A stretch of 64,000 nt of DNA from Paludibacter sp. (lineage in GTDB: Bacteria; Bacteroidota; Bacteroidia; Bacteroidales; Paludibacteraceae), in NCBI GenBank assembly GCA_028692715.1, contig JAQUWU010000002.1, forward strand, positions 87,437 to 151,436. The letters run 5' to 3'. The translations under genes were made by a program, and so were the position numbers. Below the pieces are notes generated by a model that worked only from the letters and a program-made list of their open reading frames with translations, had not been told where the DNA came from and made no database searches. This document shows positions 1-64,000 of the stretch, one piece after another; the stretch's first letter is position 1, and every line of letters starts with the position of its first letter.

Positions 1-2
1 GT

Positions 3-614
3 AGTTATGTGACAACAACTTTGGAAATGTTTAAACCAGACAAATGGGGAAATACATTTTTCTTTGTTGATATAGATTATAACAGTGAAACAGGAAATCA
101 TCCTTCGTTAGCTTATATGGAAATTGCACGTTGTTTGAAGTTTTGGGATGGACCTTTGAGTGCGCATGTTGAATACAATGGCGGTTTACTTGAATCGAAT
201 TCGGTTTATTTCCCAATTAATAATGCTTGGTTGGGTGGTGTTGATTATGGTTGGCACGATAAATCTTTTAATAAATTTCTGAACTTTAAAGTGCTTTATA
301 AATATATTCAAGGGAAAAATCCGACTTCATTTCAATTAACAGGAGTTTGGAACCTTAATTATTTTGATAAAAAACTTACTGTATCAGGATTTGCTGATTT
401 TTGGAGAGAAGATAATATGAATTTTTCAGATGGACAAGGCAATGTTTTGGCGATACCAACAAACACTAAATTTGTATTTATTTCAGAACCACAGTTCTGG
501 TACAATGCGACCAAAAATCTTTCATTGGGTAGTGAAATTGAAATTGCCAGCAATTTCGGAACAGTGAACGGGTTTAAAATTTGTCCTACATTAGCTGTTA
601 AATGGAATTTCTAA
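3..614 (+). CDS. DUF5020-family outer-membrane-type protein (5' end missing)
   Basis: The reading frame is open to the left edge of the window, so the N-terminus and signal peptide lie outside; the GTG at position 9 is an internal valine, not a start. The 200 or so visible residues are rich in aromatic, alternating strands (motifs such as FKPDKWGNTFFFVD and WNLNYFDKK) and end in an aromatic residue (KWNF), as beta-barrel outer-membrane proteins do. I recognise the pattern as DUF5020, a Bacteroidetes family that resembles nucleoside-channel (Tsx-like) barrels; its substrate is unknown. It is followed by a good terminator, so it ends its transcription unit. Confidence 0.7.
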   Translation, partial: SYVTTTLEMFKPDKWGNTFFFVDIDYNSETGNHPSLAYMEIARCLKFWDGPLSAHVEYNGGLLESNSVYFPINNAWLGGVDYGWHDKSFNKFLNFKVLYKYIQGKNPTSFQLTGVWNLNYFDKKLTVSGFADFWREDNMNFSDGQGNVLAIPTNTKFVFISEPQFWYNATKNLSLGSEIEIASNFGTVNGFKICPTLAVKWNF

Positions 615-662
615 AATAGTTCCAAAATTTTGTATAGATTACAGTATTTTGGTCATAAACAC

Positions 663-699
663 AAAACCGTATCAGCTTTATTGTTGATGCGGTTTTTTT
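663..699 (+). terminator. Rho-independent terminator after the DUF5020 gene
   Basis: The stem pairs AAACCGTATCA with TGATGCGGTTT (one G-U pair) around a ten-base loop and runs into seven T residues. It separates the DUF5020 gene from the next promoter. Confidence 0.75.
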
Positions 700-711
700 G
701 TTATAAATCTG

Positions 712-719
712 TATCTTTG
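712..719 (+). promoter_or_regulatory. -7 box of the glutaminyl cyclase gene
   Basis: TATCTTTG is a perfect match to the Bacteroidetes -7 consensus TAnnTTTG, 18 bases before the start codon. No clear -33 TTG at the usual distance is visible. Confidence 0.5.
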
Positions 720-737
720 TGCTTCATTTTATAATAT

Positions 738-1712
738 ATGAAAAAAATACTCATCCTTTTACTTACAGTTCTACCATTTGTTGCCTGTAATAATGCTGCT
801 CAAAAATCAAAAGCTGAGCAAAAAATTATAAATGTCCCTGATTTTTCATCCGATTCGGCGTATAAATATATTCAGCAGCAAGTTGACTTTGGTCCCAGAG
901 TACCAAATACGAAAGCACATGAAGATTGTGCCTTGCTATTATCAGCTCAATTGAACCGATTTGGTGCAGAAGTTGTTGAACAAAAGGCCGATTTATTAGC
1001 GTTTGATGGTACAGTTTTAAAATCAACAAATATTATTGGGTCATTCAATCCTCAAAATAAGAATAGAGTCTTGCTTATAACTCATTGGGATTCTCGTCCA
1101 TGGGCCGATCACGATCCAAAACCTGAAAACCGAAAAAAACCTGTAATGGCTGCAAACGATGGAGCGAGTGGGGTAGGAGTGTTGTTGGAAATAGCCCGTA
1201 ATTTAGGAAAAAGTAATTTGTCTATTGGTATAGATATTGTTTTTATCGATGCGGAAGATTATGGTGCCCCCGAAAATTTCAGGAGCCAAGATACAGAAGA
1301 TTCATGGTGTCTTGGAACGCAATATTGGGCTAAAAATCCTCATGTTACAGGGTATTCTGCGCAATATGGCATTTTACTCGATATGGTTGGAGCTTCGAAT
1401 GCGAAATTCTACAGAGAACAAGCTTCGGATTATTATGCCGGCACAATTGTAAATAAAGTGTGGTCACAAGCTAAAAGCCTTGGTTTTGGGAATTATTTTA
1501 TTGACGAAAAAGGTGGTGCTATCACCGATGACCATATTTATGTAAATAAAATATTGAGAATTCCAACAATTGATATTATTCAGTACGATCCCAATTCCGA
1601 CAGTGGTTTTGGATCTTATTGGCATACAATAAATGATACGATGGATAATGTAGATAAAAACACGCTGAAGGCGGTTGGTACTACATTAATGCATGTGTTG
1701 TATAATGAATAA
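738..1712 (+). CDS. M28-family glutaminyl-peptide cyclotransferase, lipoprotein
   Basis: Predicted zinc enzyme that converts N-terminal glutamine of exported proteins to pyroglutamate in the periplasm. The N-terminus is a lipoprotein signal with lipobox FVAC (Cys17). The M28 fold shows the expected metal and catalytic motifs: THWDSRPW (His116, Asp118), NDGASGVG (Asp141), DAEDYG (Glu173) and WHTINDT (His296). Its 324-residue length and these motifs match the Porphyromonas-type bacterial glutaminyl cyclase more closely than general aminopeptidases. In Bacteroidetes this enzyme acts on secreted proteins after signal-peptidase cleavage; the secreted GH enzyme encoded at 23500 has SAQN after its signal peptide, so mature Gln at its N-terminus is plausible. 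Its own promoter lies just upstream. A plain M28 aminopeptidase is the alternative. Confidence 0.8.
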   Translation: MKKILILLLTVLPFVACNNAAQKSKAEQKIINVPDFSSDSAYKYIQQQVDFGPRVPNTKAHEDCALLLSAQLNRFGAEVVEQKADLLAFDGTVLKSTNIIGSFNPQNKNRVLLITHWDSRPWADHDPKPENRKKPVMAANDGASGVGVLLEIARNLGKSNLSIGIDIVFIDAEDYGAPENFRSQDTEDSWCLGTQYWAKNPHVTGYSAQYGILLDMVGASNAKFYREQASDYYAGTIVNKVWSQAKSLGFGNYFIDEKGGAITDDHIYVNKILRIPTIDIIQYDPNSDSGFGSYWHTINDTMDNVDKNTLKAVGTTLMHVLYNE

Positions 1713-1821
1713 TGTGGTAATGTGATGATGTGATAATGTGATGATGTGGTAATGGGATGATGTGATAATGTGATAATGTGATAATGTGATGATGTGGTAA
1801 TGTGATGATGGGATAATGGTG
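1710..1821. repeat. 8-bp tandem repeat, 14 units (TRATGTGR)
   Basis: Fourteen successive octamers of the form TAATGTGA, TGATGTGA or TAATGTGG, with few deviations (TAATGGGA, TGATGGGA, TAATGGTG). The array begins with the TAA stop codon of the cyclase gene and ends about 65 bases before proB. It is not coding and the 8-bp period is not a multiple of three. Confidence 0.9.
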
Positions 1822-1887
1822 GAGATGAGTTAAATATGGTGTGTTAATTTGCGTTCTTTTGCGTAATATGTGTTCAATATATAAACA

Positions 1888-2964
1888 ATGAAATTCAAAA
1901 AAATAGCGGTAAAAATTGGTAGCAATGTGTTGACTCGTGCTGATGGTACCTTGGATATCACTCGTATGTCGTCCATAGTAGATCAGATTTCACAGCTTCA
2001 TAATAAAGGAGTAGAGATTGTGCTGATTTCTTCAGGAGCCGTTGCATCCGGGCGAAGCATTTTGGGAATCAAAAAGAAAATGGATGTAGTGGATCAGCGT
2101 CAGCTTTATTCCGCAGTGGGACAGGTAAAACTGATTAATCTTTACTACGATTTGTTTCGCGAGCATGGCATTACAGTTGGTCAGGTACTTACTACTAAAG
2201 AGAACTTCAGTAGTCGCCGACATTATCTTAATCAGCGTAATTGTATGCGTGTGATGCTTGAGAATGATGTAATTCCGGTTGTAAATGAGAATGATACGGT
2301 TTCTGTTTCGGAGCTTATGTTTACCGATAATGATGAGCTTTCGGGTCTTATTGCATCAATGATGGATATGCAGGCGCTAATAATTCTCAGTAATATAGAT
2401 GGGGTTTATAACGGAAATCCTGCAGATCCAACCTCTTCAGTTATTCGAAAAATTGAGAAAGGTCAGGATATAACTGATTTTATTCAAAGTTCGAAATCGA
2501 CTTTTGGTCGCGGTGGAATGTTGACAAAAACAACCATTGCCCGAAAAATAGCTGATGAAGGAATAGAGGTATTTATCGCCAATGGAAAACATGATGATAT
2601 GTTGCTAAGATTGTTAGATAAAAAAGCGGATGTTATTTGTACTCAGTTTGTTGCTTCTAAAGGCGATGTTTCCAGTGTAAAGAAGTGGATTGCTCACAGC
2701 GAAGGATTCGCTAAAGGCGAAATTCATGTAAACGAAAATGCAGCAAAAGCCTTATCAGGAGAAAAGGCCGTAAGTTTGCTACCTATTGGGGTAACTGAAA
2801 TAATTGGCGATTTTGAAAAAGATGATATTGTGCGAATTTTAGACCACAACAGTTCCTTGCTTGGAATAGGTAAAGTTCAGTACGATAGCCAAAAAGCACG
2901 CGAAATAACCGGAAAGAAAAATCAAAAACCGCTGGTCCATTGTGATTATTTATATTTGGAATAG
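1888..2964 (+). CDS. proB: Glutamate 5-kinase
   Basis: First enzyme of proline synthesis: phosphorylates the gamma-carboxyl of glutamate with ATP. The N-terminal amino-acid-kinase domain (about residues 1-260) begins VKIGSNVL and contains SSGAVASGR, NENDTVS and the GRGGMLTK loop. A C-terminal PUA domain (about 275-350) gives the full 358-residue bacterial form. The ATG start follows AATATATAAACA. proA lies downstream with one unknown gene between, so the pair probably forms one transcription unit. Confidence 0.95.
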   Translation: MKFKKIAVKIGSNVLTRADGTLDITRMSSIVDQISQLHNKGVEIVLISSGAVASGRSILGIKKKMDVVDQRQLYSAVGQVKLINLYYDLFREHGITVGQVLTTKENFSSRRHYLNQRNCMRVMLENDVIPVVNENDTVSVSELMFTDNDELSGLIASMMDMQALIILSNIDGVYNGNPADPTSSVIRKIEKGQDITDFIQSSKSTFGRGGMLTKTTIARKIADEGIEVFIANGKHDDMLLRLLDKKADVICTQFVASKGDVSSVKKWIAHSEGFAKGEIHVNENAAKALSGEKAVSLLPIGVTEIIGDFEKDDIVRILDHNSSLLGIGKVQYDSQKAREITGKKNQKPLVHCDYLYLE

Positions 2965-3003
2965 AAACGAAAAAAAAACGGGATTAAAACTCTATAATGA
3001 TTG

Positions 3004-3543
3004 ATGGAACATAATTATTTTGTAAAAATATCCTTTCTAATCGCAATATTGTTAACACTTGCAACGAAATCTTATGCTTTCTCTACGGTTGGTTATATTG
3101 TTACTTTAGACTCAGATACTATTTTTGGGCAAATTCATCTTTCGAAATTTAATCAGGTAAGCGGCGGATTAATTTTAAATGGAATTGAAGAGGAATCATT
3201 TCATTCTCGTGTGGTTTTTGAAGCTAATGGAGAAAAGAAATCGCACACTTATTTCCCTGAAATGATTTTAGGTTTTGGTTTTATTTACAATACGACAGTT
3301 TATATTTATGAGCGTGTTCAAACAAATATGAAGAGCATATTTGAAAGTGAAAAACATCAATATAGGTTTATGCGTTTACTTTACAATGGAGATTATGGAA
3401 TAAGTCGTAAAGATTTGAGACTGATTCAAAATCCCGGATTGCAAAGTAATCCCGAAAAGTACTTGAAATTTACTTCATATTTGTACCATCTCAACAGGCT
3501 GGATCAAAAGCAATCTGTTAAGAATGATACAATAATTGAATAA
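3004..3543 (+). CDS. Secreted protein of unknown function between proB and proA
   Basis: 179 residues from the ATG at 3004 (a TTG directly before it is less likely). Residues 6-25 form a hydrophobic signal peptide ending near KSYAFS, so the mature protein is probably periplasmic. The mature part begins GYIVTLDSDTIFGQI, a pattern of several uncharacterised Bacteroidetes secreted proteins in which a G-D-T-I-x-G-x-I strand starts a small beta domain. The remainder is rich in Tyr and basic residues and has no catalytic motif I recognise. It sits 39 bases after proB and 33 before proA, so it is likely cotranscribed, but nothing ties it to proline synthesis. Function unknown. Confidence 0.7.
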   Translation: MEHNYFVKISFLIAILLTLATKSYAFSTVGYIVTLDSDTIFGQIHLSKFNQVSGGLILNGIEEESFHSRVVFEANGEKKSHTYFPEMILGFGFIYNTTVYIYERVQTNMKSIFESEKHQYRFMRLLYNGDYGISRKDLRLIQNPGLQSNPEKYLKFTSYLYHLNRLDQKQSVKNDTIIE

Positions 3544-3576
3544 TAGAAAAAAGGTTTAATTCTAGGTTTAGTAAAA

Positions 3577-4836
3577 ATGAATAGCAATACAACTCAATCA
3601 AACTGGAAACAAAATTCAGTAAAAGCATCACGTTCGTTGAATTTCGTGAACGATGAAATGATAAATGTCGTATTATTTGCGTTAGCTGACGAGGCTGTGC
3701 TTCAAACTGATCAGATACTGCTGGAAAATGCAAAAGATTTGGCAGCGATGGATAAATCGAATCCGATGTACGACCGGCTATTGTTAAGTAAGGAACGGAT
3801 CGAAGGGATTGCTGCTGATATTAGAAATGTGGCATCCTTAACTTCGCCCTTTGGGAAAACGTTGATGGAGACCGAACGCCCCAATGGAATGAAAATTTCA
3901 AAAGTAACCGTTCCGTTTGGAGTGGTAGGAATTATCTATGAAGCACGTCCAAATGTTAGTTTCGATGTTTTCTCGCTTTGTTTTAAGTCGGGTAATGCCT
4001 GTGTTTTGAAAGGTGGAACGGATGCACACAATTCTAATTCAGCAATTGTCAAGGTTATTCAATCGGTGTTAGAGAAATTTGGATTGGATAAAAATATTGT
4101 AACCTTATTGCCCGCAGGGCGCGAAGCTACGGCCGAATTGATGAATGCTGTAGGAATTGTAGATGTAATTATTCCCAGAGGTGGAAAAGGATTGATAGAA
4201 TTTGTCCGTGATAATTCACGCATTCCGGTTATCGAAACAGGGGCAGGGATTTGTCATACTTATTTTGATGAAAATGGTGACCTCGAAAAAGGAAAAGAGA
4301 TCATATTTAATGCAAAAACCCGAAGAGTAAGTGTTTGTAACGCTCTGGATTGTTTGGTAATACATGAAAAGCGTTTGACAGATTTAGCCGAAATTTGTAA
4401 AAAACTAGCCACGAAGAAGGTGATAATTTATGCCGACGTTAAAGCGTATACATTTCTTAACGGAAATTATCCTTCTGAATTATTGCAAAAAGCTACCGAC
4501 GAAAGTTATGGAACTGAGTTTTTAGATTATAAAATGTCTGTAAAAACAGTATCATCAATTCAAGAAGCAATCGATCATATTTCTACCTACAGTTCGAAAC
4601 ACAGTGAATGTATAGTTAGTGAGAATGAAAAGGCTATCTCGCTGTTTGATAAGATGGTAGATGCAGCATGTGTCTATACAAATGTATCAACGGCATTCAC
4701 CGATGGTGCTCAATTTGGGTTGGGAGCAGAAATAGGAATCAGTACCCAAAAGCTTCATGCGCGTGGACCAATGGCATTGGAAGAATTATGTTCATATAAA
4801 TGGATAATTAAGGGTGATGGACTTATAAGGAGTTAA
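3577..4836 (+). CDS. proA: Gamma-glutamyl phosphate reductase
   Basis: Second step of proline synthesis: NADPH-dependent reduction of gamma-glutamyl phosphate to the semialdehyde. The 419-residue length is normal for the aldehyde-dehydrogenase-like ProA family. Visible motifs include [35 protein letters not shown] and the active-site Cys254 in [12 protein letters not shown]. proC is not in the window. Confidence 0.95.
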
Positions 4837-4887
4837 AAAAAACAAAGCTAATTCACTTAAATTCAAATATTTTTACACTATTTGTTG

Positions 4888-4895
4888 TATATTTG
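4888..4895 (+). promoter_or_regulatory. Candidate -7 box for the RRM gene
   Basis: TATATTTG matches TAnnTTTG and lies 150 bases before the RRM start codon, which would give a leader of about 140 bases containing two crossing inverted repeats (see findings). Confidence 0.35.
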
Positions 4896-5044
4896 AAAAT
4901 AATTGTTTTCCTTTGCATCGAAAAGAAAGTGTATTTCTTCGTTAGGTTATTTTTATCTCACCTTTTCAAGGACTGATAATGTTCTAACCCCGTTTGTCTA
5001 TACTGTTCTTGAAAACAAATTATTCAATTTTTTATTTTTATTTT

Positions 5045-5290
5045 ATGAACATTTACGTAGGTAACTTAAGTTACAAAGTTCGCGAAAACGACCTTCAGGG
5101 CGTGATCGAAGAGTATGGTGCAGTAGAATCATGCAAAATCATCAAAGATCGCGAAACAGGAAAATCAAAAGGATTTGCATTTGTAGAAATGGCTGACGAT
5201 GCAGCTGCTGCAAAAGTAATCGAAGAATTAAACGGTGCTGAATTTGATGGTCGCTCAATGGTTGTTAAAGAAGCTCGTCCAAGAAACTAA
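5045..5290 (+). CDS. RRM-domain RNA-binding protein
   Basis: An 81-residue protein consisting of a single RNA-recognition motif. RNP2 is IYVGNL (residues 3-8) and RNP1 is KGFAFVEM (about 40-47), with the usual aromatic side chains that stack on RNA. I chose the ATG at 5045 (MNIYVGN) over an in-frame upstream TTG because the RRM begins immediately. Such small RRM proteins are common in Bacteroidetes and are post-transcriptional regulators in Bacteroides; the RNA targets here are unknown. Confidence 0.9.
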   Translation: MNIYVGNLSYKVRENDLQGVIEEYGAVESCKIIKDRETGKSKGFAFVEMADDAAAAKVIEELNGAEFDGRSMVVKEARPRN

Positions 5291-5315
5291 GATCAATTTC
5301 TAAAATCACAAAAGA

Positions 5316-5350
5316 AACTTCTGTTATCGAAAGATAGCGGAAGTTTTTTG
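5316..5350 (+). terminator. Terminator after the RRM gene
   Basis: A 12-bp stem (AACTTCTGTTAT with ATAGCGGAAGTT, two G-U pairs) closes a six-base loop and is followed by a T run. Confidence 0.85.
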
Positions 5351-5352
5351 TA

Positions 5353-5360
5353 TAATTTTG
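5353..5360 (+). promoter_or_regulatory. -7 box of the CPBP protease gene
   Basis: TAATTTTG matches TAnnTTTG, immediately after the RRM terminator and only seven bases before the ATG at 5368. Transcription from it would give an almost leaderless mRNA. Confidence 0.4.
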
Positions 5361-5367
5361 TTTGATA

Positions 5368-6237
5368 ATGAATAGATTCAAAGGCTTTTTAGCGCAAAGT
5401 GGGATTATTTCGAAAATATTATTATTGATAGGAGCAACTTTATTTCTATCCATTGTTAGTATCCTGTTATGGAAAGTTTTTAACCATGCAGATATGAATG
5501 ATATCTCTTCATTGAAAATGTTACAACTTTTTCAATCCATCGGGACTTTTGTTTTACCACCTGTAGTGTTGGCATATTTCTGGAGCGAGAATCCCCAACG
5601 GTTTTTGCATCTCGACACTAAAACAAATTTCTCTGTTTACCTATTTGTAATACTTTTCATGCTCATAATCATTCCTTTTATAAATTTACTTGGAGCTCTT
5701 AATCAGCAACTTGTATTACCCGAATCGCTAAAAGTTGTGGAAACTTGGATGAAAGCATCGGAAGCACAAGCGACTCAATTTACCGAACAGCTTCTCGATG
5801 TTCACAGCATTCAGGGTTTATTATTTAATGTGTTCCTAATTGCTATTTTGCCGGCCATTGGTGAAGAACTCTTTTTCAGAGGGGCAGTTCAGGGGATTTT
5901 CACACAGCATAAAAACGCATTTGTCGGTATATGGCTCTCAGCATTTATTTTTAGTGCCATTCACTTGCAATTTTATGGATTTTTCCCACGTATGTTGCTG
6001 GGTGCGTTTTTCGGGTATTTATTGTATTGGAGTGGAAATTTATGGTTGCCAATTATGGCTCATTTCACCAATAACGTTACGGCTGTGTTGTTTTATTATT
6101 TTAAAAATAACGGTTATCAAGTGCCTGATATAGATAAAATAGGGACAGAATCAACCCTTTGGATGGGTTGTGTCAGTGCTGTTTTATGCGTTTTTGGTGT
6201 TATTTTCCTGAAAAGACAATTATTTAAAACAAATTAA
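5368..6237 (+). CDS. CPBP (CAAX/Abi) family intramembrane metalloprotease
   Basis: 289 residues from the ATG at 5368 (a TTG two codons upstream is less likely). There are about seven or eight hydrophobic segments. The family's metal-site motifs are intact: GEELFFRGAVQG (Glu166-Glu167 and Arg171), SAIHLQF (His199) and AHFTNN (His232 with the following Asn residues). Members are inner-membrane proteases; the substrate cannot be deduced. The stop codon overlaps by four bases the stop region of the convergent gene on the other strand. Confidence 0.85.
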   Translation: MNRFKGFLAQSGIISKILLLIGATLFLSIVSILLWKVFNHADMNDISSLKMLQLFQSIGTFVLPPVVLAYFWSENPQRFLHLDTKTNFSVYLFVILFMLIIIPFINLLGALNQQLVLPESLKVVETWMKASEAQATQFTEQLLDVHSIQGLLFNVFLIAILPAIGEELFFRGAVQGIFTQHKNAFVGIWLSAFIFSAIHLQFYGFFPRMLLGAFFGYLLYWSGNLWLPIMAHFTNNVTAVLFYYFKNNGYQVPDIDKIGTESTLWMGCVSAVLCVFGVIFLKRQLFKTN

Positions 6238-6626
6238 TTTGACCTTCTTTCACTCACAATAAGTAAGGCTTCTTCCCGAAGTTCAAATGGTAGCTGTATG
6301 TTTCGCAGTTGCAAACTTCTCAACCAACCGGCAACATCTTCTTCTTTTAATGTGTTAAATACTTCAGAAAGTTCATTTAACTGATTTGAGTTATAATCCG
6401 TGGGTGAAGTGTTGGCTAATACATCCAACTCTTCATCGTCGAAATAGATAATTTTATTTTCGTTGTTCAGCAGACTGTCTCTCTCACAAACAACGTGTGC
6501 TCCACAGCAGTCATCGCTTATTTCCGTGTTTAATTCAATTTCTTCAGGGTTGTCTTTTCGACGGAAATAGGTGACAGCAAATATAAATATTCCGAGAGAT
6601 ATGAGTAATAAAATAAGTGCTAGCAT
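6234..6626 (-). CDS. Small membrane-anchored protein of unknown function
   Basis: 130 residues from the ATG at 6626; the frame extends further upstream but the start chosen places a single hydrophobic anchor (MLALILLLISLGIFIFAV) at the N-terminus and fits a -7 box at 6675-6682. After the anchor comes a highly acidic cytoplasmic or periplasmic domain with an EISDDCCGAHVVCERD segment holding three cysteines, then DEELDVLAN, and a helical C-terminus rich in Leu and Glu. Similar short proteins are widespread in Bacteroidales, often with vague names; I cannot assign a function. Confidence 0.65.
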   Translation of the reverse strand: MLALILLLISLGIFIFAVTYFRRKDNPEEIELNTEISDDCCGAHVVCERDSLLNNENKIIYFDDEELDVLANTSPTDYNSNQLNELSEVFNTLKEEDVAGWLRSLQLRNIQLPFELREEALLIVSERRSN

Positions 6627-6674
6627 ATAAAAAGTTCTTGTTATTAATTTCTTAATACAACGTAAATTTCGCGG

Positions 6675-6682
6675 CAAAGTTA
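6675..6682 (-). promoter_or_regulatory. -7 box for the small anchored protein
   Basis: On the minus strand TAACTTTG matches TAnnTTTG about 49 bases before the start at 6626, which supports that start over the longer frame. Confidence 0.45.
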
Positions 6683-6842
6683 GCTATAAATGCTCAAATT
6701 TGCGTATTTTTGTGAGTTAAAATACAATAGAAAGCACTTTTTAAAGTTTTAAATTTGATACAGTTGGTTTTGATTAAAATCAACAGTATTTTTTTAATAC
6801 AGCTTTAACTTTTAGTAATATATACACCGAAAACTGCAACAT

Positions 6843-9800
6843 ATGCTCATTTTTAATAAACTGTCTCTATTAAAAAAACATACTGTTTTTCTTTTATTGT
6901 TCCTTACAATGATTATAATTCTTGTAAGTTGTTCAACAAAGAAAAATACCTGGAGTACCCGTAAAGTTCAGGAAATAAATACCCGGTTTAATGTTTTTTT
7001 TAATGGAACTACCAGTTATAATAATGGTTTAAAAAATATTCTGAAGGCAAATAAGGAAGATTATTCCACTTTTATTCCGATGTATCCAATCAGTCATCAT
7101 AGCAATGCAAATGCTGCTACATCTGACATGGATCGCACCATTGAAAAATGCCGAAAAGCAATAAAACTGCACTCCATAAAGATTAAACCAGAAAAGGATT
7201 TAAAGAAAATAAATGATCCTGATTATAAGTTGTTTTACAATCAGGAGGAATTTAATCCTGCACTTAAAGAGGTCTGGTTACAGCTTGGAATGGCAGAGTT
7301 TCATAAAGGTGATTTTTTGGGTTCAGTGGGAACTTTTTCGTATGTAGCCCGCCATTACTCCGGTGATAAGGATATGATTGCCAAATGTCAACTTTGGACG
7401 GTAAGAGCTTATGCTGAAATGGACTGGATTTATGAAGCCGAACAGATGTTGTCGAAAGTAGAACAGGATAATTTAAAACAGTCTAATATTGGTTTGTTTG
7501 CCTCTGTAAATGCTGATTTGTTGTTAAAGAAGAAACAATACAAAGAAGCAATTCCATTTTTAGAACTTGCTCTTTCAAAGGAAAATGATAAATCGTTGAA
7601 ACAAAGGTTTAATTATTTACTAGCCCAATTGTATCAAAAAAACAATGATGACAAGGCTGCCTTTGCTGCTTATACAAAGGTGATTAAAATGAATCCTTCA
7701 TACGAAATGGATTTCAATGCTCGTATTAGTCGTGCTCAATTAAGCAACCGAAGTCTTATGGTAGTTCAGAAGGAACTTGCTAAAATGTTGAAAAATACGA
7801 ATAATAAAGACTATCTTGATCAGATTTATTTTGCGTTGGGAAATAGTCTTTTACATAATAAGGATACACTTAATGCAATAAAAAACTATAAACTGTCTGT
7901 CCAAAATAGTACCAGAAATGGAATTGACAAAGCCGTTACGTTAATTGCATTAGGTGATTTGTACTATATTCGGCGCGATTACGTTGATGCACAGCCAAGT
8001 TACGATGAGGCTTCGAAAATCATGTCGAATGAAAACGATGATTATGCCCGTGTTTCAAGACTGGCAGAAATGTTGGGCGAATTGGTAATGCAGTATAATG
8101 TTGTGTTATTGCAGGACAGTTTACAGGCATTGGCTAAATTACCCGAAAGTGAACGCATTGAAGTAGTGAATAAAATTATTGATAAAATTTTTGCGGATGA
8201 AAAACTAGCCGAAGAAAAAGCCCTACAAGAAAAGGAAAATAAAGACAGAGGAGTTGGTGCTGATTTTATGGATGGACCTCCTATTGGTATGAATTCGATG
8301 GGTGGTTGGTATTTTTATAATCCTGATTTGATGAAAAATGGTCAAACGGAATTTACAAAAAAATGGGGACGCCGAAAACTGGAAGATAACTGGCGCCGTT
8401 CAATTAAAACGTCTTCTATTTTTTCGGATGAGAATAGTTCAACAACTCAGACAATTGCAACTGATGTTGAAGCTGTTGCTGATTCAGTTGTTAGCAATAC
8501 CTTAAAAACGGATGATTTACCTGACAATAAAAAGCCCGAATTTTATCTCCGCCAGATCCCTTTAACGAAAGCACAAGTTGATAAATCGAATGTGGAAATT
8601 GCTTCAGCATTATTCGCCATGGGACAGATTTACAAGGATAAAATAGAGGATTTTCCGATGGCCATTAAAACATTCGAGGAGTTTTATACTCGCTTCGGAA
8701 ATGATGAACGTAAGCCGGAATCATATTTTCAGATTTATCTAATTCAGACAAAATTGGGTAATACTGCCGAAGCCGATATCTATCGAACTAAATTGATAAA
8801 TGAATTTCCGGATTCCAAATACAAAATGATTCTTTCGCAGCCTGATTACGCTGAGAGACTTGAACGAATGAATATTGTACAGGATTCAATTTATAGCTTA
8901 ACATATAATGCTTATAATAAAAGTGATTTTAAAACGGTGTACAATTATGTCGCAGATATCCGGAAAAATTATCCGTTATCTACATTGATGCCTAAATTTA
9001 TGTTTTTAAATGCATTAAGTATTGGAAAAAATGAACCGCAAGATAAATTTAAAGTTGCGTTAGATAGTTTGGTAAGTTTGTATCCCGAAAGTGATGTTAG
9101 TGCAATGTCAAAGGATATTCTGGCATTGATGAAACAAGGTCAGGAAGCAAAAACAGGAAAGTCTAGTGGTACATTGTTGGCTATGAGAGATGAAAGTGTA
9201 AAAACGGAGATAAATGAAATCAGTCAACAGCAATTTTCATCCGACACTAAATCCAAACATAGATTAATGTTGATGAGTATTGCAAAAAGAGATGATTTAA
9301 ACAAATTAATGTATAATCTTGCTTCGTTTAATTTCTCAAGATTTATGATTAAAGATTTTGATCTGATTATAAATAAGTTAGATAGCACACAAAATGTACT
9401 TTCTGTTACAAATTTTGAATCGTACGATGAAGCACAGTGGTATCTCAATTCAATAAAAACAGATCCGTCACTATCAAAAATGTTGGACGAATATGTAACA
9501 AGTAAAATAATTATTTCGGAAAATAATTATGGATTGTTACGTACTGTCTATACTTTGAAGGATTATAATGAATTCATTGCCAAACCAAAAAATGTTGTTG
9601 AGAATACTAAAATTTCAACAAATAAAGTTACAAAGAAGCCCGAAGTTGTTACTGTTATAAAAGAAGATAAACAAATTAAGAATTCAGCTGTTTCAACTAA
9701 ACCAGCAGTTGTACAACCAGAAAAAGAAGTTATAAAGGCAGTAGAGAAACCAACGAATGTAGTTTCAGAAAATAAAAATGAAAAATCTGTTGAGAAAGAA

Positions 9801-10271
9801 ATAAAAAACACAACAACTCAACCAGCAAAACCGATAGAACCAAAGCAGGAGACTCCGGTTACAACAGTTCAACCAAAAGTAGATGATGTTCCGTTGTTTA
9901 AAAACCTTTTTGCATACCGTTCAAACGAACCTCATTTTGTAGCTGTTTATATTGTGTCAGGGACATTCGATTTTGAAAAAGTGAAAGTAGCTTTTGATGC
10001 TTATAATGCTCAAAATTATGCGGTTATGAATTTAAAGGTGACGTTGGAAACTTTTGATAAACAACAAGTTATTATTATTGGAAGTTTAAGCGATGCTCAG
10101 GCTGGAAAATCATATTTATTGAGGATGGTAAAAGAAAACAGTTTGTTCACCGCTTTGAAAGGGACTGTTTATCGCAATTTGTTAGGGTCGCAAAACAACC
10201 TGAATGTAATGATGAAAAATAATGCATTAACAACTTACTTCGAATTTATGCAGGAGTATTATTTAAAATAA
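6843..10271 (+). CDS. sprE: T9SS-associated TPR lipoprotein PorW/SprE
   Basis: A 1142-residue lipoprotein with lipobox LVSC (Cys30). The post-lipobox region STKKNTWSTRKVQEINTRFN and the following FFNGTTSYNNGL are hallmarks of the PorW/SprE family, needed for type IX secretion in Porphyromonas and for gliding in Flavobacterium. Residues 140-400 contain tetratricopeptide repeats (for example LGMAEFHKGDFLGSVGTFSY), with more TPR-like helices around 580-750. A Lys/Thr/Pro-rich linker (about 925-1020) precedes a conserved C-terminal domain starting FAYRSNEPHFVAVY. PorW is thought to bridge trans-periplasmic PorM-type complexes to the outer-membrane translocon. The stop lies two bases before porX. 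Full length; no sign of damage. Confidence 0.85.
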   Translation: MLIFNKLSLLKKHTVFLLLFLTMIIILVSCSTKKNTWSTRKVQEINTRFNVFFNGTTSYNNGLKNILKANKEDYSTFIPMYPISHHSNANAATSDMDRTIEKCRKAIKLHSIKIKPEKDLKKINDPDYKLFYNQEEFNPALKEVWLQLGMAEFHKGDFLGSVGTFSYVARHYSGDKDMIAKCQLWTVRAYAEMDWIYEAEQMLSKVEQDNLKQSNIGLFASVNADLLLKKKQYKEAIPFLELALSKENDKSLKQRFNYLLAQLYQKNNDDKAAFAAYTKVIKMNPSYEMDFNARISRAQLSNRSLMVVQKELAKMLKNTNNKDYLDQIYFALGNSLLHNKDTLNAIKNYKLSVQNSTRNGIDKAVTLIALGDLYYIRRDYVDAQPSYDEASKIMSNENDDYARVSRLAEMLGELVMQYNVVLLQDSLQALAKLPESERIEVVNKIIDKIFADEKLAEEKALQEKENKDRGVGADFMDGPPIGMNSMGGWYFYNPDLMKNGQTEFTKKWGRRKLEDNWRRSIKTSSIFSDENSSTTQTIATDVEAVADSVVSNTLKTDDLPDNKKPEFYLRQIPLTKAQVDKSNVEIASALFAMGQIYKDKIEDFPMAIKTFEEFYTRFGNDERKPESYFQIYLIQTKLGNTAEADIYRTKLINEFPDSKYKMILSQPDYAERLERMNIVQDSIYSLTYNAYNKSDFKTVYNYVADIRKNYPLSTLMPKFMFLNALSIGKNEPQDKFKVALDSLVSLYPESDVSAMSKDILALMKQGQEAKTGKSSGTLLAMRDESVKTEINEISQQQFSSDTKSKHRLMLMSIAKRDDLNKLMYNLASFNFSRFMIKDFDLIINKLDSTQNVLSVTNFESYDEAQWYLNSIKTDPSLSKMLDEYVTSKIIISENNYGLLRTVYTLKDYNEFIAKPKNVVENTKISTNKVTKKPEVVTVIKEDKQIKNSAVSTKPAVVQPEKEVIKAVEKPTNVVSENKNEKSVEKEIKNTTTQPAKPIEPKQETPVTTVQPKVDDVPLFKNLFAYRSNEPHFVAVYIVSGTFDFEKVKVAFDAYNAQNYAVMNLKVTLETFDKQQVIIIGSLSDAQAGKSYLLRMVKENSLFTALKGTVYRNLLGSQNNLNVMMKNNALTTYFEFMQEYYLK

Positions 10272-10273
10272 TT

Positions 10274-11821
10274 ATGAAAAAAGACAGAATACTTTGGGCA
10301 GATGACGAAATAGACTTGTTACAACCCTACGTTTTATTTTTAGAGGAAAAAGGGTACGAAATTGTGACAGCCAACAATGGTAAAGATGCAGTAGAATTGT
10401 GTCAGAAAGAGACTTTTGATATTATTTTTCTGGATGAAAATATGCCGGGTTTAAGTGGACTGGAAACTTTAGCATTGATAAAAGATATCGATGCTAATGT
10501 GCCTCTGGTGATGATTACCAAGAGCGAAGAGGAAAATATTATGAATATGGCTATTGGAAATAAAATTGCCGATTATCTTACCAAACCGGTTAATCCCAGC
10601 CAAATACTACTTACTCTGAAAAAGAATATTCATAAAAAAGAAATTGTAACAGAACACACTACTTCATCCTATCAATCACAATTTGGTAGAATCGGAATGC
10701 AAATCAACGATTCGTTGACCTACGAAGATTGGGTGGAAGTGTACAAAAAATTGGTGTATTGGGAGCTTGAACTGGCAGAAACTGATAATGGTATGGACGA
10801 AATGCTTCAAATGCAAAAAACCGATGCTAATATCACTTATACCAAATTTATTCGGAGAAATTATGAGGACTGGTTCCAACATCCAGAGAGTCGTCCCTTG
10901 ATGAGTCCTGATTTGTTTAAAACAAAAGTATTCCCTTTACTCGACAATGGTGAGAAAGTATTTTTTATTTTAGTCGATAATTTTCGATACGATCAATGGA
11001 AAATTATACGTGAATTACTAAGTGAATTTTACCAGTTCGATGAAGAAGAGTTGTATTGTGGAATATTGCCAACTGCTACTCAATATGCCAGAAATGCAAT
11101 TTTTTCGGGTTTAATGCCGTTACAAATTCAGCAAATGTTCCCTGATCTTTGGGTAGAAGAAGAGGAAGAGGAAGGAAAAAATATGAATGAAAAGGATTTG
11201 TTGCAAACCATGTTTACCCGTTATCGCAAAAACTACAGTTTCTCCTATAATAAAATCAATGATTCTAATTCTTGCGCTCGGTTAATAGATCAGTTACCTC
11301 GACTTGATAATAATCAGTTGAATGTATGTGTTTTGAATTTTATTGATATGTTATCGCATGCCCGAACTGAGTCGAAAATGATGCGCGAACTTGCTAATGA
11401 TGCAGGTGCTTATCGTTCGTTGACACTTTCGTGGTTTAAACATTCATCAACCTATGAACTCTTCAAATCTATTGCTCAACGTGGCTATAAAGTCGTTTTT
11501 ACTACTGATCATGGTACGATCCAGGTAAATAATCCAGTTAAAGTAATTGGTGACAAAAATACAAATGTAAACCTGCGATACAAAGTTGGTAAAAACTTGA
11601 GTTATAACAAAAAAGAAGTTTTTGAGATTTTACAACCATCAAAAGTAGGCTTGCCAAGTCCAAATGTAAGTTCAGCATATATTTTTGCCAATAACGATAG
11701 TTTTTTTGCGTACCCAAACAATTATAATCACTATGTGAGTTATTACAAAAGCACTTTTCAACACGGAGGAGTTTCATTGGAAGAAATGCTGATCCCGATA
11801 GTTTTGATGGAGCCAAAATGA
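10274..11821 (+). CDS. porX: PorX-type response regulator with PglZ phosphodiesterase domain
   Basis: A receiver domain (residues 1-120; acidic pocket WADDE, phosphoacceptor Asp54 in IIFLDENMPG, conserved Lys in YLTKPVNP) is followed by helices and a PglZ/alkaline-phosphatase-like domain (about 200-510) with FILVDNFRYDQW, TTDHGTIQ and HGGVSLEEMLIPI. This is the architecture of PorX, which with the sensor kinase PorY controls T9SS genes; its PglZ domain has been described as a metal-dependent oligonucleotide phosphodiesterase. It is translationally adjacent to sprE (two-base gap). PorY is not in the window. The C-terminus is complete, so the inverted-repeat element just downstream has not cut the gene. 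Confidence 0.88.
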   Translation: MKKDRILWADDEIDLLQPYVLFLEEKGYEIVTANNGKDAVELCQKETFDIIFLDENMPGLSGLETLALIKDIDANVPLVMITKSEEENIMNMAIGNKIADYLTKPVNPSQILLTLKKNIHKKEIVTEHTTSSYQSQFGRIGMQINDSLTYEDWVEVYKKLVYWELELAETDNGMDEMLQMQKTDANITYTKFIRRNYEDWFQHPESRPLMSPDLFKTKVFPLLDNGEKVFFILVDNFRYDQWKIIRELLSEFYQFDEEELYCGILPTATQYARNAIFSGLMPLQIQQMFPDLWVEEEEEEGKNMNEKDLLQTMFTRYRKNYSFSYNKINDSNSCARLIDQLPRLDNNQLNVCVLNFIDMLSHARTESKMMRELANDAGAYRSLTLSWFKHSSTYELFKSIAQRGYKVVFTTDHGTIQVNNPVKVIGDKNTNVNLRYKVGKNLSYNKKEVFEILQPSKVGLPSPNVSSAYIFANNDSFFAYPNNYNHYVSYYKSTFQHGGVSLEEMLIPIVLMEPK

Positions 11822-11824
11822 TTT

Positions 11825-12300
11825 TTTAACCGCAGAGAACGCTGAGAAAACGCAAAGAAAATATAATCTAAATTAAATGACTGAAAATCAAATTTCTGAA
11901 AAAGTAATTGGGTGTGCTATTTTGGTACATAAAGCATTAGGTCCTGGATTACTCGAAAGTGCCTATCAGGAATGTCTTTTTTTTGAATTGAAAGAAGTTG
12001 GTTTAAAAGTTGAAAAACAAAAGCCTCTACCATTAATATACAAAGATGTAAAGCTGGATGTAGGTTATAGATTAGATTTGATAGTTGAAGAAAAAGTAAT
12101 TATAGAGTTAAAATCTGTAGAAACGTTGAATGATATTCATGTTGCACAAATGATAACTTATTTGAAACTCTCTGGTTGTAAACTTGGTTTATTGCTGAAT
12201 TTTAATGTCTTAAGATTGATTGATGGATTAAAAAGAATAGTAAATAATTTATAATTCTCTGTGTGACTTTGCGGAAAACTCTGCGTTCTCTGCGGTTAAA
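11825..12300. mobile_element. Mini-element: GxxExxY gene between 18-bp perfect inverted repeats
   Basis: TTTAACCGCAGAGAACGC at 11825-11842 is the exact reverse complement of 12283-12300. A second inner pair, CGCAAAG (about 11851) and CTTTGCG (about 12266), lies inside. The 476-bp unit contains nothing but the GxxExxY gene and sits between porX and argF without damaging either. I see no convincing target duplication. That the unit is or was mobile is inference. Confidence 0.7.
11877..12254 (+). CDS. GxxExxY protein (PD-(D/E)XK nuclease-like)
   Basis: 125 residues. The family signature G-x-x-E-x-x-Y is Gly24-Leu-Leu-Glu27-Ser-Ala-Tyr30 in the segment LGPGLLESAY. A nuclease-like core follows: Asp67 in YRLDLIV and Glu77-x-Lys79 in IIELKSVE, the D...ExK pattern of PD-(D/E)XK enzymes. 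The family is common in Bacteroidetes and its biochemical role is unproven. It is the only gene inside the flanking inverted repeats, which suggests a link between this protein and movement or maintenance of the repeat. Confidence 0.85.
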   Translation: MTENQISEKVIGCAILVHKALGPGLLESAYQECLFFELKEVGLKVEKQKPLPLIYKDVKLDVGYRLDLIVEEKVIIELKSVETLNDIHVAQMITYLKLSGCKLGLLLNFNVLRLIDGLKRIVNNL

Positions 12301-12315
12301 TAGAAAAAATAAGAA

Positions 12316-13269
12316 ATGAAAACATATACAAATGTAAAAGACCTCGGCAATTTGCAAGAGGCAGTCAAAGAAGCTTTAGAGATTAAGAAAAACCGTTATG
12401 CATACAAACATATCGGTGAAAATAAAACGCTGTTAATGGTGTTTTTTAATTCCAGTTTACGTACCCGTTTGAGTACTCAAAAAGCAGGAATGAACTTGGG
12501 TATGAATACCATGGTTCTGGATGTGAATGCCGGTGCCTGGAAGTTGGAAACTGAACGGGGTGTTATTATGGATGGCGATAAACCGGAACATATTCTGGAA
12601 GCTATACCCGTGATGGCTAGTTATTGTGATGTTATTGGTGTAAGAGCTTTTGCACAGTTTGAAAGTAAAGAATTTGATTATCAGGAAACGATTATCAATC
12701 AATTTATAAAGTATTCGGGAAAACCTGTTTTTAGTATGGAGGCTGCAACTATGCATCCTTTGCAGGCTTTTGCCGATTTAATTACTATTGAAGAATATAA
12801 AAAAACAGCTCGTCCAAAAGTTGTACTTACTTGGGCGCCACATCCCAAAGCATTGCCGCAGGCTGTTCCGAACTCTTTTGCCGATTTTATGAATGAAGCT
12901 GATGTAGAATTTGTCATCACTCATCCCAAAGGATATGAGTTAGCTGAGAAATTTGTACGTGGAGCGCATGTAGAATACGACCAGATGAAAGCTTTCGAAG
13001 GCGCAGATTTTATTTATGCTAAAAACTGGGCAGCTTATCAGGATCCAAATTACGGGAAGATTCTCAGCTCTGATCGTGCCTGGACGGTTAGTGACCGACA
13101 AATGGCAGTTACAAACAATGCTTATTTTATGCATTGTTTGCCGGTTCGTCGAAATATGATTGTCACCGATGATGTCATTGAAAGTGCCCAATCACTTGTT
13201 ATTCCTGAGGCTGCAAACCGAGAAATTTCTGCTCAAGTGGTAATAAAAAGATTATTGACCTCATCCTAA
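12316..13269 (+). CDS. argF': N-succinylornithine (or N-acetylornithine) carbamoyltransferase
   Basis: Transfers the carbamoyl group to an N-acylated ornithine in arginine synthesis. 317 residues with carbamoyl-phosphate motif SSLRTR (47-51), the proline-rich MDGDKPEHILEAIP stretch, HPLQAFAD, TWAPHPKALPQAVPNS and FMHCLPVRR. Residue 90 is Pro in DGDKP90EH. In the crystal-structure work on this family Pro90 marks the Bacteroides succinylornithine enzyme, while the Xanthomonas acetylornithine enzyme has Glu at the matching position, so succinylornithine is the predicted substrate. The last three codons (Thr-Ser-Ser) and the stop overlap a palindromic repeat. Confidence 0.92.
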   Translation: MKTYTNVKDLGNLQEAVKEALEIKKNRYAYKHIGENKTLLMVFFNSSLRTRLSTQKAGMNLGMNTMVLDVNAGAWKLETERGVIMDGDKPEHILEAIPVMASYCDVIGVRAFAQFESKEFDYQETIINQFIKYSGKPVFSMEAATMHPLQAFADLITIEEYKKTARPKVVLTWAPHPKALPQAVPNSFADFMNEADVEFVITHPKGYELAEKFVRGAHVEYDQMKAFEGADFIYAKNWAAYQDPNYGKILSSDRAWTVSDRQMAVTNNAYFMHCLPVRRNMIVTDDVIESAQSLVIPEAANREISAQVVIKRLLTSS

Positions 13270-13293
13270 CCATCTCTAAAGGAGAGGGAATCC
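13258..13293 (-). repeat. Palindromic repeat, CTCTCC/GGAGAG family, copy a
   Basis: Read on the minus strand this is TCCCTCTCCTTTAGAGATGG followed by TTAGGATGAGGT, the same repeat as that inside argB (13977-14009) in opposite orientation. It begins in the last codons of argF' and includes its TAA stop. Confidence 0.65.
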
Positions 13294-13345
13294 GTAATAA
13301 ATAGACGATAAAAATTTATAAAAAGTATTATTAACCAGTTAAATA

Positions 13346-13368
13346 TCCCCCTTTAGGGGCTAGGGGTC
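13346..13368 (+). repeat. Palindromic repeat, CCCC/GGGG variant, copy b
   Basis: CCCCCTTTAGGGGCTAGGGG directly abuts the ATG of apt, replacing the usual ribosome-binding region. It is a related variant of the repeats in copies a and d. Confidence 0.55.
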
Positions 13369-13893
13369 ATGAATTTAGAACAAGTAGCCGCATCAATACG
13401 CGATGTGCCGGATTTTCCAAAACCGGGAATTTTATTTAAGGATATAACCACAGCAATGAAAGATGCTGAAGTGTTGAAATTTATTGCCGATGAACTTTAT
13501 GAATACTATAAAGACAAAGGAATTACCAAAGTAGTAGGTGTTGAAAGCCGTGGTTTTGTGCTTGGAAGTATATTAGCTTACAAACTAGGAGCTGGTTTTG
13601 TATTGTTACGCAAACCGGGTAAACTTCCAGCTGAAACTTATAAAGTGGATTATGAGCTTGAGTATGGAACTGACTCGTTGGAAATTCATAAAGATGCCAT
13701 TGACGAAGATGATGTTGTCTTACTTCACGATGACTTACTGGCTACAGGTGGGAGTGCAAATGCAGCGTTGGAATTATTGACAAAATTCTCCCATGCTCCT
13801 GTTTATGTTAGCTTCTTAATTGAACTAACATTTCTGAATGGAGTGGATAAATTGAAATCTGCAAAAGAAATTCATTCATTAATTAAATTTTAA
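13369..13893 (+). CDS. apt: Adenine phosphoribosyltransferase
   Basis: Purine salvage: adenine plus PRPP to AMP. 174 residues, typical length. Motifs: PDFPKPGILFKDIT at the start, GVESRGFVLG, and the PRPP-binding loop VVLLHDDLLATGGSA. It lies among arginine genes with no functional tie. The start codon directly follows a palindromic repeat, so any initiation signal must be within that repeat or absent. Confidence 0.95.
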   Translation: MNLEQVAASIRDVPDFPKPGILFKDITTAMKDAEVLKFIADELYEYYKDKGITKVVGVESRGFVLGSILAYKLGAGFVLLRKPGKLPAETYKVDYELEYGTDSLEIHKDAIDEDDVVLLHDDLLATGGSANAALELLTKFSHAPVYVSFLIELTFLNGVDKLKSAKEIHSLIKF

Positions 13894-13895
13894 AA

Positions 13896-13924
13896 GCCCC
13901 CCAATTCTTCTAAATGGGGACTTA
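13896..13924 (-). repeat. Palindromic repeat variant, copy c
   Basis: On the minus strand TCCCCATTTAGAAGAATTGG then GGGGCT. It follows the apt stop codon directly and resembles copy b. Membership of the same family is inferred from the CCCC...GGGG layout. Confidence 0.4.
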
Positions 13925-13947
13925 AAGACGAATTAATATAGTTCAAA

Positions 13948-14769
13948 ATGAATAATCAAAACACTACGAACTTAATTTCCTCTCCTTTGGAGAGGGTTAG
14001 GGAGAGGTTAACGCTTATCAAAGTCGGTGGAAAAATTGTAGAAGAGCCTGCGAGTTTGAAACAATTGCTATCCGACTTTTCAAATATTAAAGGACATAAA
14101 GTATTGGTGCACGGTGGCGGTCGTTCGGCTACGGCTATTGCCGCAAAATTAGGTATCGAAAGTCAAATGGTTAATGGACGACGAATAACCGACGAAGATA
14201 TGCTGAAAGTGGTAACAATGGTGTATGGTGGCTTGGTAAACAAACAAATAGTTGCGGGCTTACAAGCCATTGGTGTAAATGCACTTGGACTTACCGGTGC
14301 AGATTTGAACTATATGCGATCCGAAAAACGTCCGGTGACTGAGGTTGATTATGGTTTTGTGGGTGATGTAAAAGAAGTGAATGCAGGAATTTTGGCCGAT
14401 TTAATAGCGAAAGATGTTGTTCCCGTTTTAGCTCCATTGACACATGATAAAATTGGAAATCTACTGAATACCAATGCCGATACCATTGCAGGAGAAGCAG
14501 CAAAAGCATTATCGGAGTATTTTGATGTAACATTAGTTTATTGCTTTGAGAAAAAAGGGGTACTTTTGGATGAGAATGATGATGAAAGTGTAATTTCAAA
14601 ACTTACACCTGACCTTTTTGAAAAATATAAAGTGGAAGGAATTATCAACGGTGGTATGATCCCTAAACTGGAGAATTCTTTTGAAGCATTGAATGCTGGT
14701 GTAAAACAGGTAGTGATAACAAGAGCAGATATGCTTCAATTTAAAACCGGAACAACTATTCAATTATAA
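13948..14769 (+). CDS. argB: N-acylglutamate kinase (ArgB) with repeat-encoded N-terminal extension
   Basis: Phosphorylates N-acetyl- or, in this lineage, probably N-succinyl-glutamate. The amino-acid-kinase core starts at about residue 22 (LIKVGGK) and shows HGGGRSATAIAAKLG, NGRRITDEDML, GLTGADLN, NTNADTIAGEAA and INGGMIPKLE. The first 21 residues are atypical: residues 10-21 (ISSPLERVRERL) are encoded by a copy of the CTCTCC/GGAGAG palindromic repeat. There is no ATG start inside the native core; the only other candidate is TTG codon 14, also within the repeat. The enzyme core looks intact. The gene is cotranscribed with the esterase and M20 gene downstream. Confidence 0.92.
   Translation: MNNQNTTNLISSPLERVRERLTLIKVGGKIVEEPASLKQLLSDFSNIKGHKVLVHGGGRSATAIAAKLGIESQMVNGRRITDEDMLKVVTMVYGGLVNKQIVAGLQAIGVNALGLTGADLNYMRSEKRPVTEVDYGFVGDVKEVNAGILADLIAKDVVPVLAPLTHDKIGNLLNTNADTIAGEAAKALSEYFDVTLVYCFEKKGVLLDENDDESVISKLTPDLFEKYKVEGIINGGMIPKLENSFEALNAGVKQVVITRADMLQFKTGTTIQL
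13977..14009 (+). repeat. Palindromic repeat, copy d, inside argB coding sequence
   Basis: The core TCTCCTTTGGAGAGG is followed by GTTAGGGAGAGG. It matches the minus strand of copy a closely and lies in frame at codons 10-21 of argB. Confidence 0.75.
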
Positions 14770-14780
14770 ATTAATTTATT

Positions 14781-15650
14781 ATGAAAAAATTAATATCAAT
14801 ATCTTTTATACTGTTTTCTTTGATAAATTTAATGACAGCTCAGGAAGAGATTAAACTTTATCCCAAAGGTCCCAAAGAAAGTAATGACCTTCAAAAAAAA
14901 GAAAGTTTTCGCGATAAAGAATTTGTCGTCGACATTTCGGATGCCCGTATGTATGCTTATCCGGCTCTTAAAGAAAATGCAACAGGAGCAGCCGTAGTGA
15001 TTTGTCCCGGTGGAGGTTATGTGGGTGTCTCTCAAATTAAGGAAGGTTCTGAATTTGCAAAATGGTTCAATGATTTGGGCATTACAGCATTTGTATTGTA
15101 TTATCGCATGCCTAACGGACATTGTAAAATCCCATTGAAAGATGCTCAAACAGCTTTGAAGATTGTCTACAAAAGGGCTAAAGAATGGAATGTCGATAAA
15201 AATAAAATAGGAATTATGGGTTTCTCTGCAGGCGGACATTTGGCTTCTACTGTCGGAACACATTTTAAAAACAAAATACAACGTCCTGCATTTATGATTC
15301 TGGGTTATCCAGTTGTTACTATGGATTCAACTTATACGCACATGGGTTCGAGACAAAATTTGTTGGGTAAAAGACCTACAGATGATTTAGTAAAACTATA
15401 TTCTAACGAACTACAGGTAAAGAAAAATACACCGCCAACATTTATTGTACATGCACGTGATGATGGAGCCGTACCTATTGCCAATAGTAGAAATCTGGCA
15501 AAAGCAATTCAGGATAAAGGTATTTCATGTGAATTGCAAGAATATGATAAAGGTGGTCATGGTTTTGGAATGCGAAAACGAGGAATTCCAGTTGATAATT
15601 GGCCGAATGTGTTAAAGGAGTGGCTAAAAAAACAAAAGTTGATTGATTAA
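14781..15650 (+). CDS. Secreted alpha/beta-hydrolase esterase (acetylesterase/BD-FAE-like)
   Basis: 289 residues with a Sec signal peptide ending LMTAQEE. The alpha/beta-hydrolase fold shows oxyanion motif CPGGGY (75-80), nucleophile Ser149 in GFSAGG, the acid in VHARDDGAVP and His in KGGHGFGM. This combination is typical of xylan/feruloyl esterase-like enzymes that deacylate plant polysaccharides; substrate unproven. It lies 11 bases after argB and one base before the M20 gene, so it is cotranscribed with arginine genes although no link is evident. Confidence 0.85.
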   Translation: MKKLISISFILFSLINLMTAQEEIKLYPKGPKESNDLQKKESFRDKEFVVDISDARMYAYPALKENATGAAVVICPGGGYVGVSQIKEGSEFAKWFNDLGITAFVLYYRMPNGHCKIPLKDAQTALKIVYKRAKEWNVDKNKIGIMGFSAGGHLASTVGTHFKNKIQRPAFMILGYPVVTMDSTYTHMGSRQNLLGKRPTDDLVKLYSNELQVKKNTPPTFIVHARDDGAVPIANSRNLAKAIQDKGISCELQEYDKGGHGFGMRKRGIPVDNWPNVLKEWLKKQKLID

Positions 15651-15651
15651 T

Positions 15652-16713
15652 ATGAATTTTCAGGAAGAAACTAAAGATGCTATTGCTTTACTGCAACAAA
15701 TGATTGCAATTCCTTCTTTTAGCAAGGAAGAGAAATTGGTTGCCGATTTCCTTGAGAAATATATGGAGATTAAAGGTTACGTTGCAATTCGAGACAAAAA
15801 CAATGTATGGATGTTAAGTCCTGGATTTGATGCTTCTCGTACGACTGTTTTGCTCAATTCACACATCGATACGGTTAAGCCGGTATCGGGTTGGGTGCGT
15901 GATGCATTTACTCCCATAATTGAAAACGAAAAATTATTTGGTCTGGGGAGCAATGATGCCGGAGCAAGTGTTGTGAGTTTGCTTCATGCTTTTTTCTATT
16001 TGTCACAAAAAGAACAGTCTTATAATTTGATATTTGCTGCTAGTTCAGAGGAGGAAATATCTGGTAAAAATGGGATGGGAAGTTTATTAGCAGAATTACC
16101 AAAAATTGATTTTGCAATTGTTGGTGAACCTACACAAATGAATTTGGCAGTGGCTGAAAAAGGTTTAATGGTGTTGGATTGTGTCTCTATTGGAACAGCC
16201 GGACATGCAGCACGCAATGAAGGTGATAATGCTATTTATAAAGCTTTGAAAGATATTGAATGGTTTAAAAACTACGAATTTGAAAAGAAGACTGATTTGC
16301 TTGGTCCGGTAAAAATGTCAGTTACCCAAATTAATGCGGGAACTCAACATAACGTTGTCCCAGATAAATGTACTTTTGTTGTTGATATTCGAAGTAATGA
16401 AATGTATTCTAATCAGGAGATATTAGATGAAATTAGAAAAAAAGTAGGCTGTGATATACAGGCGCGTTCTACCCGATTAAGTTCGACGGCAACGCCACTT
16501 GATCATCCTATTGTATTACGAGCAAATAAATTAAACAGGAAGCTTTTTGGGTCGCCAACTCTTTCCGATCAATCGTTGATGAATTTCCCAAGCGTTAAAA
16601 TAGGTCCCGGAGAATCTTCGCGATCACATACAGCCGATGAATTTATAAGATTAGACGAAATAAATGAAGCAATTGAAATCTATATTCAATTGTTGGATGG
16701 TTTAAAACTGTGA
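15652..16713 (+). CDS. M20 deacylase, ArgE-like (N-acylornithine deacylase)
   Basis: 353 residues from the ATG at 15652, one base after the esterase stop (a TTG start at 15643 would overlap the esterase). M20 metallopeptidase motifs: SHIDTVKP (His71, Asp73), GLGSNDAGAS (Asp102), SSEEEISG (Glu133/134), VGEPTQMN and SRSHTADEF (metal His). With argF' and argB in the same cluster it probably removes the acyl group from N-acylornithine or N-acylcitrulline. A DapE-like role in lysine synthesis is the alternative. Confidence 0.82.
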   Translation: MNFQEETKDAIALLQQMIAIPSFSKEEKLVADFLEKYMEIKGYVAIRDKNNVWMLSPGFDASRTTVLLNSHIDTVKPVSGWVRDAFTPIIENEKLFGLGSNDAGASVVSLLHAFFYLSQKEQSYNLIFAASSEEEISGKNGMGSLLAELPKIDFAIVGEPTQMNLAVAEKGLMVLDCVSIGTAGHAARNEGDNAIYKALKDIEWFKNYEFEKKTDLLGPVKMSVTQINAGTQHNVVPDKCTFVVDIRSNEMYSNQEILDEIRKKVGCDIQARSTRLSSTATPLDHPIVLRANKLNRKLFGSPTLSDQSLMNFPSVKIGPGESSRSHTADEFIRLDEINEAIEIYIQLLDGLKL

Positions 16714-16794
16714 GTTGAACAGGGTCGAAATTGGACTATGTTGATTGAGCATACAGAACCATCAAATCAGTTTGAAATGGCAATTTGGAATAAT

Positions 16795-16829
16795 AAAAAA
16801 TCTGCATCCTAAAAGAATGCAGATTTTTT
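16795..16829. terminator. Bidirectional terminator between argE-like gene and galE
   Basis: AAAAAATCTGCAT pairs perfectly with ATGCAGATTTTTT over a nine-base loop, and both strands have T tails. It serves both converging transcription units. Confidence 0.9.
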
Positions 16830-16843
16830 ATTCTGTATAATAC

Positions 16844-17878
16844 TTATTCATGAACAGAACGTTTGGCAAGGCTCTTCTCCCATGCCCAGGCACTTCGAAG
16901 AGTTTCTTCTACCGTTTCATTAGCAGTCCAACCCAATTCATTGTTTGCATGTGCAGGATCGGCCCATACTTTTTCGATATCACCTTCACGACGACCTACA
17001 ATTTTGTATGGCACACTAACGCCAGTTACTTTTTCGAATGTTTGGATAATTTCTAACACCGATAATCCCCGACCGGTTCCAAGATTAAAAGTTTCAACCG
17101 ATTTTTTAGTTTCGTGATTCAGCATGCGTTGAACTGCGATAACATGCGCTTTAGCCAAATCTACCACATGAATATAATCACGAATACATGAACCATCAGG
17201 AGTATTATAATCGTTTCCAAAAACTTGAAGTTGTTTGCGCAATCCTATTGCTGTTTGAGTTACAAACGGAAGAAGGTTATTTGGAACACCGTTTGGTAAT
17301 TCACCTATTTCGGCAGAGGCATGTGCTCCGATAGGATTAAAGTAGCGTAGAATTACACTTTGTAAATTAGAATTTGCATAAATAGTGTCACGTATAATCT
17401 CTTCGCCTATTTGCTTTGTATTTCCATAAGGTGACATTGCAAATTTAATGGGTGCTTCTTCGGTTACCGGTAAAATATCCGGTTGTCCATAGACAGTACA
17501 AGAAGATGAAAACACAATATTTCGCATATTATGAATTGGCATCAATTGCAACAAATTTATCAACGAAACCAAATTGTTTCTATAATATAATAAGGGTTTT
17601 TCAACTGATTCACCTACTGCTTTGCTTGCAGCAAAATGTATTACTGCATCGAAATCTCTGTGTTTTTCGAACATTCGATCCATGCTAACGTAATCAACAC
17701 AATCGATATTTTCAAAAGTCGGACGAATACCGGTAATCTTTTCTATTCCATTCAGAACATCAATATTCGAATTAGAAAGATTATCCACGATTACAACCTC
17801 GAAGCCAATATTTTGTAATTCAACAACAGTATGTGATCCTATATAACCTGTTCCGCCTGTAACTAATATTTTAGCCAT
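16844..17878 (-). CDS. galE: UDP-glucose 4-epimerase
   Basis: Interconverts UDP-glucose and UDP-galactose. 344 residues of the extended SDR fold: NAD motif VTGGTGYIGSH (6-16), VDNLSNS, FAASKAVGES, catalytic Ser in SSSCTVYG and the YxxxK in SPYGNTK, then GRREGDIEKVWADP near the C-terminus. It lies 88 bases downstream of the nucleotidyltransferase gene on the same strand; together they can supply and interconvert UDP-hexoses. Confidence 0.93.
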   Translation of the reverse strand: MAKILVTGGTGYIGSHTVVELQNIGFEVVIVDNLSNSNIDVLNGIEKITGIRPTFENIDCVDYVSMDRMFEKHRDFDAVIHFAASKAVGESVEKPLLYYRNNLVSLINLLQLMPIHNMRNIVFSSSCTVYGQPDILPVTEEAPIKFAMSPYGNTKQIGEEIIRDTIYANSNLQSVILRYFNPIGAHASAEIGELPNGVPNNLLPFVTQTAIGLRKQLQVFGNDYNTPDGSCIRDYIHVVDLAKAHVIAVQRMLNHETKKSVETFNLGTGRGLSVLEIIQTFEKVTGVSVPYKIVGRREGDIEKVWADPAHANNELGWTANETVEETLRSAWAWEKSLAKRSVHE

Positions 17879-17966
17879 ATTTTCTTAATTTTCAATTATT
17901 TAATTTTAAACTCAAGAAATCAACCAGTCAACCAGTCAACTAATTAACTAATCTACAATTCCATTC

Positions 17967-18872
17967 TTACTTGAACAGTTTTTCAGGATATACTCCCTTG
18001 CGAACTAATTCATTTATTTTTAGAACAACTTGTGGACGATCTTCGGCATAAGTTACACCAAACCATTTAGAAGGGGTATCCAATACTTTACAGCTCGCTT
18101 TGCCTTCAACGATTAAATTGTTTACGGCCAATGGAATATAGTATTCTGATTTAAGCTTTTGTCCGTTTTCAACTAAAAAATCTTTGAAAATGGCTTCCGA
18201 ATAGTCAAAATAGTCAGGTGTGAATCCCCACATATTCATCGATACGGGCGTGTTTTGTTGAAGTATTACCTCTTCGCCTTTTTCATTTATAAATATAATT
18301 GAACCACTCTTTTCTTCAATGTGAGTACGTTCTACTACATTCTGTAAATAATTATTCTCGTCAACAACACAAACTCCACGACTTACAGCGCCACTTTCAG
18401 AGAGGGTATTTCCAACACGGTATCCAATCATGCAATATTCATTTTGTTTACCTTCAATGCTGCGAAGAAAATCCGCCAAAATTGAAAAAGATTCCTGTCC
18501 GTAAAAATCATCAGCGTTAATTACTGCAAAGGGTTCTTTAATTGCATCTTTCCCCATTAATACAGCGTGGTTTGTTCCCCAGGGTTTCTCCCGTTCGGCA
18601 TTATAAGTAGAACCTTTCGGAACATTAGATATTTCCTGAAAAACGATATCTGTTTCAATCTGATTTTTAAATTTATCAATCACTACTGATCTGAAATCAC
18701 TCTCAAAACTTGAACGAATAACAAAAACAATTTTTCCAAATCCGGCTCTGATTGCATCGTAAATCGAATAATCCATTATGGTTTCGCCATTTGGTCCAAG
18801 GCCATCTAATTGCTTTAAACCACCATAACGACTTCCCATGCCAGCCGCTAAAACAAATAAAGTTGGTTTCAT
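17967..18872 (-). CDS. Sugar-1-phosphate nucleotidyltransferase
   Basis: 301 residues from ATG 18872. An upstream in-frame ATG would add 21 residues, but the family begins KPTLFVLAAGMGSRYGG, and a -7 box sits just upstream of the chosen start. The N-terminal G-x-G-x-R-x-G-G NTP loop, KQLDGLGPNGETIMDYS and the NADDFYG metal motif mark a nucleotidyltransferase of the GalU/RmlA superfamily. Pairing with galE suggests UTP and glucose-1-phosphate as substrates, but that is inference. Confidence 0.85.
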   Translation of the reverse strand: MKPTLFVLAAGMGSRYGGLKQLDGLGPNGETIMDYSIYDAIRAGFGKIVFVIRSSFESDFRSVVIDKFKNQIETDIVFQEISNVPKGSTYNAEREKPWGTNHAVLMGKDAIKEPFAVINADDFYGQESFSILADFLRSIEGKQNEYCMIGYRVGNTLSESGAVSRGVCVVDENNYLQNVVERTHIEEKSGSIIFINEKGEEVILQQNTPVSMNMWGFTPDYFDYSEAIFKDFLVENGQKLKSEYYIPLAVNNLIVEGKASCKVLDTPSKWFGVTYAEDRPQVVLKINELVRKGVYPEKLFK

Positions 18873-18895
18873 ATTTATATTTTTAGTTTGAGTTA

Positions 18896-18903
18896 CAAAA
18901 TTA
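18896..18903 (-). promoter_or_regulatory. -7 box of the nucleotidyltransferase-galE unit
   Basis: On the minus strand TAATTTTG matches TAnnTTTG, 23 bases before the start at 18872. Confidence 0.5.
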
Positions 18904-19048
18904 GTTATAAGTTTTTGAATTGAGAAATTTTTCAATGTTCAAATTTTATACAATTAAACCTAATTTGATTCCATTTGACGGACAGTGATACATTTATAAT
19001 TGTTGAAAACTTTTACAGCTTATAATTTTCTTACGTTCCGAAAAAAAT

Positions 19049-19056
19049 TATCTTTG
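19049..19056 (+). promoter_or_regulatory. -7 box of the DUF5715 gene
   Basis: TATCTTTG matches TAnnTTTG, 22 bases before the ATG. Confidence 0.5.
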
Positions 19057-19078
19057 TAAAATAAACTATTTTAAAATA

Positions 19079-19861
19079 ATGACAAGAAAAAAAATCAGCT
19101 CTTTATACATATTATATATTCTAATTGGTTTAATCGTTTCGTTCTTAATTGGAATATCTATTAATCACCAAAAAGAAACAGTTGAAGTTGAAAAAATAGC
19201 TTTTAAAATTAATGATTGTGATCATGTCCGATGGGCAAATGCTCCGATAAGTCCCAGTAAAAAACTAAACGATTTAAATGAAGCGCATTTACTTCATGCA
19301 GAAAAAAATGGATTAAAGCATCCTTTTGTCTCAAATGAAGATTTTGAAAGTAAGATAGAAGATTATAAACGAAGATTTATTTTAACAGAGGTGACGGATA
19401 ATAAATTCTATCAGTTAAAATCATTGACTCACTCATACCCGTATTTAATCCCGGAGGCTGTAGATATGCTTAACGAAATTGGCTACAGGTTTCAGGAAAG
19501 ACTGACGGAGAAAAAATATAAAAAGTATCGTTTTAGAATAACTTCGTTGCTACGTTCGGAGGAAACACAAAACAAACTTAGTCATCGCAATTCTAATGCA
19601 ACAGCTCATTCAGCACATTTATACGGAACAACTGTTGACATTTCTTACAAAAATTTTCTTAATGCAAAAAATGATTCAGTTGAAAGTAGTTGGGAGGGTA
19701 TTCAAGCACTAACAAAAGTTTTAGTAGATATGCGTGAAGAGTGTAGACTTTTAGTGGTACGAGAGAGAAAACAAGCTTGTTTTCATATTACTGTTGTGGT
19801 TTGCAAACCGGATAATGAAGAAAATAATGAAAACTTAACAAAAGCAATAGTAGAAAAATAA
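19079..19861 (+). CDS. DUF5715 / M15-like peptidase, membrane anchored
   Basis: 260 residues with one N-terminal transmembrane segment (about 9-28). The C-terminal half has the zinc-peptidase pattern of LAS/M15 enzymes: SAHLYGTTVDIS gives His180-x2-Gly-x3-Asp187, and ACFHIT supplies a second histidine, His236. LLRSEETQNKL just before is also shared with VanY-type DD-carboxypeptidases. I take it to be DUF5715, a Bacteroidetes family. A role in trimming peptidoglycan stem peptides in the periplasm is likely but inferred. It has its own promoter. Confidence 0.78.
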   Translation: MTRKKISSLYILYILIGLIVSFLIGISINHQKETVEVEKIAFKINDCDHVRWANAPISPSKKLNDLNEAHLLHAEKNGLKHPFVSNEDFESKIEDYKRRFILTEVTDNKFYQLKSLTHSYPYLIPEAVDMLNEIGYRFQERLTEKKYKKYRFRITSLLRSEETQNKLSHRNSNATAHSAHLYGTTVDISYKNFLNAKNDSVESSWEGIQALTKVLVDMREECRLLVVRERKQACFHITVVVCKPDNEENNENLTKAIVEK

Positions 19862-19870
19862 TTTTTTGAT

Positions 19871-19878
19871 TAACTTTG
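19871..19878 (+). promoter_or_regulatory. -7 box of tRNA-Lys
   Basis: TAACTTTG matches TAnnTTTG, 37 bases before the mature tRNA 5' end. Confidence 0.5.
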
Positions 19879-19915
19879 CACTCGCTAAAAAAACACATTA
19901 GTATTTAAGTGTAAT

Positions 19916-19988
19916 GACTTCGTAGCTCAGTTGGTAGAGCAACAGACTCTTAATCTGTGGGTCGTGGGTTCGATCCCCACCGGGGTTA
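19916..19988 (+). tRNA. tRNA-Lys (anticodon CTT)
   Basis: A 73-base cloverleaf: acceptor GACTTCG with CGGGGTT (G-U pairs allowed), D arm GCTCAGTTGGTAGAGC, anticodon loop CTCTTAA, T arm GTGGGTTCGATCCCCAC. Loop position 34-36 is CTT, so it reads AAG. CCA is not encoded. Confidence 0.95.
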
Positions 19989-19998
19989 CAGAATTAGC

Positions 19999-20034
19999 AA
20001 ATCCCTTGTAAATTTATTTTTACAAGGGATTTTT
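19999..20034 (+). terminator. Terminator after tRNA-Lys
   Basis: AAATCCCTTGTAAA pairs perfectly with TTTACAAGGGATTT over a six-base loop, followed by T residues. Confidence 0.9.
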
Positions 20035-20465
20035 ATTAAATGCTTATACGCAAAAGCTCCTAAAACATTTAGTACAACGACAATTAGAATGTTGAAATGA
20101 ATCTTTTTAATAACGAATTACCGTAATTTTCACTAAAATACATGTATCTAATTCGTGTAAATTTGTGCAATTCGTGGTTTGTGATTTTTTATTAACAAAA
20201 GGAGCATGATCTGAATCAATAATTTCTATTAATTCTTGTTTGGTCTTTAGAACAGGATACTTCACAGACATTCATTTTAATTTATTCGAGTTACGATGTT
20301 GCTTTAGATTTCAGAATGAATTTTAAATCGTTTTTCAACACTTAATACCTGCGGTTTAAAGGCAATATCGTCTAAAATGGTTCATTTGATGCTGTTTTTT
20401 TATTTTAATGAATGGATTTAGAAAAAAACATCTGAATTATTTTTTAAATATTATAATTTATATGC
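20035..20465. other. 430-bp stretch without an intact gene
   Basis: Apart from the remnant above it contains a repeat-like segment of near-identical words (AATTCGTG, AAATTTGTG, CAATTCGTGG) at about 20148-20185. I see no other gene, RNA or clear signal until the promoter at 20466. Confidence 0.4.
20107..20271 (-). pseudogene. Possible gene remnant starting MSVKYPVLKTKQELIEIID
   Basis: A 54-codon frame on the minus strand. Its first 19 or so residues look like a normal protein N-terminus, but the frame then runs into AATTCGTGTAAATTTG-type repeat sequence (about 20148-20185) and ends soon after. A second short open stretch, TILDDIAFKPQVLSVEKRF, lies just upstream on the same strand (about 20300-20375) and also ends in a stop. 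I read this as a decayed locus interrupted by a repeat. The original function is not recognisable. Confidence 0.25.
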
Positions 20466-20473
20466 TATATTTG
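20466..20473 (+). promoter_or_regulatory. -7 box of the histone-like gene
   Basis: TATATTTG matches TAnnTTTG, about 60 bases before the start at 20533. Confidence 0.5.
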
Positions 20474-20532
20474 CATTAAGTATTCAGTTGAATGCTTTTT
20501 ATAAATTCATAAAACTTAAATATTAATTTAAA

Positions 20533-20709
20533 ATGGAAGTATTATTAAACAAAATCAAAGCTGAATTTGAGTCTTTTGTAAAAGATGCAGATCTACAATT
20601 AGAAAAAGGAAATAAAGCAGCTGGTACACGTGCTCGCAAAAGTTCTCTGGATCTTGACAAATTATTGAAAGAATTCAGAAAAGTATCATTGGACGAATCA
20701 AAGAAATAA
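20533..20709 (+). CDS. Histone H1-like DNA-binding protein (Hc1-type)
   Basis: A 58-residue basic, helical protein. The sequence matches the short histone H1-like family of Bacteroidetes: a VKDADLQLEKGNKAAGTRAR core followed by KSSLDLDKLLKEFRKVS. Lysine and arginine cluster in the GNKAAGTRARK stretch, expected to contact DNA. It likely acts as a nucleoid protein. The gene has its own promoter upstream and a hairpin downstream. Confidence 0.88.
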   Translation: MEVLLNKIKAEFESFVKDADLQLEKGNKAAGTRARKSSLDLDKLLKEFRKVSLDESKK

Positions 20710-20735
20710 GCTTTTGATTTTAAAGAAAAAAGGAA

Positions 20736-20767
20736 CAGGCTGAAATCTATAAAAGATATTCAGCCTG
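20736..20767 (+). terminator. Hairpin after the histone-like gene
   Basis: CAGGCTGAA pairs with TTCAGCCTG over a short AT-rich loop. The T tail is weak, so termination is probable rather than certain. Confidence 0.55.
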
Positions 20768-20775
20768 ATTTATGT

Positions 20776-21039
20776 ATAAGTAAATGGAACAAATTAATAT
20801 ACCATTTAGAAACATTAATAGAACGCTGATTTTCGCTGATTTATCGGAAAATGAAGGATAAAACAAAACGGATTTTTCTTGCCATCGGCAAGATGATTAA
20901 GACGCAACTATCTGTAAATCATTCCGATTTATCGGAATTCAAATCCGTTTTTTCAAATCCACTCTATCAGTGAAAATCAGCGTTTTATTCTTAAATATTT
21001 TCATGCAAAATACGACATTATTTGTTTTCAATTACTTAT
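20776..21039. repeat. 264-bp inverted-repeat element, copy 1 (MITE-like)
   Basis: A non-coding element nearly identical over its whole length to 27834-28097, same orientation and same length. Its ends are complementary: ATAAGTAA at the left and TTACTTAT at the right, with imperfect pairing of about 20 bases, and a second inner pair AACGCTGATTTTCGCTGA with TCAGTGAAAATCAGCGTT. It also contains the palindrome ATTCCGATTTATCGGAAT at 20921-20938. It lies between the histone-like gene and the 3' end of der. Confidence 0.85.
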
Positions 21040-21041
21040 AT

Positions 21042-22355
21042 TTATTTTTGTCTGATAAAAATCTGAATCGGGGTTCCGGTAAATTCGTATTTTGCACGAA
21101 TTTTATTTTCCAGAAAACGTCGATAAGGGTCTTTTACATATTGAGGTAGGTTTGCAAAAAACAAAAACGTTGGAATAGAGGTGTTTGGTAATTGCGTAAC
21201 GTATTTAATTTTAATATACTTCCCTTTTAATGCCGGTGGCGGATAATTTTCGATTTGTGGTAACAAAAATTCATTAAGCTTAGCAGTCGCTATTTTACGT
21301 TCTTTGTTTTCGTAAACCTGTACTGCCGTTTCCAATACCTTAAGTATACGTTGTTTTGTAATAGCAGAAGTAAATATTATTGGAAAGTCAACGAAAGGGG
21401 CGAGCCGTTCACGAATCTTTCTTTCAAACTCTTTTATATCGTTAGTTTCTTTGTTTTCAATTAAATCCCACTTGTTTACACAAACCACTAATCCTTTTTT
21501 GTTTTTCTGAATCAGCGAAAAGATATTTAAATCCTGACTTTCTATTCCTCGTGTAGCATCAATCATTAAAATTGAAACATCTGAGTTTTCAATGGCTCGA
21601 ATGGAACGTACAACCGAATAATATTCAAGATCCTCATTTACTTTGGCTTTTTTCCTTATTCCGGCGGTGTCAACTAGATAAAAGTCATGACCAAATTTAT
21701 TGAAACGTGTATAAATAGAATCGCGTGTTGTACCGGGAATTTCAGTTACAATGGTACGTTCTTCACCTACAAATGCGTTTACAATAGACGATTTTCCTGC
21801 ATTTGGACGACCTACAACGGCAAAACGAGGTAAGTTTTCTTCTATTTCTTCGTAATATTCTGATTTGAAGTGAGTGAGGAGAGTGTCCAGAAAATCACCT
21901 GTTCCCAGACCATTTATAGCAGACATCATATAAGGTTCGCCTAATCCAAGTTTGTAAAATTCGGAGAGTTGATATTGCCACTCGAAAGTGTCGGCTTTGT
22001 TGGAAACCAGCAAAACCGGTTTTTTTACGCCGCGGAGGATTTGAGCTACTTCCAGATCGTAATCGGTAATTCCGTTCTGGATATCGACCATGAAAATGAT
22101 GATGTCGGCTTCTTCAATAGCCAGAATAACGTGACGTTTGATTTGATCTTCGAAAACATCCGAAGAATTTATAACCCAACCTCCGGTATCAATTACCGAA
22201 AATTCGCGTCCTTCCCATTCGCATTTGCCGTACTGGCGATCGCGTGTGGTTCCGGCTTCTTCATTTACTATGGCTCTACGTGTTTTGGTGAGCCTGTTAT
22301 ACAAGGTCGACTTTCCTACGTTTGGACGACCTACAATTGCTACGATATTTCCCAT
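21042..22355 (-). CDS. der: GTPase Der (EngA), ribosome assembly
   Basis: 437 residues with two GTPase domains in tandem. G1 is [13 protein letters not shown] and NKAD; G2 is [13 protein letters not shown] and NKWD. A C-terminal KH-like domain follows (about 350-437). Der matures the 50S subunit. The stop codon lies within a few bases of the 264-bp repeat. Confidence 0.96.
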
Positions 22356-22536
22356 TGTTTTTTTGTAATCTAAATTGGTTAGATGTTTACTTATTTTTTT
22401 TCTTTCTATAATTATTTTCTCAAATAATTGTAGTGGGTGAAAATATTCTCAATAATAAAAAGAACTTTTTTGTTTAAAACAATAAAACTTCTCTAAAGCC
22501 ATAATCAACTTTAGAAAAGCTTCAATAAATTTCGGG

Positions 22537-22639
22537 TGGGCGTTGACGGATGGAACTTTGACATTCCGAGCATCGGAATTCGAACCGCCGACCCTTCCGA
22601 TTGTATCGGAATGTTCTGAAAAAGTTGAACTAAGATTTA
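22537..22639 (-). pseudogene. Degenerate tRNA-Val copy with insertion and replaced anticodon stem
   Basis: On the minus strand it aligns with the intact tRNA-Val. The 3' end (GGGCGTTGACGGA on the plus strand) and the T-arm part TTCGAACCGCCGACCC (22579-22594) are preserved, but 28 bases are inserted between them (22551-22578) and the anticodon arm is replaced by the self-complementary TTCCGATTGTATCGGAA. The 5' half is eroded. The stop codon of the GIY-YIG gene lies within the position equivalent to bases 8-10 of the tRNA. Confidence 0.75.
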
Positions 22640-22881
22640 TTTTCAGAAATTAATTCTTCGATAAATTTTCTGCTTTTCTGCGCTTTGATATAGAGCTCTG
22701 CCCTGTATGCTTCAGCCTTAGTTGAATAATCTTTTTTATAAACAACAACCCAAGGTATTCCTCTTTTAGTAAATGTACTTCTACCTGTGTTGTGTCTACT
22801 TAATCTATCTCCTAAATTAGCTGTTGATCCAACATAATAAATATCTGAGGTCTCAGAATATAAAATATAAGTTGTACACAT
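22630..22881 (-). CDS. GIY-YIG nuclease family protein (UPF0213-like)
   Basis: 83 residues: TYILYSETSDIYYVGSTAN carries the GIY-YIG-type pair (YIL...YVG), followed by the catalytic Arg region LGDRLSRHN, and a C-terminal helix pair with Glu in AELYIKAQKSRKFIEEL. A single-domain nuclease of this kind is frequent in Bacteroidetes and its function is unsettled. It starts eight bases after the terminator of an intact tRNA-Val and ends inside a degenerate tRNA-Val copy, so it is embedded in the tRNA array. Confidence 0.88.
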   Translation of the reverse strand: MCTTYILYSETSDIYYVGSTANLGDRLSRHNTGRSTFTKRGIPWVVVYKKDYSTKAEAYRAELYIKAQKSRKFIEELISENKS

Positions 22882-22888
22882 ATATAAG

Positions 22889-22922
22889 AAAAAAAAAGGT
22901 CAAACAAAAAATGCTGACCTTT
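22889..22922 (-). terminator. Terminator of the tRNA-Val at 22934
   Basis: On the minus strand AAAGGTCA pairs with TGACCTTT over a 12-base loop and runs into nine T residues, directly before the GIY-YIG start. Confidence 0.8.
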
Positions 22923-22933
22923 GAATTTTCGGG

Positions 22934-23008
22934 TGGGCGTTGACGGATTCGAACCGCCGACCCTCTGCTTGTAAGGCAGATGCTCTGAACCAGCTGAGCT
23001 AAACGCCC
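22934..23008 (-). tRNA. tRNA-Val (anticodon TAC), copy 1
   Basis: Minus-strand cloverleaf: acceptor GGGCGTT with AACGCCC, D arm AGCTCAGCTGGTTCAGAGC, anticodon loop CTTACAA, T arm TCGGCGGTTCGAATCCGTC-type, discriminator A. Positions 34-36 are TAC. CCA is not encoded. Confidence 0.95.
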
Positions 23009-23036
23009 CGAGAATGTTTTTTTATTTCAGAAGTAT

Positions 23037-23109
23037 AAGCGTTGCGAATTCTAATATCGATCCTTCCGATTTGTATCGGAATGCTCTGAACCAGCTGAGC
23101 TAAACGCCC
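23037..23109 (-). pseudogene. Degenerate tRNA-Val copy, 3' half eroded
   Basis: The 5' half on the minus strand (complement of 23082-23109) is identical to the intact tRNA-Val, including the acceptor 5' strand and D arm. The anticodon arm is replaced by the hairpin TTCCGATTTGTATCGGAA and the T arm and 3' acceptor strand no longer pair. It cannot fold as a normal tRNA. Confidence 0.8.
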
Positions 23110-23139
23110 GAAATGTTTTTTTGTGAATATCAAATTATG

Positions 23140-23214
23140 TGGGCGTTGACGGATTCGAACCGCCGACCCTCTGCTTGTAAGGCAGATGCTCTGAACCAGC
23201 TGAGCTAAACGCCC
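23140..23214 (-). tRNA. tRNA-Val (anticodon TAC), copy 2
   Basis: Same 75-base sequence as the copy at 22934-23008. It is the first gene of the array when read on the minus strand, behind a -7 box at 23259-23266. Confidence 0.95.
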
Positions 23215-23258
23215 GAATATATGTATTCGGATTGTAATACCTTTCTCCAAAAGCGTTG

Positions 23259-23266
23259 CAAAGATA
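23259..23266 (-). promoter_or_regulatory. -7 box of the tRNA-Val array
   Basis: On the minus strand TATCTTTG matches TAnnTTTG, about 44 bases before the first mature tRNA. Confidence 0.5.
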
Positions 23267-23499
23267 CATCCTTTTTTGGAATCTCAAAAACATATTTCTT
23301 ATTTTTTAAATTTTCCGTGTTGAAATAAATACAACTACCTAAAAGACAGAATTAATAATGGGAATAAATATTCTACATGGAGAAAATTTGTTGGTTATTT
23401 TAATTAAAAATAGTCTATTGTTGAACAAATTATAGTTTTCTTTGTATTATATTAATAAATTCTATTTTGAGTTTTATCTTATTATTTATTTAAAACAAA

Positions 23500-26049
23500 A
23501 TGATGAAAATATTCATTTCTATACTCGTCTTATTCTTTAGTTTCTCATCCCTTTCAGCTCAAAATGATTTTACAATTCCATTTTCAACAGATTCTACTCA
23601 ACTTACTGTTTGGAACGGAAATGCCTATGTCCCTTTTTTTATGAAAGGAATTAATTTGGGGATAGCCAAACCGGGAACAAATCCGGGAGAACTTGAAGCA
23701 ACCCGGGAACAATATTCACTTTGGTTTAATCAAATTAAAGATGCAGGATTTAATTGTATAAGAATATACACCCTGCATTATCCTCACTTTTACGAAGAAT
23801 TATATAAATTCAATACGGCTCATCCACAACACCCGTTGTTTTTTATTCAGGGAGTTTGGTTGAATGAAGTAAATGTTGGTGAAAGTAAAGATTTAGTACA
23901 ACGAACAGATACTTTTAAAGCAGAAATTGAAGAAAATATAGATTGTTTACATGGCAATAAAACAATTGGGCTAAGATTTGGAAAAGCTTTTGGACCCTAT
24001 ACTGCCGATGTCTCGCCATGGAATATGGCATATATAATAGGTAGGGAAATTTCGCCAGGAGAAGTCCTTGTAACGAATGAATTGCACCCTGATTTAAATC
24101 AATTTAATGGGGACTATTTAGGAATGAATAATGGTAGTGCTTCTGAAATTTGGTTGACATCAAATCTTGATTATACCATTCAATATGAGAAACAGCAATA
24201 CAATACCGAACGTCCGGTAAGTGCCTCTTCGTGGCCAACCCTCGATCCGATTATTCATTTAAGCGAGCCAAACAGAGATGAAGACACTGCTTCGGTTGAT
24301 TTATCAAAAATTGAGTTGAAAGATGCTCCGGCAGGTCTTTTTATAAGTTATCATGCCTATCCGTACTACCCCGATTTTATTGGAAAGGACCCACTTTATA
24401 AAACATATTCCGATAATTATGGTCCAAACAGCTATCTTGGTTATCTTATTGATTTAAAAAGTCATTATAAAAAGTTTCCGTTGATTATTGCCGAATATGG
24501 TGTGCCTTCGAGTTGGGGCGTAGCACATTATGCTTCATCTGGCATGAACCATGGAGGATTCGATGAAGTTGCTCAGGGTGAAGTAGATATGAGGATGCTT
24601 CAAACATTACAATTAGCAAATACAGGTGGCGGGATTCAATTTGCCTGGATGGATGAATGGTTTAAAAGAACATGGATAACGGATAATGTTGATTATTTAA
24701 ATAGACTTCTTTGGGATAATGTAACAGCGGCTGAACAAAATTTTGGGTTAATAAAATTTGTAAAAAATAATGATTTTGAGCGTTGGAAAACCTTCAGTTC
24801 CAACGATGATTTGACCTATGTGAATGCAAAAGCTGGGTATGATTTCTTTGAAGTGGAAATTGGGCTGAAAGATCCAATGGAAATACTGGGTGATTGTTGG
24901 GTGGCATTTGATACTTACGATGCAACTTTAGGAGAATTAAAATTACCGACAGGTTTTACACTTCCTACCCGCTCGGAGTTTGCACTACATATTACACAAT
25001 CGTCGGCTGATCTTTATGTAACCGAAGCCTATGATTTATTTGGAATTTATCATCAAATTACAACGGACAAACAAATATTTCAGTCAACAGTAACGGATGG
25101 TGCGCCCTGGAAACTTGTACGTTGGAAAAATAATTCAGGTGATGAAGATGTGCAGTATATAGGATCATTAAAACTGAACCATGATTTTCAACCTGAATCA
25201 TCGAAAGATGCTGTAACGATTTATAATAATAAGATGAAGATTCGTTTGCCCTGGACATTGTTACAATTTGTCGATCCTTCTCAAATGAAGGTGTTTCACG
25301 ATGATAAAGCTACTACAGAAGTTGAAAATAGGGTGTCGGATGGTATTTCGCTAGGTATTCAATACAAAGATAAAATGTATCAGACCGATAGCCGTTTTAG
25401 CTGGGATACATGGACTTCGGTAAAAGATTCGGATGTGGAGCAGGAATTAAAAACATCTTATTGGACTATGTACGATCAATTACAAAACTTCAATAGTCCT
25501 GCTATTGCTTATCCAGATAGTTTTGATTTGTCGGAGAATGTATTTCCTGTAAACATAATTGTTTCTGAAGGTGTATTGAAAAATGATTTTGACCTCGATG
25601 GACAAGTATTGGGTGCTGTACTTGATTCTGCTCCAAAATATGGATATCTTGAGTTAAATACAGATGGTTCATTTACTTATATTCCTCAGGAAGGCTTTTT
25701 GGGAACTGATTCGTTTTGGTATTCTATCTTTGACGGACAAAGTCTATCAGTCTCAAATATAGTGAAATTGAAAATAGGTTCGTCTAATGGTGGTAATATA
25801 GATACAGACATTGAAAAACCTGATTTTGTTATGTTAACTCCAAATCCTGCAAGTAATTATGTAATTGTAAGTTCCGATTTAAATATAACAGATATAAAAA
25901 TATTTAATCTGTCAGGCAGGTTGTTGAGTTTGATAGATGTTAATAAGAAATCATATACTATCGATTTGAGTAGATACAATTCAGGTTTGTATATTGTTGT
26001 TGCAGAGATAAAAGGGAAAGCATTTTCTAAAAAGTTAATAGTAAAATAA
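23500..26049 (+). CDS. Secreted clan GH-A glycoside hydrolase-like protein with T9SS sorting domain
   Basis: 849 residues. Signal peptide ends near SSLSAQN, so Gln could be the mature N-terminus. Residues 30-400 resemble a TIM-barrel glycosidase (FFMKGINLG, FNCIRIYTLHYP); plausible catalytic glutamates are Glu183 in IIGREISP and Glu332 in IIAEYGVPS. After a beta-rich region, a cadherin-like Ig domain occupies about 660-760 (VSEGVLKNDFDLDGQ, GTDSFWYSI). The last 75 residues (LTPNPASNYV ... GLYIVVAEIKGKAFSKKLIVK) are a type A T9SS sorting domain, so the protein is probably exported to the cell surface. Exact GH family and substrate not assigned. Confidence 0.78.
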   Translation: MMKIFISILVLFFSFSSLSAQNDFTIPFSTDSTQLTVWNGNAYVPFFMKGINLGIAKPGTNPGELEATREQYSLWFNQIKDAGFNCIRIYTLHYPHFYEELYKFNTAHPQHPLFFIQGVWLNEVNVGESKDLVQRTDTFKAEIEENIDCLHGNKTIGLRFGKAFGPYTADVSPWNMAYIIGREISPGEVLVTNELHPDLNQFNGDYLGMNNGSASEIWLTSNLDYTIQYEKQQYNTERPVSASSWPTLDPIIHLSEPNRDEDTASVDLSKIELKDAPAGLFISYHAYPYYPDFIGKDPLYKTYSDNYGPNSYLGYLIDLKSHYKKFPLIIAEYGVPSSWGVAHYASSGMNHGGFDEVAQGEVDMRMLQTLQLANTGGGIQFAWMDEWFKRTWITDNVDYLNRLLWDNVTAAEQNFGLIKFVKNNDFERWKTFSSNDDLTYVNAKAGYDFFEVEIGLKDPMEILGDCWVAFDTYDATLGELKLPTGFTLPTRSEFALHITQSSADLYVTEAYDLFGIYHQITTDKQIFQSTVTDGAPWKLVRWKNNSGDEDVQYIGSLKLNHDFQPESSKDAVTIYNNKMKIRLPWTLLQFVDPSQMKVFHDDKATTEVENRVSDGISLGIQYKDKMYQTDSRFSWDTWTSVKDSDVEQELKTSYWTMYDQLQNFNSPAIAYPDSFDLSENVFPVNIIVSEGVLKNDFDLDGQVLGAVLDSAPKYGYLELNTDGSFTYIPQEGFLGTDSFWYSIFDGQSLSVSNIVKLKIGSSNGGNIDTDIEKPDFVMLTPNPASNYVIVSSDLNITDIKIFNLSGRLLSLIDVNKKSYTIDLSRYNSGLYIVVAEIKGKAFSKKLIVK

Positions 26050-26063
26050 CTTATTTGATGATA

Positions 26064-26105
26064 AAAAAGCAGAACCTGTCTTATGGTAGACAGGTTCTGC
26101 TTTTT
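26064..26105. terminator. Bidirectional terminator between GH gene and radA
   Basis: AAAAAGCAGAACCTGTCT pairs perfectly with AGACAGGTTCTGCTTTTT over a six-base loop. Confidence 0.92.
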
Positions 26106-26153
26106 ATGGTTATCATATATCAAATATTATTGCTGATTGTAGTTAAGTGTTGA

Positions 26154-27524
26154 TTATCCTTTAAATAATACTCTAAACGCCTCTTCCACTTTTTGAACGC
26201 GCACTAATTCTATATTTAGTTTTGTAAGATTAATACTTTTCAAGTTGATATCAGGAATAATCATTTTCTTGAACCCTAGTTTTTCTGCTTCAAGAATGCG
26301 TTGTTCAATTCGGTTGATAGGTCTGATTTCTCCAGAAAGTCCGACTTCGCCTGCCATGCAAACATGTTTTTCGATAGCGATATCGACGTTTGAAGAAAGT
26401 ATTGCCGAGATAACTGCTAAATCAATTGCCGGATCGTTTACCTTAATTCCTCCTGCAATATTAAGAAAAACATCTTTTTGTGCAATTTTAAATCCTGCCC
26501 GTTTTTCCAATACAGCCAACAACATATTCAATCGTCGTAAATCGAAACCAGTACTGGAACGTTGCGGTGTGCCGTAAGCTGCCGAACTCACCAGCGCCTG
26601 TACTTCAATCAGAAACGGACGTATACCTTCGATAGCCGAGGCTATGGCCACACCGCTTAATCCTTCGTGGTTTTGCGAGAGAAGGAGCTCTGATGGATTC
26701 GTTACTTCACGCAATCCATTTTGCTGCATTTCGAATATCCCCAGTTCCGATGTGCTTCCGAAACGGTTTTTTACTGGTCGAAGGATACGGTACATATAAT
26801 GCTGGTCACCTTCGAATTGTAACACCGTATCGACAATATGTTCCAATACTTTTGGACCGGCAATGCTACCTTCTTTGTTAATATGGCCAATTAAAAGTAC
26901 AGGAGTTGAAGTCGTTTTGCAGAATTTCAGTATGTTAGCTGTACATTCACGTACCTGCGAAACTGAACCGGGTGACGACTCAACCAATTCAGTTGAAACC
27001 GTTTGAATGGAATCAATAATCACCACATCGGGTTGAATGTTTTGAATGTGTACAAAAATTTGTTCGAGAGACGTTTCACTTACAATATAGCAGTTCGGAT
27101 TATCAAATTTCAATCGTTCCGCACGGAGTTTCAATTGTTTTACACTTTCTTCTCCCGAAATATAAAGGGTGCGTTTCCCTTTCATGTTTAGTACTACCTG
27201 CAATACCAAGGTCGATTTTCCAATGCCCGGTTCACCTCCAATCAAAACTAAAGACCCGGGAACCAAACCACCACCTAACACCCGATTTAATTCGTTGCTA
27301 GAGGTGTCGATGCGGCTTTCTTCGTCCGTTACTACTTCTGATATTAGGATGGGTTTTTGTTTTGTAATTACAACTCCGGCCATCTGAAACTTAGGGGAAG
27401 TATCTTTGCTTATAATTTCTTCAACATAAGAGTTCCATTCGCCACAAGATGGACATTTACCAATCCATTTTGGGGAATCGGCTCCACAATTTTGACAGAC
27501 ATATACAGATTTGGTTTTAGCCAT
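26154..27524 (-). CDS. radA: DNA repair protein RadA
   Basis: 456 residues, the full family length. N-terminal four-cysteine zinc finger (CQNCGADSPKWIGKCPSCGEW), RecA-like ATPase with Walker A GGEPGIGKST, the RadA KNRFG motif in RPVKNRFGST, and a C-terminal Lon-like domain (about 280-456). It speeds branch migration in recombination. A -7 box lies at 27581-27588. Confidence 0.96.
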   Translation of the reverse strand: MAKTKSVYVCQNCGADSPKWIGKCPSCGEWNSYVEEIISKDTSPKFQMAGVVITKQKPILISEVVTDEESRIDTSSNELNRVLGGGLVPGSLVLIGGEPGIGKSTLVLQVVLNMKGKRTLYISGEESVKQLKLRAERLKFDNPNCYIVSETSLEQIFVHIQNIQPDVVIIDSIQTVSTELVESSPGSVSQVRECTANILKFCKTTSTPVLLIGHINKEGSIAGPKVLEHIVDTVLQFEGDQHYMYRILRPVKNRFGSTSELGIFEMQQNGLREVTNPSELLLSQNHEGLSGVAIASAIEGIRPFLIEVQALVSSAAYGTPQRSSTGFDLRRLNMLLAVLEKRAGFKIAQKDVFLNIAGGIKVNDPAIDLAVISAILSSNVDIAIEKHVCMAGEVGLSGEIRPINRIEQRILEAEKLGFKKMIIPDINLKSINLTKLNIELVRVQKVEEAFRVLFKG

Positions 27525-27580
27525 AATTATTAGAATGTGAAAATAAAAGAATATACTAATGAGTTGACGAAAGAGAAATA

Positions 27581-27588
27581 CAAAAATA
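27581..27588 (-). promoter_or_regulatory. -7 box of radA
   Basis: On the minus strand TATTTTTG matches TAnnTTTG, 57 bases before the radA start. Confidence 0.45.
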
Positions 27589-27833
27589 GCGAATATTTTT
27601 GAGTATACCTTTTAATTGTGAAATGAAAAGAGAGAGGTTAACTTATCGTTTAAAATAAATGAAGCCAAACTTCAGAGTTGATTTTATAATCAAAAACAAA
27701 ATATGACTGCACAATTTTCAAATGATATTGACATGAAAGTTATCTCTTTCTTTTAAGAGAAAATGACAGATGAAATTTGTATTGTTTTATAACTGCTAAA
27801 AGAAATAACAAAAAGTAAAAATAAATGAGACTG

Positions 27834-28097
27834 TTAAGTAAATGGAACAAATTAATGTACCATTTAGAAACATTAATAGAACGCTGATTTTCGCTGATTT
27901 ATCGGAAAATGAAGGATAAAACAAAACGGATTTTTCTTGCCTTCGGCAAGATGATTAAGACGCAACTATCTGTAAATCATTCCGATTTATCGGAATTCAA
28001 ATCCGGTTTTTCAAATCCACTTTATCAGTGAAAATCAGCGTTCTATTCTTAAATGTTTTCAGGCAAAATACGACATTATTTGTTATCAATTACTTAA
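27834..28097. repeat. 264-bp inverted-repeat element, copy 2
   Basis: Direct copy of 20776-21039 with only scattered substitutions. Terminal TTAAGTAA and TTACTTAA are inverted repeats. The internal palindrome ATTCCGATTTATCGGAAT is at 27979-27996. It lies in the long gene-free gap between radA and the MATE gene. Confidence 0.85.
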
Positions 28098-28161
28098 TAG
28101 GGTGTAGAACCCTGTTTCTGCTATTGAAATTTTATCTTTTTTTTAATATAATTGTAATCAT

Positions 28162-28372
28162 TGAGTTCGTCTTGACTTTTTAATGATTGTATAATGTCGC
28201 TTCTACGGAGCTTAAAAAAAAACGACCAAATAATCCATAATACACTACCATATTATCACTTCTCCGAAGCTTTAAAAATGCTCCTCTAGGAGCAGTAATA
28301 TGGTAGAAGTATTTATTCTATTGAGACAAAAGCTCCGTAGGAGCGATATTGTTTAAAGTCAAGACGACTTCA
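28162..28372. repeat. Nested palindromic element of about 210 bp
   Basis: The ends pair as GTCTTGACTTT with AAAGTCAAGAC and, inside, CTACGGAGCTT with AAGCTCCGTAG. A nested pair ACTACCATATTA with TAATATGGTAGA surrounds the inner palindrome GCTCCTCTAGGAGC. No coding frame is present. Confidence 0.7.
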
Positions 28373-28652
28373 TTATTATTTAATTGTTCGTATATTCATT
28401 TCAGATGACAGGAAATACGCATCCTAAACATTAACATGCTTTTGCACTATTAATCCCGGCCGTTTTTCTTGTTATACTAGTGTCATTGCAGTATCTGCTT
28501 TTGGAAGCGATGCTTTCTTTTTTTGTTTGTAAGCAAGTCTTAATTAAGTGAATCCATTAATGAGAATTACCTTAGTGTCATTAGAGTCTAAATTTTCATA
28601 AAAACAATAGAGGATAAATGTGGTAGAAATAGCAGAATAATTAGTTTATCAA
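28373..28652. other. Gene-free stretch before the MATE gene 3' end
   Basis: About 280 bases with stop codons in every frame. Apart from a doubled word TTAGTGTCATT/TAGTGTCATT (about 28488 and 28571) I see nothing recognisable. Confidence 0.4.
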
Positions 28653-29975
28653 CTAAAACTCCTTTTCCCGCCAATTGCCTTTTTGTAAATATAGATATCC
28701 CATAATTCCTAGTGATGTCCAGTAAATGAATTCTGACATCCAAACTACCCAAACCTGTTGAGGATTTATTATGGCTGTGTAATAAACGTAAGTAATGTAA
28801 AAAAATAGTGTGACAACTTCCATGTAGAAAGCGATTTTTGTGCTTCCGGTGCCAGATACACTATTGATAATAACATTACTCACCGTAAAAAATAATACAG
28901 CTACAGAAACAACCCGAATTACCGGTAATGAGGCTTGCATTAAGGAAGGATCGTCGGTGTAAATTCGGGCAAATAGTCCTGGAAAAAAGAAGGAGAAAAC
29001 TGCAAATGGAACCACTAATAATAATGCCGTGAGAATTATTTTATTGGTTGTTTTAACTACCTCTTCTTTCTTTCCGCCTCCGATCATATTGCTTACCAAC
29101 GTCCCTGCAGTAGTTGCCAAAGCAGATGCAGGGATCATGAGTAGCACATACATGCTTCGTCCAATATTTGTGACAGCCAATGGACGTTCGCCCATACGTT
29201 CAATAAAAACAAAGAATAAAAACCAGGTGGAAATGGAAATGAAGAATTGGAACATTATGAAAATGGATAATTTCAGTATTTGGACTATCGTACTAAGTTC
29301 AGCCCTGAAATGACTAAATAGATTGTATTTTTTTGTGTCTGTAAAAATGAAGGTATGAACTATCAGATAAATAAGTGTTATCCCTTCGGCAATTACAGAA
29401 GCTATGGCAGCTCCGGCAATTCCAAGTTCAGGACACCCAAATTTTCCGAAAATCATAACATAATCCAACACAATATTTACAACAGCTGTAATAATTGAAG
29501 AGGTTGTAAGAATTCGGGTGTCTGTAATTCCAACATATAAGGCTCTGAAAATAACATTTAGAAAAACAAAAAAGTAACCGTAGATTCGCCAGTTTAAGTA
29601 TTCAATGGTTGCAACATATATTTCATTTGAACTAACTAGTAACTTCATTAATTGGGGAATCCACAAAATAGTAGCTACAAAAATCACAACCGACAATAAT
29701 AGATTGAACAGTAAACCATTGTTGAAAATAGGTCCAATTTGTTTGAAATTACCTTCTCCATTGCGTCGTCCAATCAGAATTTGTACTCCCTGACTAAATC
29801 CAAATCCGACCATATAAACAGCAAAATAAAAAACGCCTGCAATAGCTGAAGCTCCCAGTGCAACTTCACTCACACGCCCTAGAAACGCAGTATCAGTCAC
29901 ATTGATTATATTCTGTGCCATTAGGGTCAGAATAATCGGATAGGATATTTTGAGGATGTTTTTGGTGGAATTCAA
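28653..29975 (-). CDS. MATE family efflux transporter
   Basis: 440 residues, twelve hydrophobic segments. The N-terminal half has ISYPIILTLMAQNIINVTDTAFLG and FSQGVQILIGRRNGEG; the second half repeats the pattern (NIGRSMYVLLMIPASALATTAGTLVSNMIG, then a GTG before the last helices). Such proteins expel drugs or metabolites using Na+ or H+ gradients; the substrate cannot be read from sequence. The gene is alone, with a promoter at 30035-30042. Confidence 0.9.
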   Translation of the reverse strand: MNSTKNILKISYPIILTLMAQNIINVTDTAFLGRVSEVALGASAIAGVFYFAVYMVGFGFSQGVQILIGRRNGEGNFKQIGPIFNNGLLFNLLLSVVIFVATILWIPQLMKLLVSSNEIYVATIEYLNWRIYGYFFVFLNVIFRALYVGITDTRILTTSSIITAVVNIVLDYVMIFGKFGCPELGIAGAAIASVIAEGITLIYLIVHTFIFTDTKKYNLFSHFRAELSTIVQILKLSIFIMFQFFISISTWFLFFVFIERMGERPLAVTNIGRSMYVLLMIPASALATTAGTLVSNMIGGGKKEEVVKTTNKIILTALLLVVPFAVFSFFFPGLFARIYTDDPSLMQASLPVIRVVSVAVLFFTVSNVIINSVSGTGSTKIAFYMEVVTLFFYITYVYYTAIINPQQVWVVWMSEFIYWTSLGIMGYLYLQKGNWREKEF

Positions 29976-30034
29976 AAGAAATGGGTTTTAGTTTAGTCTC
30001 TGAAACAAACTCTTTCGATTTTGTTTTGAGCTTG

Positions 30035-30042
30035 CAAAGTTA
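30035..30042 (-). promoter_or_regulatory. -7 box of the MATE gene
   Basis: On the minus strand TAACTTTG matches TAnnTTTG, 60 bases before the start. A 10-bp palindrome CTGACGTCAG lies 49 bases further upstream (30091-30100). Confidence 0.45.
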
Positions 30043-30112
30043 ATGAAATTTATTGTGACATGATTTTAAAAATATTTTGGAATATTATGACTGACGTCAG
30101 ATGATGGTAAAC

Positions 30113-30151
30113 AAAAAATAGGTTGCTTCATTTTAGTATGAAACAACCTAT
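30113..30151 (-). terminator. Terminator of the T9SS amylase gene
   Basis: On the minus strand ATAGGTTGTTTCAT pairs with ATGAAGCAACCTAT (one mismatch) and is followed by TTTTTTG. Confidence 0.8.
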
Positions 30152-30197
30152 TCGTTATTTGAAAAATTAATAAATTTACACCTAATAATTACCGGGC

Positions 30198-33026
30198 TTA
30201 ATCTTTAATAATTTTATGAATACTTTTCCCTTTTGAGGTTTCTACCTGCAATATATACATCCCATTTGAGAGATTCGTTACATCTATTTCAGTTGTAAAA
30301 TTAGTCTGTTTAATAACAGCTCCCTGAAGACTATAAATCATTACACTCTCAACAGTATTAGGGCTTGAAATATAAATTGAAGAATTTGTTGTTGTTGGAT
30401 ATACAAAACAATCATTATCCACGACTGGATTATTTACTGCATTTGGAAAATCAATCTTTCTATCGGTATAAATCTGTAATTCGCCCGGTTGCAGTGTTAT
30501 GGTCATAGAGGTATTACTAACATTTAATTCTTGTCCGCTAATTAAATTATACCAAGTGCCTGTTTTTTGAAAACTTGGTGATGTATTTGCTGTAGCAGTG
30601 GAATTAAAATTACCCAATACAATCATGTTTAAATCAGTGTGTGATAGGGCAATTCTTTTTCCGGCACTCCAATCGTCGGTCCCTACCTGCGTTGAAAATG
30701 TTCCCTGTGTAAAAGCTGTTGGATACATTTTTCTTAATGTAATTATTTTTGAAGATGCTTCGTAGGCTGCTTTTCGGTGTGCTAAATCAAGATAACCCCA
30801 TGCTGATGGTTTTGAATCTGTGCGATGATCGCTATTGTTTACCACTACACCATCTACAATTCCCCAATTGATAGAATAATCGTATCCCATTTCTTCAAAT
30901 TCCCAAATCATTTTTGGTCCGGGTAGCAATGTTGCAAAAGCAATATTTAATGGAACTCTGTTTATACGTACAATTGAATCAGTTTTTATTGTTCCATCAC
31001 CATACATTTTTGCTTTATAAAAATTGCGTTCTTCGTCATGACTTTCGGCATAACCTACCCAGTTACGTGGACTGGAAATCATCCCACTAAAGTCACTGTT
31101 ACCCTGACTGCCAATCTTATAGCCCATTGCAGCTTCTGAAAAAGCTTCATTAGACTTACTCCAAAGATACATCCCTTTGTTTGCCAAAGCACTTTCTTCA
31201 GAATATGTACAGAAATGCTCTAAAATAAACATAACATCGCTTTTGACTGATTTTGCAGCATCATAATATGCTGAAAGAATATCTATACGTGTTTGATCGT
31301 AAGTTGATTCTGTGCCAGAACTTTGTGTAAACCCTTTAGTTAAATCCATTCTGTACCCATCTACATGATATTCAGTAATCCAATACTGTAAAACCCTATT
31401 AAAATAAGCTTTAGTTTTTGTAGAGCTATGATTGAAATCGTTATATACGCTGTATTGATGCGGTGCTACAGAATTCATCCACGGGTTATCTGTTGCCGGT
31501 CTGTTGTTTACTGCGTCCCAATATAACAAGGCAAATGGACAATTACCTGTAGCCTGATTAAAAACCATATCAAGAATTACTGCTATACCTCTTTTATGGC
31601 ATTCGTCAATAAATTTTTTATATGTATCTTCATTTCCATATGCTTTGTCCGGTGCAAAATAATGATTTGGATTGTAGCCCCAGCTATTATTTCCATCAAA
31701 TTCCTGAATTGGCATTAATTCTACGGCTGTAATACCCAGATTTTTTAAATAATCTAATTTTAAAATGGCTGCATCCAATGATTTTTCTGGTGTGAAATCG
31801 CGCAAAAGTAATTCGTAAATTACCATGTTTTCCTTCGAAGGCATTGTAAATGATGGAATTTCCCAGTTGTATACAGGTTTTTCTGTCTGAAGTGTTGCCA
31901 CTAATCCTACCGTTTTCCCATCAGGATAGGCTTTTAGATTTGGGAATATAGTATAATATTGATTAATCCATTTATCGTCCGATGGGTCGAGCACCATTTC
32001 AGTATAAGGATCACTAATTTTAATTGTTCCATCTATCAGGTATTGAAATCCGTAAATTTTTCCGGGAGTTAAATCAGTTAAGGTAATCCACCAATAATCG
32101 CCATCTTTTTTTAATTGATAGGCATTTAATTGTGACCAGTTGTTGAAATCTCCTAACAAAAACACACTTGACTTGCTTGGAGCATTTAGAATTAAAGTTG
32201 CAGTTGTGTTGTTTATATAATTTATACCATCTTTTAAGCCTGATGGTCTTGATTCAGATGTTACAGAAGCGGGAACACAAACTTGAACTGTATCGTAAAC
32301 AGTTGTACCACTAACTGTGGCAGATGCAATTAAAGTATAGTCATTGGCACTTGCAAAAGTATAGGAATGTGATAAAGTGGTTGCATTAGTTGCTGTTTTT
32401 ACACTTGTTCCATTTATCAATAAGTTTAGACTTGCCGCAATAGAAGAACTAAGGGTAATATCCATTGATGAATTTAATGATACATTTTGGTTTGTCGAAG
32501 GATTAGTAAACGCTACATTAAGACCCGAGGAATAAACATCTATAAAGATATCTCCACTGGAGGCTGTTTTCCCTGTTTTTGTACCATCAGCGTTTCTGAA
32601 TACAACAGCTATTTTTTGGATGGTTTCCCCAGTAGGAACTCCGAAGTATTCACGAATGCTCGGTGAAATTGTAAGTTTATACTTGTTGTTTCCAAGTGAT
32701 GTTAATTTATTCTTGGCCAAATTCACTAAAGATTGATTAGTGGCTGTTGGCCATGAGTTTGTGGCTCCAGTAGGTGTAGGAGGTACGACATATTTCCAGT
32801 CGGCACTACTAGTGCTTAGGCTGGTAATTACACCAATGTGTGCATATATATCGCCTGTGTAATTGTTGAGACCTAAACTCCCTAGTGTAGAGGCGGCGTC
32901 AAAAGTGATTTCTACTGTTCCTGCATCTTGCGTTACAAACGTAGGGTTTGTGGTTACAATTTGTGCCCAGCTGAAAACAGATAGAAACAAGGCTAAAATA
33001 AAGGTAATTGATTTTTTCATATTCAT
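30198..33026 (-). CDS. Extracellular GH13 alpha-amylase with T9SS sorting domain
   Basis: 942 residues. Signal peptide ends FSWAQ. Residues 25-170 form a beta-sandwich with starch-binding character; about 285-345 is a CBM48/E-set module (FLLGDFNNW). The GH13 barrel (about 395-760) keeps all three catalytic acids: nucleophile Asp561 in DGYRMD, acid/base Glu603 in ILEHF, and Asp664 in ESHDEE. The last 70 residues are a type A T9SS sorting domain (VYPTTTNSSIYIS ... GMYILQVETSKGKSIHKIIKD). It probably cleaves starch outside the cell to feed the SusCD system. It is transcribed from its own promoter, which has a LacI-type operator. Confidence 0.92.
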   Translation of the reverse strand: MNMKKSITFILALFLSVFSWAQIVTTNPTFVTQDAGTVEITFDAASTLGSLGLNNYTGDIYAHIGVITSLSTSSADWKYVVPPTPTGATNSWPTATNQSLVNLAKNKLTSLGNNKYKLTISPSIREYFGVPTGETIQKIAVVFRNADGTKTGKTASSGDIFIDVYSSGLNVAFTNPSTNQNVSLNSSMDITLSSSIAASLNLLINGTSVKTATNATTLSHSYTFASANDYTLIASATVSGTTVYDTVQVCVPASVTSESRPSGLKDGINYINNTTATLILNAPSKSSVFLLGDFNNWSQLNAYQLKKDGDYWWITLTDLTPGKIYGFQYLIDGTIKISDPYTEMVLDPSDDKWINQYYTIFPNLKAYPDGKTVGLVATLQTEKPVYNWEIPSFTMPSKENMVIYELLLRDFTPEKSLDAAILKLDYLKNLGITAVELMPIQEFDGNNSWGYNPNHYFAPDKAYGNEDTYKKFIDECHKRGIAVILDMVFNQATGNCPFALLYWDAVNNRPATDNPWMNSVAPHQYSVYNDFNHSSTKTKAYFNRVLQYWITEYHVDGYRMDLTKGFTQSSGTESTYDQTRIDILSAYYDAAKSVKSDVMFILEHFCTYSEESALANKGMYLWSKSNEAFSEAAMGYKIGSQGNSDFSGMISSPRNWVGYAESHDEERNFYKAKMYGDGTIKTDSIVRINRVPLNIAFATLLPGPKMIWEFEEMGYDYSINWGIVDGVVVNNSDHRTDSKPSAWGYLDLAHRKAAYEASSKIITLRKMYPTAFTQGTFSTQVGTDDWSAGKRIALSHTDLNMIVLGNFNSTATANTSPSFQKTGTWYNLISGQELNVSNTSMTITLQPGELQIYTDRKIDFPNAVNNPVVDNDCFVYPTTTNSSIYISSPNTVESVMIYSLQGAVIKQTNFTTEIDVTNLSNGMYILQVETSKGKSIHKIIKD

Positions 33027-33080
33027 GTTTTATATTTATTAATTCATTATATTTTAATTCATTACAAACTGATCGTAAAA

Positions 33081-33088
33081 CAAAAATA
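33081..33088 (-). promoter_or_regulatory. -7 box of the amylase gene
   Basis: On the minus strand TATTTTTG, the same octamer as at the susC promoter, 55 bases from start codon 33026 and exactly 55 bases from the operator at 33143-33156. Confidence 0.6.
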
Positions 33089-33142
33089 GTTTAATCTCGG
33101 AAATGCTTTTTCTTTATTTTGTGAAATAACTATCAAATTCCC

Positions 33143-33156
33143 TGCAATCGTTTGCA
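33143..33156. promoter_or_regulatory. LacI-family operator upstream of the amylase gene
   Basis: TGCAATCGTTTGCA differs at one base from the perfect palindrome TGCAAACGTTTGCA found between susC and the LacI gene. It is a typical LacI/GalR operator with central CG. Confidence 0.7.
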
Positions 33157-33171
33157 ATTTGTATATAGAGC

Positions 33172-33204
33172 AAAAAAAGCACGGCAAAATTTGCCGTGCT
33201 TTTA
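33172..33204 (-). terminator. Terminator of the susCDE transcription unit
   Basis: AGCACGGCAAA pairs with TTTGCCGTGCT around a single base (in practice a short loop), flanked by A and T runs. It ends the susC-susD-susE/F unit before the separate amylase promoter. Confidence 0.75.
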
Positions 33205-33228
33205 AAAAAACAATAATATGAAATAATT

Positions 33229-34689
33229 TTATTGGATTGTTCCAGTTCCTGCCTTGAAATCAAGTGTTACTGTTTGACCAGCTGTAACTGCTACTGCAGC
33301 TTGATCTCCACCATTACCACGGTATTCAATTTTTCCAGAAAAGACATTAAACTCTTGTTTCCACCAGTTGCCTGAACCTATTGCTGAATATCCTGCATAC
33401 ATACGCAAGTTTCCAGCAGCAGTTGTAGCTAATGATAATGTTTTGCCATCAGTGCTTGCAGCGAATTTATTCGCAACTACTGCTTCATCGTATCCTCCGA
33501 ATGCATCCCCGATTCCATAAACAGTAGCAGGTTCAATAGTGACTGCATTATTCGCAACATCTATGTATACTAAATATAAACCATCTGAAGGTACAAAACA
33601 ATTATCCGAACTTATAGTATAGCCAGTATTAGTCGTTAATCCTGTAAATGCAGCACTCCAATCATCAGCGATATTAATTGGACTAAATTTAAAACCATTA
33701 GCAGCTTGGAAGTAATTAATGCACCAGAAAGCACCACCAATTCCATTTACTGGAGCAAATACTCCAATTCCATCAGCTCCCCATGACCAGTTACCAAAAT
33801 CTGCTCCAATCATATACATTGTTGTAGGAAGTGCTGATTCTTCAGTTAATTCAACTTTGTATTTGTAACTGTCAGCAATTGCACCTTGTGCCAATGCAAA
33901 AGTTAAGGTAATTTTGTATTTACCAGCTTTTTCAACTGCTATATTACCAGCTCCGGGAATCATCCCAGCTCCTATGTTGGTGTTTGCTTTTACAAGACCG
34001 GCATCATCTAATATAATTTTCCAACCTCCACCATAGGAGAATTTAAAAATCCCACCTGCTGCTAATTCTTGATCTTCTGCAACGTAAGTAATAGAATCTG
34101 CTGTAGTGGTTGCTGTCATTTTTGTAAAGCCCCAACTATTCATTCCACCACGTACGCCCCAATCAACAGGAGCAACTAAGATTAATTTGTCGGATAAATC
34201 ATTGTTAAGATTTAAATCAAGTACTATGTGATACAAACCTGAGGTCGTAACTTGCATAGTTGTATTTGCTGCCATCGTGCCTTTATATACCCGGATAGCT
34301 GGTTCGTCAGCACCACTTAAAGTATCGGTAAGTGTTAAATTGGCGCCATATTGTGTTTCAACGGAACCTTCTTTCAATACTAATGAGAAAGGTTTTCCAC
34401 CTTCCAATACAATGTATTTTTCATACATTCCCGCACGTTGGCAAGCAGAAGTAATTTTTTCTGCATCAGTTGCTGCAGCACTTTGCAAAACTTCATTAAA
34501 ACCAACTGACATAGTTGCTTTAGCTGCACCATCTGCATTAAGATCAGCTATACCTGTAGCTTCTCCAACAACATAAAATCCATCTTCAACAATTGCATCA
34601 GCGTCTACCACTGGTTCGTCTGTCTTACAGCCGACAAAGAGCATTGAAAGTGCAACAAGGCACATCATAAATAATTTAGTCTTTTTCAT
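33229..34689 (-). CDS. SusE/SusF-like outer-membrane starch-binding lipoprotein
   Basis: 486 residues, lipobox FVGC (Cys21). An N-terminal spacer is followed by repeated beta-sandwich binding modules with aromatic ligand-type motifs: WGVRGGMNSWGFTKM with FKFSYGGGWKI, YMIGADFGNWSW with FKFSPINIADDW, and a third around YGIGDAFGGYDEA. SusE/F proteins hold starch on the cell surface without hydrolysing it. It is third in the susC-susD unit, 50 bases after susD. Confidence 0.88.
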   Translation of the reverse strand: MKKTKLFMMCLVALSMLFVGCKTDEPVVDADAIVEDGFYVVGEATGIADLNADGAAKATMSVGFNEVLQSAAATDAEKITSACQRAGMYEKYIVLEGGKPFSLVLKEGSVETQYGANLTLTDTLSGADEPAIRVYKGTMAANTTMQVTTSGLYHIVLDLNLNNDLSDKLILVAPVDWGVRGGMNSWGFTKMTATTTADSITYVAEDQELAAGGIFKFSYGGGWKIILDDAGLVKANTNIGAGMIPGAGNIAVEKAGKYKITLTFALAQGAIADSYKYKVELTEESALPTTMYMIGADFGNWSWGADGIGVFAPVNGIGGAFWCINYFQAANGFKFSPINIADDWSAAFTGLTTNTGYTISSDNCFVPSDGLYLVYIDVANNAVTIEPATVYGIGDAFGGYDEAVVANKFAASTDGKTLSLATTAAGNLRMYAGYSAIGSGNWWKQEFNVFSGKIEYRGNGGDQAAVAVTAGQTVTLDFKAGTGTIQ

Positions 34690-34739
34690 AATAAAATAAT
34701 TTTAATAATTAATTTGTTTTCATTTATATATAGTTGTTA

Positions 34740-36275
34740 TTATTGCCAGTTGTTTTGTGTATAAACTCCCGGATTGGCATCCATTACCCATTGAGGAATT
34801 GGGAAAATAGCTCTGTTAACTGAACGCGATTCCATAAATTCCCACATTCCTGTTGTAAATACTCCAAATCGAATCAAATCTTGACGACGATGACCTTCCC
34901 ACGCTAATTCACGTCCGCGTTCTGCTAACAATTCTGTTAATGTTAATGTTGAGGCTGTGTACGGAATTAATCCTGCCCGTGTATGAACTTCGTTAGCTGC
35001 ATCCAAAGCTTCTTGATCTGCAACACCACCATTCAAACGCATTAACGCTTCAGCTTTCATTAATAAGATATCAGCATACCGATAAATAGGGAAATCACTA
35101 TTGGCATTATGTTCAATGCCTGGCTCAATTTCAAATTTAATAAATCTAGCGCCCTCAAAAGTATTCGTTGCTGTTGGGTCTTGAAGAGTTGTAACTTCCG
35201 GAACGATTATGGCCGGTGCATCTTCTAATGTTGCATTTGAATAAGTTAGCGTTACTCCATCTTTTTGTATTGGACCAACAAACCATTGCTCTTTTCTTAA
35301 ATCATCACTGGCATATTTATCGTAAAATGATTTGTAAGTACATGGTCCATTCCATGTTTCAGTAGTAAAGCCATAAACTTCTTGTTGTGCATAGTGCAAT
35401 GTCATTAAATGAAACATATTACCTTTAGCATAAACAGCATCGAACACAACCGGAAATATAATTTCTTTATTCTCTCCATTGTCTTTTTTGAACGCCGTGA
35501 AATAGTTGTCATTTAGACCATATCCATAATTTCCGTCAATTACGGAATCACATTCTGCTACAGCATCTTCCCAACGGGCAGTTCCTGTATATACTTCCGC
35601 ATTTAAATACATTTTAGCCAAAATGGTATGAGCTACAGATTTGGTTACCGAACCATATCTAACACTTCTATCTAAATGATCTATATTATCTAAAATTTGT
35701 CCTTCAATCCAATTAAAAACATCTTTTCTGGTTGATTGAGTAATTGTATCTCGACCATCGCTAATAGCTATATTTCCATAGAGGTCCATTGCTAACAAGT
35801 GATAAAATGCTCTTAATACTTTCGTCTCTGCAATTCCAGATTTAGTCACATCATCATACAAACTTTCATCTGTTCCTTTAATTTCCTTTATTTTAGTCAA
35901 TACATCGTTGCATTTTCCTACTCCACCATATGCAAAACTCCAACCATTATTTATGTCTCGTGTGTCAACTTCCCAAGTATGTGTACACATTTTGATAGGC
36001 ACACCGCCATCATACCAATCGGTACCACGAGTTGGAACTACTACTTCATCAGAAGTGTATTCTTGCAAACTCCAATAGCCTTCACGGTAAACATAGCCAC
36101 TTTCACCGGCTAATTGCGAATAAGCATTAGCCACCAATGTTGAAAATTGTGCCGGAGTTTTATAATAGTCATTTACGAGAACATCTGTGTAAACTTCCGG
36201 CTCCAAATCTGTACATGCTGTTGAAAAAAATAATCCCAATGTAGCAAATCCAATAAATATTTTACTTAGTTTCAT
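34740..36275 (-). CDS. susD: SusD/RagB-family surface starch-binding lipoprotein
   Basis: 511 residues, lipobox STAC (Cys21). The family pattern is clear: DYYKTPAQFSTLVANAYSQLAG, then TPR-like helices (AETKVLRAFYHLLAMDLYGNIAI, AHTILAKMYLNAEVYTG), and the C-terminal ADILLMKAEALMRLNGG and LLAERGRELAWEGHRRQDLIRFG. It works as the lid on SusC, binding oligosaccharides for import. It lies 28 bases after susC. Confidence 0.93.
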   Translation of the reverse strand: MKLSKIFIGFATLGLFFSTACTDLEPEVYTDVLVNDYYKTPAQFSTLVANAYSQLAGESGYVYREGYWSLQEYTSDEVVVPTRGTDWYDGGVPIKMCTHTWEVDTRDINNGWSFAYGGVGKCNDVLTKIKEIKGTDESLYDDVTKSGIAETKVLRAFYHLLAMDLYGNIAISDGRDTITQSTRKDVFNWIEGQILDNIDHLDRSVRYGSVTKSVAHTILAKMYLNAEVYTGTARWEDAVAECDSVIDGNYGYGLNDNYFTAFKKDNGENKEIIFPVVFDAVYAKGNMFHLMTLHYAQQEVYGFTTETWNGPCTYKSFYDKYASDDLRKEQWFVGPIQKDGVTLTYSNATLEDAPAIIVPEVTTLQDPTATNTFEGARFIKFEIEPGIEHNANSDFPIYRYADILLMKAEALMRLNGGVADQEALDAANEVHTRAGLIPYTASTLTLTELLAERGRELAWEGHRRQDLIRFGVFTTGMWEFMESRSVNRAIFPIPQWVMDANPGVYTQNNWQ

Positions 36276-36303
36276 ATTGTCATTAATTTAATAAGGTTCA
36301 ACA

Positions 36304-39300
36304 TTAAAATTTGAATGATAATCCCAGATTGAACGAATGCTGTGTAGGATAATACGAACGTCCATCGAAACCAGGAGTTAATCCAGACATACTAACTGTA
36401 GAAGGATCGTGACCGGTATATCCGGTTAATGTGAACACATTCTGGGCTGTGAAATAAATTCTGAAGTCATTTATGTATTTTATAACATCTTGTTTCAGTT
36501 TAGGTGTATAACCTATTGTCAAATCATTTAATTTAAAATAGGTTGCATCTTCTAGATAAAAATCCGAGAAACGGCGCAATGATGCTTTGTCTGATCCGGA
36601 AGTAATCCAATTGGTTAATTTCCCCGCATCTCCTTCGAAAGAAGAAAGCAACACGTTTTCGGTACCACGAGTATTTTCATAAAAATAGCGTGTCTCATTG
36701 AAGATTAAACCTCCAAGTTGTCCTCTAAAGTTCATCGATAAGTCAAATTCTTTATATCGTAATGAACTATTTAAGCCAAACGTTAACCATGGGAATGCAT
36801 TTCCTAAAACCATTTTATCAGCATCTTGAGGATTCGTTGTATAACCTCCGGCGGGTGTTTCAAATACCCATTCGCCTTTAGAATTAATACCGTAATACTT
36901 CCAACCCCAATAATTACCAATAGCCCCACCTTCGGTTAAGCGCATTACATAATTACCTGTTTCACCATCTCCGGAAGATATATAACCTGTATTTGTAAAG
37001 CTGGCAATTAAATTACCATTGTCATCATAATTACCATACTGAGTACCTGTAATACGAACCACTTTGTTGCGGTTCCAAGCAGCATTAAAGCTAAGATCCC
37101 AATTCAAATCTTTCTTTTTTATAATTGATCCATTCAATTGAAGCTCAATACCATAATTGTGAATTTGTCCGTAATTATCCCATTTCGTTCCGTAGGGATA
37201 TGGAGGCACTGACACGCTATATTCGTATAGTAAGTCGGTCGTGTTTCTGAAATATCCATCTAAAGACCCGGACAAACGATTGCTAAGAATTGCGAAATCA
37301 ATACCACCGTTCAATTCGTGTTTTTCTTCCCATCGTATGTATTCATTGATATTTGAAGTGGCACCCCAAGGTAAAATAAATGCACCATCGCTAAATACAT
37401 AATCGCTCCCAGGACCAACTGTCATTGCATATAAATAAGAAGACCCGGGCATATTACCCGTAACACCATATCCTAAACGTAATTTTAAATCATTAAATAA
37501 ACTATTTTTTTCCATAAATTCTTCTTCTTTTATATTCCAACTACCACTGATTGATGGAAATAAACCCCAAGGACCTAATAATTCATTTGCTTTAGATCCG
37601 AATTTAGAAGAGCCTTCAAGACGTGTGCTGGCACTAAGAAAATAACGTCCATCGTAATTATACATGATACGAGCAAAAAACGATGCTAATTTATCGTTAT
37701 ATTTATAACTCCCTACATTGGCATTGGCATCGTCACCTGTTGTAATACCCTCTCCCATACCAAGATTGTTATATAAAAGTTTATCCAGTGGAAAATCTGT
37801 GTTGTATGCGTTGAAACCTTGACTCAAATTTGTTTGATAACTTTGACCCAGTAGAGCTTGAAAATTATGTTCATTCCAACTTTTTAAATAATGCAGCGTA
37901 TTTTCTGTAACTTTCTGATTGTTATATGATTGTGATTGGTTGGCGACACCTCCTTTGCCGGCAACATCTCTCAAGGTACTCATTTGATATTTTCCGGTCC
38001 AACTGGTAGCATTCTGAATAGAATAAAATGTGGAAAATTTAAGTCCTTCTATGATATTTAAAGAAGCTCTTACGCTCCCCACAAGCACCTGATCCTTTTG
38101 ATCATTAGTTGTTTGATTTATATCGGAAACAGGATTTCTTGTGTAAAAATTATCTGATTCAAAATATCCGCCATATTTTTCATATTTTTCATCAGTAGAA
38201 TATATAGGCATAGTTGGATTTGAACGAATTGCTTGATTAAAGTCATCGTAGTTTGCCCAGCTTTTAGTATTTGAGGTGTAAGAAAAATCATAAGAGATAT
38301 CAAGTTTTTTGTTGAACGCTTTCTGGTTAGCAACAAAACGACCATTAATTTCTTCATAATCAGAATTAATTGCAATCCCTTGCAATCCTCTATACCCAAC
38401 TGATCCACGATAATTAAAATCAGAGGTTCCACCAGCTATCGATAAATTATGCGTTTGGCTAATAGGGTTTCGGGTGATAGCATCAATCCAATCGGTATTT
38501 GCTCCATAGTCAATACCCAATCCGTTTGCGACCATATTAGTGCGATATTCTTCGGCTGTCAATATTCTGGGCATGTTTGCAATAGAACCAACAGTAACTG
38601 AACCCGAATACTCTGCAGTGCTTTTTCCATCCTTATTGCCTCGTTTAGTTGTAATTAAAATTACTCCTGCGTTTGCACGTGTACCATAGATAGCTGCTGC
38701 AGAACCATCTTTTAATACATCCATTGATTCGATGTCACTTGCTAATACTGACGACAGATTTCCTCCGGGGACTCCATCAATGACATACAAAGGTTCAGTA
38801 GAGCCACTTAAGCTCCCTACGCCACGCAGTTGTACATTATAACTGTTTTGTGCAGGATCATCACCACCATTTTTGATAATTGTAAGACCAGCAACTTTTC
38901 CCTGTATTAAACCCATGGGATTTGCGCTTACGCCTTTGTTAAAGTCTTCTGCTTTGACACTTGAAATAGAACCTGTAATTTCTTTTTTCGTTTGGGAACC
39001 ATACCCGATAGCTACTACCTCACCAAGTGAAATAGCATCTTCTTTCATGGTAATTGCGAGATTAGTTTTACCGGCAACAGAAACTACAATATCGGTATAC
39101 CCAACATATTTAATAGTAAGTGTTGCTTTTGGAGCAGTGGAAATTGTGAATTGACCATCAAAATTAGTTATGGTTCCATTTTGAGTGCCTGTTTCAATAA
39201 TATTTGCTCCGATGATAGGTTCTCCGGTTGCAGCATCTTTAATTAGTCCGGATATTGATACCTTTTGGGCATCTACATTCACACTGATTACCAACATCGT

Positions 39301-39351
39301 GATTACGGCAAAGATTAACCGTAATTTTTTCTTTAAGTTTACGTGCATCAT
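36304..39351 (-). CDS. susC: SusC-type TonB-dependent outer-membrane transporter
   Basis: 1015 residues. Signal peptide to about NVDAQ, a carboxypeptidase-like domain (KVSISGLIKDAATGEPIIGAN), plug domain with SGSTEPLYVIDGVP and AAAIYGTRANAGVILITTKRG, and a 22-strand barrel ending SFNLGLSFKF. It moves starch oligosaccharides across the outer membrane using the proton gradient through TonB. It is the first gene of the unit; the promoter has a -33 TTG 19 bases from a perfect -7, and an upstream operator for the LacI-family regulator. Confidence 0.95.
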   Translation of the reverse strand: MMHVNLKKKLRLIFAVITMLVISVNVDAQKVSISGLIKDAATGEPIIGANIIETGTQNGTITNFDGQFTISTAPKATLTIKYVGYTDIVVSVAGKTNLAITMKEDAISLGEVVAIGYGSQTKKEITGSISSVKAEDFNKGVSANPMGLIQGKVAGLTIIKNGGDDPAQNSYNVQLRGVGSLSGSTEPLYVIDGVPGGNLSSVLASDIESMDVLKDGSAAAIYGTRANAGVILITTKRGNKDGKSTAEYSGSVTVGSIANMPRILTAEEYRTNMVANGLGIDYGANTDWIDAITRNPISQTHNLSIAGGTSDFNYRGSVGYRGLQGIAINSDYEEINGRFVANQKAFNKKLDISYDFSYTSNTKSWANYDDFNQAIRSNPTMPIYSTDEKYEKYGGYFESDNFYTRNPVSDINQTTNDQKDQVLVGSVRASLNIIEGLKFSTFYSIQNATSWTGKYQMSTLRDVAGKGGVANQSQSYNNQKVTENTLHYLKSWNEHNFQALLGQSYQTNLSQGFNAYNTDFPLDKLLYNNLGMGEGITTGDDANANVGSYKYNDKLASFFARIMYNYDGRYFLSASTRLEGSSKFGSKANELLGPWGLFPSISGSWNIKEEEFMEKNSLFNDLKLRLGYGVTGNMPGSSYLYAMTVGPGSDYVFSDGAFILPWGATSNINEYIRWEEKHELNGGIDFAILSNRLSGSLDGYFRNTTDLLYEYSVSVPPYPYGTKWDNYGQIHNYGIELQLNGSIIKKKDLNWDLSFNAAWNRNKVVRITGTQYGNYDDNGNLIASFTNTGYISSGDGETGNYVMRLTEGGAIGNYWGWKYYGINSKGEWVFETPAGGYTTNPQDADKMVLGNAFPWLTFGLNSSLRYKEFDLSMNFRGQLGGLIFNETRYFYENTRGTENVLLSSFEGDAGKLTNWITSGSDKASLRRFSDFYLEDATYFKLNDLTIGYTPKLKQDVIKYINDFRIYFTAQNVFTLTGYTGHDPSTVSMSGLTPGFDGRSYYPTQHSFNLGLSFKF

Positions 39352-39491
39352 GCAATATTTTTAAGGTTAATAAATATAGTTTATTGCTTTAAAGTTAATT
39401 CTTACTCCAGTATCTTTTATTGAAATCTGTTATTTGACTGAAGACTAAATACTTTAGCAAATATGAAACATTTAAATAGATTCAATGAGAA

Positions 39492-39521
39492 CAAAAATAG
39501 AGCATTCAAATATATTTGCAA
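39492..39521 (-). promoter_or_regulatory. susC promoter (-33 TTG, N19, -7 TATTTTTG)
   Basis: On the minus strand TTG (39519-39521) precedes TATTTTTG (39492-39499) by 19 bases, the Bacteroidetes layout. The leader to the start at 39351 is about 130 bases. Confidence 0.7.
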
Positions 39522-39553
39522 TCTATGTTCCTATATTTAAAACAAAAAACCTA

Positions 39554-39567
39554 TGCAAACGTTTGCA
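39554..39567. promoter_or_regulatory. LacI-family operator between susC and the regulator gene
   Basis: TGCAAACGTTTGCA is a perfect 14-bp palindrome of the LacI/GalR type. It is 55 bases from the susC -7 box and 53 from a candidate -7 box of the regulator gene, so it sits between the two divergent promoters. Confidence 0.8.
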
Positions 39568-39619
39568 ATTCGTTTTTTAAATATTTCAGGAAATAATTTT
39601 TTATTCGGATAAACTGTTT

Positions 39620-39627
39620 TACTTTTG
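39620..39627 (+). promoter_or_regulatory. Candidate -7 box of the LacI-family gene
   Basis: TACTTTTG matches TAnnTTTG, about 143 bases before the start codon at 39770. Confidence 0.4.
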
Positions 39628-39769
39628 TAAATGCAATGTTTTTTTTATGCTTTTACTTGTCGATTATTATTTATATAAAATAATATAAACGGCAGATAAA
39701 TAAAATAATAAGTTAGTTTATTTTGTCTTTTTGATTGAAAAATATTTTTTAGCCTAATAAATCTATAGT

Positions 39770-40780
39770 ATGAGTAAACCACAAATCACGATTAAAGATA
39801 TTGCGCGGGCGCTCAATATTTCACCTTCCACTGTCTCGCGTGCGTTAAAAAATCACCCTGATATTAGTCAGAGTACAAAAGATACGGTAAACAGTTATGC
39901 TAAAGAATTTCATTACAAACCCAATACGCTGGCGCTCAGTCTCCGCATGAGTAAAAACAACACTATCGGTGTAATTGTTCCTGAAATTAATAACTATTTT
40001 TTTTCTTCAGTGCTTTCAGGTATCGAACAGGTCGCCAATCAGGAGGATTTTAATGTGATACTTTGTCAATCCAGCGAAAATTATGAAAAAGAAGTTCTAA
40101 ATACAAAAGCTTTAATGGCAACACGAGTTTCAGGCGTTCTTGCTTCATTGTCAAAACAAACAACAAATTATGATCATTTTCAGGATATTGTTGAAAGTGA
40201 TATCCCATTGGTTTTTTTCGACAGAATTTGTATTGATATTACTTCCGATAGAGTAGTCGTAGACGATTATGTGGGTGCCTTTGCTGCGGTTGAATACCTT
40301 ATTCAGACAGGCTGTAAAAGAATTGCCTTTTACAGTTCACCTTTTCATTTGGAGATTTCAAAAAATAGAAAAAACGGATACCTTGATGCTTTGCGAAAAT
40401 ATGGATTGAAAGTGGATGATACATTAATCCGGGTTTGTGACACACGCGAAGAAGCCATTATTATTACTCCCGAAATATTAGACAGACCCAACAGACCTGA
40501 TGGATTTTTTGCTGTAAATGATCATTGTGCTGCTGGTATTATGTATGCTGTAAAACTTGCAAAACTCAAAATCCCCGACGATATTTCCATTTTTGGTTTT
40601 TCCGATGGCGAGTTAGCCAGAGCCAGCGACCCCATGCTCAGCACGGTTGAGCAGCATGGTTACGAAATGGGAAAAACTGCAGCAAAATTGTTGCTTGATA
40701 AAATTAATGGCATTACTCATGGACAGTATACTAATAATGTAGTTAAGACGAATTTGATTATCAGAGGTTCGACAAGATAA
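39770..40780 (+). CDS. LacI-family transcriptional regulator of the starch locus
   Basis: 336 residues. N-terminal LacI helix-turn-helix and hinge (ITIKDIARALNISPSTVSRALKNHPDIS), then the periplasmic-binding-protein-like effector domain (GVIVPEINNYFFSSVLSGIE, VVFFDRI, GFSDGELARASDPMLSTVEQ). It is divergent from susC and directly upstream of sugar-transport genes. Operators of LacI type lie at the susC and amylase promoters. Because both lie well upstream of the -33 region, activation is as likely as repression. It takes the place that SusR has in Bacteroides thetaiotaomicron. Confidence 0.92.
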   Translation: MSKPQITIKDIARALNISPSTVSRALKNHPDISQSTKDTVNSYAKEFHYKPNTLALSLRMSKNNTIGVIVPEINNYFFSSVLSGIEQVANQEDFNVILCQSSENYEKEVLNTKALMATRVSGVLASLSKQTTNYDHFQDIVESDIPLVFFDRICIDITSDRVVVDDYVGAFAAVEYLIQTGCKRIAFYSSPFHLEISKNRKNGYLDALRKYGLKVDDTLIRVCDTREEAIIITPEILDRPNRPDGFFAVNDHCAAGIMYAVKLAKLKIPDDISIFGFSDGELARASDPMLSTVEQHGYEMGKTAAKLLLDKINGITHGQYTNNVVKTNLIIRGSTR

Positions 40781-40790
40781 TAGATTACGC

Positions 40791-41025
40791 TAAGAAAATG
40801 AAATTATATAATGTCTCATTTAAAAGAATTAATAGAACGCTGATTTTGGCTGATTTAACTGAAAATGACGGATAAAAGAAAAAAGATTTTTCCCCGATAA
40901 ATCGGGAAGGATTAAGATTCAAGTATCAGAATATCATATTGTTGAAAGCGATATATAAATCCGTTTACTGAATCCGTTGATTCAGCTTTAATTTGCGTTC
41001 CATTTTTTATCTTTAATAAAGAAAT
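40791..41025. repeat. Diverged third copy of the 264-bp element family
   Basis: TAAGAAAATGAAATTATATA aligns without gaps with the left end of the 264-bp copies, followed by a nearly identical AATAGAACGCTGATTTTGGC segment. The middle holds CCCGATAAATCGGG in place of the ATTCCGAT palindrome; the right half is only loosely similar. It fills the gap between the LacI gene and the MFS gene. Confidence 0.6.
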
Positions 41026-41065
41026 CCGACTCCCGAATAGCTCTCGGGATTTAAATACCTTTAAA

Positions 41066-42595
41066 ATGAATAAAGTTAAACCAAAACTTACTTTTTGGCA
41101 AATCTGGAACATGAGTTTCGGCTTTTTGGGAATTCAGTTTGGCTTTGCCTTGCAAAATGCAAATGTCAGCAGAATTTTTGAAAGTCTCGGTGCCAATGTT
41201 GATGATATTCCGGTTCTATGGATTGCCGCACCTATTACCGGACTCATCATTCAACCCATTATAGGTCATTGGAGTGACAAAACATGGAATAAGTTAGGAC
41301 GACGGAAACCCTTTTTTCTCATAGGTGCTATCTTGGCAAGTATCGGATTAATATTCATGCCCAATTCATCTATGTTATGGATGGCTGCCGGAACGTTGTG
41401 GATAATGGATGCATCTATTAATATTACGATGGAACCTTTCAGAGCTTTTGTCGGTGACATGCTGGCTTCTGAACAAAGAACCTTGGGTTTTTCCATGCAA
41501 AGTTTTTTTATCGGAATTGGAGCAGTAGCCGGTTCGGCATTACCATGGATATTAACGAATTGGCTGGGGTTTTCTAATATTCCACAGGGTGATTCCGCTA
41601 TTCCTGAAACTGTAAAATGGTCATTTTATATTGGTGGAGCGATGTTTATTCTTACAATTTTAGTTACAATACTTACTACTAAAGAATATTCACCTCAAGA
41701 ACTGGATTCATTTAATACAAAGGAAGAGTCCGAAAATATAAATTCAGCTGTTCAAAAGAGTGTTTCAGTAGGGAAGTTTTTAAAAAGTGGGATCTTATTT
41801 CTACTTCTAGGATTGACTATATTAGTTCTTGTATATGAATTTAATGCAGACAAACAACTTTATATCTTAGGTGGGATTCTATTACTAATTGCCTTACTAT
41901 TTATTTTAGTAAGTGCTATGAGAGCAAAATTAGCGAAGAATAGTGTGGTAGAAATTATGACCGACCTGATGACTATGCCTAAAACAATGCTCGAACTGGC
42001 AGTGGTACAGTTTTTTACATGGATTGCATTATTTTCCATGTGGATTTATACTACACCATCGGTAACTGCTTTTCATTTCGGTTCAACTGATACAGCATCA
42101 GTTGCCTATAACAATGGTGCTGATTGGGTGGGCGTTTTATTTGGAGCATATAATTTATTTGCGGCTTTGGTTGCTTTTCTATTGCCGGTTGCAGCACGAT
42201 ATATATCACGAAAATGGACTCATTTGATTTGTTTGTTATTGGGAGGGCTGGGACTTATTTCGATGTACTTTATTAAAAATCCGGATTTTTTGATTGTTAG
42301 CATGATTGGTGTAGGAATTGCATGGGCAAGCATATTATCCATGCCTTATGCTATGCTGACAAGTGCATTGCCAGCTCGCAAAATGGGAATTTATATGGGG
42401 ATTTTTAATTTTTTCATCGTATTACCACAAATTCTTGCGGCTACCATTCTGGGAAGTATTACAAAACATTTATTTCATGGAAATGCAATTTATACCTTGG
42501 TTTTTGGTGGTTGTTCAATGATTATTGCAGGCATATTAACTTTATTGGTGGAAGACAAAGATGATCCACGAAATATAAAAACAATAATTCCCTAA
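41066..42595 (+). CDS. MFS sugar transporter (GPH/SLC45-like, probable maltose or maltodextrin carrier)
   Basis: 509 residues, about twelve transmembrane segments. FWQIWNMSFGFLGIQFGFALQNANVSRIFESLG, PLIGHWSDKTWNKLGRRKPF-type loop (the RRKPF motif) and the following SLC45-like pattern suggest a sugar:cation symporter. An inner-membrane carrier is needed to bring products of periplasmic digestion into the cytosol, and its place after the regulator supports this. A small hairpin TCCCGAATAGCTCTCGGGA lies 15 bases before the start. Confidence 0.88.
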   Translation: MNKVKPKLTFWQIWNMSFGFLGIQFGFALQNANVSRIFESLGANVDDIPVLWIAAPITGLIIQPIIGHWSDKTWNKLGRRKPFFLIGAILASIGLIFMPNSSMLWMAAGTLWIMDASINITMEPFRAFVGDMLASEQRTLGFSMQSFFIGIGAVAGSALPWILTNWLGFSNIPQGDSAIPETVKWSFYIGGAMFILTILVTILTTKEYSPQELDSFNTKEESENINSAVQKSVSVGKFLKSGILFLLLGLTILVLVYEFNADKQLYILGGILLLIALLFILVSAMRAKLAKNSVVEIMTDLMTMPKTMLELAVVQFFTWIALFSMWIYTTPSVTAFHFGSTDTASVAYNNGADWVGVLFGAYNLFAALVAFLLPVAARYISRKWTHLICLLLGGLGLISMYFIKNPDFLIVSMIGVGIAWASILSMPYAMLTSALPARKMGIYMGIFNFFIVLPQILAATILGSITKHLFHGNAIYTLVFGGCSMIIAGILTLLVEDKDDPRNIKTIIP

Positions 42596-42615
42596 ATTAT
42601 CTCACACAAATTGAT

Positions 42616-43584
42616 ATGGAAAATTATTTACAAACGTCGCCTATGCAGTTTATCGAAGAAGGTTTTCAGAAAGAAAATCAATCCGAAACTGAACTGAAAT
42701 TTAGTCTGGGGAACGGTTATATGCAAAGCCGAGCACATTTTGAAGAATTCTATTCGGGAGAATCTGAACTTGGTTCTTATATCGATGGTGTTTACAAAAA
42801 TACGATTGAAGGTGAAGAGAAATGCTTGTCAAATCTTCCAAACTGGACTAGTTTACATGTTTTTTTGAATTCAGAAATGTTAGATTTAGCTCGCTGCGAA
42901 GTCTCTAATTATCGTAGGATGCTTGATTTGGAAAATGGGTTATTAGAACGAAGCTTTGAAGTAACGACTGAAGTAGGTCGACAACTGGAAGTAAAAATAA
43001 CGCGATTTTTGAGTTTAGCACGTACAGAGATAGGTGCCATCCGATATACCATAAAATCATTGAATTTTGTTGGACGAATTGCATTTTTGCCGGTAATTGA
43101 TGGAGATTTTAATGCAAAAAAATATCCCGATAAAGAGCCCGAATGGAATGTATTACAATCAAGAACGCAGAAAGAAGTTGCTCATCTCTGGATTCAGACC
43201 AGAAAAACAAATTTTCAGGTTTGCGGCGCCGTTTCCTACGAATTGTATAAAAATAACTCCCTTAAAAAAGTTATACCAACAAAAATTGAAAAACAAAAAA
43301 TTGCAGGGTTCTCTGTAGGTTGCGATGTAAAAGAAAATGATACCGTGTATCTGAACAAATATTTTGCCGTTTTAAGTTCTTTAAATCATCCTTATCAGGA
43401 ATTGACCGTTCGTTCGTGCGATAAGGTATTAGATGCAAGAAATATTGGTTGGGATGCTTTAATGGAAGAGAGTAAAATTGCCTGGAATCAAAAGTGGGAT
43501 AAACTTGGACTTTTACCCGGGAGTGAAACGAATAGTGATGACGTTTTGAAAGCATATAATGAATTTTTAATTAAACCCTCTTAG
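42616..43584 (+). pseudogene. Truncated GH65 phosphorylase (maltose phosphorylase-like), N-terminal part only
   Basis: 322 residues that match the N-terminal beta-sandwich of GH65 disaccharide phosphorylases (FSLGNGYMQSRAHFEEFY, LPNWTSLHVFLNSEMLDL, RRMLDLENGLLERSFEV) and the start of the linker (IAWNQKWDKL). The (alpha/alpha)6 catalytic barrel, over half of a normal protein of about 770 residues, is absent; no remainder of it is seen downstream. The last 25 residues do not look like GH65. The TAG stop is part of a 17-bp terminal inverted repeat. It cannot be an active phosphorylase; a stable carbohydrate-binding fragment is possible. Confidence 0.8.
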
Positions 43585-43686
43585 TACATGACAAAAAGTA
43601 AGTCGGGGTTAGAGGTGGAAACCCCTGTTATAAATCATTGTTGTACTGCATGATAATAGATTATTGTATTTTTTGTCATGTACTAA
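43581..43686. repeat. 106-bp element with 17-bp perfect inverted repeats
   Basis: TTAGTACATGACAAAAA at 43581-43597 and its reverse complement at 43670-43686. The interior has GGGGTT...AACCCC as an inner hairpin. It abuts the truncated GH65 and supplies its stop codon. Confidence 0.8.
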
Positions 43687-43779
43687 ATTCAATGGTTCGT
43701 TATAAAACAATTTATTAGTTTAGTATTCAGGTAATTAAACCGATTAACCCTTTGAAAATATCAAATATATTTTTTTTAA

Positions 43780-43912
43780 TTAAACGCAAAGAACGCTAAG
43801 CATAATAATTTTGTAATATACAGTACTTCAAATATATATGCAAAGAACGCAAAGAGAAAAACTTGAAGTTTTTCTTGGCGACTTAGCAAAACATAATACC
43901 TTTGCGTTGAAA
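43780..43912. repeat. ORF-less inverted-repeat element related to the GxxExxY element
   Basis: The left end TTAAACGCAAAGAACGCTAA matches the left end of the GxxExxY element at all but three of 21 positions. AACGCAAAG (43783-43791) and CTTTGCGTT (43900-43908) are perfect inverted repeats. About 130 bp, no gene inside. Confidence 0.65.
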
Positions 43913-43981
43913 AATAAAATTTTATAACTAACTATTGAAATTAAACCCTGACCAAATTATCACTATACAAGATAAATATTT

Positions 43982-45826
43982 ATGAAGAATATAGTAATTA
44001 CATTTTTGTTTATTTCTTTAAGTCTACAATTGAATGCAATATGCAAACCTATTGTTGAAAGAGTTGAACCTGCTTTTTGGTGGGCGGAAATGAAAAATAC
44101 CGAACTCCAAATAATGTTGTATGGAAAAGATATCGCCTCAACGGAAATAACAATTAATACTCAAGGAATAAGCATTATAAAAAAGGAATATACCGATAAT
44201 CCGAATTATATCTTTCTGTATCTCAATATCTCCAACAAAGCTAATGCCGGTAAATTTAATATTATTGTTAAAAAAGGAATAAGAAAACAAAGCTTGCAGT
44301 ACGAATTGAAAAGCAGAAGAACAGCTTCTGCCGAACGAAAGAGTTTTACAGAAGCCGATGCGGTTTATCTGTTAATGCCCGATCGGTTTGTAAATGGAAA
44401 TCCCCAGAATGATGCCGTAGAAGGTTATGTCCAGGGAGTTAATCGCACAAACGAAGGTGCGCGTCATGGTGGAGATATTGATGGAATTATTTCAAAAATT
44501 CCGTATCTCGAAGATTTAGGAATAACGACTTTGTGGACAACGCCACTTTTCGATAATAATGATTCTGTTTATTCATATCACCATTATGCCTGTTCCGATT
44601 ATTACAAAATTGATCCTCGTTTTGGAAAAAATGAAGATTATCGCCGCCTTTCCGATAGTTGTCATGTTCATAATTTGAAATTGATTATTGATGTTGTCCC
44701 AAATCATTGTGGAGCTTCGCATTGGTGGATGAAGGATGTTCCTGCAAAAGACTGGTTTAACGTTTGGCCAAATTACACGTCGTCGAATTACCGAATGACA
44801 GCATGGACCGATCCTCATGCATCAAAATCAGATTTGTACAAACTTACTCATGGTTGGTTTGCGCCCAATATGCCCGATTTAAATCTTCAGAATAAACTGC
44901 TTTTTGATTATCTGAAACAAGTTTACATTTTTTGGATAGAGAATGCCAATATCGATGGAATGCGTGTGGATACTTATCCTTATAATGATATTAAAACAGC
45001 CGCCAGGTTTATTCAATCTATTCGGGATGAATATCCGAACATGAATGTAGTGGGAGAGTGCTGGGTGAAAACGCCTGCCGAAATTGCGTATTATCAATCC
45101 GGTAATAACAACAAGGATGGTTTTGATTCCCGCTTAACCAGCGTGATGGATTTTTGCCTTAAGGATGTTTTTAGTGCTGCTTTTAATGAAAGGGAAAGTT
45201 GGGACAATGGTATGGCGAAATTTTATTCGCTTTATGCACAGGATTTTGTGTATCCAAACAGCAATTTGATTATGAATTTTCTGGATAATCATGATATTGA
45301 TCGTTATTCTACTGCTGTAAAAAGGGATGTAGCAAAATTCAAAATGGCGTTGGCCATGTTGATAACTGCCAGAGGTTACCCACAAATATATTATGGAACA
45401 GAAATTATGTTGGATGGTATTCCGGGTAATTACGAAGGACATCGCTTCGATTTTCCGGGTGGTTGGGTAAGTGATAAACGAAATGCTTTTAGTCCGAAAG
45501 GAAGAACAAGTGACGAGAATGAAGTTTTTAATTACTTAAGAGAACTGTTAAATTACAGAAAAGCTCATCCTGTTTTACAAAACGGGGAAATGAAACAGTT
45601 TATTCCAGAGAATGGTATTTACGTTTATTTCAGGTATAATGCTGACAAAACAATGATGATTATTTCGAACAATAATACAGAGACAAAAGAATTAAATACA
45701 GACCGTTTTTCTGAAATGTTATCGGGTAAATCAACAGCACTGGAAATAACGACTCTAAAAAACTATAATTTAGCAGCACCTGTTTCAATACAAGGGAAAA
45801 CGGTTTTAATTTTAGATATACAATGA
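43982..45826 (+). CDS. susA: SusA-like GH13 neopullulanase/cyclomaltodextrinase
   Basis: 614 residues, close to the length of Bacteroides SusA. Signal peptide ends about LNAIC, giving a periplasmic enzyme. An N-terminal Ig-like domain (21-110) precedes the GH13 barrel: MPDRFVNGNPQND, IDVVPNHCG, nucleophile Asp330 in DGMRVD, acid/base Glu359 in VVGECW, and Asp438 in FLDNHD. Expected to cut imported starch oligosaccharides to maltose and glucose. First intact enzyme of the rightward arm, followed after 20 bases by the DUF4153 gene. Confidence 0.9.
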   Translation: MKNIVITFLFISLSLQLNAICKPIVERVEPAFWWAEMKNTELQIMLYGKDIASTEITINTQGISIIKKEYTDNPNYIFLYLNISNKANAGKFNIIVKKGIRKQSLQYELKSRRTASAERKSFTEADAVYLLMPDRFVNGNPQNDAVEGYVQGVNRTNEGARHGGDIDGIISKIPYLEDLGITTLWTTPLFDNNDSVYSYHHYACSDYYKIDPRFGKNEDYRRLSDSCHVHNLKLIIDVVPNHCGASHWWMKDVPAKDWFNVWPNYTSSNYRMTAWTDPHASKSDLYKLTHGWFAPNMPDLNLQNKLLFDYLKQVYIFWIENANIDGMRVDTYPYNDIKTAARFIQSIRDEYPNMNVVGECWVKTPAEIAYYQSGNNNKDGFDSRLTSVMDFCLKDVFSAAFNERESWDNGMAKFYSLYAQDFVYPNSNLIMNFLDNHDIDRYSTAVKRDVAKFKMALAMLITARGYPQIYYGTEIMLDGIPGNYEGHRFDFPGGWVSDKRNAFSPKGRTSDENEVFNYLRELLNYRKAHPVLQNGEMKQFIPENGIYVYFRYNADKTMMIISNNNTETKELNTDRFSEMLSGKSTALEITTLKNYNLAAPVSIQGKTVLILDIQ

Positions 45827-45846
45827 TTTTCTTAAAGTGAATTGTT

Positions 45847-47580
45847 ATGAAAAGGATATCTTTAAAAGTATGGTTGGATAAAATCCAAAAGGTAGCAATA
45901 CGCTTTCCTTTTAGCTTGTTTTTTTTGTTGGGATTAGCTTTTCTGTTGTTTTTGAAAATCAATAAACATGAAGTTGATATTAACCTGCGTATCTGGACTT
46001 TTTTCTCAATGGGTATTGCTGTGAGTGTTGCAATAAGTTTGTTTTCTGAAGAGTTTCATTCTAAAATTTACCGAGCAGGACTTAATATTCTTGCCATTAT
46101 AGTTTTACTATTGTATAGCTATCTTTTGCCTCCTAAATTTGAGTCGGTAGATTTTTATCAAATCATTACTATTGTAATTTCGTTTGTTTTAGCAGTTTTT
46201 TTTGCATCCTTTTTTAAAAAAAATAATGATATTCCATTTTGGGAATTCAGCAAAAAAACGGTAGTACAATTAATAATTGCAGGTGTCTTTTCTCAGGTTT
46301 TAATGCTGGGATTAAGTTTAGCCATTCTTTCGCTGCAGAAACTGTTTAACATAAATATTCAAAATGAAGTCTATTCCAATCTGGCGGTACTGTGCTATGC
46401 ATTGTTTGGTCCCATTTACTTCCTTGCCAACCTGCCTGATGAAAATGAAAAACGAGAACAGATATACACATTTGATAAATTTCTGAAAGTGCTGGGTTTG
46501 TATATAATTTCTCCTATTCTGGCTCTTTATACGCTTATTCTATATGTTTATTTAATACAAATTATGGCTAAATGGGAATTGCCAAACGGATGGGTTTCCA
46601 TGTTAGTTTCCATTTTAGGTCTGGGTGGTTTTCTGACCCTGTTTATTTTATATCCTCTCCGTCAGGAAAACGAAAATAAATGGCTTAGGTTATTCTACCG
46701 TATTTTCCCACTAATATTAATTCCATTAATTGTTTTAATGTCAGTAGGAATTTTCAGACGTTTTTCAGATTATGGCATTACCATTAATCGTTGTTATGTT
46801 TTGCTGCTCAATGTATGGCTGTTTGCTCTAAGTGTTTACTTGTTTGTTTCTACATCCAAACATTTAAAATGGATTGTTATCACTTTTGCTGCTGTCTTGT
46901 TTCTTGCTTCCGTTGGTCCGTGGAGTGTGTATAGCGTCACCGAAAATAAACTTAGTACTCAACTTGCTGAACTATTTGCAAAAGCAGATATGCTCGAAAA
47001 TGGTAAAATTCCGACGGAAATGAAAACGAATTTACAAATCGATTCTGTTTCTCAAAGCAAGATGATTGAAAATATTCGTTATCTATCAGATAATTATGGC
47101 AAAAAGTCTATTCAACCCCTTTTTCTAGATTCAATTGAAGATAAATCGGTAAATACAATTCTTAATAACTTACATCTCAACTATGAGTCATTATTTGCCG
47201 AACAGGATTATGTTTCAGCTTTTCTTCCATCGGGGTATTTACTCGATATTAAAGGATACGATAACATGCTTGATATGAATATCAACAGAGACAATCAATC
47301 AATTTTCAAAGATGAAAATGTAAAAGTATTTTCGAAAAAGAATGAAATATTTGTCGAATTTGCAAATCCTTTGAGTTTAGATTTCTCGATAAATTTAGAC
47401 CCCAAGATTAATGAATTGAAAGCATTAGGACAAAAGAATAGTAATCGAGCATACAGTGTAACGGAACTTACTATTGATGGACCTAATTATAAATTGATTA
47501 TTTCCAGTATAACTGCTCAATATTCGAAAGAAATCTCATCTTTAGTCATTACAGAATGTAGTGCCCGTTTATTTTATTAA
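45847..47580 (+). CDS. DUF4153 multi-spanning membrane protein
   Basis: 577 residues, about ten to twelve hydrophobic segments in residues 15-370, followed by a soluble domain of about 190 residues (from NKLSTQLAELFAKADM). The order of helices and the segment NLPDENEKREQIYTFDKFLKVLGLYIISPIL are those of DUF4153, a family of unknown function in Bacteroidetes. It lies between two starch-degrading enzymes with short gaps (20 and 42 bases), so it is probably cotranscribed with them. No role in starch use is established. Confidence 0.82.
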   Translation: MKRISLKVWLDKIQKVAIRFPFSLFFLLGLAFLLFLKINKHEVDINLRIWTFFSMGIAVSVAISLFSEEFHSKIYRAGLNILAIIVLLLYSYLLPPKFESVDFYQIITIVISFVLAVFFASFFKKNNDIPFWEFSKKTVVQLIIAGVFSQVLMLGLSLAILSLQKLFNINIQNEVYSNLAVLCYALFGPIYFLANLPDENEKREQIYTFDKFLKVLGLYIISPILALYTLILYVYLIQIMAKWELPNGWVSMLVSILGLGGFLTLFILYPLRQENENKWLRLFYRIFPLILIPLIVLMSVGIFRRFSDYGITINRCYVLLLNVWLFALSVYLFVSTSKHLKWIVITFAAVLFLASVGPWSVYSVTENKLSTQLAELFAKADMLENGKIPTEMKTNLQIDSVSQSKMIENIRYLSDNYGKKSIQPLFLDSIEDKSVNTILNNLHLNYESLFAEQDYVSAFLPSGYLLDIKGYDNMLDMNINRDNQSIFKDENVKVFSKKNEIFVEFANPLSLDFSINLDPKINELKALGQKNSNRAYSVTELTIDGPNYKLIISSITAQYSKEISSLVITECSARLFY

Positions 47581-47622
47581 TTACCTTGAAAATTTTAAAT
47601 TTACAACTAAACTTACTGTTTT

Positions 47623-50004
47623 ATGAATAAAAAAGTTTATATCCTTGTCTTGACGATATCGACATTATTTGCCTGTCAACCCAAGTTAGATTATCCGACG
47701 GATGGTGATAACAATAAAAATCTAAACACATTAATGACCCTGAATGTCGGGGAAAATACTATTTTTTTGCAAGACTTTGTGTTGAATCCAACCGAAATCG
47801 ATTCGATTACAAGTTTGTCAGAAAAACTGCTTTGCCGTATTGATAGTAGTAAAATGACTGCTACTTTCACTGTCTCGAAAGACATGGAACCTTTTGTAAA
47901 TGTAAAACTATGGTTGAAGGATGTACCTTATTCGCTTCCGTGCAGAAAAACCGACAAAGTAGAAACAAATTTTACTTTTGATCCTCAGGGTAAAATCTAC
48001 ACGAAAGTACAGATTGCCGGACAAATGAATGACTGGACTGCTTCACGAATGCCCGATTTGAAGTTGAATGAAAAAGGTTTGTATGAGCTTACTATGCAAC
48101 TTAGTCCCGGAACTTATTTGTATCAATTGGTGTTGGATGGTGATCAGAATGCCGATCCTGCAAATCCGAATAAAGTGGATAATGGTTATGGAAAATTTAA
48201 TTCTTTGTTACAAATAAGAGGAAACGGCGACAAATATCCAGGTATTTATACTTCAAAATTTGGACAAACAAGCCTTGTTCTTAGTACTAAGAATGAAGTA
48301 AAGAATATCTATGTTTATTGGCAGAATTTTCTTTTGCCCGAGAAATTTGTTTCTTATGTAAATGGAAATATTAAGATAAGCATTCCAGAAGAGGCAACTA
48401 AGTTCGATCGTTCGTTTATTCGTGTTTGGGTAAGTAATGATATTGGAGTGAGTAATGATGTGCTGATTCCATTGAAAAATGGGAAAGTGTTGTCCAAAGC
48501 TGAGGATATTACCCGTGATGACAAACAGGCTCAAATTATGTATTTTGCATTGGTGGATCGTTTTTGCGATGGCGATTCAACGAATAATCATCCTTTGAAT
48601 TTACTCGATGTTAATAAGAAAGTAGATTTTTGGGGCGGTGATTTAGCCGGCATAAAAAAACAAATTGACAACGGTTATTTTTCTTATTTGGGAGTAAACA
48701 CTTTGTGGATTTCGCCGTTGAATCAAAATCCGCTCGGACCTTATGGTTATTATGCACCCAAGAAAACAAAATTTTCAGGGTATCATGGATATTGGCCTAT
48801 TTCATCTTCGAAAGTAGATTTCAGGTTTGGAACAAATGCTGAATTTAAAAACCTTGTAGCTGATGCTCATGAAAAAAATATGAATGTGTTACTTGATTAT
48901 GTTGCTCATCATGTGCATATTGAACATCCTTTTTACAAGCAACATCCCGAATGGGCAACGCCACTTTATTTGCCAGATGGGACGCTCAATACCGAAAAAT
49001 GGGACGAATATCGTTTAACAACATGGTTTGATACTTTTATGCCAACGCTCGATTTATCCAATCAAACTGTAGTGGATATGATGACCGATTCGGCTATGTT
49101 CTGGCTCAACGAATTTAAACTGGATGGTTTCCGACACGATGCTACTAAACACATTACCGAGAAATTCTGGCGTGAATTGACGCTTAAAATTAAAGAGGAC
49201 AATAACGGGAAAAACCTTTTTCAAATTGGCGAAACTTATGGAAGTCCAAATCTGATAAGTAGTTATCTTACTACCGGAATGCTCGACGGACAATTTGATT
49301 TTAATGTGTACGATGTGGCAAATACCACATTTGCAGGAGTGGGAGGAAGTAATTTACAACAAGTTCAATCCATATTAAATTCCAGTTTATATACTTACGG
49401 AAGTCACAATTTGATGGGAAATATCTCCGGCAATCACGATAAACCTCGATTTATGGCATTAGCTTCAGGCGATTTGAAATTTGGCGAAGACTCGAAAGCA
49501 GCCGGTTGGAGTCGTGAAATTGGCATTACCGATTCCACTGCTTACGATAAATTGTTTCTAATGCAGGCGTTTAATATGACCATTCCCGGAATCCCGGTGA
49601 TTTTTTATGGCGACGAAATTGGTTTGACTGGAGCAAACGATCCCGATTGTAGAAGAATGATGAAGTTCGATAAACTAAACAATCGTGAAATAATGCTACG
49701 CGAAAAAGTAGCAACTCTTGCGCATTTACGAAGTGCACAACCCGAATTTATTTACGGTGATTTTATCAATTTATCGACCACAAAAGATAGTTGGGTATTT
49801 GCTCGTAAGTATTTTGAAAAAGCAGCTATTGTTTTTCTGAATAATTCAGCTCAGAGTAAAATAATTGAAATTGATTTGCCAAAAGAATTAGAAACGAAAG
49901 AATTCAAATCAACATTTAATCATACCTTTGTACTCGACAAAAATAATTTAAAGGTAGAACTACCTTCTTACAGTGTGGAAATTTTAATAAGCTTGAAATC
50001 ATAG
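47623..50004 (+). CDS. GH13 alpha-amylase lipoprotein
   Basis: 793 residues, lipobox LFAC (Cys18), so membrane-anchored; the surface location of SusG is a likely parallel. About 120-195 is a CBM48/E-set starch-binding module (VQIAGQMNDWTASRMPDL, LSPGTYLYQLVLDG). The GH13 barrel begins at about 300 with QIMYFALVDRFCDGD and has Asp506 in DGFRHD, Glu537 in QIGETYG and Asp606 in SGNHDKPR. The distribution of domains differs from SusG, so I do not use that name. It ends the rightward arm. Confidence 0.9.
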   Translation: MNKKVYILVLTISTLFACQPKLDYPTDGDNNKNLNTLMTLNVGENTIFLQDFVLNPTEIDSITSLSEKLLCRIDSSKMTATFTVSKDMEPFVNVKLWLKDVPYSLPCRKTDKVETNFTFDPQGKIYTKVQIAGQMNDWTASRMPDLKLNEKGLYELTMQLSPGTYLYQLVLDGDQNADPANPNKVDNGYGKFNSLLQIRGNGDKYPGIYTSKFGQTSLVLSTKNEVKNIYVYWQNFLLPEKFVSYVNGNIKISIPEEATKFDRSFIRVWVSNDIGVSNDVLIPLKNGKVLSKAEDITRDDKQAQIMYFALVDRFCDGDSTNNHPLNLLDVNKKVDFWGGDLAGIKKQIDNGYFSYLGVNTLWISPLNQNPLGPYGYYAPKKTKFSGYHGYWPISSSKVDFRFGTNAEFKNLVADAHEKNMNVLLDYVAHHVHIEHPFYKQHPEWATPLYLPDGTLNTEKWDEYRLTTWFDTFMPTLDLSNQTVVDMMTDSAMFWLNEFKLDGFRHDATKHITEKFWRELTLKIKEDNNGKNLFQIGETYGSPNLISSYLTTGMLDGQFDFNVYDVANTTFAGVGGSNLQQVQSILNSSLYTYGSHNLMGNISGNHDKPRFMALASGDLKFGEDSKAAGWSREIGITDSTAYDKLFLMQAFNMTIPGIPVIFYGDEIGLTGANDPDCRRMMKFDKLNNREIMLREKVATLAHLRSAQPEFIYGDFINLSTTKDSWVFARKYFEKAAIVFLNNSAQSKIIEIDLPKELETKEFKSTFNHTFVLDKNNLKVELPSYSVEILISLKS

Positions 50005-50132
50005 ACGAATCGAATGTAACTTTAAAACAGTACTTTAAACCTCAAAATTTGAAGATGAGGGGAAATCCGATTACTTTTCGAATGGAATAAATTGATTTAT
50101 TAATGGTTATTTTTTCTCTGTTGATGTTAATC

Positions 50133-50174
50133 GCTTGCTGCTTACAGTTTACAGTTTGCTGCTTGCTGTTTACT
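50133..50174. repeat. 7-bp tandem repeat, six units (GYTTRCW)
   Basis: GCTTGCT, GCTTACA, GTTTACA, GTTTGCT, GCTTGCT, GTTTACT in succession, 31 bases before the DUF4375 start. Confidence 0.8.
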
Positions 50175-50205
50175 GCTAAATATAAACTTCTCAAACATTT
50201 AAAAT

Positions 50206-50709
50206 ATGATAAAGATAAAAGACAATGCATTGGCACAAGCATCCGAAATAGGAATGGATGAATTTCTTCAGGTTTTTATAGATGCTTATCTTTTGGAAAT
50301 AGGTGGGAAGCTCACCGCTGAAAATATGGAAAAACTGAACGGTTCGCAACATACTTTGCTTGCCTGGCATTTTTTTACTTCCGAAATGCGTGAAGGCGGT
50401 TTTGTACAACTTATCCAAAATGGTTACGGAGCTTATATTTTTATCAATCCATTTGCTAAAGCCATTAAGCAGTTTGGTGCGGTGGAACTTTCGAAACTCA
50501 TTTACAAAGCCCGTGAAATTTACGAACCCAATAAAAAAACATTGGAACGCGAAACTACCGACGAAGAATTCAATGCCCTTTATGTAGATTTCGAAGTGTT
50601 TGACGAAATGGAAGAAATTTATTTTGATATTGAAGAACAACAAACGGCTTTAATTGCGGCTTATGTGGACGAACATATTGCAGACTTTGCAGAGATTGTG
50701 AATGAGTAG
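50206..50709 (+). CDS. DUF4375 (DMP19-like) protein
   Basis: 167 residues, acidic, no signal peptide. The core LNGSQHTLLAWHFFTSEMREGGFVQLIQNGYGAYI followed by NPFAKAIKQFG is the DUF4375 pattern. Such proteins are small cytoplasmic proteins of unknown function in many bacteria; DMP19 homologues have been described as DNA-mimic-like. It lies alone after the starch locus. Confidence 0.8.
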   Translation: MIKIKDNALAQASEIGMDEFLQVFIDAYLLEIGGKLTAENMEKLNGSQHTLLAWHFFTSEMREGGFVQLIQNGYGAYIFINPFAKAIKQFGAVELSKLIYKAREIYEPNKKTLERETTDEEFNALYVDFEVFDEMEEIYFDIEEQQTALIAAYVDEHIADFAEIVNE

Positions 50710-50742
50710 AATCTCTATTAAATTTTTTTTTAAGTAAATGTT

Positions 50743-51072
50743 ATGCTAAAACTCAAATTTCATTGGGCGTATTTTAAAAGCACATTTATATTTAATATTT
50801 TTTCTTCTGTTCTATTAGCCTTTATAGTACACGCAGGATTAAAAATATTTCCTGATTCTCCTCCGCCATTATACCTCGTATATATTCAGTGTTGTATGTT
50901 TGGCGGACCTCTATTATGTTTCTTTTACAAAGAATTGTCAAGGAAGAATGAATACTATTTTTATTCTAATCGGGGAATCTCAAAATTAAGTCTATTTATA
51001 ACGACTTTGTCAACCTATATTCTTGTTGGTCTCATTCTAATATTCATGTTACATTATGCCAAACTTGCTTGA
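50743..51072 (+). CDS. Small membrane protein, probable partner of the following ABC ATPase
   Basis: 109 residues, three hydrophobic segments (about 12-34, 45-62, 83-105). It overlaps the start of the ABC ATPase frame by 17 bases, which suggests translational coupling and a joint transport function. I do not recognise the family. Confidence 0.6.
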   Translation: MLKLKFHWAYFKSTFIFNIFSSVLLAFIVHAGLKIFPDSPPPLYLVYIQCCMFGGPLLCFFYKELSRKNEYYFYSNRGISKLSLFITTLSTYILVGLILIFMLHYAKLA

Positions 51073-51726
51073 AATTGATAGTGTTGTAAAGTCATATGGT
51101 ATGCATGTTGTGCTAACTGATATTTATTTAAATGTCAGACTGGTGATATTATTGGTATGTTAGGACGAAATGGAACTGGCAAATCTACCCTAATGAAAAT
51201 TCTTTTTGGGACACTGTCGGCTGACAGAAAATTTATCAGAATTGATGGGAAAGTGTATAACCAGCCCTACAAGTCTATAAATGAAATATGTTATCTACCT
51301 CAAGACTCATTTCTGCCAAAGGATTTGACTGTAAAAAAAACAATTGAGTTATATTTAGGTAAAAATCGTGTAGATGATTTTTTGGATGATTCAATTTTAT
51401 CGAAATTAAATACAAACAAAATTTCAATCTTGTCAGGTGGTGAATTAAGATATCTTGAAATTAAATTATTGTTGCATACTGATTGTAAGTTTCTATTACT
51501 TGATGAACCATTTAATGGTGTGTCTCCAATTTTAGTTGGAGAAATTAAGAATCTGATTCTTAAAGCTTCTGAATCAAAAGGAATAATTTTAACCGACCAT
51601 GATTATAGAAATGTGTTGGCTGTTGCTAATCAATTTTGTATGATATATGATGGTGGAATAAAACGAATTAATGATAAGCAAGAGTTCGTAAGATGGGGTT
51701 ATATTCCTGAATCAAAAATTGATTAG
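51056..51726 (+). pseudogene. ABC transporter ATPase, frameshifted near the N-terminus
   Basis: Starts MPNLLEIDSVVKSYGMHVVLTDIYL at 51056. One base appears to be missing at about 51131-51133; after the shift the frame resumes as CQTGDIIGMLGRNGTGKSTLM with Walker A GRNGTGKST, then signature LSGGELRYLEIK, Walker B KFLLLDEPF and H-loop LTDHDYRN. As written, an intact product could only start at internal ATG 51157, which would lose the first beta strands. Either a recent pseudogene or a sequence error in an A/T run. Confidence 0.75.
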
Positions 51727-51891
51727 TTTCCCCTCCAATAAAGTATCTTTGTCCAATAAGTCTTTTGGTTCAATTACCCGCATTTCTGTATATATTTCTA
51801 TGAATTTGAACTAGTATTATGATAGTTTCGTATTGAAAGAGTTTCCTTTGTAATTATAAAAGTTCATACAATTCTCAGAAATCAAGTCATT

Positions 51892-54039
51892 ATGTTGAGT
51901 TATAAAAATTCTCTTTTTAAAGTAGTATTTATACTTTTTTCTTTTCTCGTTTCTATCACAAGTGTAAATTCAACCACTTCCATAACCTATCCTATTGCTA
52001 ACAGTATGGTGCTACAACGCAATATGCAAGTCCCAATTTGGGGCACGGCAACTGTGGGCGAAACTGTTCAGGTAACATTTAATAATCAGGTAAAATCCAC
52101 ACAAGCAGGAAACGATGGAAAATGGAAAATTTTTCTCGATCCTATGATCGCTGCAGGACCACTCACGATGACTATAAAAGGAAATAACACCATTACAGTT
52201 CAGGACGTTTATGTAGGCGAAGTATGGAATTGTGGTGGACAATCAAACATGGATACACGACTAAGTTATTATTCGAATTTAGCCGATACAATTTCAAGTG
52301 CCAACAATAATTTATTAAGATATATCGATGTAAGGTATACGTCGATGAATAAAAATGTTGGCTGGCATTCTATTTCGCCTAGCACAGCCGGTGGATGTTC
52401 TGCTACAGCTTATTTTTATGGAAAGGAACTTCAACGAAAATTAGGATGTGCTGTTGGATTGCTGGTGACGGCTGTTGGTGGAACTTTCCTCGAAGGTTGG
52501 CTCGATCCGGCGACTATTGCTTCGAATCCAAATATGGTTTTACCCTCTGGATTTACTACACCGGGCTCACAGTACAATGAGTTTGTTGCTCCGGTAATTC
52601 CTTATGCTATTAAGGGAACAATATTTATGCACGGTGAGCAAAATGCCGGAGATGTGGCAACAGCTCCTTTATATGGTGCAAGGTTTGAGCAAATGATAAA
52701 AGGATGGCGGGATGCGTGGGGACAAGGTGATTTCCCTTTTTATTACGGACAAATTACTATGTATGATGCAGGTAGTTCTCCCGATACGATAAGCCCTATG
52801 ATTCAGGTGCGTGAAGGTCAGCAATATGTTCAAAAAATGGACAATGTTGGTATGACGGTAAATATCGATTTAACGGCCAGTCAATGGCATTTTCCTAACA
52901 AATACGAAGCCGGACATCGGTTAGCATTACAGGCTTTGACAAAAACCTATGACTATACAGGTTTTGAATATTCCGGTCCTGTTTATAACACAATGGGCAT
53001 TCAGGGTAAAAAAATACGGTTGTTATTTGATCATGCCGAATCAGGTATATCATCGTTTGATAATGCCACCCTGACTGGTTTTATGATTGAGGGTGCTGAT
53101 AATGTATGGTATTCTGCAACTACAACGATTGATGGTAATTGTGTGGTTCTTACAAATTCATCTGTCACATCACCAAAACGTATTTTTTACGCCTATGGTA
53201 AATCACCTAAAGGGAACATGTCCAATAAGGATAATTTGCCCGCATCTCAATTCAGAACCGATAAAATTGAAGGGGATGGGATTAATCAAACCTTATCTTT
53301 CTCTGATCTTTTGTTGGTAAAATGTGGAATTTCTGATTTTGATCCGGGTGCAACAACTACCTCCGGATTGCCGATTACCTATGAATCAACCGATACTAAC
53401 ATTGCAACTATTACAGATGAAGGGTTAATACACTTGGTTGGATCGGGGAATTGTTATATAAAAGCTTATCAAGCGGGCAATTCGACCTACAGACCATCTA
53501 TTGAATTAAATCTTAGACTAATAGTAAGTAAGGCAAAACAAGAAGTAGTTTTTGATTCAATTCCTGATCAGGTTTATGGTGGTGATGACTTTGTAGTCAC
53601 TGCAACTGCAAGTTCTGAATTACCAATTAGCTATTCATCTAATAATGCAACTGTAGCAACCATTTCGGGCGATACAGTTCATATTGTTGGAGCAGGTAGC
53701 TGTACCATTAATGCAGCTCAATATGGAAATTCATTTTATAGTTATACATCACAAAACAGAACCTTTCAAGTAGTGAGTGCTATGGATGTTAAATCTGTTG
53801 ATGTGGTTGAAAATTTTGTTTTGCCTAATCCTATTCGAAACAAATTAATTGTAAAATCGAATAATCAAACGGAACAGAGAGACCTTTCGATTATAAATAA
53901 TCAGGGAAGTGTTATTTATAATCAATCATTACAAAATAATAATACAACCATCGATGTAAGTTTCTTATTACCGGGAATTTATTATGTGAAAGTATCAAAT
54001 AGTAAGAAAGTAGAAATCCAAAAAATTATAAAGCTTTAA
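51892..54039 (+). CDS. SGNH-type sialate O-acetylesterase-like protein with T9SS sorting domain
   Basis: 715 residues, signal peptide to about VNSTTS. A small beta domain (30-105; PIANSMVLQRNMQVPIWGTA) precedes the SGNH esterase domain with catalytic Ser118 in GGQSNMD, GTIFMHGEQNAGD and the His in HFPNKYEAGHRLA. Two bacterial Ig-like repeats follow (each with IATI or VATI plus VGSGNCYI or VGAGSCTI). The last 75 residues (LPNPIRNKLIVKS ... GIYYVKVSNSKKVEIQKIIKL) are a T9SS sorting domain. It probably deacetylates glycans at the cell surface. Confidence 0.87.
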   Translation: MLSYKNSLFKVVFILFSFLVSITSVNSTTSITYPIANSMVLQRNMQVPIWGTATVGETVQVTFNNQVKSTQAGNDGKWKIFLDPMIAAGPLTMTIKGNNTITVQDVYVGEVWNCGGQSNMDTRLSYYSNLADTISSANNNLLRYIDVRYTSMNKNVGWHSISPSTAGGCSATAYFYGKELQRKLGCAVGLLVTAVGGTFLEGWLDPATIASNPNMVLPSGFTTPGSQYNEFVAPVIPYAIKGTIFMHGEQNAGDVATAPLYGARFEQMIKGWRDAWGQGDFPFYYGQITMYDAGSSPDTISPMIQVREGQQYVQKMDNVGMTVNIDLTASQWHFPNKYEAGHRLALQALTKTYDYTGFEYSGPVYNTMGIQGKKIRLLFDHAESGISSFDNATLTGFMIEGADNVWYSATTTIDGNCVVLTNSSVTSPKRIFYAYGKSPKGNMSNKDNLPASQFRTDKIEGDGINQTLSFSDLLLVKCGISDFDPGATTTSGLPITYESTDTNIATITDEGLIHLVGSGNCYIKAYQAGNSTYRPSIELNLRLIVSKAKQEVVFDSIPDQVYGGDDFVVTATASSELPISYSSNNATVATISGDTVHIVGAGSCTINAAQYGNSFYSYTSQNRTFQVVSAMDVKSVDVVENFVLPNPIRNKLIVKSNNQTEQRDLSIINNQGSVIYNQSLQNNNTTIDVSFLLPGIYYVKVSNSKKVEIQKIIKL

Positions 54040-54065
54040 TTGATTTTTCGCTTTTAATTACAGCA

Positions 54066-54101
54066 TAAAAAAAACGATATGAAACCACATCGTTTTTTTT
54101 T
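54066..54101. terminator. Bidirectional terminator between esterase and pdxA
   Basis: AAAAAAACGAT and ATCGTTTTTTTT form an inverted repeat around a short loop; both converging genes end beside it. Confidence 0.75.
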
Positions 54102-54121
54102 GTATTCGTATTGAATGAAAA

Positions 54122-55192
54122 CTATTCCACTCTACCGCCTCGTTCCACTCTTTGTTCTGTTTTAAGGGGATTGCGGGATATTTCATAACTAAATATGCGG
54201 TTCTGATAAATATCGTAAGCCATATACAAAGCCTGACGAAAAGAATCTTCCGATGCCAGATTCTTTCCAGCCAAATCGTAAGCAGTTCCATGAGCTGGTG
54301 AGGTTCTGATAATTGGTAAACCTGCCGTATAATTTACTCCGCTATCCATCGAAATAGCTTTAAAAGGTATTAACCCTTGATCGTGATACATAGCCAGCAC
54401 TCCGTCGAACTTACTGAAATTTCCCGAACCGAAAAATCCATCGGCAGGATAAGGTCCTGCACAAATAATTCCTTGTTTCTCGGCTTGTTGCATGGCCGGA
54501 ATTATTACTTTCTTTTCTTCATCACCAATTACACCTTCGTCGCCTGCATGTGGATTTAAACCTAATACTGCTATTCGAGGACGAACAATGCGAAAATCTG
54601 TTTTTAATGATTCGTTCAATATCGTCATTTTTTCTAAAATAAGTTGCTCAGTCAATTCTTTTGAAACTTTATCAACCGGAATATGACCCGTAACTACCGC
54701 CACACGCATTACATCGTTTACCATCAACATCAATGCCGGTGTGCCATTTCCAAATTTCTTTTCGAGATATTCGGTATGTCCCGGAAAATGAAAATCGTCT
54801 GATTGGATGTTTTTTTTGTTTATCGGAGCAGTAACCAAAGCATGAATTAATCCATCTTTTAAATCTTCAGTGGCTCTTTCTAAAGCAGCGAAAGCAGCTT
54901 TGCCGGCTTCTGGAGTTGAATTTCCCAACTCCACTTTTATTTCGTCATCAACACAATTAATAATATTTATCCGTTTCGAATTTATTTCACTAATCGAATT
55001 CACTATATTCAAATTTATGCCTTGAATATCTAGTTGTTTTCGGTGATATGCAGCCACTTTGGGCGAACCATAAATGACAGGTGTAAATGTTTCCAGCATT
55101 CGTGGTTCAGCCAATGTTTTAAGAATCACTTCATAGCCAATGCCGTTTATATCACCGTGTGAAATACCAATTATTATTTTTTCAGCTTCCAT
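54122..55192 (-). CDS. pdxA: 4-hydroxythreonine-4-phosphate dehydrogenase
   Basis: Vitamin B6 (pyridoxal phosphate) synthesis. 356 residues. Begins IGISHGDINGIGYEVI, then APINKKNI, metal-binding histidines in HFPGHTEYL, LNPHAGD and MYHDQGLIPFK, with SPAHGTAYD near the end. Last gene of a four-gene unit with rlmN, the amidase and DUF4837. Confidence 0.94.
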   Translation of the reverse strand: MEAEKIIIGISHGDINGIGYEVILKTLAEPRMLETFTPVIYGSPKVAAYHRKQLDIQGINLNIVNSISEINSKRINIINCVDDEIKVELGNSTPEAGKAAFAALERATEDLKDGLIHALVTAPINKKNIQSDDFHFPGHTEYLEKKFGNGTPALMLMVNDVMRVAVVTGHIPVDKVSKELTEQLILEKMTILNESLKTDFRIVRPRIAVLGLNPHAGDEGVIGDEEKKVIIPAMQQAEKQGIICAGPYPADGFFGSGNFSKFDGVLAMYHDQGLIPFKAISMDSGVNYTAGLPIIRTSPAHGTAYDLAGKNLASEDSFRQALYMAYDIYQNRIFSYEISRNPLKTEQRVERGGRVE

Positions 55193-55245
55193 TTTTTTAG
55201 TTCCAAATTATAATTTCAATTGTCAATGTTGACATATTCTTAACT

Positions 55246-56292
55246 TTATTTCTTTTTATTATCGTCTTTTTTTGCCACGATGGAGACTTCTTTTAAAGAA
55301 TTAATTTCCTGCGGTAATTTGGCAGAATAAATCATTGCTTCGAGTTGGCGAATTAAGTTGCGTTTTTTTGTTCCGGGAGCAAAAACAAATCCTTCCATAG
55401 TGATAACCCGTTGATTTATTTCGTCCAATCTTGTATGGCTAAAAAATGGGCCACCCATTGCACCACCATTTTTCATTTTCCAAAGTCCACGAACTTCAGC
55501 ACAATAGCCATCGTTTACCCACACTTCTTTAAAAATTGGGGGTTCATATTTGTATTCTGTTCCCATGTGTGAACCTTCAAACTCACCGAGAATACCGGCT
55601 TTCATTACTGAATCCCGTTTTTCAAGAATAAAATCTTTTGTAAATGTATTTTTGTCGGTGTAAGGATAAGAATAAATAACTATATCCTGACGTTTATCAG
55701 GACTGTCATTCGAAAGCCAAAAGAAATCATTGGTCTTTTTTACGACTTTAAAGCCCTGAACAATATCTATTTGAATACCAAAAATACTATCAATTTGATT
55801 TTTGATAGTTGTATTTACATATTCTTTATTAAATGAAATTTGTCTGTTTCTTTCGCTATCCAAAAAATAATTTAAGATATTTTCGCCGTATTGTTTTATT
55901 GTTTCGGTAAATACCGAATCATTTGGAGCAACCACCTGAACAACAGTTTGAGGATATGCCCAACGGTCGGTTGAATAAATTACTTTTGGTTTTGTGTATT
56001 TTTCTGAAATGTCCGTTAACAAAATATTGCGGGTTGGCTTCAGAAGGTCAGAAAAATCCATTAATTTACATCTTGAAATGTTCATAATCGCCTCAGGTTG
56101 AGGTAGCTCTGGTGTGTTCTGATCGAGCAGTGCAACCAGCGACCTACCCGAAGGTGCTTTCCAGTTAGCATCGTTCATTACAACGAGTATTTCGTATTTT
56201 GTTCCGGTAACACTGGGTAAAGTTCTACTGCCATCACCGCACGAAAATAAAAATAAAGTAGAGAAAATGAAAATAATTACTTTTGATCTCAT
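55246..56292 (-). CDS. DUF4837 lipoprotein
   Basis: 348 residues, lipobox LFSC (Cys18). The sequence GTKYEILVVMNDANWKAPSGRSL and the C-terminal EGFVFAPGTKKRNLIRQLEAMIYSA are typical of DUF4837, found across Bacteroidetes and of unknown function. It lies 30 bases after the amidase and 53 before pdxA. Confidence 0.85.
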   Translation of the reverse strand: MRSKVIIFIFSTLFLFSCGDGSRTLPSVTGTKYEILVVMNDANWKAPSGRSLVALLDQNTPELPQPEAIMNISRCKLMDFSDLLKPTRNILLTDISEKYTKPKVIYSTDRWAYPQTVVQVVAPNDSVFTETIKQYGENILNYFLDSERNRQISFNKEYVNTTIKNQIDSIFGIQIDIVQGFKVVKKTNDFFWLSNDSPDKRQDIVIYSYPYTDKNTFTKDFILEKRDSVMKAGILGEFEGSHMGTEYKYEPPIFKEVWVNDGYCAEVRGLWKMKNGGAMGGPFFSHTRLDEINQRVITMEGFVFAPGTKKRNLIRQLEAMIYSAKLPQEINSLKEVSIVAKKDDNKKK

Positions 56293-56322
56293 GTTCTTTA
56301 AAGTTTTGATTTATAGTGTATT

Positions 56323-59300
56323 TTATAGTGTTTTTTTTGATTGATGAATAGTGAAAAATAAAAGTATATCATCCATTAATTTTAATCTTTCCTTCTCAGA
56401 TTGTATTGTTTCAAAAGGAAATCCCAGGGCACAAATTTTATAATTACCCGAATAAGCTACGCCTGCACTCAGGTTGTTTTCAGCATAACGAATTATTGTG
56501 TAACAATCAGCATCATTTGGTTCAATCGCATCCGGCGATTCTACATAATACGATCGGAAATTTGGTTCGGTATAAAAACTAAAATCCGATTTTCTGAAAA
56601 TTTTAAAAGGCGAACTTATTATCCTGACTTCGCCTCCGACACTGGCTTTATCAGAACGATATTTGTATTTCAAAACATTTTCAATAAACTTTTTGTCAGC
56701 AGCCGTCGATGTTTTACCCATAACTGCATCTGAACTTATAAATGAACCGCTTAGCATTAAGTTCCCTCCGCTATTGCAATAGGATTTGATTGTTTGTTGC
56801 AAAGCTAATGGAAAAGTTTTAAATTCAGGTGCTTTTTTAGCATTTCCTATGAATGTTTGCTTTTGTTTACCAAGAATCAAATCCACAATTTTATATTGAT
56901 TCATATCAATATCACCATTACAAACAGCTTGTAGGCTACATGAAACAAACGAGAAACCAAGTGATTTTATTGCTTTTCCATGTAAAGACGGATAATCAAA
57001 AGTGTTGCCGGCAATTTCTTCAGTCTCGTAGTTGGCATAACATGCTCCGAAACCCGGTGCATCATCGTCTACCCATGGCTTATCGCGTTTAAAATCATGT
57101 TGTTTGCCCGTAAAACTAATATCCGATAAATAAGGCACACCAGGGTCTACATCATTTAAGAATCCGGCATAGGTACTGTCAGTACTAAAATTTGCCGGTG
57201 CCGAAACTCTGTCGAAACCATTTACAATAAGTATTTCAGCTTTTTCGTTTGATGATCGGTAAGCTGATAATATCTCCGAATCAAAACTCTCGCCACCTTT
57301 ATTAATGGCTGTTATTTTAAAACTATACATTTTTCCGACTGAAATGTTCATGCTGTATCGATTGCTGCCAACAATAATTCCGTTATTGAAATCACCATCA
57401 TCAATTTTTGTATAAACAACATATTTTTCAGCCGTTGCAGTAGGTTCTAAACTATCAATAGTTGATAACCAATGAAGTTCTACTTTGTTTTTCTCCGAAA
57501 AACGACAACTGAATTGCTTTACAGGTAGCGGTTGAACTGCATAGTCAGTTCCATTTGTAGTACTCAAATATTTTAGAATGCCTTTGTAAATAGCACGACT
57601 CACTGTGAATCTGAATCGAGGATCAAGACCGTAACGCATGTCAGCAAAATTTTGGTGCGAAAGCAATTCTAATAACATGGTTGGTATTTCCGGCACACGT
57701 GATTCGCTGTACGATTTATCCCACATATTTCGTCTTGTCCATTCAGGTGCAAATTGTGTTTTTATATCATTCACAATTTGTGTCTGAACTATATCCGTCA
57801 AATCACGTGCAGCCCAACGAGAAACTCCATTAATATAGCTTGTTCTTTTATAGGAATTTGGGATACTGAAAATTCCTAAAGTGCCAATAATAGAATCGTT
57901 TTTTGTAGTTCCGGCATCGGTGTGAAAAGCCAAAGCCAAATCAAGTGGTACTCCGAGTCCTTTCAAACCGGGAGCAACCGACGAACCTCCAACTAAGTAA
58001 TTCACCCACAATCCACGTGATTGAAAATCGTCGGTGTAATCATTCATTCCTTTATTTTTACTGTAAATACTGTCGGGCATACCTGCCCATTGTAACCAGT
58101 AACGTGCACCTTCAGTAAAACGGGGATAGTTACTGATTTTCGGATCAAAAAGACAAGGTGGTTGTTCGTCCGTTGAATTTGTTGAGCTTTTTTGTTTTGC
58201 AGTCAAACCGGTATCGTAGGTACAACGAGCAATATTTCCCATGCCACCACCAATTTTTACCGCATCGGCAGTCACTATTTTATCATCTTCTGAACTAAAA
58301 TTGGAAAGTGTTATCTTGTTTAGATTACTTCGGCCTTCTTCAAAATAAAAATGCCCAAGATAAAGCCATGTGCCGCCATTCATTGTTTGATTTACTGAGA
58401 ATTCGGTTTTAATTCCTTGATGAAATACGGTATAACGGGCATCGGTAATGCTGTTTAAAAAAGATTTGTACGATATGTAAACAGCATAGCGTCCGGTTTC
58501 AGGAATATCAGGTGTCCACTCTACAGTACTTGTTTCATCTGCGTCGCTAATCGATTGGTTTTTGCGGTAAGTTCCAAATGTAAACGGATTTTCGCCCTGA
58601 ATATAAAATTTTTTAGTATTTCCAAACCCATTGAAATCTCCTGCTTCCCACGGATTTCTGTCGTTGTGTTCTCTGTATCTTGAGTTGCCTTGTTTCGTGT
58701 CATTGTCAACAATTATTTCGTTTACTTGCGTGTCACGTTCTCTCGGAATGAAAACATTAGCTCCTGCTTTTTCAAGCATCGGAACTAAATACGGTATAAC
58801 ATATGAATAGGTATATAAATCTTCGACGGTTTGTTCTACTCGTGCCCGTTGCCATTCCCAACGGGACAGTTTTTGGTCGTAATGCCAACCATGACTTGGC
58901 CATACTGCTATATGTTTGGTTAGTAGACCATTTGTTATGTCGAAATTGCGTGAAGTATTAGTAACCAAAGGAGGGGAAGAAAGTGAAACTTTAAATTTCC
59001 TTTGTTCATCTTTTTTATCCGTTCTGTAAATATTGGGAATTAAATCTTCAATATTTTTACTGTCGGTTTCACAAGAAATTTTATAATTGGAATATTTTGA
59101 AGAAACAATTTTTTGAATGGCATTATATATCCGTTGAACATTCTCGGGACGGAAAGGAACATAACTCAATCGATCACTTGCAACAACCTGGATTCTTCCG
59201 GATTTGCTGTTTATATTGAATGAACTTACAGCTATTTTTCCAACAAACGAATAATAATTGGCAATAGCCGTTAGAGAATCGGAAATCAGGCTCTCTGTGC

Positions 59301-59376
59301 TCTTCTGTGCAGTTAATTGCTGTGCAAACAAAAGAAAAAATGCCACAAACGTGAACAAAAACCGGAGATGTTTCAT
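56323..59376 (-). CDS. Secreted amidase with golvesin/xanthan-lyase-like insert
   Basis: 1017 residues, signal peptide to about QLTAQ. The N-acetylmuramoyl-L-alanine amidase-type fold is split: GWHYDQKL and the VIPYLVPMLEKAGANVF region (about 160-215), a golvesin-like binding insert (about 280-380; ADETSTVEWTPDIPETGRYAVYISY), and then AFHTDAGTTKND and PTMLLELLSHQNFADMRYGLDP with the catalytic Glu. A C-terminal part carries a fibronectin-like region and a ThuA-like domain. Such proteins are annotated as xanthan lyase or amidase in Bacteroidetes; peptidoglycan or a surface polysaccharide could be the substrate. Confidence 0.78.
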   Translation of the reverse strand: MKHLRFLFTFVAFFLLFAQQLTAQKSTESLISDSLTAIANYYSFVGKIAVSSFNINSKSGRIQVVASDRLSYVPFRPENVQRIYNAIQKIVSSKYSNYKISCETDSKNIEDLIPNIYRTDKKDEQRKFKVSLSSPPLVTNTSRNFDITNGLLTKHIAVWPSHGWHYDQKLSRWEWQRARVEQTVEDLYTYSYVIPYLVPMLEKAGANVFIPRERDTQVNEIIVDNDTKQGNSRYREHNDRNPWEAGDFNGFGNTKKFYIQGENPFTFGTYRKNQSISDADETSTVEWTPDIPETGRYAVYISYKSFLNSITDARYTVFHQGIKTEFSVNQTMNGGTWLYLGHFYFEEGRSNLNKITLSNFSSEDDKIVTADAVKIGGGMGNIARCTYDTGLTAKQKSSTNSTDEQPPCLFDPKISNYPRFTEGARYWLQWAGMPDSIYSKNKGMNDYTDDFQSRGLWVNYLVGGSSVAPGLKGLGVPLDLALAFHTDAGTTKNDSIIGTLGIFSIPNSYKRTSYINGVSRWAARDLTDIVQTQIVNDIKTQFAPEWTRRNMWDKSYSESRVPEIPTMLLELLSHQNFADMRYGLDPRFRFTVSRAIYKGILKYLSTTNGTDYAVQPLPVKQFSCRFSEKNKVELHWLSTIDSLEPTATAEKYVVYTKIDDGDFNNGIIVGSNRYSMNISVGKMYSFKITAINKGGESFDSEILSAYRSSNEKAEILIVNGFDRVSAPANFSTDSTYAGFLNDVDPGVPYLSDISFTGKQHDFKRDKPWVDDDAPGFGACYANYETEEIAGNTFDYPSLHGKAIKSLGFSFVSCSLQAVCNGDIDMNQYKIVDLILGKQKQTFIGNAKKAPEFKTFPLALQQTIKSYCNSGGNLMLSGSFISSDAVMGKTSTAADKKFIENVLKYKYRSDKASVGGEVRIISSPFKIFRKSDFSFYTEPNFRSYYVESPDAIEPNDADCYTIIRYAENNLSAGVAYSGNYKICALGFPFETIQSEKERLKLMDDILLFFTIHQSKKTL

Positions 59377-59408
59377 TCAAATGATAAAATTGTAATTAAA
59401 CGATAAAG

Positions 59409-60440
59409 TTAAGTTGGTAATTTGTCTTTTTCAGCGGATGACAACATTCCGCAAGCCGCAAAAATATCTTCACCACGCGACCTTCGAATCGTAGTTGTAA
59501 TACCATTATTGTTGAGATAATCTCTGAAGAAATTCATTTTTTCTGTTGAAGAGCTTTTTAGATGAACTCCGGGAATATTGTGAAACCGAATTAAGTTGAT
59601 GCGACAGTCAATCCCTTTCAAAATCTTAAGCAATTCCACAGCATGACGCATAGTATCATTTACTCCATCAAACAAAATATATTCGAACGAAACGCGTCTT
59701 TGTTTGCTGAAATCATGTTTTCGTAATTCGTCAAGCACTTTTGCCAGTGGATATGCTTTTTCAACCGGCATTAATTCCTGTCTGTCCTGCGAAAATGGAG
59801 AATGTAAACTGATAGCCAAATGGCAATTTGATTTTTCGAGAAAAACTTTCATTCCCGGAATAAGACCTATGCTTGAAACGGTAATTCTTCTGGGACTCCA
59901 GGCATAACCATAATCAGCTGTCAGGATATCCAGTGAGCGAAGCAATGCAAGTGTATTGTCAAAAGGTTCACCCATGCCCATAAATACAATGTTTGTAAGT
60001 TTATCTGCCTCGGGAACCGACATAATTTGATTCAAAATTTCTGTTGGAGTGAGCTGTGCTGTGAATCCTTGTTTGCCTGTCATACAAAACATACAATCCA
60101 TTTTACAACCTACTTGTGACGACACACATAAAGTTGCTCTGTCTTCTTCGGGGATATAAACAGTTTCGATAGTATGACCTCCATCTGTTTTGAACAAATA
60201 TTTTTTAGTGCCATCCTCGGACTCCACTGTGGTTACCGGCAAGGATCTTCCAATTTCATATTTTTCAGCCAATAATTCTCTGTTTTTAGCCGAAATATTT
60301 GTCATTTCATCAATCGTGAATGCTCGTTTCTTGTAAATCCATTCCGCCATTTGCTTCGCCGTAAAAGCCGGCATTCCCATTTCAGACACAATGACTTTCA
60401 GTTCATCGATAGTTTTGCCTGTAAGCGATATTTTATTCAT
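59409..60440 (-). CDS. rlmN: 23S rRNA/tRNA adenine-C2 methyltransferase RlmN
   Basis: 343 residues. Radical-SAM cluster motif C-x3-C-x2-C in GCKMDCMFCMTGKQG (Cys112, Cys116, Cys119), FMGMGEPFDN, and the second catalytic cysteine in FAACGMLS near the C-terminus. It methylates A2503 of 23S rRNA and A37 of some tRNAs. First gene of the rlmN-amidase-DUF4837-pdxA unit. Confidence 0.95.
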   Translation of the reverse strand: MNKISLTGKTIDELKVIVSEMGMPAFTAKQMAEWIYKKRAFTIDEMTNISAKNRELLAEKYEIGRSLPVTTVESEDGTKKYLFKTDGGHTIETVYIPEEDRATLCVSSQVGCKMDCMFCMTGKQGFTAQLTPTEILNQIMSVPEADKLTNIVFMGMGEPFDNTLALLRSLDILTADYGYAWSPRRITVSSIGLIPGMKVFLEKSNCHLAISLHSPFSQDRQELMPVEKAYPLAKVLDELRKHDFSKQRRVSFEYILFDGVNDTMRHAVELLKILKGIDCRINLIRFHNIPGVHLKSSSTEKMNFFRDYLNNNGITTTIRRSRGEDIFAACGMLSSAEKDKLPT

Positions 60441-60508
60441 ATTCTGATAGTTGAATGAAAAAAAGAGAAAAGATAAATGTCTTAAACTTTGTTGATTTTA
60501 GAAGCCCC

Positions 60509-60516
60509 CAAAGTTA
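60509..60516 (-). promoter_or_regulatory. -7 box of the rlmN unit
   Basis: On the minus strand TAACTTTG matches TAnnTTTG, 69 bases before the rlmN start. Confidence 0.45.
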
Positions 60517-60530
60517 CACAAACTTAATCG

Positions 60531-60567
60531 AAAAAGAAAACGGAATGAATATATTCATCCCGTTTTC
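60531..60567 (-). terminator. Terminator of the PpiD-type gene
   Basis: GAAAACGG-ATGAATA pairs with TATTCAT-CCGTTTTC with one mismatch, and the minus strand continues into a T-rich tail. Confidence 0.8.
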
Positions 60568-60594
60568 CAATACATGTATTTTGTTTTTTTAGAA

Positions 60595-62709
60595 TCAATA
60601 AAAATTCATTCTGTTATCAACAACATTAGCATTATCTTTCATGTCTTGAACTATTGAATATGACAATGAATAACTCAATCTGCTGTTAAGTTGCATAATT
60701 TCCATTTTAGCATCGAATGGTTGTGGGTTTACCTGTTTGTTCGAAGTGCTAATTACAAAAACCCCGGCATTCCCTTTTATGGGTGCAGAAACTTTGTTTA
60801 ATGCAATAACCGAAGATTTTCCAATAACTGCCGGTTCAAATCCGGCTATGCCAAATTGATACGAACCGAAATTTACTCCTTCGGCTACTTTTATCGAATC
60901 ATTTAATGATGCTGCAAGTCCTTCCAATGTTGGAGTCTTCGTTAATTGTTCAGCTAAATTCTTAATCATTAATTCAGCTTTTTTATCTTTAATGATTTCA
61001 GCTTTCAACATATCCGAAACTTTTTCAACAGCGCTGTATCCTTTTTCGTTTACAGCATTAGTCATTGCAATAACGAATTGAGTTCCACAGTCGAAAACAT
61101 CAGAAACATCTCCTTTTTCGCTTTTGAAAGCCCAACGTATAATTTGACGTGATTGAGGAATGTCGGCAATTTTCTCGGCAGTTTTCAACACGGTAGTTGC
61201 AGGACGTACAATGTAGCCTTTTTCTTTTGCTTTGCTTTCAAATTTATCAGCACTTAGTTCGGCTGCAAATTCTTTTGCATCGTTATATATTCTGCTATAT
61301 GTTTTACTGCTAGGAATAACTTTTCTTTCTAAGATAGCAAGTTTTACTTTTCTGCGAGCCGCTGTTTTATCCATTACCTGCATAATTTGAACGCCTTGAG
61401 TATTTTTTATTGTAAATACTTCATTTACTTTTTTGCTGAAAGCAGCGGTTGTAATGTCCTTATCTACTCCCTGAGCGTCATCTTGTATCCAGCCAATTTC
61501 ACCACCATTTGCAGCTGTTTGTTCTACCGCCGAAAATTGTTTTGCCAATGCAGCAAAGTCAGCTCCTTTATTTATTGCATTTACAATACTGTCAGTTTTA
61601 GCTTCATCTTTTGCCAGAAGAAAAATGTGGCGAAGTTTTACTGAGTCGGACTGCATAATGCCCGATTCCATAATACGTGCCATTGTATAGGTATTATTTT
61701 CAAAAACAGGACCCATTGCATCGCCTGATTTACCTCCGAATGCGAAATCTTTCAAATTAAAAGGAACTGTTATTTCTGAATAATTTCTACCATCGTACAT
61801 GATATCAGAATTTGAATTAACTAAACCAGCTACATCGTCGGTAGTTTTAAATTCATCAGTTAAACCATTAATCCATTTTTCAGCTTCCTGATAATCTTCC
61901 GGTAGAGGTTTAATATCGAAAGCAACATAATTTAAATCGCAATTTGCTTCTTGTTTAAATTGCTCTTTTTCTTTATTATAACGATCTTTGATGTCACTAC
62001 TGCTTACTTTTATCAACGAGTCAGAAACCATATAGTAGGGTTGTACAACATAAGCAACATCTACGCTTGTTTTTTTGCTGTCAAAACTCATTTTTGCTTC
62101 CAGACTGTTTGCTGTAACTGTCTTTGAAATAAGTGCGTTGTATTTTTCCTGTAAAATATTTGTTTTTACTGTTTTTTCCCAGAACATCCAATAACTTTTT
62201 GCTTGTGCAATTTGTTGTCTCATTTCTTCATTTGCAGGAGTTTGATCCAGACTATTTAAAAACTGAACTAGTTGTGAACGGCTAAATTGTCCATCCTTGC
62301 CCATAAAAGCACGACGTTGTGTAATTAGCGGGTGAATATTTTTTCCGATTAAACGATCAGAAAGTTCATCTGCACTAACAGCCAGACCTATTTTCTTAGC
62401 TTCAGCGTTCAAAATTTTCTCATTTACCATGGCTTCCCATACTGAAGTACGAAGTTGAGAGCTAATTTCTTCTCCTAAATCCGTTTTTCCAGTTTCAATT
62501 TTGTACACTTCTGTCATTTGATCAATAGCAGCTTGATATTCTTTTATGTTGATATCTTCACCGGCAATTTCCGCAACTATTTCGCGCGATTGATTAAAGT
62601 AGGATGATCCTGAATTCAGGAAATCGCCTACAATAAAGGCTAATAATGCAAGTCCCACTACTACTACCAGTAAAACCCCTTTACTTCTGATTTTTTCTAA
62701 TGTTGCCAT
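60595..62709 (-). CDS. PpiD/SurA-type membrane-anchored peptidyl-prolyl isomerase
   Basis: 704 residues with one N-terminal transmembrane segment (VLLVVVVGLALLAFIVGDF) that leaves the rest in the periplasm. A SurA-N-like region (MTEVYKIETGKTDLGEE ... VNEKILNAEAKKIGL) is followed by a parvulin domain at about 345-450 (KLRHIFLLAKDEAKTDSIVNAI, GGEIGWIQDDAQG). A helical region extends to the C-terminus. Its role is folding of outer-membrane and secreted proteins. Confidence 0.9.
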   Translation of the reverse strand: MATLEKIRSKGVLLVVVVGLALLAFIVGDFLNSGSSYFNQSREIVAEIAGEDINIKEYQAAIDQMTEVYKIETGKTDLGEEISSQLRTSVWEAMVNEKILNAEAKKIGLAVSADELSDRLIGKNIHPLITQRRAFMGKDGQFSRSQLVQFLNSLDQTPANEEMRQQIAQAKSYWMFWEKTVKTNILQEKYNALISKTVTANSLEAKMSFDSKKTSVDVAYVVQPYYMVSDSLIKVSSSDIKDRYNKEKEQFKQEANCDLNYVAFDIKPLPEDYQEAEKWINGLTDEFKTTDDVAGLVNSNSDIMYDGRNYSEITVPFNLKDFAFGGKSGDAMGPVFENNTYTMARIMESGIMQSDSVKLRHIFLLAKDEAKTDSIVNAINKGADFAALAKQFSAVEQTAANGGEIGWIQDDAQGVDKDITTAAFSKKVNEVFTIKNTQGVQIMQVMDKTAARRKVKLAILERKVIPSSKTYSRIYNDAKEFAAELSADKFESKAKEKGYIVRPATTVLKTAEKIADIPQSRQIIRWAFKSEKGDVSDVFDCGTQFVIAMTNAVNEKGYSAVEKVSDMLKAEIIKDKKAELMIKNLAEQLTKTPTLEGLAASLNDSIKVAEGVNFGSYQFGIAGFEPAVIGKSSVIALNKVSAPIKGNAGVFVISTSNKQVNPQPFDAKMEIMQLNSRLSYSLSYSIVQDMKDNANVVDNRMNFY

Positions 62710-62907
62710 TTTTAAATATTAATTTGTATGTTTTTTTTGTTTAATTTTATGCTAAATTTGAGGGCACGAATATACAAAAAAAAAGTGTATGCTTAATCAA
62801 ATTCTGTAAATTTTCAATTTTTTTGTCAGTATATGGTTTTCATTCTTTAGAAATTAAGCACTGATGCGACTTATTTTCCGGTTTTTATTGTTTTAAAATT
62901 GAATGTT

Positions 62908-64000
62908 CTATTTTGATGTAACAAATCGAACTAACTCAATTCTGTTATTTGTCACTTTCGTACATTTTATTGTAAACTGATCAATACGTATAATTTCGTT
63001 TACCTTTGGAAAATGTTGATGATTATGCAAAATAAAACCGGCAATCGTTTCATAAGCATCGGATTCAGGAATCTCCAGGTTGAACCGAGAGTTGACATTC
63101 TTTATTTCTAGTCTCCCTGAAAAAATAAATTCATTTTCGGCAGTTTGTTCAGCAAGATAATCACGGTTGTCGTGTTCATCTTCTATTTCACCGAAAATTT
63201 CTTCCATAATGTCTTCTAAGGTGATAATACCGGCCGTTCCTCCAAATTCATCAACGACTACTGCAATACTCTTCTTTTGAAGCATAAATAGTTTCATGAG
63301 TTTTTGAGCTGCCATGTTTTCAGGCACAATGGGAATCTGGTTGATCTGTTTTTTCCAGTCCATTTGATGCTCAAACATTTCAGAGGAATGAATGTATCCG
63401 ATAATATTGTCAATATTGTCTTTATAAATAGGAATTTTAGAAAACCCGGTCTCAATAAATGTTTGTTTCAGAGTCTCAACATTGGTATTGTATTCAAGAG
63501 CGATAATTTCGGTGCGTGGTACACAGCAATCTCTTAGTTTTACTTTTGAGAAGTCAAGTGCATTCTGAAAAATTTTCACTTCATTTTCAAGTTCCTTTTC
63601 ACTTTCTTGATTTTCAAAGCTTTCCTGAAGAAGGTAATTCAAATCGATACGTGAAAAAACATTTTCTTGTGCTGTTTCACTTATTTTTACTCTGAAAGAT
63701 TTTAAAATCAATAAAGAAATCCATGTGCTAAAACGCGAAATAGGATAGAGGAAAATATAGAAGAATAAAAGTAACCATGAAAATACACGCAACCACAAGT
63801 TGGGATTAATTCTGAAAATTGTTTTTGGTAAAAATTCACCGGTAAACAAAACCAGTATAGTTGCAAGAATAGTTTGTAAGAAAGTCATTAAAAACTGATT
63901 CTGGATAGGAGCAAGGATGGGAGTCAGAATTTTAGCCATCAGTAAACCGTAAATAACCAAACTCACGTTGTTACCAACGAGCATAGTGGAAATGTATTGC
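62908..64000 (-). CDS. CorC/HlyC-family CBS-domain membrane protein (GldE-like), 5' end missing
   Basis: The frame is open to the right edge (QYISTMLVGNNVSLVIYG), so the start lies outside and ATG 63984 is internal. Visible domains in order: DUF21 transmembrane part (about 1-105 of the fragment), a pair of CBS domains (CVPRTEIIALEYNTNVETLKQTFIE and VPENMAAQKLMKLFMLQKKSIAVVVDEFGGTAGIITLEDIMEEIFG), and a CorC/HlyC C-terminal domain. GldE of gliding bacteria has this arrangement; CorC-like magnesium efflux is the other option. Confidence 0.88.
   Translation of the reverse strand, partial: QYISTMLVGNNVSLVIYGLLMAKILTPILAPIQNQFLMTFLQTILATILVLFTGEFLPKTIFRINPNLWLRVFSWLLLFFYIFLYPISRFSTWISLLILKSFRVKISETAQENVFSRIDLNYLLQESFENQESEKELENEVKIFQNALDFSKVKLRDCCVPRTEIIALEYNTNVETLKQTFIETGFSKIPIYKDNIDNIIGYIHSSEMFEHQMDWKKQINQIPIVPENMAAQKLMKLFMLQKKSIAVVVDEFGGTAGIITLEDIMEEIFGEIEDEHDNRDYLAEQTAENEFIFSGRLEIKNVNSRFNLEIPESDAYETIAGFILHNHQHFPKVNEIIRIDQFTIKCTKVTNNRIELVRFVTSK

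Follow-up and report, generated by a model that had tools for sequence, protein, structure and literature searches.

GxxExxY genes and the inverted heptamer arrays that enclose them: a candidate nuclease-repeat partnership in Paludibacter and its relatives

Why should a single short, nuclease-like gene lie inside an exact inverted repeat between two intact genes? The locus that raises this question is found in a 64,000-nt stretch of a Paludibacter sp. genome (the stretch is hereafter referred to as the window, and the genome as G000). The original prediction, made from the letters of the window, took the arrangement for a minimal mobile unit whose GxxExxY protein could act on the repeat.

The locus and its protein

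The layout that was predicted is found at the locus. The gene is an ORF of 125 aa (11877-12254, + strand) between porX and a carbamoyltransferase gene, and it is enclosed by an exact 18-nt inverted repeat, TTTAACCGCAGAGAACGC, with its left copy at 11825-11842 on the + strand and its right copy at 12283-12300 on the − strand, the repeat growing to 22 nt if one mismatch is allowed. The inner CGCAAAG/CTTTGCG pair is also present (11851-11857 and 12267-12273). Both neighbours, which lie outside the unit, are intact ORFs as claimed: porX upstream (10274-11821, + strand; PorX profile 837 bits with a cut-off of 300) and an argF-like gene downstream (12316-13269, + strand), for which the best profile is N-acetylornithine carbamoyltransferase at 279.3 bits, slightly below the cut-off of 288.

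The feature absent from the prediction is that the arms are tandem heptamer arrays. The left arm (11825-11857, + strand) carries three oriented heptamers, CGCAGAG (11831-11837), CGCTGAG (11840-11846) and CGCAAAG (11851-11857), and the right arm (12257-12300, − strand) carries four, at 12257-12263, 12267-12273, 12279-12285 and 12288-12294 with steps of 10, 12 and 9, which when inverted are CGCAGAG, CGCAGAG, CGCAAAG and CACAGAG. The heptamer consensus is CRCNRAG with a spacing of 9-12 nt, and within each arm all heptamers face one way, so that the arms are not palindromic REPs (palindromes being judged by eye). On both strands of the 64-kb window CRCNRAG occurs 39 times, the seven of the arms included. 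A chance origin of the arms is ruled out by the 18-mer, which at up to three mismatches has 3 matches in the window against 0.05 expected (the third lies in a MITE at 43.7 kb), and by the inverted flank match of the gene, which scores 19.5 while the maximum in 2000 dinucleotide shuffles is 16.5.

The product of the gene belongs to the GxxExxY family (TIGR04256, 152.5 bits with a cut-off of 35) and to Pfam PDDEXK_3 (PF13366, 147.4 bits with a cut-off of 22). Residues G24, E27, Y30, D67, E77, K79 and Y95 are invariant in 17 aligned GxxExxY members, and Q91 is found in at least 90% of them. We take D67, E77, K79, Q91 and Y95 to be the catalytic residues, and they are intact in the window protein. 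Both the fold and the residues D, ExK and Q...Y agree with membership in the Cas4/RecB-like PD-(D/E)XK nucleases. The best fold match is SSO0001; Foldseek against the PDB gave a best E-value of 1.3e-3, with none at or below 0.001. Unlike Cas4, lambda exonuclease or RecB-type nucleases, the protein is only 125 aa long, its gene neighbours porX and a carbamoyltransferase gene, and it has no significant match in a sequence search of the PDB, where the top candidate, Endonuclease I (3cae), reaches only E 0.45 and was rejected as a sequence relative with a solved structure. A role in defence or in phage was set aside, as the PADLOC anti-phage models gave no strong match (only PDC-M36A, E 0.0047, 13.8 bits, residues 72-112) and there was no PHROG and no phage record. 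GxxExxY matches also occur in eight records of a plasmid collection, mostly large replicons (Gemmatirosa, Bernardetia, Sphingomonas, Bacteroides, Fusobacteria, Prevotella, Treponema and Persicobacter).

Arms, words and the proteins they enclose

For relatives of the gene, we reverse-complemented the 300 nt downstream of each gene and matched it to the 300 nt upstream. The 75 GxxExxY loci taken were reduced to 65 from 25 genomes (this one included) by dropping L085 and L127, which had no tblastn match, and eight loci with a flank shorter than 150 nt (L060, L064, L069, L073, L083, L091, L094 and L118); further listed fragments are not in the set. The median flank match is 16.5 for these genes and 9.5 for swapped pairs, and a score of at least 18 is reached by 28 of the 65 genes vs. 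57 of 4160 swapped pairs (1.4%). Twenty-two of the 65 score below 14, and matching arms are not seen in every copy at this sensitivity. In the controls, porX flanks reach 18 in 1 of 25 cases and ORFs in 400 kb of G016 in 5 of 313, two of these five being the GxxExxY and S23 genes of G016 itself.

The relationship between GxxExxY and repeat that had been predicted from one locus extends far outside the genus. Named genomes were scanned with the clade of the window and the best 80 of 582 relatives retained, and the phylum spread given here is that of these nearest relatives only. They are mostly Bacteroidota, with Nostocales, Pyrinomonadaceae, Ignavibacteria/Melioribacter, Spartobacteria and Anaerolineae also represented, and many are MAGs, in which contamination is possible. 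In the arms of these 80 loci the commonest heptamers are CACAAAG (108), CGCAAAG (68), CGCAGAG (66) and CACAGAG (52); CRCNNAG cores in the expected orientation occur 2.4 and 3.0 times per 150 nt vs. 0.2 in shuffled sequence and 0.8 on the other strand, and successive cores are mainly 9-10 nt apart, with 12 the next commonest spacing. At least two oriented heptamers are present in both arms at 49 of the best 80 loci. Among the same 80, 14 of the 17 loci outside the main Bacteroidota have at least three heptamers in both arms (including Nostocales 10 of 10, two Pyrinomonadaceae, Melioribacter and Anaerolineae), and an Ignavibacteria, a Spartobacteria and a Balneolaceae locus (L277, L312 and L327) have words in one arm only. 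When the swap test is applied to the 78 of these 80 loci with flanks of at least 140 nt, 27 of the 78 own-flank matches reach 18 vs. 261 of 6006 swapped pairs, a weaker control with a raised swapped score because one clade shares one word.

The words are not the same around all GxxExxY genes. Ordered by protein similarity, the arm families seen by eye are CACATAGG, CACTAAGG, CACAAAGT, CGCAAAG/CGCAGAG and CGCAAAT, with CGCGGATTT, CAGAATTTA, CTATGATTTTG, CGAATTAAA and others besides. We compared arms between genes in a set of 144 with flanks of at least 140 nt (66 from the relatives and 78 named from the best 80 of 582), restricted to the 10165 pairs without flanking DNA in common. A cross-gene arm match of at least 18 is found in 0 of 932 pairs below 30% protein identity, 6.3% of 1832 pairs at 60-70%, 32% of 212 pairs at 70-80% and 55% of 20 pairs above 80%. 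Arm match and protein identity are correlated with a Spearman coefficient of 0.284, the maximum in 500 permutations being 0.097. Word type follows GxxExxY protein type across unrelated sites, and such a change of word with protein points to the word as the protein's target.

The explanation we prefer, for which we would put the chances at about even, is a pairing like that of RAYT and REP between a nuclease of Cas4 fold and repeat words of its own, in which word arrays are cut for the upkeep of the cassette, and of which we infer the recognition, the cutting and the purpose. The arms are arrays of a degenerate heptamer, inverted with respect to each other and phased at close to one helical turn, with a heptamer type that belongs to the type of the enclosed protein. 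The protein is most likely a PD-(D/E)XK nuclease with a Cas4/lambda-exonuclease-like fold that would bind its own word arrays as DNA and would cut or trim DNA at them. Repair or strand exchange between arrays may then keep, replace or copy the cassette at a small number of sites between genes, and gene-less arrays with its word would survive elsewhere as dependants or relics.

A correlation of word and protein is also expected under co-inheritance, so that descent alone, with inert arms that travel along with the gene and no recognition, could account for it, and this fits with gene and arms moving as a unit and with the occurrence of gene-less arrays. Inert arms should have drifted, however, and CRCNRAG persists from Bacteroidota to Nostocales, Pyrinomonadaceae and an Anaerolineae MAG, the phased spacing is kept as well and the vocabulary is specific to the family. 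We consider descent alone to be an unlikely explanation.

The main caution against reading the arms as the words of a nuclease comes from the S23/four-helix genes (TIGR02436) of the same genomes (L128-L157), which are likewise enclosed by inverted short-word arrays. From 30 loci fetched among the matches listed, 29 were used, and the arms match in 18 of 29 vs. 29 of 812. The protein is unrelated and the vocabulary is another one, nearly disjoint from that of GxxExxY (1 of 1885 cross pairs reaches 18), and S23 words follow the protein less strongly (Spearman 0.127, with 10 of 1000 permutations as high). S23 proteins are not known as nucleases, so the sharing of the arm layout means that the layout does not require one. 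Taken most broadly, GxxExxY proteins would be widespread repeat-specific nucleases with heptamer codes of their own in each lineage, partnered with inverted phased arrays in several phyla, and S23 would be a parallel class with another code. We offer this generalization tentatively, as a possibility that we would stop short of calling probable.

Shared sites and the cassette

Whether gene and arms behave as a unit can be seen from the sites they occupy. The porX comparison covered 40 genomes (this one included), from which 30 porX loci were fetched, 20 of them with a carbamoyltransferase gene adjoining porX. A GxxExxY gene is found in 3 of these 20 intervals (G000, G014 and G021) and is missing from the other 17, which have gaps of 5-252 nt; the arrangement is not fixed at porX-argF in all relatives, fixation there being the outcome that the original prediction had named as counting against it. 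The G014 and G021 proteins are 85% and 76% identical to that of the window, and the arms of the three units differ from one another. In G014 the arms match each other over 39 nt with one difference. In G021 the arms have words of the same kind by eye, with a flank match score of only 9.0 (one of the scores below 14 noted above), and the copy may be decaying because its gene has an inner stop. No target-site duplication is seen by eye at porX-argF, where sequence between the genes has diverged too far at the empty sites for insertion borders to be read. The empty intervals of several relatives (L041-L047) contain, by eye, other gene-less word runs, e.g., TTTACCATTTACC and GGTGAATGGTGAATGG.

These empty intervals also bear on homing, in which gene-less hairpins of the word would be cut by its own nuclease and would receive the gene in their loop during repair. 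Hairpins in which the same arms enclose only a short loop do exist, and the residues taken to be catalytic are intact in the window protein, but a matching gene-less hairpin is found in 0 of the 17 empty porX-argF intervals (a single site, in other species), with one AACCACAAAGG word only in the interval of L031. We regard homing as very improbable.

A second site, shared by nine genomes, holds a GxxExxY gene of either of two types, and lies between leuC and leuD in the two loci tested (L005 and L081). Between G000 and G018 the LeuC proteins are 91% identical and the GxxExxY proteins 61%, and the words differ (CACACTGA type vs. CGCAAAT), whereas between G000 and G022 LeuC is 80% and GxxExxY 81% identical and the word type is the same. 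The two protein-plus-word types thus alternate against the kinship of the flanking genes, and since gene and arms are exchanged together at this fixed site, they travel as one heritable cassette. Vertical inheritance at a conserved site would fit several sets in which many species carry a copy at a common site (e.g., eight cyanobacterial loci), but would fit less well the 3 of 20 at porX-argF and the exchange of types at leuC-leuD.

Orthologous sets of this kind also show how closely the two arms of a copy are matched to one another, which is relevant if the arms act as RNA, forming a stem round the gene in the transcript (for stability, processing or termination) with a protein that acts on RNA, as in rRNA intervening sequences. 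The window transcript does fold with its arms paired, better than 100 shuffles (z −4.5), and the S23 genes, a family known from rRNA intervening sequences, share the layout. Pairing of an arm with its own partner beats pairing with other copies by 1.3-4.7 in five of eight orthologous sets (mean own vs. other-copy match 21.7 vs. 17.6 at porX-argF, and 16.9 vs. 12.3 at leuC-leuD, where two word types are mixed), and the G014 porX-argF copy is an exception in which own pairing is 19 points better. In the other three sets, however, own pairing is no better (21.1 vs. 21.1 at the cyanobacterial site), variation falls largely at degenerate positions of the word, and single unpaired arrays exist. Exact stem pairing was therefore rejected as the main conserved feature; a word that binds protein explains this better than an RNA stem, to which we assign a small likelihood.

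The remaining genes of G000 address the mobile unit more directly. The genome has six GxxExxY genes, and the other five are 40-59% identical to that of the window and are flanked by different repeats by eye (e.g., CACATAGG, ACACAAAGT or CACACTGA words), and the 18-bp repeat does not flank other GxxExxY genes in its own genome, a check that the prediction had proposed, while related words do surround the genes of relatives. Within the genome the exact 18-mer is confined to the two arms, and at three mismatches it has 20 other matches, 18 of them in 17 copies of one MITE-like family. No near-identical copy of the window unit was found elsewhere in the genome. A plain insertion sequence was rejected, since the exact arms occur at one locus only and the flanks differ among the six genes.

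A minimal transposable unit, with the arms as terminal inverted repeats and the protein as a transposase or helper, would agree with a gene lying between inverted arms, with occupancy of 3 in 20 porX-argF intervals, and with GxxExxY matches that range from 0 to 12 per genome, some of them broken or partial. Against it stand the lack of near-identical copies in the genome and the sites kept across species, and PD-(D/E)XK nucleases do not usually serve as transposases on their own. We consider a simple transposon unlikely, given that copies often keep a fixed site and that other MITEs contain many of the gene-less arrays. What survives of the predicted mobile unit is that gene and arms behave as a sporadic unit; ordinary hopping by terminal repeats is not supported.

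Gene-less arrays and described repeat systems

Arrays of the words also occur with no gene between them. With the arms of genes included in the counts, CGCAAATTACGCAAAT (at most one mismatch) is found in 18 of the 40 genomes searched, each of them a member of the window's genus, with as many as 33 occurrences, while the reversed pattern occurs at most once per genome; AACCACATAGGCACATAG is present in 9 of the 40 and the 18-mer of the window in 6, most often in G025 (9). Six Nostoc genomes have 10-37 matches each of their own word (control 0), and the gene-less Nostoc arrays often consist of four heptamers with steps of 10, 12-13 and 10, as single arrays or inverted pairs. Gene-less inverted pairs of the flanking repeat are found in relatives (e.g., G016 4336-4432, G018 and Nostoc L371), and none of the window's own 18-mer is found in its own genome. 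One gene-less hairpin of G014 has no counterpart in the corresponding interval of G013 or G001. By eye, 12-15 of 20 gene-less CGCAAAT hairpins, taken from four genomes and distinct from the CGCAAAT-bearing MITE of G000 described below, are bounded by MITE-like ends that differ in sequence from those of that MITE, and their spread may thus be the work of other transposases.

The link of gene-less words to the cognate gene within a genome is weak. For CGCAAAT, gene-less number compared with presence of the cognate gene gives p = 0.08 (Mann-Whitney, own arms removed by hand). CACATAG is found in 3 of 4 genomes with the cognate gene vs. 5 of 36 without (Fisher p = 0.02; ranks within the genus p = 0.04), values that exclude L069, a gene with such arms by eye in G012, which was counted as lacking it. 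After removal of own arms, 5 of the 8 remaining places in G000 are within 2 kb of the gene. G001 has 25 copies of CGCAAATTACGCAAAT and no GxxExxY match, and together with the above p values this led us to reject the idea that gene-less words strictly require the cognate gene. The occurrence of the repeat apart from GxxExxY, likewise named beforehand as adverse to the prediction, is thus real in part: gene-less arrays are common, and many are inside unrelated MITEs.

Most of the Nostoc arrays sampled recur in several species with changes in length, and some are missing amid unrelated sequence; at the four sites aligned, the array is lacking in this way from L417, L418, L428 and L431, and the other copies are present but vary in length. 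An apparent empty site for a gene-less array in G043 was rejected, as the alignment shows a shortened array. Other Nostoc repeat sequence is, by eye, apparently inserted within the heptamer array in L415, L416 and L420 (e.g., CTTCTCTACGAGACGCTACGCG in L420).

The nearest described arrangement is that of REP/RAYT and REPINs. In the available portions of two papers, a RAYT is a single gene flanked by its own repeat class, with gene-less copies as singlets or inverted pairs, often at a conserved site and with a class specific to the protein (PMC8049555, PMC3116915), and GxxExxY units share these features, with a site common to several species in several sets of loci. They differ in that GxxExxY is a PD-(D/E)XK protein (PDDEXK_3) and not a tyrosine transposase, in having tandem heptamers and not palindromic REPs, in the cassette exchange at leuC-leuD and in the weak enrichment in cognate genomes. 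MITEs and dispersed repeats of Bacteroidota and Nostoc contain gene-less inverted arrays of GxxExxY words, several with separate outer ends and the words inside. Heptamer repeats of TAACTGA are described in Beggiatoaceae, Cyanobacteria and Bacteroidetes; their word is unlike the GxxExxY heptamers, and a GxxExxY gene is not named in the part of that paper available (PMC4679880).

Among open PMC papers we found no described role for GxxExxY, with PF13366, TIGR04256 or PDDEXK_3 mentioned only incidentally in the available text (PMC8934634, PMC12085832, PMC9756366), none for six of the heptamer words and none for Bacteroidetes palindromic repeats with S23; on four-helix proteins and intervening sequences, the accessible part of PMC5524665 has nothing relevant. 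Should the broad reading of GxxExxY proteins as repeat-specific nucleases be true, such proteins would find their substrate population in a large share of the short-word repeats, otherwise unexplained, of Bacteroidota and Nostoc genomes, which offers a possible origin for these intergenic repeats and puts S23, whose role is also unclear, in the same frame. The GxxExxY family would gain a concrete candidate substrate that can be read beside the gene, with a different one predicted for each clade, and function is thereby directly testable in vitro.

The MITE-like family met above is represented in the window by a gene-less element at 43690-43937 (+ strand), one of the 17 genome copies, with ends CAATGGTTCGTTATAAAA / TTTTATAACTAACTATTG and CGCAAAGAACGC arrays inside. 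It is adjoined by a hairpin-like sequence at 43582-43685 with arms TAGTACATGACAAAAAG / TTTTTTGTCATGTACTA, which overlaps the stop codon of the ORF at 42616-43584 and may have shortened it. Another MITE of G000, about 185-205 bp long with ends GAGTGTACTCCGAAAAG / CTTTTTCGGAGTGGACTC (eight copies aligned, L471-L478), carries inverted CGCAAAT arrays and is missing at one site in G016 and G022 (L488 and L489). A second dispersed repeat of about 105 bp (L484-L487) has AAGTATTTACCATTAAACAATG near one end, and its copies are 91-93% identical to the copy that adjoins the MITE in L204.
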